NCBI GenBank assembly: GCA_001788925.1
Contig: MFXS01000005.1
Coordinates: 9,561-49,011, forward strand
Reading direction: 5' to 3'
DNA: 39,451 bases
DNA from: Candidatus Peribacteria bacterium RIFCSPHIGHO2_01_FULL_55_13
Lineage (GTDB): Bacteria > Patescibacteriota > Gracilibacteria > Peribacterales > Peribacteraceae
A program made the translations under genes and the position numbers. The notes under the pieces are model-generated. The model searched no databases. It saw only the letters and a program-made list of their open reading frames with translations, and was not told the origin of the DNA. This document shows positions 1 to 39,451 of the stretch, in pieces; within the stretch, counting starts at the first letter, position 1; every line of letters starts with the position of its first letter.

Positions 1-58
1 TGCGAAGTTTTTCCGCATCACAACTCCGTAACCTTCGTGACTCCGCAACCTCCGCAAA
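1..58. repeat. Half of a word-array repeat at the window edge
   Basis: The stretch is built from variants of the word CTCCGCAAC (best seen at 41-60). It matches the right arm of the hairpin array at 11330-11368, which carries CGCAACCTCCGCAA. It lies just past the stop codon of the VirB4 gene. It is probably one arm of an intergenic hairpin whose partner is outside the window. Confidence 0.5.
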
Positions 59-2146
59 CTATTTCTGCTCTGTTGCTATAGGAGGCTCCTGCTTCGGCTC
101 CTCTTTCTTCTCCAGCGTCTCCGCAGCCGGGCTGATTTCCGCGGCCGTGGTGAGAGGCTTGCCATCCTTATTCGGGCTGAATCCTCCAAAGAGTTCGGTT
201 TGTTCTTTCTGCTGCTTGGTCACAAGTTCCTCCGCCGCGAGTTTGGATTTCCGTCCCGCCCTGAGAGCCAGGACTTCCTCGGGCTTCGTCGTGATGATGC
301 GCTGTTCCTCGGGGCTCGCCACAATCTGGATAGCGACGTGCTTGTTGCCCGCGAAGAAGAGACCCTGTCCCACGTCGGAGTTCAGAAGCAGGTACTTTTC
401 TCCGTCTGTGAGATAGAAGAGCTTCTGGAGGTTATCCACCGCGGATGCCGACTGCTTCAAAAGGATCTGCAGTGCGGCGTTGGTGATGATCGGTTTTCCG
501 TACGGAGAGTTCACGAAGTCTTCCACGTCTTGGGTGATCGTCGTAACGCCCAGGTAATATTTGCGGGCGCGCTTGATGAGACCGTAGAGGAAGCGTGCGG
601 AGTCGTCGTGCTGGAGCAGGTTCCACGCCTCGTCGATGACGAGGAAGCGGCGCTTGAGTTCCGCGCGGATGCGGTTCCAGAGGAAGTTCAAAATCACGTA
701 CATGGCGATCGGCCGGAGCTGATCCTCCAGGTCGCGGATCTGGAAGACGATCATCTGATTCGTCAGTTCCACGTTCGTCTGCTTGTCGAAGAGTCCGGCG
801 TAGCTGCCGTCCGTGAATTTCGTCAGCGTCTGCGCCATATTCTCACCGCCTTGGGTGGTCATGAGCACATCGACGAGTTCGTGCATGGTGGGAGGTTCCA
901 TCTTGGAAGGATCTGGAGTCTGCAGCGTGATACCCTTGAGGGCGTACGTATCTAAAATCGCTTTGTCGAGGATGCCGTCTTCGGCGGGCGTGAGAGTACC
1001 CAGCATCAGCTTGAAGAGTCCGTGGAGGGTGATGGCAGCCGCACGCAGCGTCTCGCCCGTCTGTGCCTCGTCGCCGCGGATGGCGCGGGGAAGATCGAAC
1101 GGGTTGATGCGGTTAGAGCTCTGCAGCGACATCGGGATGAAGGTGCCCCCGACGGTCTCGGCGAGTTCGACGTATTCGTTTTCCGGGTCGATGACGAAGA
1201 CTTCGGTTCCAAACATCAGTGACCGCAGGATCTCGAGTTTTACGGTGAAGGATTTACCCGCACCGGATGTAGCGAACACTGTCGCGTTGGCATTCGGAAG
1301 ATCAAACCGGTCGAAGATGACAAGCGAGTCGTTGTGGCGGTTGATGCCGTAGAGGATGCCGTGGTCGTCCGTGAGGTCTGCGGAACTGAACGGGAAGCTC
1401 GTCGCGAGCGGTGAGGTGTTCATGTTGCGGTTGATCTCCAATTGATCGAGACAGAGCGGTAGCGAAGAGATCCACGCGTGTTCCATCTGAAACCATGCCG
1501 ACTTCGTGAGCACCAGTTTTCCGCCGAGCATCGCTTCGATGTCGGCCTGGAGTTTCTTCAGTTTCTCCGTGTCGTCGCTGTAGATGCTGATGTACATCCC
1601 GAACTGGAAGAGTTTCTCGCGGCCGCGCGCCAGAAGATCGCGGAGTTCTTCGGCGTCCTGGAGAGCGGCCTCCAGCGCCGGGTCGCGGACGATGCCGCGC
1701 TGTTCGAGCATGCGGATGGAGCTTCGCATCTCCGCCACTTTCTTCCGGAGCATGCGCATGATGATCTTGCTGCTTGCGGGGTAGATGTACTGCGCGATGT
1801 CCATCTGCGCGTCGAAGTTGATGACCTGCGAGAGCCAGTTGGGAAAGATATAGTTCGGCCAGTTGTACACGAAGAGCGTGTGAACGTGCTGGTCGTTTAA
1901 GATGATCTCCGTCGTCTTCACCTCCATCGACGCGGGCGAAATCAGATCCAGCGTCTTCTGGAGTCCTTCCTCGTAAAACCGCAGTACCTGCTTTTCATCG
2001 GGAGCGATTTCGGTCCCTGTCACGGCTTTTTGAAGGACCTTTTTTGCCTGGGCGTGGATGCCCAGAAGATCATCGATCGCCGCCAGGAGTACCTGGAGCG
2101 TAGAAGGTCCTTTTACCGCCGAGTTTTTTGGGGTGGTTTCGGACAT
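59..2146 (-). CDS. virB4: VirB4/TraC-type secretion ATPase
   Basis: This is a 695-residue cytoplasmic AAA+ ATPase of the VirB4 family, which powers type IV secretion or conjugation-like machines and pilus-like assemblies at the inner membrane. Walker A is visible at about residues 292-300 (ATSGAGKSF), a VIDPENEY strand follows at about 318-325, and Walker B (FLVIDEAW) is at 501-508. The N-terminal 250 residues form the usual VirB4 N-domain with a helical stretch at 130-205. The tail (640-695) is Lys/Glu/Pro-rich and probably disordered. The start ATG lies 14 bases after a good -10 box. The lipoprotein gene upstream on the same strand may act with it. No other type IV secretion genes are in the window; partners may lie beyond base 1. 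Confidence 0.93.
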   Translation of the reverse strand: MSETTPKNSAVKGPSTLQVLLAAIDDLLGIHAQAKKVLQKAVTGTEIAPDEKQVLRFYEEGLQKTLDLISPASMEVKTTEIILNDQHVHTLFVYNWPNYIFPNWLSQVINFDAQMDIAQYIYPASSKIIMRMLRKKVAEMRSSIRMLEQRGIVRDPALEAALQDAEELRDLLARGREKLFQFGMYISIYSDDTEKLKKLQADIEAMLGGKLVLTKSAWFQMEHAWISSLPLCLDQLEINRNMNTSPLATSFPFSSADLTDDHGILYGINRHNDSLVIFDRFDLPNANATVFATSGAGKSFTVKLEILRSLMFGTEVFVIDPENEYVELAETVGGTFIPMSLQSSNRINPFDLPRAIRGDEAQTGETLRAAAITLHGLFKLMLGTLTPAEDGILDKAILDTYALKGITLQTPDPSKMEPPTMHELVDVLMTTQGGENMAQTLTKFTDGSYAGLFDKQTNVELTNQMIVFQIRDLEDQLRPIAMYVILNFLWNRIRAELKRRFLVIDEAWNLLQHDDSARFLYGLIKRARKYYLGVTTITQDVEDFVNSPYGKPIITNAALQILLKQSASAVDNLQKLFYLTDGEKYLLLNSDVGQGLFFAGNKHVAIQIVASPEEQRIITTKPEEVLALRAGRKSKLAAEELVTKQQKEQTELFGGFSPNKDGKPLTTAAEISPAAETLEKKEEPKQEPPIATEQK

Positions 2147-2160
2147 AGAGAAATCCTATT

Positions 2161-2189
2161 ATTGTAGCAGAAAACAGTGTTTTGCTCAA
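2161..2189 (-). promoter_or_regulatory. Promoter of the VirB4 gene
   Basis: On the minus strand TTGAGC (2184-2189) and TACAAT (2161-2166) are separated by 17 bases. The -10 box ends 14 bases before the ATG at 2146, so the leader would be only about 7 bases long. No Shine-Dalgarno sequence is present. Confidence 0.6.
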
Positions 2190-2194
2190 TGATT

Positions 2195-2236
2195 AATGGG
2201 TTGGGTGGGTTTGGTGTGTTTAGTGGGTTTATTGAG
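2195..2236. repeat. GT-rich word tract
   Basis: This is a strand-biased run of GGGT/GGTTT words between the lipoprotein stop and the VirB4 promoter. It resembles one arm of the word-array hairpins seen elsewhere in the window, but no complementary arm is nearby. Confidence 0.35.
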
Positions 2237-3088
2237 TTACCAGAGCTGCTCCGACCCGATACCAGTCGTATTGCGCCGCTGCCTGCGGCCACGGTCGAGG
2301 AGGATATCGAGATCTTCGACACCCGGGAGCTCTATCACCTGGAGTCCGGCAATCAAAATCAGCCGGTTGGCTTCAATCGCCACCACCCGATCCTTGGCGA
2401 CGTCGAGGAGTTCTTCGAAGCGGTCTTTGATGTCCTCGGTCTGCTCGCGCTTGGATTCTACCTCCGCGAGATCGCCCTGGGCCTTCGTGAGCTCGCGCTG
2501 ACGCGACCCCGCGCCGGTGTAGTCCTTGTTATCGAGTGCGCGATTGATTTCGCGTTCCAGATCCTGGGCGGTATTGCGCTTCTCGCGCTCTTCCTCCTTC
2601 AGCGTCTCCGCCGCGCTCTCGAGCTCCGTGCGTTTGCGCTCTGCCAAAACAAAAACGTTATGCAGTGTCTGCAGATACTGATCCAGGGTTTCTCTGCGGT
2701 CGGGGCTCCGGTTCAGGATATCGGGCACATCGACCTGCAGGATGTTTCCGAGTTCCTGCAGCAGTGTGAAGGTCTCGTCGGTATCGGGGTCGCCCTGACG
2801 TGCGAAGAGTGCCTTCTGTGCCTCGATGCCGATCCACGCGGAACGCACGGGCAGGAAAATTCCCTGCGAGAGGTACGCCGCCACATAGAGGCCGAGCGCG
2901 GCGCTGGGGCGGGGGAAGAGAGCCGCCGATCCTCCTTCGAGTGCCGCGACCGCCGAAATTCCCGAAGTCGCTCCTTGGGCCTCCAGTGATGACCCGTCAT
3001 TGGCTGCTTCGTCTCCTCCAGAGAAGAGTGAGCAGCTTGTCAGGAGCAGGCAGGAGCCGATGACGATCAGGGAACGCGAACGAAGCAT
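2237..3088 (-). CDS. Predicted lipoprotein with coiled coil
   Basis: This 283-residue protein has no recognised family. It starts with a short basic n-region, a hydrophobic stretch and a lipobox (LTSC, Cys19), so it should be lipidated and membrane-anchored outside the cytoplasm. Residues about 25-65 are Ser/Gly/Ala-rich linker. A second hydrophobic stretch is near 65-90. Residues about 155-240 are strongly charged and heptad-like (many E, K, R and L), predicting a coiled coil. The start is supported by TACTAT (3095-3100) exactly six bases before the ATG, suggesting a leaderless mRNA. It precedes the VirB4 gene on the same strand and could be an envelope partner of that machine, but this is only neighbourhood inference. 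Confidence 0.8.
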   Translation of the reverse strand: MLRSRSLIVIGSCLLLTSCSLFSGGDEAANDGSSLEAQGATSGISAVAALEGGSAALFPRPSAALGLYVAAYLSQGIFLPVRSAWIGIEAQKALFARQGDPDTDETFTLLQELGNILQVDVPDILNRSPDRRETLDQYLQTLHNVFVLAERKRTELESAAETLKEEEREKRNTAQDLEREINRALDNKDYTGAGSRQRELTKAQGDLAEVESKREQTEDIKDRFEELLDVAKDRVVAIEANRLILIAGLQVIELPGVEDLDILLDRGRRQRRNTTGIGSEQLW

Positions 3089-3135
3089 TTCCTTATAGTA
3101 TAGCGGTTTTTGGGCAGAGAGAGAAGGAGGTTTCC

Positions 3136-3210
3136 GGGCGCAGGGGGTTGGGGGTTGGGCATCGGAAAGCTTGCATATTCCCTACGCCCAACGCCCAATT
3201 TCCTACGCCC
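3136..3210. repeat. Intergenic inverted word array
   Basis: The left arm (3136-3160) is GGGGTTGGG-type words and the right arm (3181-3210) is CCCAACGCCC-type words with TACGCCC units. The arms are complementary over much of their length. It lies in the 271-base gap between the divergent lipoprotein gene and argS and belongs to the word-hairpin class repeated through the window. Confidence 0.6.
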
Positions 3211-3273
3211 TCATTCCAGTATAACTTTTGTGTTCAAAACATGTATACAAACTGTATGCAAGAGCAATTTTTG

Positions 3274-3287
3274 TTTCCACGTGGAAA
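3274..3287. promoter_or_regulatory. Perfect 14-base palindrome, parS-like
   Basis: TTTCCACGTGGAAA is a perfect palindrome centred on CACGTG. It differs from the common parS core GTTCCACGTGGAAC only at the outermost base pair. It lies in the divergent gap upstream of argS (3089-3359). It could be a ParB site or an operator for an unknown regulator; no parB is in the window. Confidence 0.4.
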
Positions 3288-3359
3288 TGCTGTGGTTTAC
3301 TGCTACATTTCGCGCTGAAACCTGAGTAGAAGTTTTGTTCAGGTGGATAGTGCTGCTCC

Positions 3360-5057
3360 ATGTTTGAATCATTACAATCGAAGGCTCAAGAGATCATCCG
3401 TGCGGAGTACGGAATACAAAATGTGAACATCAGTTGGGAGCGTCCCCAGCAGGCATCTTTTGGTGATATCGCCACGCCCGTAGCGATGCAGCTTGCGAAG
3501 GAATTGAAAAAGAATCCGAAAGAGATCGCATCGACACTCGCCGAGAAACTTCAGAAGGATTCTTCTGTGGAAAAGGCCGAAGTCGCGGGACCCGGATATG
3601 TGAACGTGTGGCTGAAGCCTCAGGCGCTCATCGACGAGCTCAAACACACACGCGAAGCATGCACGGCGAAGGTCATCAAAAGAGGCGCACCCGTGGTCAT
3701 CGATTACTCCGCACCCAACATTGCCAAGCCGCTCGGCATCCATCACATTCTTTCGACCGTGATCGGTCAGGTGCTCGGCAATCTCTACCGTCACTCCGGT
3801 ACTGCGGTTGTGGGGGTGAACCACGTCGGCGATTGGGGGACACAATTTGGAAAGCTGGCGGTGGCGTATGAACTCTGGGGTATGGGAAAGCCAATGGAGA
3901 AGTGTACGGTCGAAGATCTACTGGCGTTGTACGTCAAATTTCACGAGGAAGCCGAGAAGGACGCATCGCTCGAGGAACGGGGACAGGTAGCGTTTAAACG
4001 CCTCGAAGAAGGGGATCAAGAGCTCCGCGCCTTCTGGGAGAAGGTGGTTGCGATCACTCTGAAAGAACTCGGCGTGCTCTATGCACGTTTGCATGTGACG
4101 TTCGACCACACGCATGGGGAAAGCTTCTATGAAGAAAAGATGGAACCCGTCATCGCGGAAGGAAAAAAGAAAAAGGTCTTTCTCCCCGGAGAGAAGGGGG
4201 CGCTCGTCGTGCAGTATCCCGAAGAGAGCGGGCTCCCGCCGGCCATCGTGCTGAAGGCGGACGGCGCGACAATCTACATGACCCGGGATCTCGCCACGGT
4301 CCGGTACCGGCTGGACACCTGGAAGCCCCAGGCTGTGCTCTACGTGGTCGATGTGGCTCAGGCACTCTACTTTCGCCAGTTGTTTGCGGCAGTGGAACAG
4401 CTCGGATGGAATCCTCCAAAACTCGAGCACGTGCAGTTCGGGCGCATGCGCTTTGCGGATAAGAACATGAGCACGCGAAAGGGGAACATCCTGCGTTTGG
4501 AAGAGGTGCTCGATGAAGCGGTGAAGCGCGCGGGAGAACTCATCGAGAGCAGGGGAGAGAGCATCCAATCTGATGACACGGTGGCACTCGCCGAAATGAT
4601 GGGTGTCGGTGCTGTCGTGTACGGAATCCTCAGCCAGAACCGCCAGAGCGATCTTGTCTTTGACTGGGACCGGATGCTCAGTTTCGAGGGGAATTCTGCA
4701 CCCTATCTGCAGTACACCCATGCGCGGGCTCGCTCGGTTCTGCGCAAAGCAGATGCAAGCGATGTAGCCCTCCCGGCAGCGGTCGCCACCTTGACCGAAG
4801 GAGAGCGGTCGCTTGTCGGAACGCTTCTACGGTTCCCCGAAGTCCTGGAAGAAGCACTCAGTGGACATCTGCCGCATGTGCTCACGCATTACCTCTACCA
4901 GCTTTGCCAAGCCTTCAATGCTTTTTACAACAGCGAACCCATTCTTCAGGCCGAGAAATCCCAGAAATCTCTCCGCCTTGCCCTTACTTCACTGACAGCC
5001 GCCGTCCTCAAGTGCGGCGCGGAGTTGCTCACGTTACGCGTCCCCGATCGCATGTAA
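3360..5057 (+). CDS. argS: Arginyl-tRNA synthetase
   Basis: ArgRS, 565 residues, charges tRNA-Arg with arginine in the cytoplasm. The N-terminal ADD-type domain (residues 1-100, with FGDIATP), the class I core, the MSTRKGN loop at about 369-375 and the C-terminal DALR domain (YTHARARSVLRK to the terminal LRVPDRM) are all present, so the gene is full length. The class I HIGH signature is altered: after NIAKP the usual HxGH reads GIHH (residues 126-129, codons at 3735-3746). The KMSKS equivalent is intact except that the first Lys is Asn. GATAGT lies 8 bases before the ATG as a possible -10. It is probably the only argS of a small genome and therefore active, despite the odd motif. Confidence 0.96.
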   Translation: MFESLQSKAQEIIRAEYGIQNVNISWERPQQASFGDIATPVAMQLAKELKKNPKEIASTLAEKLQKDSSVEKAEVAGPGYVNVWLKPQALIDELKHTREACTAKVIKRGAPVVIDYSAPNIAKPLGIHHILSTVIGQVLGNLYRHSGTAVVGVNHVGDWGTQFGKLAVAYELWGMGKPMEKCTVEDLLALYVKFHEEAEKDASLEERGQVAFKRLEEGDQELRAFWEKVVAITLKELGVLYARLHVTFDHTHGESFYEEKMEPVIAEGKKKKVFLPGEKGALVVQYPEESGLPPAIVLKADGATIYMTRDLATVRYRLDTWKPQAVLYVVDVAQALYFRQLFAAVEQLGWNPPKLEHVQFGRMRFADKNMSTRKGNILRLEEVLDEAVKRAGELIESRGESIQSDDTVALAEMMGVGAVVYGILSQNRQSDLVFDWDRMLSFEGNSAPYLQYTHARARSVLRKADASDVALPAAVATLTEGERSLVGTLLRFPEVLEEALSGHLPHVLTHYLYQLCQAFNAFYNSEPILQAEKSQKSLRLALTSLTAAVLKCGAELLTLRVPDRM

Positions 5058-5094
5058 TTCGTATTCCTTCATTTCCTTATTTCCCTCCTATCCC

Positions 5095-6645
5095 ATGGTC
5101 CGGTCCCGTTCCTCCCGCCGATACACTTCCGCGCCTCGCCGGCACAGTAGGGGTATCGTCACGCGTCCGTTCGTCGCGTTTCTGCTCATCGCCTCGTTCG
5201 GCATTCTCTTCGCGGGATGCGGATCGCCGCCACCGGAGGAAGATGTGTTCACCTTCACCGAGGAGGACGTTGCACGGTTCCGGGAGCTTTCGGGATCTTC
5301 CACGGCGTCAGGATCGGGGGAAACAGCGATGGAGCCGGGAATCAAGCTGACGGGAACGGGAGGGGCTTCGAGCAGCCTTCCGAAGCTTGATCTCACTCTG
5401 GCAAAGACCTACAGCGCCGTCCGGTCGGGACCAGCGGCTACGGGCGAAGATCTGTACCGCGTGACGAACGCGTATCTCAACGTCCGCAGCGAGGCCAAGG
5501 TGACGGCCACGGAAGTGGCGCGCCTTTCGCAGGGGGACACGCTCACTGTGGTCGACTTCATCGACGCGGCATGGGCGAAGGCGAAGCTGAGTGATGGAAA
5601 GGAAGGATTCGTCTCCACGCGCTACATCGCGAAGCTGGTTTCCGAGGAGCAGCTGCAAGCGGAGCGCAAGAAATACGAGGGCGTGTACTTCGTGGACTTC
5701 GGATTCTTGAACGTCCGCAAATCTCCGGATGCCGGAAGCGAGAAGATCGGGGAACTTCCGGGTCAGTCGCTTATCCGCCCTATCTCCATGGATAAAGTCT
5801 GGGCGCGTGTTCCTTTCGCGCAGGGCGAAGGCTACGTCGCTGTCCAGTATCTCTCGCCCTTCATGCCGCAGTTTCTGGTGCGTCAGGAATTCTACAAACT
5901 GCCGATTCTCCATTACAAGCTCGCATCGGGCGACGACACACTCGCAGCGCTTCGCAGCCACATTGCCGCGCTCAAGCAGCAGGGCGTGACCCTGTGGACC
6001 CTCCGTGACCTTCGCGAGCTCGTGCTCACACAGGAAGACCGCGATGTTCGCGTGCCTCCGAAGGCGGCCGTGATCGCCGTGTCCGACGTGACTGCGGAAA
6101 ACGTGCAGGAGGTTTCGCAGGCGTTGCAGGCCGCAGGAGTCTCAGCAACGCTCTTTCTGCGCACGTCCGACATCGGCATCGGCGGCATCACCGAAAAGAC
6201 GGTGCTGACGCTCGCCGCCAACGGCTTTGATGTCCAGTCCGGCGGCCACACGGGCGACGATCTCCGGTCCCTCACCAACGCCCAGATGCAGCTCGAGCTG
6301 CAGCAGAGTCGGGTGCTTCTGGAGGAAATGACCGGTAAGCCGGTCTTTGCGATCGGCTACGCCATCGGGGGCGTCAATGAACGTGTCATGCAGCTCGCCG
6401 GCGAAGTAGGCTATCTCTTTGGCCTTGGGGCAGCACCCGACGCCACCTTCGGCCGCAACCAGTTCCTGCGGCTCCCAGGCTTCATCGTCTCCGGATCGAT
6501 GACACCCGAGGACGTCGTAGGGATCGTGAGGAGCGAGGAACAGGCTTCCCTCGGAAGAAGCGCCCTCTACGTGGGGCGGCGAAGGACGATCGACACGGCT
6601 CCGAATATGAACAGAGTGCAGGGGATCTATCTGGCGTTTGTATAG
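5095..6645 (+). CDS. Lipoprotein with two SH3-like domains and a degenerate polysaccharide-deacetylase domain
   Basis: The 516-residue protein has a long Arg/Ser-rich n-region, a hydrophobic helix and a lipobox (LFAGC, Cys42), so it is an exported lipoprotein. Two bacterial SH3-like repeats follow, at about 120-181 (YLNVRSEAK) and 197-253 (FLNVRKSPD); such domains bind peptidoglycan. Residues about 325-450 resemble a NodB/polysaccharide deacetylase barrel. The metal motifs are not canonical: TFDDG is replaced by VSDVT, H(S/T)xxH by HTGDD (from residue 384), and RxPxG by GYAIGG. It may bind wall glycan without deacetylating it. It follows argS by 37 bases with no clear promoter or Shine-Dalgarno sequence. 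The last residues IYLAFV plus stop recur at 7531-7553. Confidence 0.82.
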   Translation: MVRSRSSRRYTSAPRRHSRGIVTRPFVAFLLIASFGILFAGCGSPPPEEDVFTFTEEDVARFRELSGSSTASGSGETAMEPGIKLTGTGGASSSLPKLDLTLAKTYSAVRSGPAATGEDLYRVTNAYLNVRSEAKVTATEVARLSQGDTLTVVDFIDAAWAKAKLSDGKEGFVSTRYIAKLVSEEQLQAERKKYEGVYFVDFGFLNVRKSPDAGSEKIGELPGQSLIRPISMDKVWARVPFAQGEGYVAVQYLSPFMPQFLVRQEFYKLPILHYKLASGDDTLAALRSHIAALKQQGVTLWTLRDLRELVLTQEDRDVRVPPKAAVIAVSDVTAENVQEVSQALQAAGVSATLFLRTSDIGIGGITEKTVLTLAANGFDVQSGGHTGDDLRSLTNAQMQLELQQSRVLLEEMTGKPVFAIGYAIGGVNERVMQLAGEVGYLFGLGAAPDATFGRNQFLRLPGFIVSGSMTPEDVVGIVRSEEQASLGRSALYVGRRRTIDTAPNMNRVQGIYLAFV

Positions 6646-6647
6646 AG
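6617..6647 (+). repeat. Direct repeat, left copy, flanking an AT-rich gene
   Basis: The core ATCTATCTGGCGTTTGTATA (within 6625-6647) contains the last codons and stop of the upstream lipoprotein gene. It matches 7533-7555 at 21 of 23 positions, in the same orientation. The two copies bracket the AT-rich gene at 6667-7473. Confidence 0.7.
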
Positions 6648-6666
6648 AATCATTCCGTCAACGGTG

Positions 6667-7473
6667 TTATTTTATGAGTTTCGGATAAAGATCATCCTTC
6701 ATCAGTGGCCCCTGAGAAGAGTCTTCATTTTCGTATGAAGTATGATATGAAAACTCAAGACCATTCAGATTTGGTTTACCATGAAAGGGGACAAATATCC
6801 GAATGGCTTCACTAGGACTTTCTTCATCCTTGGACCATTCACCTTCAATAATCGTTGTTCCTCCATCTCTCCAACGTGTTGCCTCAGTTATATAAACATC
6901 ATTGCCATCAATACGTGCGATAAATTTATCCGCGTAGCTATTAGATTCATTGTTCTCAACAATCTCGACCTGATGCCCTCTGTTTGTTATTCCAAAGAAA
7001 AAATATGGCGAAGGAGTATTGAAGATTTCTTTCACCATAGCTGGAGATTCTTTTTGTGCCACATTCATTTTTTCTGCTAAATGGACTCTGCGCTGCAAGA
7101 GATTGTATTGAAAGCTCATAGCATAGCGATTTGGCCCTCCAAAAATCACTGCTCCTTTTACTGACTCATCAATCAATGCACTTTCCTTATCTATAATGAT
7201 AATTACTTCAAAATTCTCCGGGATCCCCAGTTCTCGCTTGATTGCCTGTTTAATTTCCTCATATCTTTCATCTGAAACAAGAAAGTTGCCATTACTGTCT
7301 TTTTTCCCGAGAATCTCAAGATCGTTTTTGCAAGAAGACACATCTTTAGGATTTAAAGTTTCATAGATTGAATACCCCACTAGGCTTGCAGCCGCCCCCA
7401 ATCCCCATTTAAAGATTGTCCGCCTATCGATTCCTTTTGGAGACGCTTCTCCATTAGACGGGGGGTGGTTCAT
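6667..7473 (-). CDS. Hypothetical protein with twin-arginine-like signal, AT-rich
   Basis: No family is recognised in this 268-residue protein. The N-terminus has DRRTIFKWG followed by a hydrophobic Gly/Ala stretch (about residues 16-40), like a twin-arginine export signal, so the protein is probably exported or anchored. The remainder is a mixed alpha/beta sequence with EVIIIIDKE and VEIVENN strands. Its base composition is visibly more AT-rich than its neighbours and its codons end in A/T more often, which suggests acquisition from elsewhere. TATAAT (7480-7485) lies exactly six bases before the ATG with TTGATA 16 bases upstream, so the mRNA should be leaderless. Direct repeats bracket the gene. 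Confidence 0.75.
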   Translation of the reverse strand: MNHPPSNGEASPKGIDRRTIFKWGLGAAASLVGYSIYETLNPKDVSSCKNDLEILGKKDSNGNFLVSDERYEEIKQAIKRELGIPENFEVIIIIDKESALIDESVKGAVIFGGPNRYAMSFQYNLLQRRVHLAEKMNVAQKESPAMVKEIFNTPSPYFFFGITNRGHQVEIVENNESNSYADKFIARIDGNDVYITEATRWRDGGTTIIEGEWSKDEESPSEAIRIFVPFHGKPNLNGLEFSYHTSYENEDSSQGPLMKDDLYPKLIK

Positions 7474-7479
7474 ATAGAT

Positions 7480-7507
7480 ATTATAGTATATAATTATTAA
7501 TTATCAA
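7480..7507 (-). promoter_or_regulatory. Leaderless promoter of the AT-rich gene
   Basis: TTGATA (7502-7507), a 16-base spacer and TATAAT (7480-7485) are read on the minus strand. The -10 box ends six bases before the ATG, placing transcription start at or next to the start codon. Confidence 0.65.
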
Positions 7508-7525
7508 GTGTCTACTCCGTACCGA

Positions 7526-7555
7526 TGCAGAGATCTATCTGGCTTTTGTGTAGAG
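7526..7555 (+). repeat. Direct repeat, right copy, remnant of a gene 3' end
   Basis: This copy repeats the end of the deacetylase-like gene (IYLAFV and a TAG stop can still be read at 7533-7553) but has no open frame upstream. It is either a duplication made when the AT-rich gene arrived or the stump of a lost paralogue. Confidence 0.65.
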
Positions 7556-7621
7556 CGAAGTATGACATCCCGTCCGAGAGCACACATACCTGCGTGCGGT
7601 CTTTTGCGATAGCATCTTCCC

Positions 7622-8359
7622 GTGAGCAACCACCTCTATGCCGATCTTGCTGAAATCTGTCATCTTTTTTATAAGCTGTACTTTCCGCATGAGGTTATTG
7701 CAGATATTGCCGATGCCTACCTGAAAAAATATCAGTGTAAAAAGATCCTCTTCTTCGGCGGCTGCATCTACGTCGCCGAGATCCTTCAAAAACGCGGCTA
7801 TGCGATCACATTCGTGGACTACACGCCCGAGATGCTTGCGGAAGCCAAAAAGGTGCTCACGGGCATGGAATTTCTCCAGAGCGATATGCGCACGATCGCT
7901 ACCGGAAAAGAATACGACGCGATCCTGCTGATCGGCCGGATCTTCACGTATCTCCATACCGATGCCGATGTGCACAAGACGCTTGAAGCCTTTGCAAAAA
8001 ATCTCCGCCCGGGCGGAATCGCTCTCGTCGACAATTACGAGACGGGGAAGATCGACGCCGATCACTATTTTAATGGAACGGTCTCACTCAAAGGCGATGG
8101 CCATGAAGTGCGTCGCATTTCAACGATGAAGCGGGTGCAGGAAGCGCCTGCGCTGTATGCATGGGATTGCGTGTATGAAGACCACCGTGACGGCCAGACA
8201 AGATCGTTCACCGATAACGGACACATGTTGCGCGCGCTTTCCAAACCGGAAACCGAGGAGTTGATCAGGAAAAGCCCGCTCACGTTCCTGGAGCACGCGA
8301 AGAATTTCGAAGAGAGGAGTTTTATGACGGCGATGACACTTCGACGATCCCTCCCATAA
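7622..8359 (+). CDS. Class I SAM-dependent methyltransferase
   Basis: The 245-residue protein has the Rossmann-fold methyltransferase layout: motif I region KILFFGGCIYVAEIL (about residues 41-55; the usual D/E-x-GxGxG is changed to FFGGC), the acidic motif II strand ITFVDYTPEML, motif III LQSDMRTI, motif IV YDAILLIGRIFTYL and the post-motif LRPGGIALVDNYE. The C-terminal half (AWDCVYEDHRDGQTRSFTDNGHML) is typical of small-molecule methyltransferases. The substrate is unknown. The GTG start is supported by TAGCAT (7610-7615) exactly six bases upstream, implying a leaderless mRNA. Confidence 0.85.
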   Translation: MSNHLYADLAEICHLFYKLYFPHEVIADIADAYLKKYQCKKILFFGGCIYVAEILQKRGYAITFVDYTPEMLAEAKKVLTGMEFLQSDMRTIATGKEYDAILLIGRIFTYLHTDADVHKTLEAFAKNLRPGGIALVDNYETGKIDADHYFNGTVSLKGDGHEVRRISTMKRVQEAPALYAWDCVYEDHRDGQTRSFTDNGHMLRALSKPETEELIRKSPLTFLEHAKNFEERSFMTAMTLRRSLP

Positions 8360-8361
8360 TG

Positions 8362-8389
8362 TTGCAATCCAAGGAGCTCTGGTTAGTAT
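8362..8389 (+). promoter_or_regulatory. Promoter of a 63-residue ORF
   Basis: TTGCAA (8362-8367) and TAGTAT (8384-8389) are separated by 16 bases. The -10 box ends seven bases before the ATG at 8397, fitting the leaderless pattern of the window. Confidence 0.5.
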
Positions 8390-8396
8390 AGGTAGT

Positions 8397-8588
8397 ATGA
8401 AGAGAGGTAGCTATATCAACACCGCCCCAATACGAGGTAGCGTCATATGCGATGCGTGTGACGAGTCGAAGCTCAGACCCTATATGCTGGACCGTGTCGC
8501 TCCGACTATTTATGAGAAACAAGGGGCCGTTTTAGGGCAGTTAAAGGAACGGTTATCTGAAGACACCGAGGTCACTGAGAGCTTTTGA
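8397..8588 (+). CDS. Small hypothetical protein with CxxC
   Basis: This 63-residue ORF has no recognised family. It contains a single CDAC motif near residue 20 that could be redox-active or bind a metal, and a charged C-terminus. A well-spaced promoter lies directly upstream. The stop is immediately adjacent to the stop of the minus-strand gene at 8589, a tight tail-to-tail arrangement that supports it being real. Codon use is less typical of the window than in its neighbours. Confidence 0.5.
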   Translation: MKRGSYINTAPIRGSVICDACDESKLRPYMLDRVAPTIYEKQGAVLGQLKERLSEDTEVTESF

Positions 8589-8900
8589 CTATCGCCCCAT
8601 CAAGTTATCAATCTGATTCTGGAACTGCTGTGTCCACCCGCTTCCTGTCTTCTGCATCATGGCCGCGGACTGCTCGGCTGCCGAGCGCGAGATCTCGCGG
8701 AGCATTTCATCCCAGTGCGCATAGGTGAACCACACGCTCCAGATCAGGATGATCAGCGGAATGAAATGGATAATGGTTCGGACCAAGCCGCCCCACGTGC
8801 GCATTTTGTCTCGTTTGTTCATCAATTCGAGAATATCGATGATCCGGTCCAGCTTTTGGTCTGCGGCACTCCCGACCGGTTTTTGAGGAAGTTTTTGCAC
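8589..8900 (-). CDS. Small membrane-anchored protein
   Basis: No family is recognised. With the GTG at 8900 the product is 103 residues: an N-terminal cytoplasmic part (KLDRIIDILELMNKRDKMR), one transmembrane helix (about TIIHFIPLIILIWSVWFTY) and an amphipathic Gln/Ser-rich C-terminal part (MLREISRSAAEQSAAMMQKTG). An ATG 18 bases further upstream (8918) is possible, but it lies inside the hairpin array at 8914-8965. TATGCT ends exactly six bases before the GTG, as for many genes here. I prefer the GTG. Confidence 0.7.
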   Translation of the reverse strand: MQKLPQKPVGSAADQKLDRIIDILELMNKRDKMRTWGGLVRTIIHFIPLIILIWSVWFTYAHWDEMLREISRSAAEQSAAMMQKTGSGWTQQFQNQIDNLMGR

Positions 8901-8913
8901 ATCGAAAGCATAA

Positions 8914-8965
8914 AGCAAAAAGGATAAAGCAAAAAGGTTTTTGCTCTTTGCTTTATGCTTTTTGC
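8914..8965. repeat. Intergenic hairpin of AAAGCAAAAAG words
   Basis: The left arm (8914-8937) and right arm (8941-8965) are near-perfect complements built from AAAGCAAAAAGG and CATAAAGC words. It lies between the FemAB-like gene stop (8967) and the start of the next gene downstream. The same words occur at 26081-26130 and 34905-34966. It may act as a terminator. Confidence 0.75.
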
Positions 8966-8966
8966 G

Positions 8967-10067
8967 CTAAAAACCTCGCTTCCACTTCCGTACCATCTCA
9001 AATCCCCGTGTGAGGTAATACTTTTTGCTGAGGGCAATGTCCTGGCAGTGCATCAAGTTCAAAAGGTTCCCTCCGAACCCGGTCTTGAAGAGCGTGACGC
9101 CTGCAAAGGGGTGCTTCGGCTCTGAGATCTTGAACCCTTCTTCGGTGAGCGTGCCCGGAGCGATGCCCCAGAAGTTATAGACGTTGTCGCCGCGCTTGAG
9201 TGCATCCCGAATCGCCGTCCACTGTAGCAGGTAGCTCGCCGGAATCTTATTGTGAGCGTACGAGCTTGCACCGTGGTGGTAGCTGGTCTCGCCGAAAGCA
9301 TGCATGTGGATGGATGATGCGATCACATTCCCCTGATGGCGTGCCAGATACAGCGTGCACTCGTTTCGGGGAGCGAAACGCGCGATCTGAGCCCGGAAGA
9401 ACGCGTTGGTATAGGGCGTGAAGCCGTGACGTTTGCGAGTTTCGTCATGAAGCGTCAGGAAGTACTGCAGATCATTCACCGGGTCTTTTGAGGCTTCGAT
9501 GGTGACGCCTTCTTTCTCGGCACGGCGGATCAGGTTGCGGGTGGTTTTGCGTAACGCACTGAAGATTTGTTCCTCGAGGATTCCTCCACTCCCTCGGTCC
9601 CCCTCCTCCACGGGAGGAGGGGGAGGGCCCAAACGATTCCAGAGATCGGGGCTCCGTAATGGCAAATACCAGATGTGTTCCGCAAGGAGATGTAAAGGAG
9701 AGGGGAGGGAATGGTGAATCGTGAGTGGTGCGTCGTGCGTTGTGGTAAATGGACTGATGCGGAGAAATGCGCAACCCCGCGATATTGCTTCCTCACGAAG
9801 GGATTTCAAAATTTCCTCCGCGGCATGTTGATGTGTCACGATCGGACCGTAAGAAACTGCAAGATGCTTTCCGCGGCGTGCGGGGACGTAGATTGCCTGA
9901 CAAATACCAACGATCTGATCGCCTTCTTTAGCAACAAGTCGGATCGGTTCCTGGCCGCAGTCGCGGTACACATCGCCCATCGTCCAGCTCTGGAGAAACG
10001 GCCGGTACTGCTGCCCTGCAAGGAAAGTATCCCAGGCCTTCGGATCGTTGGCGCGTTCAACCTGCAT
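8967..10067 (-). CDS. FemAB-like aminoacyltransferase (peptidoglycan bridge or related)
   Basis: This 366-residue protein has the tandem GNAT layout of the FemABX/lipid II aminoacyltransferase family. Recognisable parts are FLQSWTMGDVYRDCG at the N-terminus, FLTLHDETRKRHGF, IARHQGN-type beta strands, SYHHGASSYAHNKIPASYLLQW and NFWGI near the C-terminus. The family transfers amino acids from aminoacyl-tRNA to the lipid II peptide; some members act on other envelope acceptors. Two segments look like inserts: residues about 108-126 and 147-162 (Pro-rich then Glu/Gly-rich, encoded by a self-complementary sequence). The gene overlaps the end of the aminotransferase gene by 11 bases. TATACT (10082-10087) ends 14 bases before the ATG, so a separate transcript is possible. 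Confidence 0.82.
   Translation of the reverse strand: MQVERANDPKAWDTFLAGQQYRPFLQSWTMGDVYRDCGQEPIRLVAKEGDQIVGICQAIYVPARRGKHLAVSYGPIVTHQHAAEEILKSLREEAISRGCAFLRISPFTTTHDAPLTIHHSLPSPLHLLAEHIWYLPLRSPDLWNRLGPPPPPVEEGDRGSGGILEEQIFSALRKTTRNLIRRAEKEGVTIEASKDPVNDLQYFLTLHDETRKRHGFTPYTNAFFRAQIARFAPRNECTLYLARHQGNVIASSIHMHAFGETSYHHGASSYAHNKIPASYLLQWTAIRDALKRGDNVYNFWGIAPGTLTEEGFKISEPKHPFAGVTLFKTGFGGNLLNLMHCQDIALSKKYYLTRGFEMVRKWKRGF
9591..9620. repeat. Self-complementary insert inside the FemAB-like gene
   Basis: CCCCCTCCTCC and GGAGGAGGGGG form a perfect stem with a very short loop. The sequence is in frame and encodes the PPPPPVEEGD stretch, which looks foreign to the family fold. Confidence 0.6.
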
Positions 10068-11274
10068 GCGTGGTGAGGGAGAGTATAAGGCGTTTTGCCT
10101 GTTTCAGGCTCATATTCTGATGCGTGGGGAGACTCAGGATTTGGACACCGAGACAGTCGCCCTCCTGTGTATATCCCAGTGCATCGGTATCCGTTCCGCG
10201 TGGGCAAATGTTGCATCCTGTCCAGCCGTCATCGAGAAATATATTTTCGTTTTTCAGACATCCTCTGATTCCATCCGCATTCTTAAAGAAGAGAGGGAAT
10301 TTCTGGAGCGGCACATTCGTTTCGATCCCCGGAATAACATTCCATCCATACTTGGTGCATTCATCCCTGTAGAACTTTGTGAGCTCTCTGCGATGTGCAT
10401 TCGTCACGGGCAATTGTTTGAGAGAATACAGCGCGAGTGCAGCGCAAGCATTCGGCATCTTTTGCAGCCGCAGGATCATGTTTCCCTTTTTCTCTTCCGG
10501 GGTCACAATCGGGATCAGAAGCCGCAGCTTTTTACACATCGCGAGATAGATTCTTCCAAGTCCGATCAGATAGAGCGCGCGGGCTTTGCGGTAGATGAGC
10601 GGATAGAGGAGATAGCGGGCAATCACAGAGTGGGGGAGGTTGCCCGCATGCAGCTCTGATTCCTTCAGTGCAGCGGAAACATCTGTTTTCCGCGAGATTA
10701 CAGCCCCGCCCGTGACACCTGAGATCGCTTTGTCTCGCCCAAAACTGAAGATCGCGTACTCTCCCGTCCGTGCAATCGGGGATGCGGGATCATCGGGCAG
10801 CGTGTGCGCGCAGTCCTCGATGAGGATGATCTTGCGCTCATCGCAGAGCTTGCGCAGGCGCTTCAGATCCGCCGGAATCCCGAACGTGTGCTGTGCGATC
10901 ACCGCGCGCGTCCGTGGCGTGATTTTTCGTTCTACATCATCGACATCCAGGTTCAATGTATCGCCGTCGACATCCACATAGACGGGAACGCCTCCGGCGG
11001 CATGAATTGCATTCGGCACGACGACGCAGGTGTAGGCCTGAACGATCACTTCCTCGCCGTTGAGGATCTTCATCACCCGGAATAATGCAGCAAGCGATTC
11101 TCTCCCGGAGGAGAAGAGAAAGACATCGCCGCCGAAGGATTGCTGGAGAGTGGTTCGCAGTCGGTCACGTGCACTCCCGTTCCGCCACTTCCATGGTTGA
11201 AAGAGCAGACACCAGCTGCGCAGAGCAAATCCGATGGTCGCGTGCGGGCCGAAAGTGTGATGAATCGGATACAT
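10057..11274 (-). CDS. DegT/DnrJ/EryC1-type PLP aminotransferase
   Basis: The product is 405 residues from the ATG at 11274. It is a fold-type I PLP enzyme of the DegT/DnrJ/EryC1/StrS family, which aminates nucleotide-linked sugars or related metabolites. Visible elements are FSSGRESLAALF near the N-terminus (phosphate-binding), EDCAHTLPDD (the PLP ring-nitrogen Asp), and FSFGRDKAISGVTGG, where the Lys should carry PLP. The longer frame up to 11421 is an artefact because it translates the word-array hairpin. It lies between the membrane Mur ligase and FemAB-like genes on one strand, which suggests an envelope-sugar role. No Shine-Dalgarno sequence or -10 box is visible, so it is probably co-transcribed. 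Confidence 0.85.
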   Translation of the reverse strand: MYPIHHTFGPHATIGFALRSWCLLFQPWKWRNGSARDRLRTTLQQSFGGDVFLFSSGRESLAALFRVMKILNGEEVIVQAYTCVVVPNAIHAAGGVPVYVDVDGDTLNLDVDDVERKITPRTRAVIAQHTFGIPADLKRLRKLCDERKIILIEDCAHTLPDDPASPIARTGEYAIFSFGRDKAISGVTGGAVISRKTDVSAALKESELHAGNLPHSVIARYLLYPLIYRKARALYLIGLGRIYLAMCKKLRLLIPIVTPEEKKGNMILRLQKMPNACAALALYSLKQLPVTNAHRRELTKFYRDECTKYGWNVIPGIETNVPLQKFPLFFKNADGIRGCLKNENIFLDDGWTGCNICPRGTDTDALGYTQEGDCLGVQILSLPTHQNMSLKQAKRLILSLTTHAG

Positions 11275-11275
11275 A

Positions 11276-11368
11276 GGTTGCGGAGTTTGCGGAGTTATGC
11301 GGAGGTTGCGGAGATGCGATGCAGAGAAACTTCGCAACCTCCGCAACCCTCGCAACCTTCGCAAACAG
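11276..11368. repeat. Long hairpin array of GCGGAGGTT words
   Basis: The inner stem is 15 base pairs (11299-11313 with 11330-11344, one G-T pair). It is extended outward by further imperfect words such as GTTTGCGGAGTT and AACCTTCGCAAAC. It exactly fills the gap between the Mur ligase stop and the aminotransferase start, in the middle of a same-strand gene group. Similar words occur at 1-58. Confidence 0.8.
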
Positions 11369-11369
11369 T

Positions 11370-12902
11370 CTAGCGTGGAAGTAGTCTTTCGATCGCAGAC
11401 CGCGGCATTCGTCCAAGACATACGAGGAGTGCGCCCGGCTTTACCGGTGAAATTTCTTTCGAATAGAATTCCACATTCTTGCCAAATCCCTGCGCAAAGA
11501 ATTGAGCTAATTTCTTGTTCAAGAAGATCACGCGGGGGAACACAGGCACGCTCTGTTTTCCGAGTTCACGATGCACCAAAAGCGCTTCTTTTCCCTGCTC
11601 GATGATCCCCGACGTGAGCAGGATTTTCTCCTGCGCCTGCTGGCTCTCCGCCCAGCGGATTGCAGCCGCGGCACTTTCGGGACTGCAGTTGTGGGTATCG
11701 TTCAAAATCGTCACGCCATTTTTTTCTTCGACGGAAAATGTTCCGGGAAGGGGAGCGAAGCGCGAGAGGCGTTCAGCAATAACGGCACGGGGGATTTTGA
11801 GGTGCTCGGCGACGGCAATCGTCAGGAGAACGTTTGTCACGTTGTGCGTCCCATGCAGCGGCAGGGAGAATTGCGCCTCGCCGACGCGGAAGCGGATACC
11901 GCGGGGTGTTTCTTCGATGTCGAACGCCTCGCAGTCGCTGGGGCCGCCCGTCCCCACGGTTGTGACAGGGCAGCGCGCCTTCGTCTTAAGCTTGGCTGCA
12001 AGAGCACTATCGATGTTGATAAATGCCCGGCCGTTTTCGGGAAGCACTTCGATCAATTCACCTTTTGCCTCAAGCAATGCTTCCTGCGAGCCGAAGAGTG
12101 CCACGTGTTGCGATCCGATGGCGGTGATCACGCCGAGATCGGGCACAGCGACAGAACAGAGGAGGGCGATTTCTCCTTTGCGGTAGGCACCCATTTCCAC
12201 AATCAAGATATTCGGTGTTGCGGCTTTGGACAGCTGCTGTGTGAGCCATCGCCCTACTCCTATCTCACTATTCACATACGCCGGTGTTGCGGCGGCATCC
12301 TTGCCGAGCGCACAGGCGAGAAGTTCCTTGGTGGTCGTCTTTCCCATCGATCCCGTGACGCCGATCACCGTGATGCCCGGATACTGCGCGCGAAGTGTGC
12401 TGGCGCGATTCAAAATCTTTCTTTTGAGGAAAATGTCGAGCGGCAGAAGTACGGTCCACGCCATCATCAAAAACACAGGAGCCAGAAGGACCAGGAGAGG
12501 AAGGAGGAGAGGGACTGCAGGCCTTGGGCAGAGTGCCGCGGCAGTTCCGCCAAGAAGCAGAAGCAGGAACCCGAGTCCTGTGATCGTCTTTCCTTTGCTT
12601 GTCCACACAGGCATCGGCTGCCGGCGCATCGCGAACTGCATGAGGGCGACCGCGGCGAGAACCGTCATGGCGATCCCCGAGGCAATTCCAGGCGAAAGAA
12701 GATTCGCTGCCGCGAGCACCACACAGAGGAGGACCACCGGCAGTCGGATGACGCCCAGAAGCTGTCGAAGCGCCCCTTCGCTTCGCAGGTGATCGAACAG
12801 CCGGTCGGCCCGCCACTCCTTTACCTGCCACAGGTGACTAAAGGTCAAAAGAGGGGAAAGGGCCGCAATCGCAAAACCAAGAAGAATGAAGCCGGTTTGC
12901 AC
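11370..12902 (-). CDS. MurF-like Mur ligase with N-terminal membrane domain
   Basis: The 510-residue protein combines about 150 residues of membrane helices (hydrophobic stretches near 1-22, 50-92, 105-125 and 128-158, with the basic WQVKEWRADRLFDHLR loop) with a complete Mur ligase. The ATP loop is GVTGSMGKTTTKE (181-193); VEMGAYRKGEI and TAIGSQHVALFG are central-domain motifs typical of MurF. LPGTFSVEEKNGVTILNDTHNCSPESAAAA starts the C-terminal domain. MurF adds D-Ala-D-Ala to the UDP-MurNAc tripeptide; ordinary MurF is soluble and has a different N-domain. This may therefore be MurF tethered to the membrane or a related ligase acting on a lipid-linked substrate. The GTG start has TACTCT exactly six bases upstream. 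Confidence 0.88.
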   Translation of the reverse strand: MQTGFILLGFAIAALSPLLTFSHLWQVKEWRADRLFDHLRSEGALRQLLGVIRLPVVLLCVVLAAANLLSPGIASGIAMTVLAAVALMQFAMRRQPMPVWTSKGKTITGLGFLLLLLGGTAAALCPRPAVPLLLPLLVLLAPVFLMMAWTVLLPLDIFLKRKILNRASTLRAQYPGITVIGVTGSMGKTTTKELLACALGKDAAATPAYVNSEIGVGRWLTQQLSKAATPNILIVEMGAYRKGEIALLCSVAVPDLGVITAIGSQHVALFGSQEALLEAKGELIEVLPENGRAFINIDSALAAKLKTKARCPVTTVGTGGPSDCEAFDIEETPRGIRFRVGEAQFSLPLHGTHNVTNVLLTIAVAEHLKIPRAVIAERLSRFAPLPGTFSVEEKNGVTILNDTHNCSPESAAAAIRWAESQQAQEKILLTSGIIEQGKEALLVHRELGKQSVPVFPRVIFLNKKLAQFFAQGFGKNVEFYSKEISPVKPGALLVCLGRMPRSAIERLLPR

Positions 12903-12950
12903 CTACAAAGAGTACGCGAAAAGGGCACGAAGCGCACGGAAAGCGGGCAT

Positions 12951-12979
12951 TTGATATTATTGTCATTTTATAGTATAAT
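12951..12979 (+). promoter_or_regulatory. Strong promoter of the Asp-repeat surface protein
   Basis: TTGATA (12951-12956), a 17-base spacer and TATAAT (12974-12979) form a near-consensus sigma-70-type promoter. The ATG is at 13004, giving a leader of about 18 bases without a Shine-Dalgarno sequence. Confidence 0.8.
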
Positions 12980-13003
12980 ATCTTTGAACTTCCAAACACA
13001 CAC

Positions 13004-13990
13004 ATGACAAACCGCAAACTGGTTCAGGGACTTATCGGTGCGTACGCTGGATTCGTTGTCGGCGTTACGCTTCTCGGTTCATCGGTGAACCTTCTCGGAA
13101 GTACGCTGAACTTTTTCACGGATCCCATCTCCACACAGCGCCTTGCGGAATTCGACGATGACGGCGACAGCATCCCCGACCTCATCAACGGTCCGCGCAT
13201 TCTTGAAATCTTCCGTTCAGCCGCCGATGTCTTCGCGCCGCTCTTCGGGCATCCGACGATGGTCCCCAACATGATTCGCCTCGATGACGCGTTTGAAATG
13301 CCGGGCACCTCCACGCACCCCGCCGCTCCGGTGATGCATATCTCGGAACCCACGGGTGCCTTCGATGAAGTCGCGCCGAGGTTTGCGCCCGAAGACATCC
13401 GCGTGTCCAATGAATTCCAGGGAGGCAATGCCGCCCCGGGAATATATCTCGTGCCCATCGCGTCGCCTTCCTCGAGTCTTCCGGCATTCCTGTCGATGCC
13501 GCCTCCACCGGTGCCACCTTCTTCTGCCGCGAGCGCACCTTCGTTTGGCCCTTCGAGCACCCCTCCGGCGGTTACTGCTCCGCCTTCGAGCACGCCTCCG
13601 GTGACGAGCACACCACCGGCGGTTACTCCTCCCGTGACGACTTCGAGTTCCACTTCCTCAGCGGGTATCTGTTCCGATGGTATCGACAATGATACCGATG
13701 GTTGGATGGATAGCATGGATGCCGATTGTGATAGTTCCACCAACGTATCGAGCAGCCCCTCTTCGGCCATGGGCATCTGTTCCGACGGCCTCGACAATGA
13801 TGTCGACGGTTGGATGGACAGCATGGATGCCGACTGTGATAGCTCTACCAACGTATCGAGCAATCCCTCTTCGTCCATGGGCATCTGTTCGGACAGTATC
13901 GATAATGACACCGATGGCTGGATGGACAGTATGGATGCAGACTGCGATACGATGAATAATTCGCCTTCCAGCGCCGGATCCCCCTTCTAA
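13004..13990 (+). CDS. Cell-surface protein with Pro/Ser/Thr stalk and three Asp-rich repeats
   Basis: This 328-residue protein has one N-terminal hydrophobic segment (about residues 7-33), then FDDDGDSIPDLING, an Asp-rich calcium-loop-like motif at about 46-60. Residues about 150-218 are a Pro/Ser/Thr stalk. The C-terminus is three tandem 36-residue repeats with the core CSDGIDNDTDGWMDSMDADC. Each repeat has two Cys and many Asp, as in the DNDxDGxxD metal-binding repeats of bacterial surface proteins. This suggests an anchored, extracellular calcium-binding, possibly disulfide-stabilised protein. It has the best promoter in the window and a clear terminator, so it is likely abundant. The Ser/Thr kinase gene follows directly. 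Confidence 0.82.
   Translation: MTNRKLVQGLIGAYAGFVVGVTLLGSSVNLLGSTLNFFTDPISTQRLAEFDDDGDSIPDLINGPRILEIFRSAADVFAPLFGHPTMVPNMIRLDDAFEMPGTSTHPAAPVMHISEPTGAFDEVAPRFAPEDIRVSNEFQGGNAAPGIYLVPIASPSSSLPAFLSMPPPPVPPSSAASAPSFGPSSTPPAVTAPPSSTPPVTSTPPAVTPPVTTSSSTSSAGICSDGIDNDTDGWMDSMDADCDSSTNVSSSPSSAMGICSDGLDNDVDGWMDSMDADCDSSTNVSSNPSSSMGICSDSIDNDTDGWMDSMDADCDTMNNSPSSAGSPF
13664..13963 (+). repeat. Three tandem 108-base coding repeats
   Basis: Units begin at 13664, 13772 and 13880, with a period of exactly 108 bases (36 codons). The third lacks the Ser/Asn linker. Differences between units are mostly at third codon positions (for example GAT/GAC, GGT/GGC), so the protein repeat is under selection while the DNA has drifted. 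Confidence 0.9.
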
Positions 13991-14019
13991 AAAGGGTACA
14001 AAAAACCAGCCAATCAGAG

Positions 14020-14052
14020 TGGCGCAATAGAAGCTATTGCGCCATTATTTTA
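14020..14052 (+). terminator. Rho-independent terminator of the surface-protein gene
   Basis: A perfect 11-base-pair stem (14020-14030 with 14034-14044) with an AAG loop is followed by TTATTTTA. The T-rich tail also supplies CATTAT six bases before the kinase ATG at 14055, so terminator and the next gene's -10 region appear to overlap. Confidence 0.8.
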
Positions 14053-14054
14053 GC

Positions 14055-16559
14055 ATGGGCGCCCTTGATCTATCATCGGACGGCCTCATGCATGTTCATG
14101 CAGGCAGCGCAGCTTCGGAGTCTGGGACTACTCCGTTAAAAACTGCGGTTTTGGAAACCGCAGATTCTTGGGATGAATTTAGAATATGGATGCATGACTC
14201 TGGCGTAGAGAGTTTGCAGAGCAGATACCCTGGTATGGCATCAGCTGACTCCGCTTCTCCGAATGTTGAAGCAAGGTTGATCGCCTCAGGAGTCCCCCCC
14301 GCCATTGCCCGCTCGTTGCTTGATCAACATCGTGCAGACCGTGATGTCCATTCTGTTTCCCGTCTGCAATTTTCGCCGGGGGTTACCGGCATTTCTAGGA
14401 TCGGTGAGGGAAATACATCGAATGTCTTTGCGAGTCAGGTGTTTGACGCAGCGGCACTGAAGGCCGACTTGCAACATTTTCTTACGGATGTGGCAGGTAT
14501 TCATAATGGAAAGTTGAGCGATATTGAAAGACAGGTAAGCGAAATAATCGATCGCATTTCCCAAAGTACCAATCTTTGGGTGACTAAAGTCCTGAAATCC
14601 ACAAGATTCTTGCGTCGAACAAAAGCGGAAATAAGAACCATTCTGCTCAAGGGGAGGGAATTACCGAATATTCCTGCGGTGGTGGGTGGTAAATCCGCTC
14701 CGGATGCCCTGCTTTTTCATATGCAACATATCCCCGGCCTCGATCTTCAGCGCGTAATGGATCTCTGGGGTACAAGATCAACCCCCATGCGATTCAATCA
14801 GGATGCCGCAGCTCTCAGCGCACGATCAATCGCAACAAACGATCAAGCGGGGGTTATCCATCGGGATATTAAGCCCGCTAACTTTCTCGTCGCAGATGAT
14901 GGAAGATTCTACACGTTGGATTTGGGTTTTGCCCGCGATGAAGAAAATGAGTCACAACAGAGCATTGCAGACGGTACTGTAGGGGTGGGAACACCGATGT
15001 TTATCGCTCCCGAACAAGCCCGTCGCGATCCTGAGGTGACATCGGCTGCCGACGTGTTTTCTTTGGGAGTGATGCTCTGGAGAATGTACACCGGGCAATT
15101 TCCGTATGGTGCTCCTAATGCCGCTGTAGCGGTTGTGGTAGCAGAACGTTTGAGCATGCGTGCAGGCCATAAAGTTCCCGAATTTGATGCGGCTCCGGAG
15201 TCCTTGGCCGGAGTAGATCCGCAGCGTGCCAAGCGTTTCCTTCGGGAATTGAAACCGATGCTCGAAAGTATGATTGACCCTGATCCGAAGGCACGCCCGA
15301 CACCGGATCGTGTCGCAAACTTCTTCCGATCGCATAGCAGCTTCGGGGCTACTTCTTTCGATGAGTTCATGAAGATTGAAACGTATCATCAGCACCGCCT
15401 CTCTCTTGATCCTCTTGTTTCCGCTCCGGAAGGAGATGTTCCGGTAAAACATCGTTACAAAACCGACGGGGCCATGGTAGATGCTCTTGTGAATGGAACG
15501 CAGGGACGTGCAAAGCAATATGATTTTTTGGCGAATCCCGCATTTGATCCTGTAGAAGACGAGGATGCCTTAGCGAGCGTGTCACCGGAGGCAGGTTCTC
15601 CGCTTGTTGAGGCAGCTGCCATTCCATCCTCAGATACTGCGGCACTGGTGGCCGCAATAGATACGCTCCCGCCGGAGACAAGGGTTGCTCTTGTTCAGGC
15701 ACTCGAGCATTCAAAGGAAAGCGGTGGCCCTTCCAAGCGCATACGGGTAACGATTGGAGCAGTCGTGGTTGTAGTGGTTGCGGGTGTGGTCACGCTCTTG
15801 CTCAATAATGGAGGAAAGACGAAGGAAGGCGACGCTAAAGCTGTTGCGGTTGCTCCGTTGGATGGGAAAAAGGAAGGAAGTGGTTTGCCTGATGTAGGCA
15901 AGGCTGCAGCGCAGCACACGGAAGTAGCGACGACAGTCGAAGTGCCCAAGCCTCCGGAGCGTGCCATGGAATTCAAAACCGGGCCGGGCGGGCCGGAAGA
16001 ACTGCGTCTTTTCCGTACCGATTCCATCAAGTTCAGCGCCAAAGACATGATGCCTCTCTATTCTGGTAATGGGAAAGATCAAATTCTCGTGGGTGCGGGA
16101 TTTCAGTGCACGCCCGAACACATTGCCCGTATTCTGAAGCTTTCTGATGTTTCGCAGATTCCCGAGGGTGTTCGCAAGAATCTCGAGAGTTTCCAAAAGA
16201 ACCAGGGGGGGATTCTGGGATATACCTTGCAGCTGGAAGACGGAACGGGTGGTACCTGGATCAACACCGTAGGGCTATTCGTGGAAAACAGAGAGGGGGA
16301 AATGGTCTTTTTCTCCAGTGTTGAGGAATTCGCCAAGGCACGGGAAGCGGAGTTTGTCCGCCATGGGGGACTGCAGGCAATGACGACGGACCCTGCATCC
16401 ATCCATCTGCTGCGCAATGCCAAAGACATTACGGGTACCGGCGTGAAGCCCGCGCATTGGAGCGGCGAACTCGCAGACGACGATATGTGGAAGCGCACCG
16501 TAAATCAGCTCCTGTCTTTCCGAAATCGTATAGATCCCGATGCTGTTGGGCAGCGTTAA
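14055..16559 (+). CDS. Transmembrane Ser/Thr protein kinase (Hanks type)
   Basis: The 834-residue protein starts at the ATG at 14055; an in-frame TTG at 14037 lies inside the terminator stem and is less likely. The kinase domain spans about residues 112-425: a Gly-rich loop (IGEGNTSNVFAS, near 115), the ATP-binding Lys in LWVTKVLK (near 178), the catalytic loop HRDIKPANF (near 268), the metal-binding motif DLG instead of DFG (near 290), APEQA (near 320) and ADVFSLGVMLWRMYTG. About 45 extra residues separate the Gly loop from the ATP-binding Lys. After an acidic linker a single transmembrane helix is at about 563-580, and a roughly 250-residue extracytoplasmic domain of unknown family ends the protein. 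It probably senses an envelope signal. Confidence 0.88.
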   Translation: MGALDLSSDGLMHVHAGSAASESGTTPLKTAVLETADSWDEFRIWMHDSGVESLQSRYPGMASADSASPNVEARLIASGVPPAIARSLLDQHRADRDVHSVSRLQFSPGVTGISRIGEGNTSNVFASQVFDAAALKADLQHFLTDVAGIHNGKLSDIERQVSEIIDRISQSTNLWVTKVLKSTRFLRRTKAEIRTILLKGRELPNIPAVVGGKSAPDALLFHMQHIPGLDLQRVMDLWGTRSTPMRFNQDAAALSARSIATNDQAGVIHRDIKPANFLVADDGRFYTLDLGFARDEENESQQSIADGTVGVGTPMFIAPEQARRDPEVTSAADVFSLGVMLWRMYTGQFPYGAPNAAVAVVVAERLSMRAGHKVPEFDAAPESLAGVDPQRAKRFLRELKPMLESMIDPDPKARPTPDRVANFFRSHSSFGATSFDEFMKIETYHQHRLSLDPLVSAPEGDVPVKHRYKTDGAMVDALVNGTQGRAKQYDFLANPAFDPVEDEDALASVSPEAGSPLVEAAAIPSSDTAALVAAIDTLPPETRVALVQALEHSKESGGPSKRIRVTIGAVVVVVVAGVVTLLLNNGGKTKEGDAKAVAVAPLDGKKEGSGLPDVGKAAAQHTEVATTVEVPKPPERAMEFKTGPGGPEELRLFRTDSIKFSAKDMMPLYSGNGKDQILVGAGFQCTPEHIARILKLSDVSQIPEGVRKNLESFQKNQGGILGYTLQLEDGTGGTWINTVGLFVENREGEMVFFSSVEEFAKAREAEFVRHGGLQAMTTDPASIHLLRNAKDITGTGVKPAHWSGELADDDMWKRTVNQLLSFRNRIDPDAVGQR

Positions 16560-17305
16560 AGCGCAGTCCGTTTCCGAATTACCTCCGCTATCTCCCTAGC
16601 CTTATCCCTATGCACCCGGTGCCGAACGCCTTTGTAGAGATGCAGCGTGCTTCCGGCGATTTCCTTGTGCATCACATGTGCGTCGGACACCGGCGTCATC
16701 CCGTCGTCTTCGCCCCAGAAGATGTCTGTGGGAACGGTGATTGTTGAGAGCAACGGGCGCAGATCTTCTTTTGTCACATTGATCATCGTCTGGCGCATGA
16801 TGGGCGAGGCCTGTTCGTAATCGTGCACGCGCACAAGGCGGTAGAGGAATTTCTTTCCGAGTGGCTCAAGGGACTTGAGTCCTGGAACCTTCAGCAAGGT
16901 CTTCCCGGTTTTTGCGAGTGTCAGGCCGAAAATCCGTTTGAAGTGGCGAGGGTGGCGGATGCCAGCGGAGGCGCAGAGGAAAAAGTGGGACGGCAGTGGA
17001 AAGTGGAAAGTGGAAAGTGGAAAACGAACAAGCATTTTGATTGCGATGCGTCCGCCGTGACTGTGGCCAAGCAACATCAGCTTTCCATTTTCCACTTTCC
17101 ACTTTCCACTTTGGCGAAGCCAATTTTCCACCCAATCGGCATAATTATCCGTCGTCCACGGTTCTTTCGGTTCAGGTTCATTGCCAAACCCCGGTAGGTC
17201 CGGCGTGAGGATCTTGATATCACTTCCTTTCAAAGCCTCGCGGAGCTCCGTGAAGGATTCCGAGGAACCGCCCCAGCCGTGCAAACAAAGAAGAGTCGTA
17301 GGCAA
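16556..17305 (-). CDS. Alpha/beta hydrolase carrying word-array inserts
   Basis: This 249-residue serine hydrolase has LCLHGWGGSSESF (oxyanion region), the nucleophile elbow GHSHGG, the acid strand FWGEDDGMTPV and the catalytic His region GVRHRVHRDK. The substrate is unknown. Two segments flanking the nucleophile elbow, KWKVENGK and RFPLSTFHFPLPSHF, are translated from tandem heptamers arranged as an inverted repeat (16996-17109) and look like additions to the fold. The gene uses a TTG start with TACACT seven bases upstream. Its stop overlaps the kinase stop through a shared TTAA (16556-16559), a convergent arrangement with no room for a separate terminator. Confidence 0.85.
   Translation of the reverse strand: MPTTLLCLHGWGGSSESFTELREALKGSDIKILTPDLPGFGNEPEPKEPWTTDNYADWVENWLRQSGKWKVENGKLMLLGHSHGGRIAIKMLVRFPLSTFHFPLPSHFFLCASAGIRHPRHFKRIFGLTLAKTGKTLLKVPGLKSLEPLGKKFLYRLVRVHDYEQASPIMRQTMINVTKEDLRPLLSTITVPTDIFWGEDDGMTPVSDAHVMHKEIAGSTLHLYKGVRHRVHRDKAREIAEVIRKRTAL
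16996..17109. repeat. Inverted heptamer array inside the hydrolase gene
   Basis: Four tandem GTGGAAA units (16996-17023) face four tandem TTTCCAC/T units (17082-17109). The 58-base loop between them encodes the nucleophile elbow. Both arms are in frame and translated. Confidence 0.92.
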
Positions 17306-17323
17306 CGGCGCAAGTGTACCCGT

Positions 17324-17701
17324 TTAGGCCTTTTTCTGCAGTAAATCCCGGATCTCTGTGAGGAGCTTTACTTCCTCTTTCGGCGCCGGAGGCGGCGGGG
17401 GAGGGGAGGATTTGCGGAAGCGGTTCATCTGCTTTACAGCAATGAAGATACAGAACGCGACGATAATGAAGTCCACGATCGCCTGGATGAACAGGCCGTA
17501 GGCGATCTTGCTGTCGCCGATTTCGATTGCGAGCGTTGAGAAATCCAGTTTCCCAAGAAGAATCCCCACGCCCGGCATGATTACGTCACCGACGAGGGAA
17601 CTGACGATCTTTCCGAAGGCGGTACCGATGATGACACCGACGGCCATGTCGACGACGTTGCCTTTCATGGCGAAGTCCCGGAATTCGCGGAGGATACTCA
17701 T
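17324..17701 (-). CDS. mscL: Large-conductance mechanosensitive channel
   Basis: MscL, 125 residues, opens a large pore under membrane tension and protects against osmotic down-shock. The N-terminal helix and TM1 ([42 protein letters not shown]), TM2 ([24 protein letters not shown]) and the cytoplasmic C-terminal helix ([16 protein letters not shown]) are all present; a Pro stretch replaces the usual linker. The ATG at 17701 is chosen because the family begins there; the longer frame upstream reads through intergenic words. TATAAT lies 22 bases upstream. Confidence 0.97.
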
Positions 17702-17723
17702 AGGAGGGAGGGGGAATGGGGGA

Positions 17724-17750
17724 ATTATAGCGGAGGAAGTTGGCGGACAA
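17724..17750 (-). promoter_or_regulatory. Promoter of mscL
   Basis: TATAAT (17724-17729 on the minus strand) is preceded by TTGTCC with a short 15-base spacer (17745-17750). The leader would be about 15 bases and has no Shine-Dalgarno sequence. Confidence 0.5.
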
Positions 17751-17803
17751 TCCTCTTCATAATTGCGGATTTCTGATTCATAATTCCCTTGCTTCTTATC
17801 ATG

Positions 17804-17841
17804 GTAGCTCCCACCTCCGCTCTGAGGAGCTACGGTGGGCA
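17804..17841. repeat. Dispersed palindrome, CTGAGG-CTACGG family, copy 1
   Basis: GTAGCTCC (17804-17811) pairs with GGAGCTAC (17826-17833). The part CTGAGGAGCTACGGTGGGCA closely matches CTGAGGCGGACTACGGAGGG at 35192-35213. It lies between mscL and tRNA-Met. Confidence 0.6.
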
Positions 17842-17875
17842 GGCAGTTGGTGCAGTTCTTTCTCTCACGATGTAT

Positions 17876-17951
17876 GTCACGGTAGCTCAGTTGGTAGAGC
17901 ACGGGACTCATAAGCCCGGGGTCGCCGGTTCAATCCCGGCCCGTGACACCA
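17876..17951 (+). tRNA. tRNA-Met (CAT), elongator type
   Basis: The cloverleaf can be drawn directly: acceptor GTCACGG/CCGTGAC, a D arm with AGCTCAGTTGGTAGAGC, an anticodon loop CTCATAA giving CAT, and a T arm GCCGGTTCAATCCCGGC. The 3' CCA is encoded (17949-17951). The D loop and ACTCATAA match elongator tRNA-Met; a tRNA-Ile with a modified CAT anticodon is the alternative. Confidence 0.93.
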
Positions 17952-17955
17952 AAAC

Positions 17956-17983
17956 TTGACAAAAATATAAAAGTAGCTATCAT
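17956..17983 (+). promoter_or_regulatory. Consensus promoter directly after tRNA-Met
   Basis: TTGACA (17956-17961), a 16-base spacer and TATCAT (17978-17983) sit five bases after the tRNA CCA end. The -10 box ends exactly six bases before the ATG at 17990, predicting a leaderless transcript. Confidence 0.75.
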
Positions 17984-17989
17984 TTCTTT

Positions 17990-18301
17990 ATGAGCACTTC
18001 CAACACACCTATCTCAGATACCGAAGGAGATCAATTTAGCGCGCTGGTGCAACGGACACTTGATGAATACCACAGCACAGGCGGCGTGCCGTTTTCTATT
18101 GATTCAGATCCAGAAGTAGCAAGGATGATACAAGGAACCGATAGCAAAGACTGTGTCACACTTTCTATGGAAGCACGTCGGTTAGCAGATGAAATCATGA
18201 ACTCAGATCTTGTTTTAGAACAAAGAGCACGCCTGGCTATGGCTCTTCATAATATCACACACAAAGCCGAACATAGGAGATGGAAAGAAAAACTCTCGTA
18301 A
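17990..18301 (+). CDS. Small hypothetical protein
   Basis: This 103-residue soluble protein is of unknown family. It is acidic in the first half and helical and basic in the second (LEQRARLAMALHNITHKAEHRRWKEKL). No signal peptide, membrane helix or metal motif is visible. It is single-copy and monocistronic, with a near-consensus promoter placed for leaderless translation. It lies next to two toxin-antitoxin pairs but does not resemble a toxin or antitoxin. Confidence 0.75.
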   Translation: MSTSNTPISDTEGDQFSALVQRTLDEYHSTGGVPFSIDSDPEVARMIQGTDSKDCVTLSMEARRLADEIMNSDLVLEQRARLAMALHNITHKAEHRRWKEKLS

Positions 18302-18381
18302 ATAGCAATGACTACTATTCCCTTCCCATGGCTCGCAAACTATCAGCGAGTACATAAGCATTCCGACATTGCACCATTGTT

Positions 18382-18439
18382 TTGAAACTACTTTTAAACT
18401 ATACTAAAACTAGTTTATAACTATTTCATCTACTATACT
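18382..18439 (+). promoter_or_regulatory. Promoter/operator of the first toxin-antitoxin pair
   Basis: The AT-rich stretch contains TATACT at 18400-18405, TATAAC at 18416-18421 and a second TATACT at 18434-18439 that abuts the ATG. The perfect palindrome AAACTAGTTT (18407-18416) and repeated AAACTA words suggest an operator bound by the antitoxin for autoregulation. Confidence 0.5.
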
Positions 18440-18679
18440 ATGCTCACGCAAGTATCCTTTACCGCTGATGAAACACTGAAGAATAAAGCTCTGGAGAAAG
18501 CAAAAAGCCAGGGTATTACCCTCAAGGCGTTCCTCGTGTATGCCATGAGCGGGTTCGTGGACGGAAAGATCGCACTGAGCATCGATGTTTCAGAGAAGGA
18601 ACCGGAGGTGGAAGAATTGGTATTTACCGACAGGGCTATCAAGTCCAGGGCGCAGAAGCTCGCACGACTCCTGCGCTAG
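18440..18679 (+). CDS. RelB/DinJ-like antitoxin
   Basis: The 79-residue protein has a RelB/DinJ-type N-terminus (MLTQVSFTADETLKNKALEKAKSQGITLKAFLVYAM), which forms a ribbon-helix-helix dimer that binds the operator. Its charged C-terminal part (EKEPEVEELVFTDRAIKSRAQKLARLL) should wrap and neutralise the toxin. The toxin gene starts one base after this stop codon. Confidence 0.8.
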   Translation: MLTQVSFTADETLKNKALEKAKSQGITLKAFLVYAMSGFVDGKIALSIDVSEKEPEVEELVFTDRAIKSRAQKLARLLR

Positions 18680-18680
18680 T

Positions 18681-19049
18681 ATGGTGATACTGACGCAGTA
18701 CATCGCCAAGCATGAATGGGCTCCCATCCGCCGCATGGTGACTCTGGAGGATATTCTTGAGGGGTCGCACAAAGTACTGAAGGGCCTGGCAGTAGAAACA
18801 AAGTCCATGTTGAAGGGCGCAAGATTCTACAAGGTTTGTGTAGGGAAGAAGGGGAACGCAAGGATGATTGTCTTTCTTGCCACGGAAAGTCAGAAGATTG
18901 TTCCAGTGCTTATTCGCCTGAAGAAAGACAAACTCTTCGGCACCAACATGGCTATGAACAACACACAAGTCGTTCTGCAACTCAGAAAGAATCTCGACCA
19001 CATCATCGATGATATGGAAAAAGGGAAGTATGAAGAATTTTCTTTCTGA
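18681..19049 (+). CDS. RelE/ParE-superfamily-like toxin
   Basis: This 122-residue protein is translated directly after the antitoxin. The stretch KGNARMIVFLATESQKIVPVLIRLKKDKLFGTNM matches the beta-sheet core layout of RelE-like proteins annotated in small bacterial genomes, followed by helices to the C-terminus (LRKNLDHIIDDMEKGKYEEF). Position, size and coupling argue for a toxin that cleaves mRNA or inhibits translation. The precise family and catalytic residues are not certain. The ATG at 18681 is chosen because it follows the antitoxin stop. Confidence 0.7.
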   Translation: MVILTQYIAKHEWAPIRRMVTLEDILEGSHKVLKGLAVETKSMLKGARFYKVCVGKKGNARMIVFLATESQKIVPVLIRLKKDKLFGTNMAMNNTQVVLQLRKNLDHIIDDMEKGKYEEFSF

Positions 19050-19079
19050 CTCCAGGATTTTGGTGACTACCTTCTTATC

Positions 19080-19337
19080 TCATATTCTCCTCTTGTAGAT
19101 GTCTCTCCGGTGACCGACTGCGACTATTTCAATCTGCGAACTTTCTTTGACCTCATAGATGATTCGGTACATGCCGGCACGGTGCACGCGAAAGCCGGAG
19201 AGGTGGTCCGAAAGGGGTTTTCCTATAGCCCAATCGTCGAATACCTCATTGCAGCAGGCAAGAAGCATTCTTCGTAGCGCACGAGGAAGCCTATCCAGTT
19301 CTTTTTCGGCTGAAGAGCGAAAGGCCATTCTTACCAT
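19080..19337 (-). CDS. RelE/ParE toxin
   Basis: The 85-residue protein has the compact RelE fold signature: FRSSAEKELDRLPRALRRMLL helices, then LSGFRVHRAGMYRIIYEV and IEIVAVGHRRDIYKR strands. RelE toxins cut mRNA in the ribosomal A site; ParE-type relatives inhibit gyrase, and the sequence alone does not separate them safely. The gene overlaps the end of its antitoxin by seven bases, so the pair is translationally coupled. It points toward the other toxin-antitoxin pair. Confidence 0.88.
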   Translation of the reverse strand: MVRMAFRSSAEKELDRLPRALRRMLLACCNEVFDDWAIGKPLSDHLSGFRVHRAGMYRIIYEVKESSQIEIVAVGHRRDIYKRRI

Positions 19338-19567
19338 AACTTCTTGAAAACCTTTTCGGCGGGTATCAGCTTGTCATGTTTCGATCGGCGTTTCACCTCT
19401 GCAACGAATTTCTCTGTAAATTCTCCCTCTTCCATCTCCAATCCGCGCTCGATCAGTTCCAATGCCTTCGCCGCCTGCGGCATGTCATCGCGCAGCGAAA
19501 TCTTCTTCAAGAAAACAGCGAGGTCCTTCGGAAGCGTAAGGTTCAGGCGTTTCTTGGAGGTAGGCAT
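19331..19567 (-). CDS. Ribbon-helix-helix-type antitoxin
   Basis: The product is 78 residues from the ATG at 19567. The N-terminus SKKRLNLTLPKDLAVFLKKIS is a basic strand plus helix typical of ribbon-helix-helix repressors. The C-terminal part (EGEFTEKFVAEVKRRSKHDKLIPAEKVFKKLW) should bind the toxin. The longer frame to 19834 is not used because the palindromic operator lies immediately upstream of this ATG. Confidence 0.8.
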   Translation of the reverse strand: MPTSKKRLNLTLPKDLAVFLKKISLRDDMPQAAKALELIERGLEMEEGEFTEKFVAEVKRRSKHDKLIPAEKVFKKLW

Positions 19568-19579
19568 CGCTGCGAGGAA

Positions 19580-19620
19580 AGTGTACCACCAGTGTACCAC
19601 TGGTGTATCACCTGATGCAA
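19580..19620 (-). promoter_or_regulatory. Promoter and operator of the second toxin-antitoxin pair
   Basis: TTGCAT (19615-19620) and TACACT (19591-19596), 18 bases apart, read toward the antitoxin. They overlap the palindrome ACCAGT-GTACC-ACTGGT (19587-19603) and two direct GTGTACCAC copies (19581-19589 and 19592-19600). This is a standard autorepression layout. Confidence 0.7.
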
Positions 19621-19689
19621 GAAGATTTCTCACCCTTGAAAGAGCAGAGCACTTCCTGCGTCTCTTTCGTTGTCTTTCCCCCCATTCCC

Positions 19690-19869
19690 ATGCCCCGAAA
19701 GTACTCCAAGAAAGCATCCCGTAAGGTTGAAAAAACCATGCATGAATATAAACGCGGCAAACTCCATGTCGGCCGCAGCGGCAGAGTGGTCCGAAGTCGA
19801 AAGCAGGCGATTGCGATTGGACTGAGCCAGGCACGGAAGGAAGGGGTGAAAGTGCCGAGAAAGCGGTAA
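19690..19869 (+). CDS. Small basic protein, DUF6496-like
   Basis: The 59-residue, very basic protein has the pattern MPRKYSKKASRKVEKTMHEYKRGKLHVGRSGR followed by SRKQAIAIGLSQARKEGVKVP. This is the layout of the small DUF6496 proteins found across many bacteria, whose function is unknown; the charge suggests nucleic-acid binding. The start is the ATG at 19690 because the conserved family begins there. Confidence 0.8.
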   Translation: MPRKYSKKASRKVEKTMHEYKRGKLHVGRSGRVVRSRKQAIAIGLSQARKEGVKVPRKR

Positions 19870-19897
19870 TTCGATTAAGAAAATGAAAGCGGAATCA

Positions 19898-19926
19898 TTG
19901 ACAAATTTTCTTAACAAATGTGAAAT
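19898..19926 (+). promoter_or_regulatory. Promoter of the TIM-barrel epimerase gene
   Basis: TTGACA (19898-19903) is a perfect -35 box; a weak -10 (TGAAAT, 19921-19926) follows after 17 bases. Unlike most genes here the leader is long (about 105 bases) and ends in a true Shine-Dalgarno sequence, AAGGAG at 20025-20030, eight bases before the ATG. Confidence 0.5.
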
Positions 19927-20038
19927 ACGCAATAGATCAGGTGTGTTCCTCGTCGGAATGCATCAATCATGATCTGCCGATCTTTCACAGTTGTTGGACT
20001 ATTGGCATAGCGAAACCATTTTTCAAGGAGTGTCTGTC

Positions 20039-20953
20039 ATGAGATTGAAATTTGCCGGCCATTGGCTGGCGTTCCTATGGATTGTCAAAACCATAGGTGC
20101 CCTAAAGGCTGCTGTTCAAAAGGCAGTCGAGGGAAAGGCGACGTCGTTCGAGTTGATCTATCACGCATTGAATAAGCTTGTGCCAAAGGATACGGCTCAG
20201 GCCCTCAAAGGTGGTGGAGTCACGCACGCAAGTATGTGTGTGTTCTTCCCGACCGACGAATCGATGGGAGATCCACTTGGCGACGGAGAAGGGTACAAGC
20301 AGGCGCTTAAGACATTCCGACGTGTGCTGAAGTTCATGGTCGCATTGCGGAGCTACGGGATTACGATCAACAAGATCGTCGGCCCCTCCTGCTTTGTTTT
20401 AGCCAAGGACTACGGACTCGACTGGAGTGAAAAAAAGCGACGTATTCTTCGCTTCTATGGCGATCTCAGTGATGATCTGGAAGCCGCCGGAGTGGATGTT
20501 GCGATTGAAATGCTGCGACGGGGCGAAAATTACGTCATTGAGGAGGTAGCAGGCTGGATTACTCTCATCGATGATTTGAATAACGCTTACGGCGGCGTGG
20601 AATTCGCATTCGGTGCCCATCTCGATACGTTCCACATGGACGAACTGGGTCGAGGACAAGGCAACGTCATCGAGCGCCTTGGTGCCCGCATTTTGCATCT
20701 CCACCTCAACGGGACTGGCCGTCGTCCCGCCGGAGCAAATGGTGACAATGTGGACTGGCAAGAAGTCATTGAAGCGCTCCAGGAAGTGGATATCAATGAG
20801 CTCGTTGCGACAAACGAGCCCTTCTGCCAACTCGTGCGCGACGAATGTCCGCCACTTGCCGAAGGCCTACCTTCGGCGGTGGATGAGCCGGGTGGCATGA
20901 TCGCCACTCGACAGATGCTCGAAGGCCTCGGAGTCATGTTCATGACCGCCTGA
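20039..20953 (+). CDS. Xylose isomerase-like TIM-barrel protein (sugar epimerase/isomerase)
   Basis: The product is 304 residues from the ATG at 20039, the only start in the window with a canonical Shine-Dalgarno sequence. It resembles the AP-endonuclease-2/xylose isomerase-like barrel, in particular D-tagatose/psicose 3-epimerases. The metal site can be traced: Glu in VAIEMLRRGEN, Asp and His in GAHLDTFHMDE, His in LHLHLNGTGRRPAGANGDNVDW and Glu in VATNEPF. Such enzymes use a divalent metal to isomerise or epimerise ketoses; the substrate here is unknown. A GCCGAAGG/CCTTCGGC hairpin lies in the coding 3' part (20858-20877). Its expression signals differ from its neighbours, suggesting transfer from another lineage. 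Confidence 0.8.
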   Translation: MRLKFAGHWLAFLWIVKTIGALKAAVQKAVEGKATSFELIYHALNKLVPKDTAQALKGGGVTHASMCVFFPTDESMGDPLGDGEGYKQALKTFRRVLKFMVALRSYGITINKIVGPSCFVLAKDYGLDWSEKKRRILRFYGDLSDDLEAAGVDVAIEMLRRGENYVIEEVAGWITLIDDLNNAYGGVEFAFGAHLDTFHMDELGRGQGNVIERLGARILHLHLNGTGRRPAGANGDNVDWQEVIEALQEVDINELVATNEPFCQLVRDECPPLAEGLPSAVDEPGGMIATRQMLEGLGVMFMTA

Positions 20954-20983
20954 GGTCAACAACTGTTAAAAAAAGATCGAACC

Positions 20984-21016
20984 AACTCCGTCGCCAGCAA
21001 TGCTGGCGACGGAGTT
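20984..21016 (+). terminator. Terminator of the TIM-barrel gene
   Basis: A perfect 16-base inverted repeat (20984-20999 with 21001-21016) ends in TTTT. It is the strongest hairpin in the window and lies 30 bases after the stop. Confidence 0.8.
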
Positions 21017-21045
21017 TTCGTAGTGCACCGTGTACCATATCCCCA

Positions 21046-22449
21046 ATGCTCCGCGCTTCCCGCATCGACTGGCTTCTTGTGGCAACGATTCTGATTCTTT
21101 TCGCTGCGTGCGCCCTTCGCATCGCCGTCTCCTTTCAGCCCCTCTGGCTCGATGAGATCTGGTCGCTGATGTTTGCCGACCGCATGGAACACTGGTGGCA
21201 GGTATTTACGATCCATCATCTCAACAATCACCCGTTGAATACGTTGTACCTGTGGGTTTTGGGACGCGGCCAATGGTCGATCTTCTACCGGATTCCCGCG
21301 TTACTCAGTGGCATCGCATTACTTCTGTGGATGACACGCGATGCGTGGAGGCGTTCGCATCAGGAAGGATTCTTCACGGCGCTCTTCATCGGGTTTGCGC
21401 TTCCCGTTGTGCAGGCTTCTACCGAAGCGCGTGGCTACGGGCCGATGCTTTTGGCGGCGTATGCCGCGTATGTGTTTTTTCGGCGCATGGAGCACTCGGG
21501 GCAGAAGCGGGACATCGCGTTCTATATTCTTGCTGCATCCGCAGCGGTCGTATTGCACTTAAGCGCGATCACCGTGATTCTCGCTGCTGCAACATCGACG
21601 CTTGTCCGCTGCTACGGAAAGGGGATCGTGGAGGCATCGCGCGTGACGCTCCGGAGGCACGCGGTCCCATTCATGGTCTTCGGACTTCTCGTTGTCTTCA
21701 CACTGAATCACCAGGCATTTGATGGCGGACAAGATCCCGGGGTGAGCTTTGGCACGTTTGGTGCGAATGTTCTTGGATGGCCGGGCCTTTCTCCGGTGAT
21801 CGCCATGGGACTCTCTCTTGTTGCGCTGATCGCTCTTATCGCCGTGATCGAATATCGTATCCGAAAAGATCCTCCGGAGGGGGTGTTCCTGCTTGTGCTC
21901 CTCTTCCTCGCCCCCGCCCTGCTGATTTTTGCGGGTTCACGCGCCATCGGACTCGAGGTGCGGTTCTTTCTGCCGGGGGTGGCTACGTTTTATCTCTTTC
22001 TCAGCAAAAGCTGCGCAAAGGCGATCGCGCATCGATCCTATCATGTGAAAGGAGCAGTCCTGATCGTTGTGCTTCTTGTCACCACCGGCCATGTACAGAG
22101 CGATGCAAGACTTCTACGGGAGGGGAGAGGTAAGAGCCGGAGTTTTCCGGAGGTGATTACGTACATGCGCGAACATTCTTCGTCACGACCTGTTACTTAC
22201 GGGACGCAGTTCTCCATCGATAACGTACTCGTGGAACACTTCGGCAATACGCCGGGACTGGAGCCCGAATTTGTTTTTATTCGCCCGGATACATGGGAAA
22301 CATATCCTCCCGAGTGGCTCCTGGAGCGGCAGTATGCTTGGGAGAACGTGCGCGAAGATTTTCTGGAACGCGCATCGAAGGACTATGCAATCGTTCTTCC
22401 GTTTCAGGAGGAGAGGTGGTGGATGGTGTGGAAGAGGAAAATCCCGTGA
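21046..22449 (+). CDS. GT39/ArnT-like membrane glycosyltransferase
   Basis: This 467-residue polytopic membrane protein has about 9-11 helices. After the first helix comes PLWLDEIWS, matching the catalytic Asp-Glu loop of the PMT/ArnT (GT39, GT-C fold) enzymes, which transfer sugars from polyprenyl-phosphate carriers to proteins or lipids outside the membrane. IHHLNNHPLNTLYLWVLGR is the conserved second loop. The C-terminal roughly 80 residues form a soluble domain. Acceptor and donor cannot be told. TACCAT ends seven bases before the ATG. Confidence 0.82.
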   Translation: MLRASRIDWLLVATILILFAACALRIAVSFQPLWLDEIWSLMFADRMEHWWQVFTIHHLNNHPLNTLYLWVLGRGQWSIFYRIPALLSGIALLLWMTRDAWRRSHQEGFFTALFIGFALPVVQASTEARGYGPMLLAAYAAYVFFRRMEHSGQKRDIAFYILAASAAVVLHLSAITVILAAATSTLVRCYGKGIVEASRVTLRRHAVPFMVFGLLVVFTLNHQAFDGGQDPGVSFGTFGANVLGWPGLSPVIAMGLSLVALIALIAVIEYRIRKDPPEGVFLLVLLFLAPALLIFAGSRAIGLEVRFFLPGVATFYLFLSKSCAKAIAHRSYHVKGAVLIVVLLVTTGHVQSDARLLREGRGKSRSFPEVITYMREHSSSRPVTYGTQFSIDNVLVEHFGNTPGLEPEFVFIRPDTWETYPPEWLLERQYAWENVREDFLERASKDYAIVLPFQEERWWMVWKRKIP

Positions 22450-22453
22450 GGAG

Positions 22454-22804
22454 TTACAAAAGCAGTGCCAAAGCAATCGCACTCAAGAGCAATCCGAGAT
22501 CCCGAACAAAAATATCATTGATCCCCGTTTGCGTGAGCACGGCGATGAGGTGTGCCACCATACCCCACGCGGCGATCCTGCGGACGAGGCGATGGGGGAA
22601 AAGAAGCGCCGCAGCGAGGAACACTTCGATGCCTCCCGTGATCATGATCCAGGTTTCCCGGGAAATGCCCGAGAGATCCGCGAGCCACGGCGGCATCCAG
22701 CCGAGCCACACATCCGGTCGCGCAAATTTGTCGATACCGAAGATCCCGAACACTGCGACCATCGCGGTCATCAGAATGCCTTTGGCGGCTTTCTCCCTTT
22801 CCAT
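22454..22804 (-). CDS. DoxX-like membrane protein
   Basis: The 116-residue protein has four predicted membrane helices and the DoxX-like pattern (FGIFGIDKFARPDVWLGWMPPWL at the first helix, ITGGIEVFLAAALLF in the middle, RDLGLLLSAIALALL at the end). DoxX-family proteins are small quinone- or redox-linked membrane subunits in some bacteria and of unknown role in many others. The stop lies four bases from the convergent glycosyltransferase stop. It is divergent from the cupredoxin lipoprotein gene. Confidence 0.7.
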   Translation of the reverse strand: MEREKAAKGILMTAMVAVFGIFGIDKFARPDVWLGWMPPWLADLSGISRETWIMITGGIEVFLAAALLFPHRLVRRIAAWGMVAHLIAVLTQTGINDIFVRDLGLLLSAIALALLL

Positions 22805-22855
22805 GCGCAGGCATGCAGCGTAGCATATTTCGGCATTTTTCCCCTTACCATCCTC

Positions 22856-23296
22856 ATGAAAACGCTTCGCATTCTCCTTCTGACGAGCTTCTTCCTCGCG
22901 GCATGTGCTCCAGTCGCAACCGATACGAACAGTCCGTCTTCGCCCTCCGACATGGAAGGCGCCGATGATACGGGAGGAAACGGCGAGACGGGAGCGGCGG
23001 CTTCGTCAGATGCTGCGACGGCTCGCGTGATCGAAATCACCGCATCCAATTGGGCGTTCGCTCCCTCCACTATTTCTGTCAAGAAGGGCGAGAACGTCGT
23101 CGTTCGCCTTCGTGGCGACATCGGCATCCACGGGTTTGCGATTCGTGGCACCAATGTCAGCGTCACAGTAAACCCCGGCGAGGTCATTGATGTCACTCTG
23201 CCGACTGATGCCGAAGGCAGTTTCGAGTTCTTCTGCAACGTTCCCTGCGGCGAGGGGCATAAGGACATGAAGGGCACGCTCACCGTCACCGCGTAA
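22856..23296 (+). CDS. Cupredoxin lipoprotein with CuA-like site
   Basis: This 146-residue lipoprotein (lipobox LAAC, Cys17) has a Ser/Gly/Asp-rich linker and then a cupredoxin domain. IHGFAIRG supplies one His and the loop CNVPCGEGHKDM supplies two Cys, a second His and a Met, which is the ligand set of the binuclear CuA centre in cytochrome oxidase subunit II and nitrous oxide reductase. No oxidase genes are nearby, so it may act as an electron carrier or copper carrier on the outer face of the membrane. It is directly followed by the next lipoprotein gene (stop TAA then ATG with no gap), so the two are co-translated. Confidence 0.88.
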   Translation: MKTLRILLLTSFFLAACAPVATDTNSPSSPSDMEGADDTGGNGETGAAASSDAATARVIEITASNWAFAPSTISVKKGENVVVRLRGDIGIHGFAIRGTNVSVTVNPGEVIDVTLPTDAEGSFEFFCNVPCGEGHKDMKGTLTVTA

Positions 23297-23920
23297 ATGA
23301 AACACTCCGGATATCTCATCGTGGGCTTGCTCCTGCTCGCAGCATGCGCGAGGGAGGCCGCTGTGAACCCCGATTCGAACCACACGCATGCTGATTTTGC
23401 GATCTGGACGGCGGGAGAGAGGATGGATTTCTCAGGTGAAGAGTTTATGTCCGGTTCATCGCAGGATGCAGAGCATCTCAATGCGATTCATACATACCTG
23501 CATCTTCATGACGGCAACGGCGATGTTGTCCATCGGCACAAGCCGGGTCTGATGTTCGGTGAATTCATGGTATCGAACCTCGGACTCAATGTTGTTTCCA
23601 ATCGCGTTGAAAACACGACATGTCTTGTTCGCGACAAAATTCATGCACTCGGCGAGACATCACCCATTGTCACATGTATCAGCGGCAATCTTCGTGCGTT
23701 CGTGAATGGCAAAGAAGTTCCGGCATTCGATATTCCGGAATATGTCTTCAATGACGTGGATATGATTTTTCTGACAGATTCCACCGATGAGACAGTCATT
23801 CAGAATCAGCTGTCGCAACTGACCGACGATGCATGTCTCTATTCGCGTACGTGCCCCTGGAGAGGCGACCCGCCGACAGAAAACTGCATCGCGGATCCGT
23901 CGGTGCCGTGTGTGGAATAG
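23297..23920 (+). CDS. His-rich lipoprotein of the HTHADF type
   Basis: The 207-residue lipoprotein (lipobox LAAC, Cys17) has NHTHADFAIW near residue 30 and IHTYLHLHDGNGDVVHRHKPG around 60-80, many His residues likely to bind a metal. The C-terminal part has several Cys and FVNGKEV. Proteins with this layout occur in Patescibacteria and some archaea, and their function is not established. Its coupling to the CuA-like lipoprotein suggests a shared role in metal or redox handling at the cell surface. Confidence 0.75.
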   Translation: MKHSGYLIVGLLLLAACAREAAVNPDSNHTHADFAIWTAGERMDFSGEEFMSGSSQDAEHLNAIHTYLHLHDGNGDVVHRHKPGLMFGEFMVSNLGLNVVSNRVENTTCLVRDKIHALGETSPIVTCISGNLRAFVNGKEVPAFDIPEYVFNDVDMIFLTDSTDETVIQNQLSQLTDDACLYSRTCPWRGDPPTENCIADPSVPCVE

Positions 23921-23965
23921 AAAAGATGAAAGGGACGCAGAAGACGAAGAGCACGAAAGCAAATC

Positions 23966-25390
23966 TTACGACTTCCGTACACGCACATTCGCCCGCATCA
24001 TGCCCATGGAGCATGTGAGCACAAAATCGCTCTGGGGATTTACGATCGGCCCGAGCCAGTTGCCGCCCTGGGCGATCGGCGTAGACAGGTTATGGGTGGG
24101 ATCGGTGAGCATCGAGGCACATCCCCCTACACCCTGGGGCGCGACGGCGTAGATCCATGTCTGTCGTCCGGCATCAATCGTGAAGTTTTCCGGGGAGTAC
24201 CCGGTGTTACTCACGGTCATCGAAACAATCTGCCGTCCCTCTGCATCCACCGTGACGTAGGGATCGGACCCCGGTACGGACTGCACTGCTTTTCCGGGAA
24301 GCAGGCGGCTGATAGCGGTTTGTGCGATTCCTGTAGCATCCACTCCTGTAAGCAGGAGTCCGCTCTGGATATTGAAGACCCCCAGTACAAGTACCAGTGC
24401 GCCGGAGAAGGTGAGAAACCACCGCATCACCCGCCCCTCCGCAAGGGAACTTGCAACAGAAAGACCAAGGAGCGCGGGGAGCGTCCCCAGAGCGAATACC
24501 AGCATGATGATGCCTCCCTGCAGGAAGTTTCCGGTGCCGAGAGCGAGCAGTTGCATCGACTGCGTGAAGCCACAGGGAAGGAAGAATGTGACTGCACCAA
24601 GGAGTGCGGGCGAAAAAGCATTGTTCGATTCACTGAGAGATCGGATCCGCTGCTGAAGCACACGGGGGAGAGGGATGGTGCAATAGCGTTTGGGAACAAT
24701 GCGAAGGATGTTGAGGCCGAGAACGATCATCACAACGGCAATCAGGAGCGTCAGAACGCCAGTGCCCCGCGGAGAAAGGGTGATTGCGCTTCCGATGAGG
24801 CCGACGATTCCTCCAAGGACGAAGTATCCGGCGAGGCGACCAAGATTGAAGGAAAGCAGCGGCTGGAACCGTTGCCAGCGCGGAGCATTCTGATGAGTTT
24901 CCGTCCATTTTGCGGCAACCGCCAGAAGAAGTCCTCCGACGACGGCAAGGCAGGTAGAGGTTGCTGCAACGAGCCCAACAGCGAAGACAGCACCCAGGCT
25001 CGCCACTCCTTCTGCGTTTTTGCTGAGCGCAAAGACGCCGAAATGCTTCAGAAGCAGATACCCAGCGGCAATCAGCACGAGCATTCCGCCAACTTCCGAC
25101 CAGTCGGGTTTTTCTTCGGGGCCTTGCGTGACGGTCGCAGCTGCGCCCTGCTTTTGCAGTGCATAGCGGGAAGGAAGCGCATCATTGAGCGCCTCGAGGG
25201 TCGGAGTCTTCAATCTTGGATCCGAAAGCACTTCTACCGTTCCCCGCCGCTCGCTTGCCAGGACCTCCTTTACGCCCGCGATGTCACGGAGGGAACGCTC
25301 GATGAGGAGTTCACAGCTGCGGCAGGTCATGCCGGAGACCATAAACACCTGGCGTCTTAGATTTCCCTTGGGTGAAGTATTGTTAGGCAT
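23966..25390 (-). CDS. Fusion: HMA domain, SafE/DsbD-like membrane domain, cupredoxin domain
   Basis: The product is 474 residues from the ATG at 25390. An N-terminal heavy-metal-associated domain carries GMTCRSCE (about residues 19-26), binding Cu(I). Six or more membrane helices (about 100-345) resemble the SafE/TauE-like or DsbD_2 transmembrane family, with Cys in TSTCLAVVGG and FFLPCGFTQ that could relay electrons or copper. The C-terminus (about 380-474) is cupredoxin-like with VSNTGYSPENFTI and FVLTCSMGMMRA, supplying Cys and Met ligands. A role in copper export or delivery, or thiol-linked electron transfer, is likely. The start at 25390 is preferred over 25423 because TATACT (25407-25412) lies between them and GGGAG precedes 25390. 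It converges on the two lipoprotein genes. Confidence 0.85.
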   Translation of the reverse strand: MPNNTSPKGNLRRQVFMVSGMTCRSCELLIERSLRDIAGVKEVLASERRGTVEVLSDPRLKTPTLEALNDALPSRYALQKQGAAATVTQGPEEKPDWSEVGGMLVLIAAGYLLLKHFGVFALSKNAEGVASLGAVFAVGLVAATSTCLAVVGGLLLAVAAKWTETHQNAPRWQRFQPLLSFNLGRLAGYFVLGGIVGLIGSAITLSPRGTGVLTLLIAVVMIVLGLNILRIVPKRYCTIPLPRVLQQRIRSLSESNNAFSPALLGAVTFFLPCGFTQSMQLLALGTGNFLQGGIIMLVFALGTLPALLGLSVASSLAEGRVMRWFLTFSGALVLVLGVFNIQSGLLLTGVDATGIAQTAISRLLPGKAVQSVPGSDPYVTVDAEGRQIVSMTVSNTGYSPENFTIDAGRQTWIYAVAPQGVGGCASMLTDPTHNLSTPIAQGGNWLGPIVNPQSDFVLTCSMGMMRANVRVRKS

Positions 25391-25505
25391 GAGAGCAGAC
25401 TCCCGTAGTATAGGACGTTTCAAGGGTTTTGGCTATCAACAATGCGATACATTATCTCTGCCGTAGCATGTAACCCTCCCGCGTTTTGCTCTAAGATTTC
25501 TCACG

Positions 25506-26081
25506 ATGTCTTCCGCTCAAAGCAACTCTGCCAGCGACTCCTCTTTGGAACTTCAGGTTCTGCAAAAACAACTTGAAGATCTTCAGGCGCAGTTCGCCGC
25601 GATGACGGGCGAGCTGGACAGCGCGAAAGCCGAAGCCGCAAAGATGAAAGATCTCGCGGCGCGGTCGCAGGCGGATCTGCAGAATGCCAAGGCGCGGGTG
25701 GAACGGGAGCGTGCGGATCTCGCTGTGTTTGCATTGGAGGCGATGCTCCGGAAATTACTGCCGACGATCGATAGTTTTCAGCGTGCTTTCCAGCATCTTC
25801 CGGAAGATCTCAAGAGTCACGAAAGGGCTAGCCCTGAGATTCTCGAATGGGTGAAGGGGGTTACGGCTATCGAGCGGCAATTATTGAAAGAGCTTGAAGG
25901 AGCGGGGCTGCGGCGCATGTCCTCCCTCGGTACGGTGGTGGATCCGCAGCGGCATGAAGTCCTGCAGCAAGGACCAGGCGAAAAAGATACCGTCACGGAA
26001 GTGTTTGAGGAGGGGTACGAGCTTGCGGGAAAAGTTCTTCGGCCGGCGAAGGTGAAAGTGGGGGGCGGGACCAACGGATAA
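25506..26081 (+). CDS. grpE: GrpE nucleotide exchange factor
   Basis: GrpE, 191 residues, releases ADP from DnaK. A long N-terminal coiled coil (about residues 10-80) leads into LRKLLPTIDSFQRAF and then the beta-domain (LEGAGLRRMSSLGTVVDPQRHEVLQQGPGE, EVFEEGYELAGKVLRPAKVKVG), which is the full family pattern. TAAGAT ends eight bases before the ATG. dnaK and dnaJ are not in the window. No heat-shock inverted repeat is visible upstream. A hairpin array follows the stop. Confidence 0.95.
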   Translation: MSSAQSNSASDSSLELQVLQKQLEDLQAQFAAMTGELDSAKAEAAKMKDLAARSQADLQNAKARVERERADLAVFALEAMLRKLLPTIDSFQRAFQHLPEDLKSHERASPEILEWVKGVTAIERQLLKELEGAGLRRMSSLGTVVDPQRHEVLQQGPGEKDTVTEVFEEGYELAGKVLRPAKVKVGGGTNG

Positions 26082-26130
26082 AGCAAAAAGGATAATGGAA
26101 AAAAGTTTTTTTTCATTATCCTTTTTGCTT
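26081..26130 (+). terminator. Word-array hairpin after grpE
   Basis: A perfect 17-base-pair stem (26081-26097 with 26114-26130) is built from AAGCAAAAAGGATAATG words with an A/T-rich loop. It starts at the grpE stop codon and is likely to end both grpE and the convergent VTT-like gene. The same words recur at 8914-8965 and 34905-34966. Confidence 0.75.
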
Positions 26131-26136
26131 TTTGCA

Positions 26137-26703
26137 TTACACCGCAGTGCGTCCCAGCAACATAATGAAGAGAATGCCGACCGTATTGAGGCCCCAGCAC
26201 AGCGACGCCAGCTTCCAACCGCGCAGGTTCGTGAATCCTACGACGAACGTCATCCCCACTTCATCGGGGAGAGGGGAGGCGATCACGATGCATGCGAGAA
26301 TCCACCGCAGTGCGCTGCGAAAATCGTGCGAGATACCGTCATGATGGAAGAGTCCGTGTAGCCACCGGATCAGCCGCGTCTCTTTGAGGCGCTGGATCTC
26401 ATCGTGGAACGAAAGACGGGTGAACTGAAAGATGCTTATGTCGGAAAGCGTTGCGCCTGCAGCAGCGAGGATGGCAGCGAGAAACGGATTCACAATATGT
26501 GAAACTTCATAGAAATATGCAGCCGCGAGCGGCGATGTGAACCCGAAACTGAAGAAGAGGCCGGCAAGGATCATGCTCGGGTAGCTCGCACCATCGAGAT
26601 GAGCTTCGATCCAATGGAACGCGCCCATTTTGAAGAGCACGTATGCAAACACGATAGAAGCAAAGAAGGCGAGAAGTTTGGGATAGCGGAATATGTGTTT
26701 CAC
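26137..26703 (-). CDS. Small polytopic membrane protein, VTT/DedA-like
   Basis: The 188-residue protein has four or five membrane helices (LLAFFASIVFAYVLFKMG, MILAGLFFSFGFTSPLAAAYFYE, AAILAAAGATLSDISIFQF, WILACIVIASPLPDEVGM, LCWGLNTVGILFIMLLG). The re-entrant-looking segments with Pro-Leu-Pro and GxxLSD resemble VTT (SNARE-associated/DedA) proteins, but the match is only partial. The GTG start has TATAAT (26710-26715) exactly six bases upstream, in the extended form TGGTATAAT. That box contains the murD stop codon, so this gene has its own promoter inside the end of murD. Confidence 0.7.
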   Translation of the reverse strand: MKHIFRYPKLLAFFASIVFAYVLFKMGAFHWIEAHLDGASYPSMILAGLFFSFGFTSPLAAAYFYEVSHIVNPFLAAILAAAGATLSDISIFQFTRLSFHDEIQRLKETRLIRWLHGLFHHDGISHDFRSALRWILACIVIASPLPDEVGMTFVVGFTNLRGWKLASLCWGLNTVGILFIMLLGRTAV

Positions 26704-26710
26704 GGACCTA

Positions 26711-28078
26711 TTATACCAGATTTTTGCCTTCTATGCATCTGCGGAAAACGTCGCCCTTTTCCTCAAAGTTCCGGAACATTCCGTAGCTGGGGGAGGCGGT
26801 GGACAGCAAAACGATAGGGACGATTTGCGATTTGCGATTTGCGATTTGCGATTTGGCCCTCTCGACTGCTTCTTGCATAGTTTCGACTTCAAAAAAATCT
26901 ATGTGGGCCTTTGATGCCTGAATTGCTTCACGGATGCGCGGGCCCGAGCCGGGGAAGAGGATCACGGTCTTGATCTTGGACTCTGCAATGCGCTTTCCGA
27001 GCGCCGTGAAATCGTTGCCGCGATCCTGGCCGCCGAGAATGATTGTCGCAACGCGATCACCCAGTGCATTCAATGCCGCGATCGTAGATTCCGGCGTTGT
27101 CGAGATCGCATCATCCACCCACTCTGCGCCGTGACGGATCCCGAGCGATTGCAGGCGGTGGGGGAGTCCTTGGAAATTCTGAATCACGGGAATGCTGACG
27201 CGCTCAGGAATTCCGAGGAGACGTGTGGTGAGAAAAGCGATCGCGGCGTTGCGGCGGTTATGTTCACCTTTCAGCTCCATCGATTCTGCAGGCAGATCTT
27301 CCGCCTGCGCGGCGATGCGCTTTCCGGGACTGTGCATCGCGATCTCTTCTGCACCGGAAGACGACGCGTCGTAGACCACAAAATCCGCTTCGGTTTGAAA
27401 GCGGGTGATATGGGATTTTGCCTCCAGATAATTCTCTAGTGGAGTGCTGCTTGCGGGGCTTGCCATGAGCGAGCCGCAGCGAGTCGAATGGTAATCGAGG
27501 TGTTCCGGGAAGAACGTGGTGATGACAGAAATGGGAGGGCTCACGTGGCAATCCATGAGTTGGTAACTGCTCATTTCCAGAACAAAAATGGTTCGCTGCG
27601 GCTCACTACGAGCTGTATCTAGGGATGCGTCTTTCAAGTGCGCAATCGCAGGCTCTCCGATGTTGCCAACGAGGAATGTTTTTTTGTCGCCGGCCTTCAG
27701 GATTTCATGAATCAGCGTTGAGGTCGTGCTCTTTCCTTTGGATCCCGTCACGCCGATCACCGTCGCTCCGCGTGCGGCGGCTTCTTCGAGGAAGATTTGC
27801 GTGGAGTTGGTGATCTTCTTTCCAACCTTCGCCGGAATATCTTTGGGAGGGATGCCGGGAGACTTGATGATCACGTCGAATGTTCCCAGATTCTCGAGCC
27901 AGCCTTCACCGATCTGTTTCCCGTGCGCTTCGCCTTCCACGAGGGTTGCCGGATTCTTATCCGCAATCGTGATGGCACATTCCGGCGCAAATTCTTCCAA
28001 AGCCTTCACCATCGCTTTGCCCTCTTTGCCGTACCCGAGGATACAGACCGTGCGGCCGTTGAGATCGTGGAGAAGCAT
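26711..28078 (-). CDS. murD: UDP-N-acetylmuramoyl-L-alanine--glutamate ligase (MurD, probably MurD2 type)
   Basis: MurD, 455 residues from the ATG at 28078, adds glutamate to UDP-MurNAc-L-Ala in the cytoplasm. The Rossmann N-domain (VCILGYGKEGKAMVKAL), ATP loop GVTGSKGKSTTSTL, central-domain FPEHLDYH and GEHNRRNAAIAF, and C-domain GGQDRGNDF and SPSYGMFRNFEEKGD are all visible. Because murL is directly upstream, it probably uses L-Glu (MurD2) rather than D-Glu. Three coding inserts look repeat-derived: 27583-27617, 27445-27490 and five CGATTTG heptamers at 26821-26855. The longer frame to 28132 is rejected because it reads through a palindrome. Confidence 0.92.
   Translation of the reverse strand: MLLHDLNGRTVCILGYGKEGKAMVKALEEFAPECAITIADKNPATLVEGEAHGKQIGEGWLENLGTFDVIIKSPGIPPKDIPAKVGKKITNSTQIFLEEAAARGATVIGVTGSKGKSTTSTLIHEILKAGDKKTFLVGNIGEPAIAHLKDASLDTARSEPQRTIFVLEMSSYQLMDCHVSPPISVITTFFPEHLDYHSTRCGSLMASPASSTPLENYLEAKSHITRFQTEADFVVYDASSSGAEEIAMHSPGKRIAAQAEDLPAESMELKGEHNRRNAAIAFLTTRLLGIPERVSIPVIQNFQGLPHRLQSLGIRHGAEWVDDAISTTPESTIAALNALGDRVATIILGGQDRGNDFTALGKRIAESKIKTVILFPGSGPRIREAIQASKAHIDFFEVETMQEAVERAKSQIANRKSQIVPIVLLSTASPSYGMFRNFEEKGDVFRRCIEGKNLV
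26821..26855. repeat. Five tandem heptamers inside murD
   Basis: CGATTTG is repeated five times without error. On the coding strand it encodes KSQIANRKSQI, a stretch between two conserved MurD segments where the family normally has a short loop. Confidence 0.95.
27471..27604. repeat. Inverted repeat TCGCTGCGGCTC inside murD
   Basis: A 12-base perfect inverted repeat (27471-27482 and 27593-27604), extended imperfectly on both sides, lies in two in-frame inserts of murD. Related sequence (GCTCGGCTGCGGCCGAGC, 28511-28528, followed by TGGCAGGCC) lies in murL. Confidence 0.65.
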
Positions 28079-28101
28079 AGAAAGCGTCGGTTGTGATTGT
28101 A

Positions 28102-28124
28102 GAGACGCAACGCTGTTGCGTCTC
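28102..28124. repeat. GAGACG palindrome, copy 1
   Basis: The 23-base element GAGACG-N11-CGTCTC is perfectly self-complementary in its arms and is preceded by GTA. It lies in the short gap between the murL stop and the murD ATG. Copies 2 and 3 are at 29139-29161 and 31481-31503. Confidence 0.8.
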
Positions 28125-28135
28125 CCATCCATCCA

Positions 28136-29536
28136 TTATTTCGGCAGAACATTCTGGAACTCTTTCGGAATCGCATGATCATCCACAGCCGCCAATTCCC
28201 GCTGTATCAACGCCTCCGGATTTTTGATCTTCGGAACTACTTCCGCTTCAAAGATCTTCATCATCGCCGTGTCCTGCAGATCCCCGCGCTTGCGTGCGAG
28301 GAGAAATGCCGCGGAGACTTCGTCGGGTGTGCCTACGCATTCAAACGGTTTGAAGCCCTGAAGCCCGAGCAGTTCGCGGAAAATCGGTTCCAGAGAAGGG
28401 GAATCCAACAGATTTCCGCCGAAGGTCTTCTCCAATGCCGCCCTCGGAAGAAAGGCGGCAAACAATGCGAAGGCAAAAGCGCACTTGGGACATTTCCGGC
28501 ACCACACTGCGCTCGGCTGCGGCCGAGCTTCGCGTGGCAGGCCACCCTCATTCTTCTTCGCCTTGAAGAGCTTCCAGTTCTCGTTGCAGCTCGTAAATGA
28601 ACCGAAATACTGCGGATGCTTGCAGAACTCCTGCACAATCCGAAGTTCGCTCCACGGACGGAGCAGGCTGAAGTACACCACGTCCGTTTTTCCTTGAAGC
28701 ATTTCCTGCAGCGATTTCTCAAAGGCTATTCCCTTGCTCCACTGATGATTCACTTCGAGATCGAGAAGCTTCGTATTGCCTTCGCTCGCGGAACGCTCGT
28801 TGCTCCACACTGCAGTGGAATATCCGTACAAGTCTGCGATGATCACGGAGAGAATCGAAAGATACGCCGTGATCGGTACGTGACCATTGAGTGCACCCTC
28901 CGCGTTGAGAGAAAAAAGAATCGGATCCAGTCTGCGTTCGATGGTAAGGAGCGGGAACCCTGCCTTCTTTGCAAAAGCGGTAATCAAAGGATGATGACCG
29001 ATGCGAAGAAGCGTCACGTCATGTCCGGCAGCTTTTAGCAGTTCCGCCGTGACGATGGAATCCTTGCCGCCGCCGAAGGGGACCAGCAGTTTGCTGGTTA
29101 CTGGTTGCTTGTTATCCTTCGGTGAAGCGTCTCCCGTAGAGACGGACCTTTGGTCCGTCTCCTTTTTTGTTTCAATCGGAAATTTCACCACCCCCCGATG
29201 ATCAATCTTGTTCTTAAAGAAAAATTCTCCAAGCCCATTCTCATAAACCTGTGTCCAGAACGCGGCTTCATCAGAAGTGAGCGAACCACTGCGGACTTCG
29301 ATTTTCTTCGGGATGTACGCTTTGTAGTAACTAATGCCACCGATGAGGTGAAGAAGAAAGAGAAGGCGATTGAGGTTGGGGCCCGGGACGAGAGGCTTTG
29401 CGGATTCCGGCAGTTTGATCGTCTCGATGAAGCGGATGGAATCATCCAGACTGTATTTGAGTTCAATGAGACCTTCCTCCGCGTAGAAGGCGTAGGAGTC
29501 GAAGCTGAAGGATTCGTAGGTTTCCATCCGTATCAT
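28136..29536 (-). CDS. murL: UDP-MurNAc-L-Ala-L-Glu epimerase (MurL)
   Basis: The 466-residue protein matches MurL, described in Xanthomonas, which epimerises the L-Glu of UDP-MurNAc-L-Ala-L-Glu to D-Glu so that cells need no glutamate racemase. Visible are the N-terminal YESFSFDSYAFYAEEGLIEL, the ATP-pyrophosphatase-like loop LLVPFGGGKDS, AVWSNERSASEGN, and the Cys-rich WCRKCPKCAFAFALFAAFL. It overlaps the upstream GATase gene by four bases (ATGA, 29533-29536) and precedes murD, the same pairing as in Xanthomonas. Two in-frame inserts look repeat-derived: one before the GGGKDS loop (29096-29170) and one before the CxxC motif (28505-28555). A PLP or radical mechanism is not suggested. Confidence 0.85.
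   Translation of the reverse strand: MIRMETYESFSFDSYAFYAEEGLIELKYSLDDSIRFIETIKLPESAKPLVPGPNLNRLLFLLHLIGGISYYKAYIPKKIEVRSGSLTSDEAAFWTQVYENGLGEFFFKNKIDHRGVVKFPIETKKETDQRSVSTGDASPKDNKQPVTSKLLVPFGGGKDSIVTAELLKAAGHDVTLLRIGHHPLITAFAKKAGFPLLTIERRLDPILFSLNAEGALNGHVPITAYLSILSVIIADLYGYSTAVWSNERSASEGNTKLLDLEVNHQWSKGIAFEKSLQEMLQGKTDVVYFSLLRPWSELRIVQEFCKHPQYFGSFTSCNENWKLFKAKKNEGGLPREARPQPSAVWCRKCPKCAFAFALFAAFLPRAALEKTFGGNLLDSPSLEPIFRELLGLQGFKPFECVGTPDEVSAAFLLARKRGDLQDTAMMKIFEAEVVPKIKNPEALIQRELAAVDDHAIPKEFQNVLPK
29139..29161. repeat. GAGACG palindrome, copy 2, inside murL
   Basis: The 23-base palindrome (GAGACG, core GACCTTTGGTC, CGTCTC) is preceded by GTA. A further half element CGTCTC lies just upstream (29128-29133). 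It is translated as part of the KKETDQRSVSTGDA stretch. Confidence 0.85.
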
Positions 29537-30243
29537 CCTACCTCAGCAATCTCCAGAAAGTTGTGGAAAATCCTCTCGCAATTTTTGCGGTACGACACGG
29601 AAAATTCCTGCCAATCCCTTTTCAGGTCTGCTGTCTCCATTGCACGCAGCCAGTCGTCTTTCGTGCACCAGAGCTCCAATGCCTGCTTCGTGACTTCGAG
29701 ATGCCCCTGGATGCCGTATGCATGATCTGCGATCCGTACGATCTGATGAGGGCACCACGTTCCGGTCCCCAGAAGCGTCATCTGAGGCGTGAGCGTCACA
29801 GTTTCTCCGTGCAGGTGAAACATCGGCAGTGGATCATCTACTCCCTGAAGCAGCGAATCACGCTTTCCTGCATCCGTCATCTTCACGGTAAAGGCAGCGC
29901 CTTCAGGATCCTTTGCGCCGATTTCCCGCACCGGATTTTTGACGATGGTTCCGCCCATCGCTTTCACTCCTACCTGCAGCCCGAGGCATACGCCGAAGTA
30001 AGGGATTCCCTGATCGATTGCTGATCGCACCAGAGCAAGTTCGCGGTGCATCGCCTCGGTATCGTCATTCGCACTCTGGTAGCCGCCCATGACGAGGAGT
30101 GCGACATAGTTCTCCAAAGAAGGAGTCGCATCTCCCCGCTGAAGATCGCGCACATCCATCGTGATGCCCTTCTCCTTCAGGATTTCTCCGAGGATATACG
30201 GTGCTTCGTGGTCGGCGTGTTGGAGAACGAGGACAGGGCGCAT
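29533..30243 (-). CDS. Class I glutamine amidotransferase (GMP-synthase-like)
   Basis: The product is 236 residues from the ATG at 30243. It has the class I GATase triad layout: Cys in YFGVCLGLQ, then His and Glu in GIQGHLEV. Family members free ammonia from glutamine for a partner enzyme or hydrolyse gamma-glutamyl compounds. It opens the murL-murD operon with a four-base overlap, so it may supply glutamate or ammonia to peptidoglycan precursor synthesis, but no partner synthetase is visible and its true substrate is unknown. TACTAT (30250-30255) lies exactly six bases before the ATG, so the operon mRNA should be leaderless. Confidence 0.83.
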   Translation of the reverse strand: MRPVLVLQHADHEAPYILGEILKEKGITMDVRDLQRGDATPSLENYVALLVMGGYQSANDDTEAMHRELALVRSAIDQGIPYFGVCLGLQVGVKAMGGTIVKNPVREIGAKDPEGAAFTVKMTDAGKRDSLLQGVDDPLPMFHLHGETVTLTPQMTLLGTGTWCPHQIVRIADHAYGIQGHLEVTKQALELWCTKDDWLRAMETADLKRDWQEFSVSYRKNCERIFHNFLEIAEVG

Positions 30244-30303
30244 GGGAAAATAGTACCTGGGGGAGATGATGTTCCCAACCAAACGTGAGGTAGAATACAT
30301 CCG

Positions 30304-30389
30304 TGCCATGGTGGCGGAATGGTATACGCGCGCGACTCAAAATCGCGTTCCCGTAAGGGATTGAGGGTTCAAGTCCCTCCCATGGCACC
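30304..30389 (+). tRNA. tRNA-Leu (CAA)
   Basis: A type II tRNA with acceptor GCCATGG/CCATGGC, an anticodon stem CGCGA/TCGCG with loop CTCAAAA giving CAA, a long variable arm (TTCCCGTAAGGGA) and T arm GAGGGTTCAAGTCCCTC. CCA is encoded at 30387-30389. Confidence 0.95.
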
Positions 30390-30401
30390 AGAATTTTAGT
30401 T

Positions 30402-30965
30402 CTATTGAATTGCACACGAGACCGTCCAAGCACAACTCGACAGCGAACGAAGTAACACTTGTTTTGTGTCGCTATTGTCTAGTGTATGGATTCCATTCTT
30501 TTGTGATGAATCTACTACATAAAAGAAGCTTTCTTGAATTGGCCGATCTATCAGCTCGTCAAAATATCTTAAGGTTCTAACCACATATCTCGGTTCGGGA
30601 TTAATTTTTAAGCTGCCAGTCATTGCGAAGGCTTCTCTTGGCGACAAACCATTAGCAAGATCTCGAATGTCTTGACTAATTGGGACAACGGAATTTTCTT
30701 TCTGCGTAAAGAAACACGTTTCAATCTGTATATCTTTCGCCGGTCTTTCACCAAAGTTATTAAGCTCGTAAGAAATCATATGATGACCTTCGGGTTGTTT
30801 TTCCATCACATCTTCGACAAATTTCAGGTCAGGTCCTTCACTCTCAAGAGAATTGCTTGATGTTTGCCAAGAGAGAAATGATACCCAAAGAGAACCCGCA
30901 CTTATTATTGCAGCTCCGATGGCGATCCAATCGCTAGTTGTAACTATATGCTTACCGATTTTCAT
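30402..30965 (-). CDS. Membrane-anchored hypothetical protein, AT-rich
   Basis: No family is recognised for this 187-residue protein. It has one N-terminal membrane helix (SDWIAIGAAIISAGSLWVSFLSW), so most of it lies outside or along the membrane. The rest is beta-rich (YELNNFGERPAKDIQIETCFF, YVVRTLRYFDEL). Such single-helix proteins are often found in mobile or defence islands, but no such genes are beside it. Base composition is more AT-rich than its neighbours. It starts with TATTGT (30972-30977) exactly six bases before the ATG, and its stop lies 13 bases from the 3' end of tRNA-Leu, a common site for insertions. Confidence 0.7.
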   Translation of the reverse strand: MKIGKHIVTTSDWIAIGAAIISAGSLWVSFLSWQTSSNSLESEGPDLKFVEDVMEKQPEGHHMISYELNNFGERPAKDIQIETCFFTQKENSVVPISQDIRDLANGLSPREAFAMTGSLKINPEPRYVVRTLRYFDELIDRPIQESFFYVVDSSQKNGIHTLDNSDTKQVLLRSLSSCAWTVSCAIQ

Positions 30966-31080
30966 ATGCCTACAATATAGCTGTTTTGTATGAGTAAACG
31001 TATAACCGCGATTGGTTAATCTGTAACTCCTTGGTCACTACGTAAAATCTTGTGCAGCGAAGCGGGAGTACTATCGAAGC

Positions 31081-31854
31081 GTGCGTATCGCGTCACTTTC
31101 CCCGGCGGCTACCGAGATTCTTTTCGCACTTGGGGTAGGGAAGCAGATCGTCTGCACGGATCAATTCAGTAATTTTCCGGAAGAAGCCAAAGCCCTTCCG
31201 CATGTCCGCGATCATGTGAACGTCGACCTTGCAGAGCTGAAGCAGTACAACCCCGAGGTGATTTTCACATCCACAGTCATCCAGCTGGAGCTTGCAACGA
31301 TGATGAAGGCTACGGGACTTCCGAGTATTCATCAGGATCCCCGGACTCTCGATGCGATTTACGAATCTATCCGGGAGATCGCCATGATTGTCGGACGTGA
31401 GCCGCAAGCAAAGGAATTGATTGCGCAGATGCAGAAGGGATTTCAGGAGGTGAAGAAGAAGGCGGCCGCAATGCGTCGCCGAGACGCACCAAAGGTACGT
31501 CTCTACGTCGAAGAATGGCACGACCCTCCGTTTGCTTCCGGGAACTGGGTTCCGGAAATCGCACGCATCGCAGGTGGGGAACAATTCCCCGTTGCGCCAG
31601 GTGCGCTCAGTCCTCAGGTGACGCTTGCACAAGTGGAACAATGGAATCCTGATCTGATCGTCATCAGCTGGTGTGGAGCGGGGAGCTTGGCTCCTAAGGA
31701 ATTATTGCTAAAGCGTTCGGGATGGGACCGGTTAACGGCGATACAGAAAGGGCATGTGCGCGTCATTGATGATTCGTTGCTGAATAGGCCGGGGCCGAGA
31801 CTCGTGGAAGGAGCGCAGAGATTGTATGGGTGGATGTTTGAAATAACCCACTGA
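31081..31854 (+). CDS. BtuF/FepB-like substrate-binding protein without signal peptide
   Basis: The 257-residue protein has the type III periplasmic-binding fold of the BtuF group: RIASLSPAATEILFALG at the N-terminus, LAELKQYNPEVIFTS, the connecting helix region LDAIYESIREIAMIVG, VRLYVEEWHDPPFASGNW, and VEQWNPDLIVISWCG. These proteins bind cobalamin or iron-siderophore complexes for ABC import. Here translation begins directly at the fold, so no signal peptide or lipobox is present and the protein should stay in the cytoplasm. The GTG start is fixed by TACTAT (31069-31074) six bases upstream. No ABC transporter genes are nearby. A GAGACG palindrome encodes the RRDAPKVRL stretch. Confidence 0.8.
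   Translation: MRIASLSPAATEILFALGVGKQIVCTDQFSNFPEEAKALPHVRDHVNVDLAELKQYNPEVIFTSTVIQLELATMMKATGLPSIHQDPRTLDAIYESIREIAMIVGREPQAKELIAQMQKGFQEVKKKAAAMRRRDAPKVRLYVEEWHDPPFASGNWVPEIARIAGGEQFPVAPGALSPQVTLAQVEQWNPDLIVISWCGAGSLAPKELLLKRSGWDRLTAIQKGHVRVIDDSLLNRPGPRLVEGAQRLYGWMFEITH
31481..31503. repeat. GAGACG palindrome, copy 3, inside the BtuF-like gene
   Basis: The 23-base element has core CACCAAAGGTA between GAGACG and CGTCTC. In the opposite orientation it reads GTAGAGACG followed by TACCTTTGGTG, nearly the same as copy 2. It is in frame and translated. Confidence 0.85.
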
Positions 31855-31890
31855 TCATCTGCTATCATGCGGTCACTTTCCTCCCACTCC

Positions 31891-32532
31891 ATGACCTCCC
31901 CCGCCACCTTCGACTCCCTGATCGCCGAGATGAGCCTCCTGAAGCACCCGTTCTACCAGAAGTGGAGCAAGGGCGAGCTCACGCTCAAGGATCTTCAGAT
32001 CTATGCCAAGGAGTACTTTCACCTGGTAAACCGGATTCCGAGCATCGTGGAACGTGTGCGCGTACGGGCTGATGAGAGGAATCACGCACTTGCCGGGATG
32101 ATTGAGAAGAACCGGATCGAGGAGCAGGAGCACGTGGATCTCTGGAAGAGGTTTGCCAAGAGTCTTGGTGTCTCGGAGCAGGAACTCATCACGTACAAGC
32201 CGAGCGCTACGGTCACCGCGGCGGTGATGGAACTCGAGCAGCTTGCCGACGGTACGTTCGAAGAGGGCGTCATCACGATGTACAGCCTGGAAGCCGAGCT
32301 TCCGAAGATTGCGAAGACCAAGAAGGAAGGCCTCTGCGAGTGGTACAACCTCTCGTCCGAAGACGCACAGATCTACTTCGACGAGCACCTCAAGGAAGAG
32401 GAGCATCTTCAGGTCTGGCGTGGCGTAGGGGTGGATGCAAAGCGCGGAGAGACCATCGCGAAGCGTTCCCTGCAAGCGCAGAACAAGGTCCTCGACGGGG
32501 TGTGTGAACTCTGCGGGATCATGTCTTGTTGA
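31891..32532 (+). CDS. CADD/PqqC-like metal-dependent oxygenase (heme oxygenase fold)
   Basis: The product is 213 residues from the ATG at 31891. It is an all-helical protein whose motifs match the CADD group known from Chlamydia: AKEYFHLVNRIPSIVERV, EEQEHVDLWKRFAKSLG, VITMYSLEAELPKIAKTKKEGLCEWY, and FDEHLKEEEHLQVW. The Glu, His and Asp residues form the dimetal site of that family. Chlamydial CADD makes para-aminobenzoate for folate from one of its own tyrosines; TenA and PqqC are more distant relatives. A folate role is inference. TATCAT lies 23 bases upstream of the ATG. Confidence 0.8.
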   Translation: MTSPATFDSLIAEMSLLKHPFYQKWSKGELTLKDLQIYAKEYFHLVNRIPSIVERVRVRADERNHALAGMIEKNRIEEQEHVDLWKRFAKSLGVSEQELITYKPSATVTAAVMELEQLADGTFEEGVITMYSLEAELPKIAKTKKEGLCEWYNLSSEDAQIYFDEHLKEEEHLQVWRGVGVDAKRGETIAKRSLQAQNKVLDGVCELCGIMSC

Positions 32533-32621
32533 AGGCTGAAGCCAAAAACTGTCGATATTCGTAACAGGTTGCGGACGTCCTACGTCTCTGTAGTCTGCGT
32601 GTATCTCCTTCTTTTCTTATT

Positions 32622-33917
32622 ATGACTGCCAAGAAATCCACTCCGTACACACGGTTCAAAACGATACTGGAAGAGGTCCTTACGAAAATCGAAGTGAGTC
32701 CTGCGGAACGCAAAATGCTCAATGAGCCCCAGGCGATCCACCGCGAGGAGATCACCATAAAAAAAGACGACGGGAAGAAGGCGACTTTTCCCGCTTTTCG
32801 TGTGCAGTTCAATAACGCGCGTGGTCCCTACAAAGGGGGCATCCGGTACCATCAGGATGCGGATCTCGATGAAGTGAAAGCGCTCGCAGCACTCATGGCG
32901 ATCAAGACGGCCGTCGTGGATATTCCCTTTGGCGGAGGAAAAGGCGGCGTGCAGTGCAATCCCAAGGACTTGAGCAAGCGGGAGCTCCAGGAGGTCTCGC
33001 GGGCCTACGTCCGGGCGTTTGCAAAGCATCTTGGGCCGGATATCGATTGCCCTGCACCGGATGTGAATACGACGCCGGACATCATGGCGTGGATGCGCGA
33101 CGAGTATGAAAAAATCACCAACACCTACGCTCCCGCGATGATTACGGGAAAGCCGCTGGCGTATGGCGGATCGCTCGGGCGCGACACGGCCACCGCGCGC
33201 GGAGGATTCTTCATTCTGCAGGAACTCGTCGAGCGCGATGCGTTGGATCCCAGTGAACTTCGCGTCGTCATCCAGGGGTTTGGAAACGCCGGAGGACACA
33301 TGGCGGAACTGCTCCACGGCGCGGGCTACACGATCGTCGCGGTTTCGGATTCCCACGGCGGCATCTACAACGCCGAAGGGCTCGATCCGGTTCGTATCGA
33401 GAAGTACAAGCGCAAGAACGGCACGGTGGCAGGGGAGTACTGCACGGGGTCCGTCTGCGATCTGGAGCGTATGAAGATGGACGGCGTAAAGCGGATCACC
33501 AATGAAGAACTGCTCGAGCTTCCCTGCGACATCCTTATTCCTGCAGCGCTCGATAATGTCATCACGGCGGACAATGCGAAAAACATCCGCGCAAAACTCA
33601 TTCTTGAACTCGCCAACGGCCCGACGACTCCCGAGGCGGATGCGATTCTCGCGAAGAAAAAGGTGAAAGTGATTCCCGATGTTCTTGCCAATGCCGGTGG
33701 TGTCACGGTGAGCTACTTCGAATGGGTGCAAGGAAGATCGGGCGAACAGTGGACAGCCGAGCGCATCGATCATGATCTCAAGCGCGTGATGCTTGCGGCG
33801 TTCCGCGACGTGCGTCGTACCGCGTACCGGGAAAAGATGACGTACCGCGAGGCGGCGTTTGCGGTGGGACTACGGAGGATCGTTGCGGCGATGCGGGCAC
33901 GCGGATGGGTCAATTGA
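32622..33917 (+). CDS. gdhA: Glutamate (Glu/Leu/Phe/Val family) dehydrogenase
   Basis: The 431-residue enzyme interconverts glutamate with 2-oxoglutarate and ammonia. The catalytic domain shows GPYKGGIRYHQD, AALMAIKTAVVDIPFGGGKGGV (substrate-binding Lys) and PAPDVNTTPDIMAWMRDEYEK. The nucleotide domain has VVIQGFGNAGGHMAELL. EILIPAAL-type and ANGPTTPEAD motifs follow. Length and motifs fit the hexameric family. In a small genome with MurD/MurL nearby it would be a plausible source of the L-Glu used for peptidoglycan. No clear -10 element is at the start. Confidence 0.95.
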   Translation: MTAKKSTPYTRFKTILEEVLTKIEVSPAERKMLNEPQAIHREEITIKKDDGKKATFPAFRVQFNNARGPYKGGIRYHQDADLDEVKALAALMAIKTAVVDIPFGGGKGGVQCNPKDLSKRELQEVSRAYVRAFAKHLGPDIDCPAPDVNTTPDIMAWMRDEYEKITNTYAPAMITGKPLAYGGSLGRDTATARGGFFILQELVERDALDPSELRVVIQGFGNAGGHMAELLHGAGYTIVAVSDSHGGIYNAEGLDPVRIEKYKRKNGTVAGEYCTGSVCDLERMKMDGVKRITNEELLELPCDILIPAALDNVITADNAKNIRAKLILELANGPTTPEADAILAKKKVKVIPDVLANAGGVTVSYFEWVQGRSGEQWTAERIDHDLKRVMLAAFRDVRRTAYREKMTYREAAFAVGLRRIVAAMRARGWVN

Positions 33918-33975
33918 GAATGGAGGAATTGAGAATGGAGAATTAATTCTCCATTCTCAATTCTCAATTCTCAAT
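33911..33975. repeat. Hairpin array of TTGAGAATGGA words after gdhA
   Basis: The central stem is 15 perfect base pairs (33931-33945 with 33946-33960), extended by extra TTGAGAATGGA words on the left and ATTCTCA/TTCTCAA words on the right. It starts inside the gdhA stop region and ends at the -10 box of the next gene, so it may be both terminator and promoter spacer. Confidence 0.85.
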
Positions 33976-33987
33976 TATACTTGGACT

Positions 33988-34908
33988 ATGTTTGACGTCC
34001 TGATCATCGGCCTTGGCTGTGCCGGCTACACCGCGGCCATCTACACCGCGCGCTACAAGCTCAAGACGTTCATCGTGGGCGCGGAAGACGGGGGGATGGG
34101 GCTTACGGCGGCAGAAGTAGGCAATTGGCCGGGGATCATCGATATCAAAGGTCCGGATCTCATGGAGAACTTCAAGAAGCATGCGACGTCGTTTGAGGAA
34201 GTCACGCACAAGATCGCGCGTGTGGAGAAGCTCGAGAAGATCGCCGGTGGTTTTCGTATGACCCTGCAGGATGGCGCAGTCATCGAAGGAAAGACCGTCA
34301 TCCTCGCGACGGGATCAGCAAAAAGAATGCTCGGGACGAAAGGCGAGAAGGAATTCTCCGGCAAAGGCGTTACCTACTGTGCAACGTGCGACGCATTCTT
34401 CTATCGCAACAAAGATGTTGCCGTGATCGGCGGAGGAGATTCGGCAGTCGAAGGTGCCGCGATCGCCGCACAAGTCGCGAAGACCGTGTATCTCATCCAC
34501 CGGCGTAACGAATTCCGCGCGGAGCCGTACTGGGTGGATCGCGTGAAGGCGAGACCCAACGTTCGATTTGTATTAGAGCGCAATGTTTTGGAAATATTCG
34601 GTGATGCCAAGGTTAAAGGTGTGAAACTCGACAAGCCCTTCGAGGGATCGGATTCCATAGCAGTCGACGGCGTCTTCATCGAAGTAGGATCCATTCCTTC
34701 GGTGGGACTCGCCACCGGCCTGGGTGCAAAACTCGACGACAAGGGCTTCATCGCGGTGACGCCTGATCAGCAGACTTCGGTGCCCGGACTCTTCGCAGCC
34801 GGCGACAACACCAGCGAAAGCAATCACTTCGCGCAATTCACAACGGCGGCAGGGGAGGGAGCGGTAGCGGCGAATGGGGTGTTTACGTACATTCAGGGGA
34901 ATGCATAA
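33988..34908 (+). CDS. trxB: Thioredoxin reductase
   Basis: The product is 306 residues from the ATG at 33988. The FAD motif is GLGCAGYTAAIY (GxGxxG), the redox centre CATC lies in VTYCATCDAFFY, the NAD(P) motif is GGGDSAVEGA followed by HRRNEFRAEPYW, and GLFAAGDNT closes the FAD site. It reduces thioredoxin or a similar disulfide carrier with NAD(P)H in the cytoplasm. TATACT-TGGACT-ATG gives the clearest leaderless start in the window. Thioredoxin itself is not seen here. Confidence 0.95.
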   Translation: MFDVLIIGLGCAGYTAAIYTARYKLKTFIVGAEDGGMGLTAAEVGNWPGIIDIKGPDLMENFKKHATSFEEVTHKIARVEKLEKIAGGFRMTLQDGAVIEGKTVILATGSAKRMLGTKGEKEFSGKGVTYCATCDAFFYRNKDVAVIGGGDSAVEGAAIAAQVAKTVYLIHRRNEFRAEPYWVDRVKARPNVRFVLERNVLEIFGDAKVKGVKLDKPFEGSDSIAVDGVFIEVGSIPSVGLATGLGAKLDDKGFIAVTPDQQTSVPGLFAAGDNTSESNHFAQFTTAAGEGAVAANGVFTYIQGNA

Positions 34909-34966
34909 AGCAAAAAGCATAAAGAATAAATACTTCTATTTTCCTTTTTACACTTTGCTTTTTCCT
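34905..34966. repeat. Word array of AAAGCAAAAAG type after trxB
   Basis: AAAGCAAAAAGCATAAAG on the left faces CTTTGCTTTTTCC words on the right, forming an imperfect hairpin that overlaps the trxB stop. The words are shared with 8914-8965 and 26081-26130. Confidence 0.65.
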
Positions 34967-34983
34967 CTATACACTCCGCAGGT

Positions 34984-35178
34984 ATGACTCGCGGTAAGCG
35001 CACTGTTTTTGCGGCCTTCTGTTCCGAAACCGGTAATCGTATCGGGAGTTTCCGTTTTCATAAGCAGGACAAGCGTGGCAAAGCGTGGAAGGAGCATGCG
35101 GAGAAACTGGTCAAATTCTGCTCGATCTGCCGCAAGCGTGTGAAGGTGAAGCTGAAGGAAGAGAGGCATTCGGCTTGA
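34984..35178 (+). CDS. rpmG: Ribosomal protein bL33-like
   Basis: The 64-residue basic protein has the bL33 layout: FCSETGNR (compare the family's CTETGDR), a central basic stretch, then KLVKFCSICRKRVKVKLKEERH, matching the family's LELKKYCPRCRKHTLHKE. Residual Cys (one before and two in CSIC) could bind zinc. bL33 sits in the large ribosomal subunit near the E site. The C-terminus runs to SA. A possible -10 (TATACA) is about ten bases upstream with AGGT next to the ATG. Confidence 0.72.
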   Translation: MTRGKRTVFAAFCSETGNRIGSFRFHKQDKRGKAWKEHAEKLVKFCSICRKRVKVKLKEERHSA

Positions 35179-35182
35179 CCCC

Positions 35183-35214
35183 CCTTCGTCCGCTGAGGCG
35201 GACTACGGAGGGGC
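35183..35214. repeat. Dispersed palindrome, CTGAGG-CTACGG family, copy 2
   Basis: GTCCGC (35188-35193) pairs with GCGGAC (35198-35203) across a TGAG loop, and the outer CCCCTTC faces GGAGGGG. It aligns with 17810-17841. It follows the bL33 stop and may serve as its terminator. Confidence 0.65.
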
Positions 35215-35284
35215 AAGTCGGAAATGGAGAGGTTAGATTTTTGTTGTGCGCAATCTCCGTCGACTTCTGCGCTATAGTACTGGC

Positions 35285-35752
35285 ATGAACGACTGTTACC
35301 GCGCCTGCGCATCGCTCCTCGTCCTGCGTCCGCGGGGAAAGGACGGCACATGGGAGATGCTGCTTCTCCGCAAACCCCGCAAGCGCGATGCCTGGCAGCT
35401 GCCCCAGGGGGGAGTGGAAGCAGGGGAAAACACCGAGAGTGCGGCGCTCAGGGAACTCAAAGAAGAGGCCGGCATCTCCGCCACGATCATCAGTGTGAGC
35501 AAGCGCTGCTATCAGTACGATTTTCCCGCGTCGTTCCGCAGGTTCCGGCCGGACCATGTGTGCGGCCAGTGCATCCGCTTTGCGTTTGCGGTTCCGGATC
35601 CCGGTCAGGAAATCCAGGTCGACGGCAAGGAGATCGATGCGTACAAGTGGGTGCTTCCGCACGAAGTTTCCCGCTATATCAAGCGCAGGGCGTACCTGCA
35701 GGTGGTGCAGCAGCTGGTGGAAGAGGCGAAAAAATTGAAAATTGAAAATTGA
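35285..35752 (+). CDS. Nudix hydrolase
   Basis: The product is 155 residues from the ATG at 35285. The Nudix box is complete (GGVEAGENTESAALRELKEEAGI), preceded by WQLPQGG, a form typical of RppH and diadenosine-polyphosphate hydrolases. RppH removes pyrophosphate from mRNA 5' ends, which would matter in a cell with many leaderless mRNAs, but substrate cannot be assigned from sequence. TATAGT (35273-35278) lies exactly six bases before the ATG. The last residues KKLKIEN are translated from a tandem AAAATTG array that contains the stop codon. Confidence 0.88.
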   Translation: MNDCYRACASLLVLRPRGKDGTWEMLLLRKPRKRDAWQLPQGGVEAGENTESAALRELKEEAGISATIISVSKRCYQYDFPASFRRFRPDHVCGQCIRFAFAVPDPGQEIQVDGKEIDAYKWVLPHEVSRYIKRRAYLQVVQQLVEEAKKLKIEN

Positions 35753-35762
35753 GAATTGAAAA
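35728..35762. repeat. AAAATTG word array at the end of the Nudix gene
   Basis: Four to five copies of AAAATTG/AGAATTG run across the stop codon into the gap before recF. No inverted arm is present. Confidence 0.75.
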
Positions 35763-35780
35763 GTACGATAAGCTACGGCT

Positions 35781-36899
35781 GTGCGTATACAGAGGCTTCA
35801 GCTTGAGCAATTTCGTTCGTACCGGAAACTCGATTGGGTGCTTCCGGAGGCGTCTATCCATCTTCTTTTAGGCCGAAACGGCGCGGGGAAAACCAACATC
35901 CTGGAATCCATCGGGGTGCTTTCGGAAGGGGAGTCCTTTCTCGGCCGGGATGAAGAGGAGCTTGTTCTGTGGGGCGAGCAGTACTATCGCATCCGCGCCG
36001 AGATTAGGAGCGACACAAAGGAAGAGAATGTCCTCGAAGCCGTGAGTGAACGCAGTCCCCGCAAGCGCCGGGCCTTTTTTGTGCGGGATGTGCGGGCCCC
36101 GGCAAAAGAATTCTTCGGCATCCTGCCCACGGTCATTTTCCTGCCGCAGGATCTGGATCTCTTCACAGGCTCGCCCACTCATCGCCGTCGGCTGCTGGAT
36201 CGCACTTTGCAGCAGGTCTCTCCCCGATACCGCATGACCCTCGATACCTATCAAAAGACCCTCAAGCAGCGTGCGGCGCTTTTGCGGCACATCGCCCAGG
36301 GGACAGGACGACGCGACGACCTGGCGCTCTGGAATGCCATCCTCGCCAAAGAAGGCGCGCAGGTCACCTTGCGGCGGCTGGAACTTCTGGAAGTCCTCCA
36401 GTGCACCCTCAGCGAGGAGCTTCATCGTTTGGGAGAAGCGTGGGACCAACCGGCGTTCCAGTACGAGCGGACGAGCAAAGCACGTACAGCAGACTCCATC
36501 GAAGAAGAGATCCTTCAGGAGTTGGCCCGTATCGAAGAGCGCGACATCCTGTTGCAGGCCACAAGCACCGGTCCGCACCGTGACGACTGGGGTATCCGCG
36601 TTTCCGATCGCGATCTTCCTTCGTTTGCATCCCGCGGCCAGCAGCGGACGGCGGTGTTGGCGCTCCTCTTTCTCCTTGGCAGCTACCTCGAACTTCAGCG
36701 CGGAGAGAAGCCCGTGATCCTCCTCGACGACGTTTTCTCGGAGCTCGATACGAATCATCAAAAGGCGCTTCTTTCGGCCTTCGGCGACCATCAGGTCTTC
36801 ATCACGGCCACACATGCTCCGAAATCGCTTGCGGAAGCGATGATATGGCAAGTGGAGGAGGGGAGCATCCAGCCCATGAACATATCGGTTCCGGTATGA
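35781..36899 (+). CDS. recF: DNA replication and repair protein RecF
   Basis: RecF, 372 residues, is an SMC-like ATPase that loads RecA at single-strand gaps with RecO and RecR. Walker A is GRNGAGKTN (about residues 31-39), the signature motif lies in SFASRGQQRTAVLAL, and Walker B with the following D-loop is VILLDDVFSELD. The lever helices with HRRRLLD and YQKTLKQRAALL are typical. It starts with GTG; TAAGCT lies exactly six bases upstream. It is not next to dnaA/dnaN/gyrB here but is paired with ruvC. Its final codons contain the -10 element of ruvC. Confidence 0.95.
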   Translation: MRIQRLQLEQFRSYRKLDWVLPEASIHLLLGRNGAGKTNILESIGVLSEGESFLGRDEEELVLWGEQYYRIRAEIRSDTKEENVLEAVSERSPRKRRAFFVRDVRAPAKEFFGILPTVIFLPQDLDLFTGSPTHRRRLLDRTLQQVSPRYRMTLDTYQKTLKQRAALLRHIAQGTGRRDDLALWNAILAKEGAQVTLRRLELLEVLQCTLSEELHRLGEAWDQPAFQYERTSKARTADSIEEEILQELARIEERDILLQATSTGPHRDDWGIRVSDRDLPSFASRGQQRTAVLALLFLLGSYLELQRGEKPVILLDDVFSELDTNHQKALLSAFGDHQVFITATHAPKSLAEAMIWQVEEGSIQPMNISVPV

Positions 36900-36906
36900 T
36901 GAGCCC

Positions 36907-37389
36907 ATGCGCATTCTTGGAGTCGATCCCGGCCTCTCGACGACTGGCATCGGCGTGATCGAAGCGGAAGGAGACAGCTTAAGCGCTCTCGACTGGATGG
37001 CCATCACCTCCGATACCGCATTGCCTCTTTCTGAGCGTTTGCAGGAGATCGCGGCGGATTTCGAACAGATCCTCGATGAAGCAAAGCCGGAGTTGGCGGT
37101 GGTGGAACAAATCTTCTTCGCCAAGAACGAAAAGACCGCGATCAATGTCGCTCATGCGCGCGGCGTGTATCTCATGCTTCTGGGGAAGCGCGGAATTCCT
37201 GTGCTTGAAGTGACTCCCATGCAACTTAAGCTTGCCATCACCGGCGACGGCGCGGCCGATAAAACCCAGATGGGGACGATGCTGCTGCGCTGGCTGAAGC
37301 TCGATGCCGTTCCCACCCCTGCTGATGCGGCCGATGCATTGGCATTGGCGGTCTATGGCGCCCACATGCGAAAGCAACTGGCCGTGTGA
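36907..37389 (+). CDS. ruvC: Holliday junction resolvase RuvC
   Basis: RuvC, 160 residues, cuts Holliday junctions. The acidic catalytic residues are visible: Asp in GVDPGLSTTG, Glu in VVEQIFFAKN and the Asp pair in PADAADALALA. The start has TATGAT (36895-36900) exactly six bases upstream, overlapping the recF stop, so ruvC can be transcribed on its own as a leaderless message as well as with recF. ruvA and ruvB are not in the window. Confidence 0.96.
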   Translation: MRILGVDPGLSTTGIGVIEAEGDSLSALDWMAITSDTALPLSERLQEIAADFEQILDEAKPELAVVEQIFFAKNEKTAINVAHARGVYLMLLGKRGIPVLEVTPMQLKLAITGDGAADKTQMGTMLLRWLKLDAVPTPADAADALALAVYGAHMRKQLAV

Positions 37390-37477
37390 TTGGAGAACAA
37401 TGTAAAGAAAACTCAACTCCGGCCCCCTCCAAAGAATGCGTCGTTTCCGCTATACTATAAGGAAAACACAAATTTCT

Positions 37478-39043
37478 ATGCCCCGCCCTTCCCACCGTCA
37501 TTCTGTGATTCTGCCGCTTCTGGCCCTGAGTATTCTCGGGACGGGAGTTGCGGCGAATAGCTCCGGCGGAATGCAGGCGGTTTCTGCTCCGTTTTTGAGC
37601 CACGGCCAGACGCTCATCGTACATCCGTCGGGCGTGCAGGGGATTGTGCTCGAGGGAGCACGTATGGATGAAACGGAATCCATCCCGGAGCTTCTCGAAG
37701 GATCAGCTCTCATCGTATCCCATGCTCCCATTGAACTTCGTGTGGGAGCGTTTCGCGTCCAGTCGATCGGAGGCGGATATCACATCACCAAAAGTGGAAA
37801 CGGCATTACCGTGGCCGCGCTTACCACTCCCGTGCTCCTCACCAAAGGTGCTCTGCGCGCCGTGGTGCCTGTGGGCATGCAGTGGAAGATCACCGGGGAA
37901 TCCTTACCTCTTTGGAAAGAAGGAGCGCAGGCCTGGATGGACGCGCGCTCCGTTCGCCCTTTGCCGAAGCGTTTCTGGGATGAGCAGCGTGAACTTCTGC
38001 AGACGATTCTCGTCAAAAACACTCTCCCCGAAGCCCGGGTGCAGATTCCGCTGAAGCCTGAAGCCGGAGTCGCGGAACTGCCCGAAGCAGGAAACCGGCG
38101 GGCAGCCGAATGGTCCCAGTCCGTTCTCGGTGTTCTGCGCTCACGCGTGGAATCCGACGATGTCATCACCGTCCAGGAACTTCTTTTGCGTCCGGATCTC
38201 GCCGAAGCATTTTCCACTCCGCGGGCCCGCAGTGTCGCTGCGACTCTTCTCTTTTCAGACGATCGTTCCTCTGCCATGCAGCAGCAATTGCTTCCGATCC
38301 TGCTTTCCCAAAGTGACTTGTGGCTTTTGCTTTCGCTCCATCCTGCCGTTTCTACCGTTGCATGGACGCTTCCCGCGCCTGCGCATGACGGCGAAACCGC
38401 GGCACTTCGACTCTTCCTGTTTCCCTACGCGGATAGGAGCGACGCCGCAGGCCATGCCTCCGCATGGAACCGTTGGCAGGAAGAACTTCTTGCCTCGGTG
38501 CAGGCATCTGCGGATCGTGCCTCCATCGGTAACGAACTGATCATCCGCCTTGGTGCGCTTGCACAGTCGCGCGAAGAGGGCGGATACCCCGCGCGTGCGC
38601 GGTTTATTGCCGCAACAATATTCACGCTTTCCAAAAACATTCCCTCCGTTTCCCCGGAGGCACGCGAGACGCTTTCGGTGCTCAAGCGTCTCGACAGAGT
38701 CGAAGGCCGGGTGCTTGCGGATTCTGCTCCTTCATCCGCTACAAAAGCTCTTGAACCCGTGGACGCTCCCGAGGCTCTCTTTGATGCTTTGTTTGTGGAA
38801 TCGCAGGCACGTGAGATGCTGCGAAGTGCCGGCGCAGCCTTCTCTCTGGAAACCCGCATCATCCCGCTGAACGCGCACTCCGCACTGGTCGAAAAAATCG
38901 TCTTTGCGGGAAATGGCCGCGACCGGACGATCGATTTCACGCTGGATATCGGCCGCAGCGAAGTATCCCGCATCCGCGAAAAAGGAGAGGAGTTTGCTTA
39001 TGCGCTGCCGATTGGGGCGTTTGTGGAGTGGATCCGACGCTGA
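37478..39043 (+). CDS. Large predicted secreted protein
   Basis: The product is 521 residues from the ATG at 37478; the upstream in-frame ATG at 37436 would put charged residues before the signal and lies before the promoter. A signal peptide is clear (PRPSHRHSVILPLLALSILGTGVAANS, cleavage probably near residue 26). The next 100 residues are beta-rich (LIVHPSGVQGIVLEGA, IELRVGAFRVQSIGGGYHITK) and resemble a small sandwich domain. The rest is helical and Leu/Ala/Glu-rich without a known motif. TATACT (37451-37456) lies 21 bases upstream. It may continue the ruvC transcript. No family is recognised. Confidence 0.8.
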   Translation: MPRPSHRHSVILPLLALSILGTGVAANSSGGMQAVSAPFLSHGQTLIVHPSGVQGIVLEGARMDETESIPELLEGSALIVSHAPIELRVGAFRVQSIGGGYHITKSGNGITVAALTTPVLLTKGALRAVVPVGMQWKITGESLPLWKEGAQAWMDARSVRPLPKRFWDEQRELLQTILVKNTLPEARVQIPLKPEAGVAELPEAGNRRAAEWSQSVLGVLRSRVESDDVITVQELLLRPDLAEAFSTPRARSVAATLLFSDDRSSAMQQQLLPILLSQSDLWLLLSLHPAVSTVAWTLPAPAHDGETAALRLFLFPYADRSDAAGHASAWNRWQEELLASVQASADRASIGNELIIRLGALAQSREEGGYPARARFIAATIFTLSKNIPSVSPEARETLSVLKRLDRVEGRVLADSAPSSATKALEPVDAPEALFDALFVESQAREMLRSAGAAFSLETRIIPLNAHSALVEKIVFAGNGRDRTIDFTLDIGRSEVSRIREKGEEFAYALPIGAFVEWIRR

Positions 39044-39194
39044 GCTTCTCAGCTTCTCAGCTTCTTGGCTTCTCAGCTGCTCAGCTGCTCAGCTGCTCAG
39101 CTGCTCAGCTGCTCAGGGGAAAAATCTCCACAGCATGTTTCGCGTGAAGATGCATCCCCCGAAAAGCTAAGCAGCTGAGAAGCTGAGCAGCTAA
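39043..39194. repeat. Octamer array with inverted partner
   Basis: Nine tandem octamers (AGCTTCTC, then AGCTGCTC five times) fill 39043-39114. After a 49-base spacer, AAGCTAAGCAGCTGAGAAGC and following words (39164-39194) form the reverse complement of both word types. The array begins in the stop region of the secreted-protein gene and ends at the stop of the next minus-strand gene. Confidence 0.92.
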
Positions 39195-39451
39195 ACCGAT
39201 TTCTTGCTCCCAAATCCCACCGCAAGGCACACCACCGCAATGGCTGTGTGGAGGTAGTTGTCCTCTAGGTTGGCGTGGAAGAGGCCAACGATGTCGCCGC
39301 CCATCGCAAATCCCAGCACCGCCACGATACCGTAGACGAGGCCGAAGATGATGAGGAAGAGGCGCGAGTGGCCGTAGGAGCCGGAGGCGAAAAGCGCCAC
39401 AAGGCCCGAGACGATATGCACGATGTTGTGCACTGTGTCGACCTCAAAGAC
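39191..39451 (-). CDS. Small membrane protein, DUF4383-like, 5' end outside the window
   Basis: The frame is open to the window edge, so the gene is cut at its 5' end. The visible 87 codons encode VHNIVHIVSGLVALFAS, then LFLIIFGLVYGIVAVLGFAMG, then a third helix, with NYLHTAIAVVCLAVGF near the C-terminus. The N-x-V-H-x-V pattern and three to four helices resemble DUF4383 proteins of unknown function, usually about 140 residues. A GTG at 39433 is probably internal. Confidence 0.65.
   Translation of the reverse strand, partial: VFEVDTVHNIVHIVSGLVALFASGSYGHSRLFLIIFGLVYGIVAVLGFAMGGDIVGLFHANLEDNYLHTAIAVVCLAVGFGSKKSV

Follow-up and report, generated by a model that had tools for sequence, protein, structure and literature searches.

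In-frame heptamer arrays recur in the same two loops of an alpha/beta hydrolase and in other genes of Peribacterales

In the stretch of Candidatus Peribacteria DNA analyzed here (39,451 nucleotides; hereafter the window), an alpha/beta hydrolase gene contains two arrays of a 7-base unit, inverted relative to each other, on either side of the codons for its nucleophile elbow. The arrangement raises the question of whether the arrays are tied to the active site or have come to lie around it through a process unrelated to catalysis, and of how a gene can hold repeats whose unit length is not divisible by three and still keep its reading frame. The features concerned are as follows.

16556..17305, minus strand: gene for a 249-aa alpha/beta hydrolase, listed with a TTG start, candidate triad S82, D201, and H229
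16996..17023, plus strand: array C, GTGGAAA x4 (TTTCCAC on the coding strand), encoding FPLSTFHFPL where helix alphaC ends and within the alphaC-beta6 loop
17024..17081: spacer of 58 bases with the codons for beta5, the GHSHGG nucleophile elbow, and helix alphaC
17082..17112, plus strand: array A, TTTCCAT + TTTCCAC x3 + TTT (GTGGAAA on the coding strand), encoding KWKVENGK in the alphaB-beta5 loop

The earlier note, which was made from the sequence alone, had described four GTGGAAA and four TTTCCAC/T units around the 58 bases coding for the GHSHGG elbow, and this description was confirmed both in the sequence and by Tandem Repeats Finder, which detected the two arrays with scores of 58 and 57. 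The four full units of array A (TTTCCAT and TTTCCAC x3) occupy 17082-17109, and a single TTTCCAC at 17125-17131, outside the array, forms codons of a conserved WVEN stretch. Between the two loops, the inverted match is exact over at most 25 bp, and the window has 16 occurrences of GTGGAAA where 5.6 would be expected, a count reached by none of 100 shuffles. The frame is indeed open across both arrays, which are translated, as RQSGKWKVENGKLMLLGHSHGGRIAIKMLVRFPLSTFHFPLPSHFF, within the 249-residue ORF 16556-17305 on the minus strand. The assignment of the product to the alpha/beta hydrolase fold is based on Pfam matches (PF00561, E 1e-19; PF12697, E 2e-17), an elbow of the GxSxG type, the canonical aspartate and histidine, and a fold match; S82, D201, and H229 are conserved or nearly so in the hydrolase alignment.

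The bracketing of the elbow can be understood from the fold. In a structure model with a mean pLDDT of 85, the residues encoded by array A are predicted to lie between helix H52-66 and strand E75-81, and those encoded by array C at the end of helix H83-97, before strand E107-111, which would put both segments in or beside loops; the earlier note had asked whether they are exposed at the surface. In alpha/beta hydrolases, the turn that follows beta5 forms the nucleophile elbow, and the helix-to-strand loops are at the opposite end of the sheet. Segments that bracket the elbow in sequence therefore need not be close to it in the folded protein, and judging from the order of secondary structure elements, the array loops probably lie at a distance from the active site; the elbow is bracketed because two tolerant loops flank the strand-elbow-helix unit in the fold. 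A special tie of the arrays to the active site, as the earlier note had implied, found no support, and an active-site-specific function was rejected, because the same two loops take many different, unrelated heptamers in other hydrolases, and murD and many other genes are no less open to arrays.

The hydrolase was found in 81 of the 115 genomes searched, and those relatives that carry names are Ca. Peribacteria or Peregrinibacteria metagenome genomes. In their alignment, length and content vary at two places. The first links helix B to beta5, immediately ahead of LLGHSHGG, and the second links helix C to beta6, immediately ahead of LCAAAG; the commonest state is a pair of short, array-free loops with segments of 60 and 39 nt. 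The segments of the window gene are thus absent from many relatives, a point that the earlier note had asked to be checked. Their lengths, 75 and 57 nt, exceed the commonest ones by only 15 and 18 nt, however, which indicates that part of each array replaces ancestral loop sequence; the claim that the arrays add residues around the elbow is correct insofar as they are translated in frame, but they are not a simple addition. When 64 hydrolases of the same family were scanned for arrays at strict and relaxed thresholds, 24 had a period-7 array in one or both loops. The strict threshold gave 26 such arrays (14 in loop A and 12 in loop C) and the relaxed one 31 (16 and 15), with none elsewhere in any of the 64 genes at either threshold, and periods 5, 6, 8, 9, and 10 gave at most four matches each. 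The units are mostly genome-specific (CAACCAG, TCAATTG, AGATACA, CCCTACG, GAAGCTA, and others), so that relatives share the places of the arrays and almost never the segments themselves; homologs from unrelated lineages with the same segments at the same place, which the earlier note had named as a refutation, were not seen. Because the in-frame pattern recurs at homologous loops across many separate genomes, an assembly artifact was also rejected. A different insert, with the peptide PPLPNPLPxGEG, was observed in loop A of two relatives (L005 and L007); it belongs to a second repeat family (CCCTCTCCC...GGGAGAGGG-type, encoding PPLPNPLPxGEG or PPLPSGE) that is found in frame in loop A of these two and of L020, and also in an O-antigen-ligase-like gene (L081, 12820-14256).

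In a gene tree from which the loop columns and the broken G003 copy were excluded, the 16 carriers of an array in loop A require 14 changes and the 13 carriers in loop C require 11, although the tree is poorly resolved. The relatives L066 and L046 are 93% identical outside the loops and match at only 12 of 39 positions in loop A, which holds an array in L066 but not in L046, so that turnover is fast. Such scattered tips of the tree could also arise from repeated loss or rewriting of older arrays.

The hydrolase is far from being the only gene affected. Two further loci in the window are the following.

26821..26855, plus strand: CGATTTG x5 within murD (26711-28132, minus strand), encoding SQIANRKSQI; relatives have different heptamers there
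33912..33976: AATGGAG-type and ATTCTCC-type heptamer arrays, an inverted pair nearly without spacer, where ORF 32622-33917 meets ORF 33859-34908 (by eye, the former resembles a glutamate dehydrogenase and the latter a thioredoxin reductase)

Among 22 murD genes, 20 arrays of period 7 were counted against one of period 6 and two of period 9, and they recur at set places, such as SPGIPP[...]TQIF and AK[...]PIVLLS, with differing units. An O-antigen-ligase-like gene carries the same GTGGAAA inverted pair as the hydrolase, with a 60-base spacer. A mobile element shared by these two pairs, with their 58- and 60-base spacers, was considered and rejected because the spacers are ordinary gene sequence and the flanks of other GTGGAAA arrays do not match. 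Additional repeats were observed in the window: inverted pairs with 7- and 9-base units at 8905-8965, 11278-11364, and 26076-26135, mostly near gene ends and with almost no or short spacers; an octamer array, GCTCAGCT, of about 10 copies at 39039-39116 with its inverted form, AAGCTGAG, at 39164-39192, a similar architecture with an 8-base unit; and, in ORF 13004-13990, a 108-bp tandem repeat of 2.7 copies (13663-13949) that encodes the Cys/Asp-rich repeat GICSDGIDNDTDGWMDSMDADCDSS.

A sample of 372 kb from the genome of the window contains 55 exact heptamer arrays, whereas Markov shuffles contain none. With mismatches allowed, there are 56, about 20-38 bp long and made of 23 different units, none of them dominant. 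Thirty-eight of these lie fully inside predicted genes, with predicted coding sequence making up 86% of the sample, and the units of 35 of the 38 are free of stop codons in every frame of the coding strand. GTGGAAA arrays are present at about 13 places in the genome, and no common flank was seen by eye at these arrays. Pairs of arrays with the same unit number 85 against 1.8 expected, a count that includes inverted partners, which explain a small part of it only; this sharing argues that arrays have been copied between places or that a few units are favored, rather than each array having arisen from a random seed. The claim that a repeat architecture otherwise found in gaps has entered a gene without breaking it is borne out in the window, since the genome has GTGGAAA at about a dozen further places, but intactness is not a rule, as the same-genus copy (G003) discussed below has its frame interrupted at loop A. 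The pattern extends to the family: 1.75 Mb from 59 sampled genomes gave 123 arrays of period 7 compared with 9, 18, and 21 of periods 6, 8, and 9, and at least one array was present in 34 of the 59. Other families of the class have few, with two in the 200 kb sampled.

Inversion is likewise a habit of the whole genome. An inverted two-unit copy lies within 200 bp of 27 of the 56 arrays and a direct copy near only two, while none of 280 random places in the control had an inverted copy, and the relation between the two hydrolase arrays is accordingly an instance of a genome-wide tendency. Most array-carrying hydrolases have one array only, and where relatives have arrays in both loops, the units are mostly unrelated, with one case (L024) inverted with one mismatch. 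The exact inverted relation is nearly unique to the window hydrolase, and pair formation is thus not independently replicated among hydrolases.

The recurrence at two loops, the differing units, the scatter on the tree, the dispersal through the genome, the excess of inverted pairs, and the open frames are best explained, with a probability that we put at roughly three in four, by a lineage-specific process that keeps depositing heptamer arrays, often inverted, which are retained in genes where loops are tolerant and the frame is held. Such a process in Peribacterales would place arrays of a 7-base unit, three to five copies long, here and there in the genome, frequently two together in inverted orientation, and an array within a gene would survive if the extra residues are tolerated and the net change in length preserves the frame. 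In the hydrolase, the tolerant places would be the alphaB-beta5 and alphaC-beta6 loops, which flank the strand-elbow-helix unit with the catalytic serine, and the arrays there are most likely near-neutral passengers. The underlying DNA mechanism might be slippage together with snap-back template switching, or the mobilization of hairpins. For the heptamers of bacteria, polymerase slippage in steps of seven bases has been put forward, as summarized in PMC4679880. Slippage by itself, however, yields neither inverted pairs nor shared units, and snap-back template switching might be the source of the inverted pairs.

A bolder proposal is that Peribacterales possess an activity dedicated to writing hairpin-forming heptamer arrays, perhaps that of a REP-type Y1 transposase. 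New low-complexity peptides would then be written again and again into the same loops, and such an activity, rather than ordinary slippage, would continually supply loop variation in core genes; we hold this to be unlikely. The narrower idea that a REP-associated tyrosine (Y1) transposase, rather than local slippage, mobilizes heptamer hairpins is a hypothesis about the generator that is compatible with the lineage-specific deposition favored here, and it too seems rather unlikely. It would fit the sharing of one unit by many loci of the genome and the presence there of two Y1 transposase genes (L226, 1087-1713; G000:C40:85964-86245), one of which resembles the NCBIfam family REP_Tyr_transpos, although its 70.9 bits fall short of the family cut-off of 80 bits. 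The REP_Tyr_transpos-like gene adjoins a queA-like gene that itself has a GTGGAAA array. PF01797 was matched in 21 of the 22 family genomes whose hydrolase has an array and in 21 of the 40 without (Fisher p 5e-4, an exploratory comparison chosen after looking). Against this, tree-aware pairing nearly always pointed in the same direction without reaching significance (median p 0.125), an unrelated transposase profile used as a control, PF00665, was weakly associated as well (p 0.046), so that the Y1 link is not fully specific, one genome (G032) has an array and no Y1 match, and no common flank was seen at GTGGAAA arrays. Since the tree-aware test was not significant, the unrelated transposase was weakly associated, and the comparison was post hoc, the association should be taken as a lead only.

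The inverted pair might instead be functional in RNA or DNA, with a hairpin around the elbow codons tuning translation or mRNA stability or with the DNA forming a cruciform. The coding-strand RNA is predicted to fold at -74.5 kcal/mol compared with a shuffle mean of -46.8 (z -6.3), and the strong genome-wide preference for inverted over direct neighbors, 27 against 2, would agree with such a role. The hairpin is not conserved, however, because relatives with both arrays mostly have unrelated units, and the prevalence of single arrays among the carriers also speaks against the idea, which we consider improbable. It is equally hard to credit that the loops of these hydrolases have always been repetitive and hold a vertically inherited, decaying sequence. 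One array does appear to be inherited, as the sister genes L043 and L045 have a common CCCTACG array with 34 of 39 positions of loop A matching, but ancestry of this kind is very doubtful in view of the many relatives whose loops are short and array-free (60 and 39 nt being commonest), the differing units, the scattered changes on the gene tree, and the fact that the unit in the window recurs in other genes of the same genome rather than in the corresponding loop of relatives. A phase-variation switch, in which the gain or loss of one unit shifts the frame and turns the hydrolase off because seven is not a multiple of three, is the least credible alternative: the unit length is suitable, and the hydrolase frame of the same-genus G003 (Greene1014_49; L034, 1900-2250, minus strand; L118, 2165-2207) is interrupted at loop A, but the arrays are short (about four units) and present in housekeeping genes such as murD, nearly every other hydrolase of the family has an open frame through both loops, and the G003 interruption, which is either a real frameshift or an assembly error, looks to be situated in the remains of a PPLPNPLP-type insert, outside any heptamer array.

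The loops provide a repeated natural experiment, in which the same gene loops of dozens of species received differing 7-base arrays in frame, even though seven is not a multiple of three. They yield a map of insertion-tolerant loops and a way to date and compare the formation of arrays at fixed sites, as well as a direct test among slippage, template switching, and a transposase as the maker of heptamer arrays in many bacteria.

Several known systems are similar in part. REPs are mostly extragenic hairpins with one consensus per family. The Peribacterales arrays resemble the REP/REPIN and RAYT systems in being short, dispersed, hairpin-forming repeats in a genome with a REP_Tyr_transpos-like gene (a match below the curated cut-off), but differ in that no common consensus or flank was seen (flanks of GTGGAAA arrays, by eye). 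Bacterial heptamer arrays and convergent pairs are already known from Xanthomonas (GGGAATC) and Nostoc (GGGGAYT), where they are dispersed, typically in about four copies, and form many close convergent pairs, 70 of them in Xcc (PMC4692102). There, only 7-11% in Xanthomonas and about a third in Nostoc are intragenic, most being intergenic (PMC4692102). The arrays described here are similarly dispersed, with close inverted pairs exceeding direct ones (27 against 2), but in place of a single G-rich consensus of a G-quadruplex-capable type there are 23 units among 56 arrays, 38 of which are in genes. In the work of Mrazek and co-workers on long simple-sequence repeats of bacteria, as far as it is summarized in PMC4679880, heptamers are the most abundant class and units that are multiples of three are the likeliest in coding regions. 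The excess of period 7 over neighboring periods and over shuffles agrees with the first statement, whereas the frequency of a 7-base unit in frame departs from the second, as summarized there. Rickettsia palindromic elements, as reviewed in PMC10969869, are selfish-looking and are translated in frame in unrelated protein genes; they are about 150 bp long and form families with conserved peptides. Compared with that description, the present arrays are likewise in-frame, translated inserts of palindromic type in unrelated genes, but they measure 20-38 bp, have many units, and occupy the same loops across species with no shared flanking element seen. Borg tandem repeats are fast-evolving and lie in ORFs with the frame kept, and their unit lengths are divisible by three (PMC9879509); the arrays here share the location in ORFs and the keeping of the frame, with a unit length of seven, which is not divisible by three. 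The open-licence papers searched contained no report of heptamer arrays in Peribacteria, CPR, or Patescibacteria, of frequent in-frame heptamers within genes, or of different units repeatedly filling the same loops. What appears to be new relative to these systems is the combination of a unit that is not divisible by three, its common presence in genes, and the way in which, from one species to another, the same loops are repeatedly filled by different sequences.
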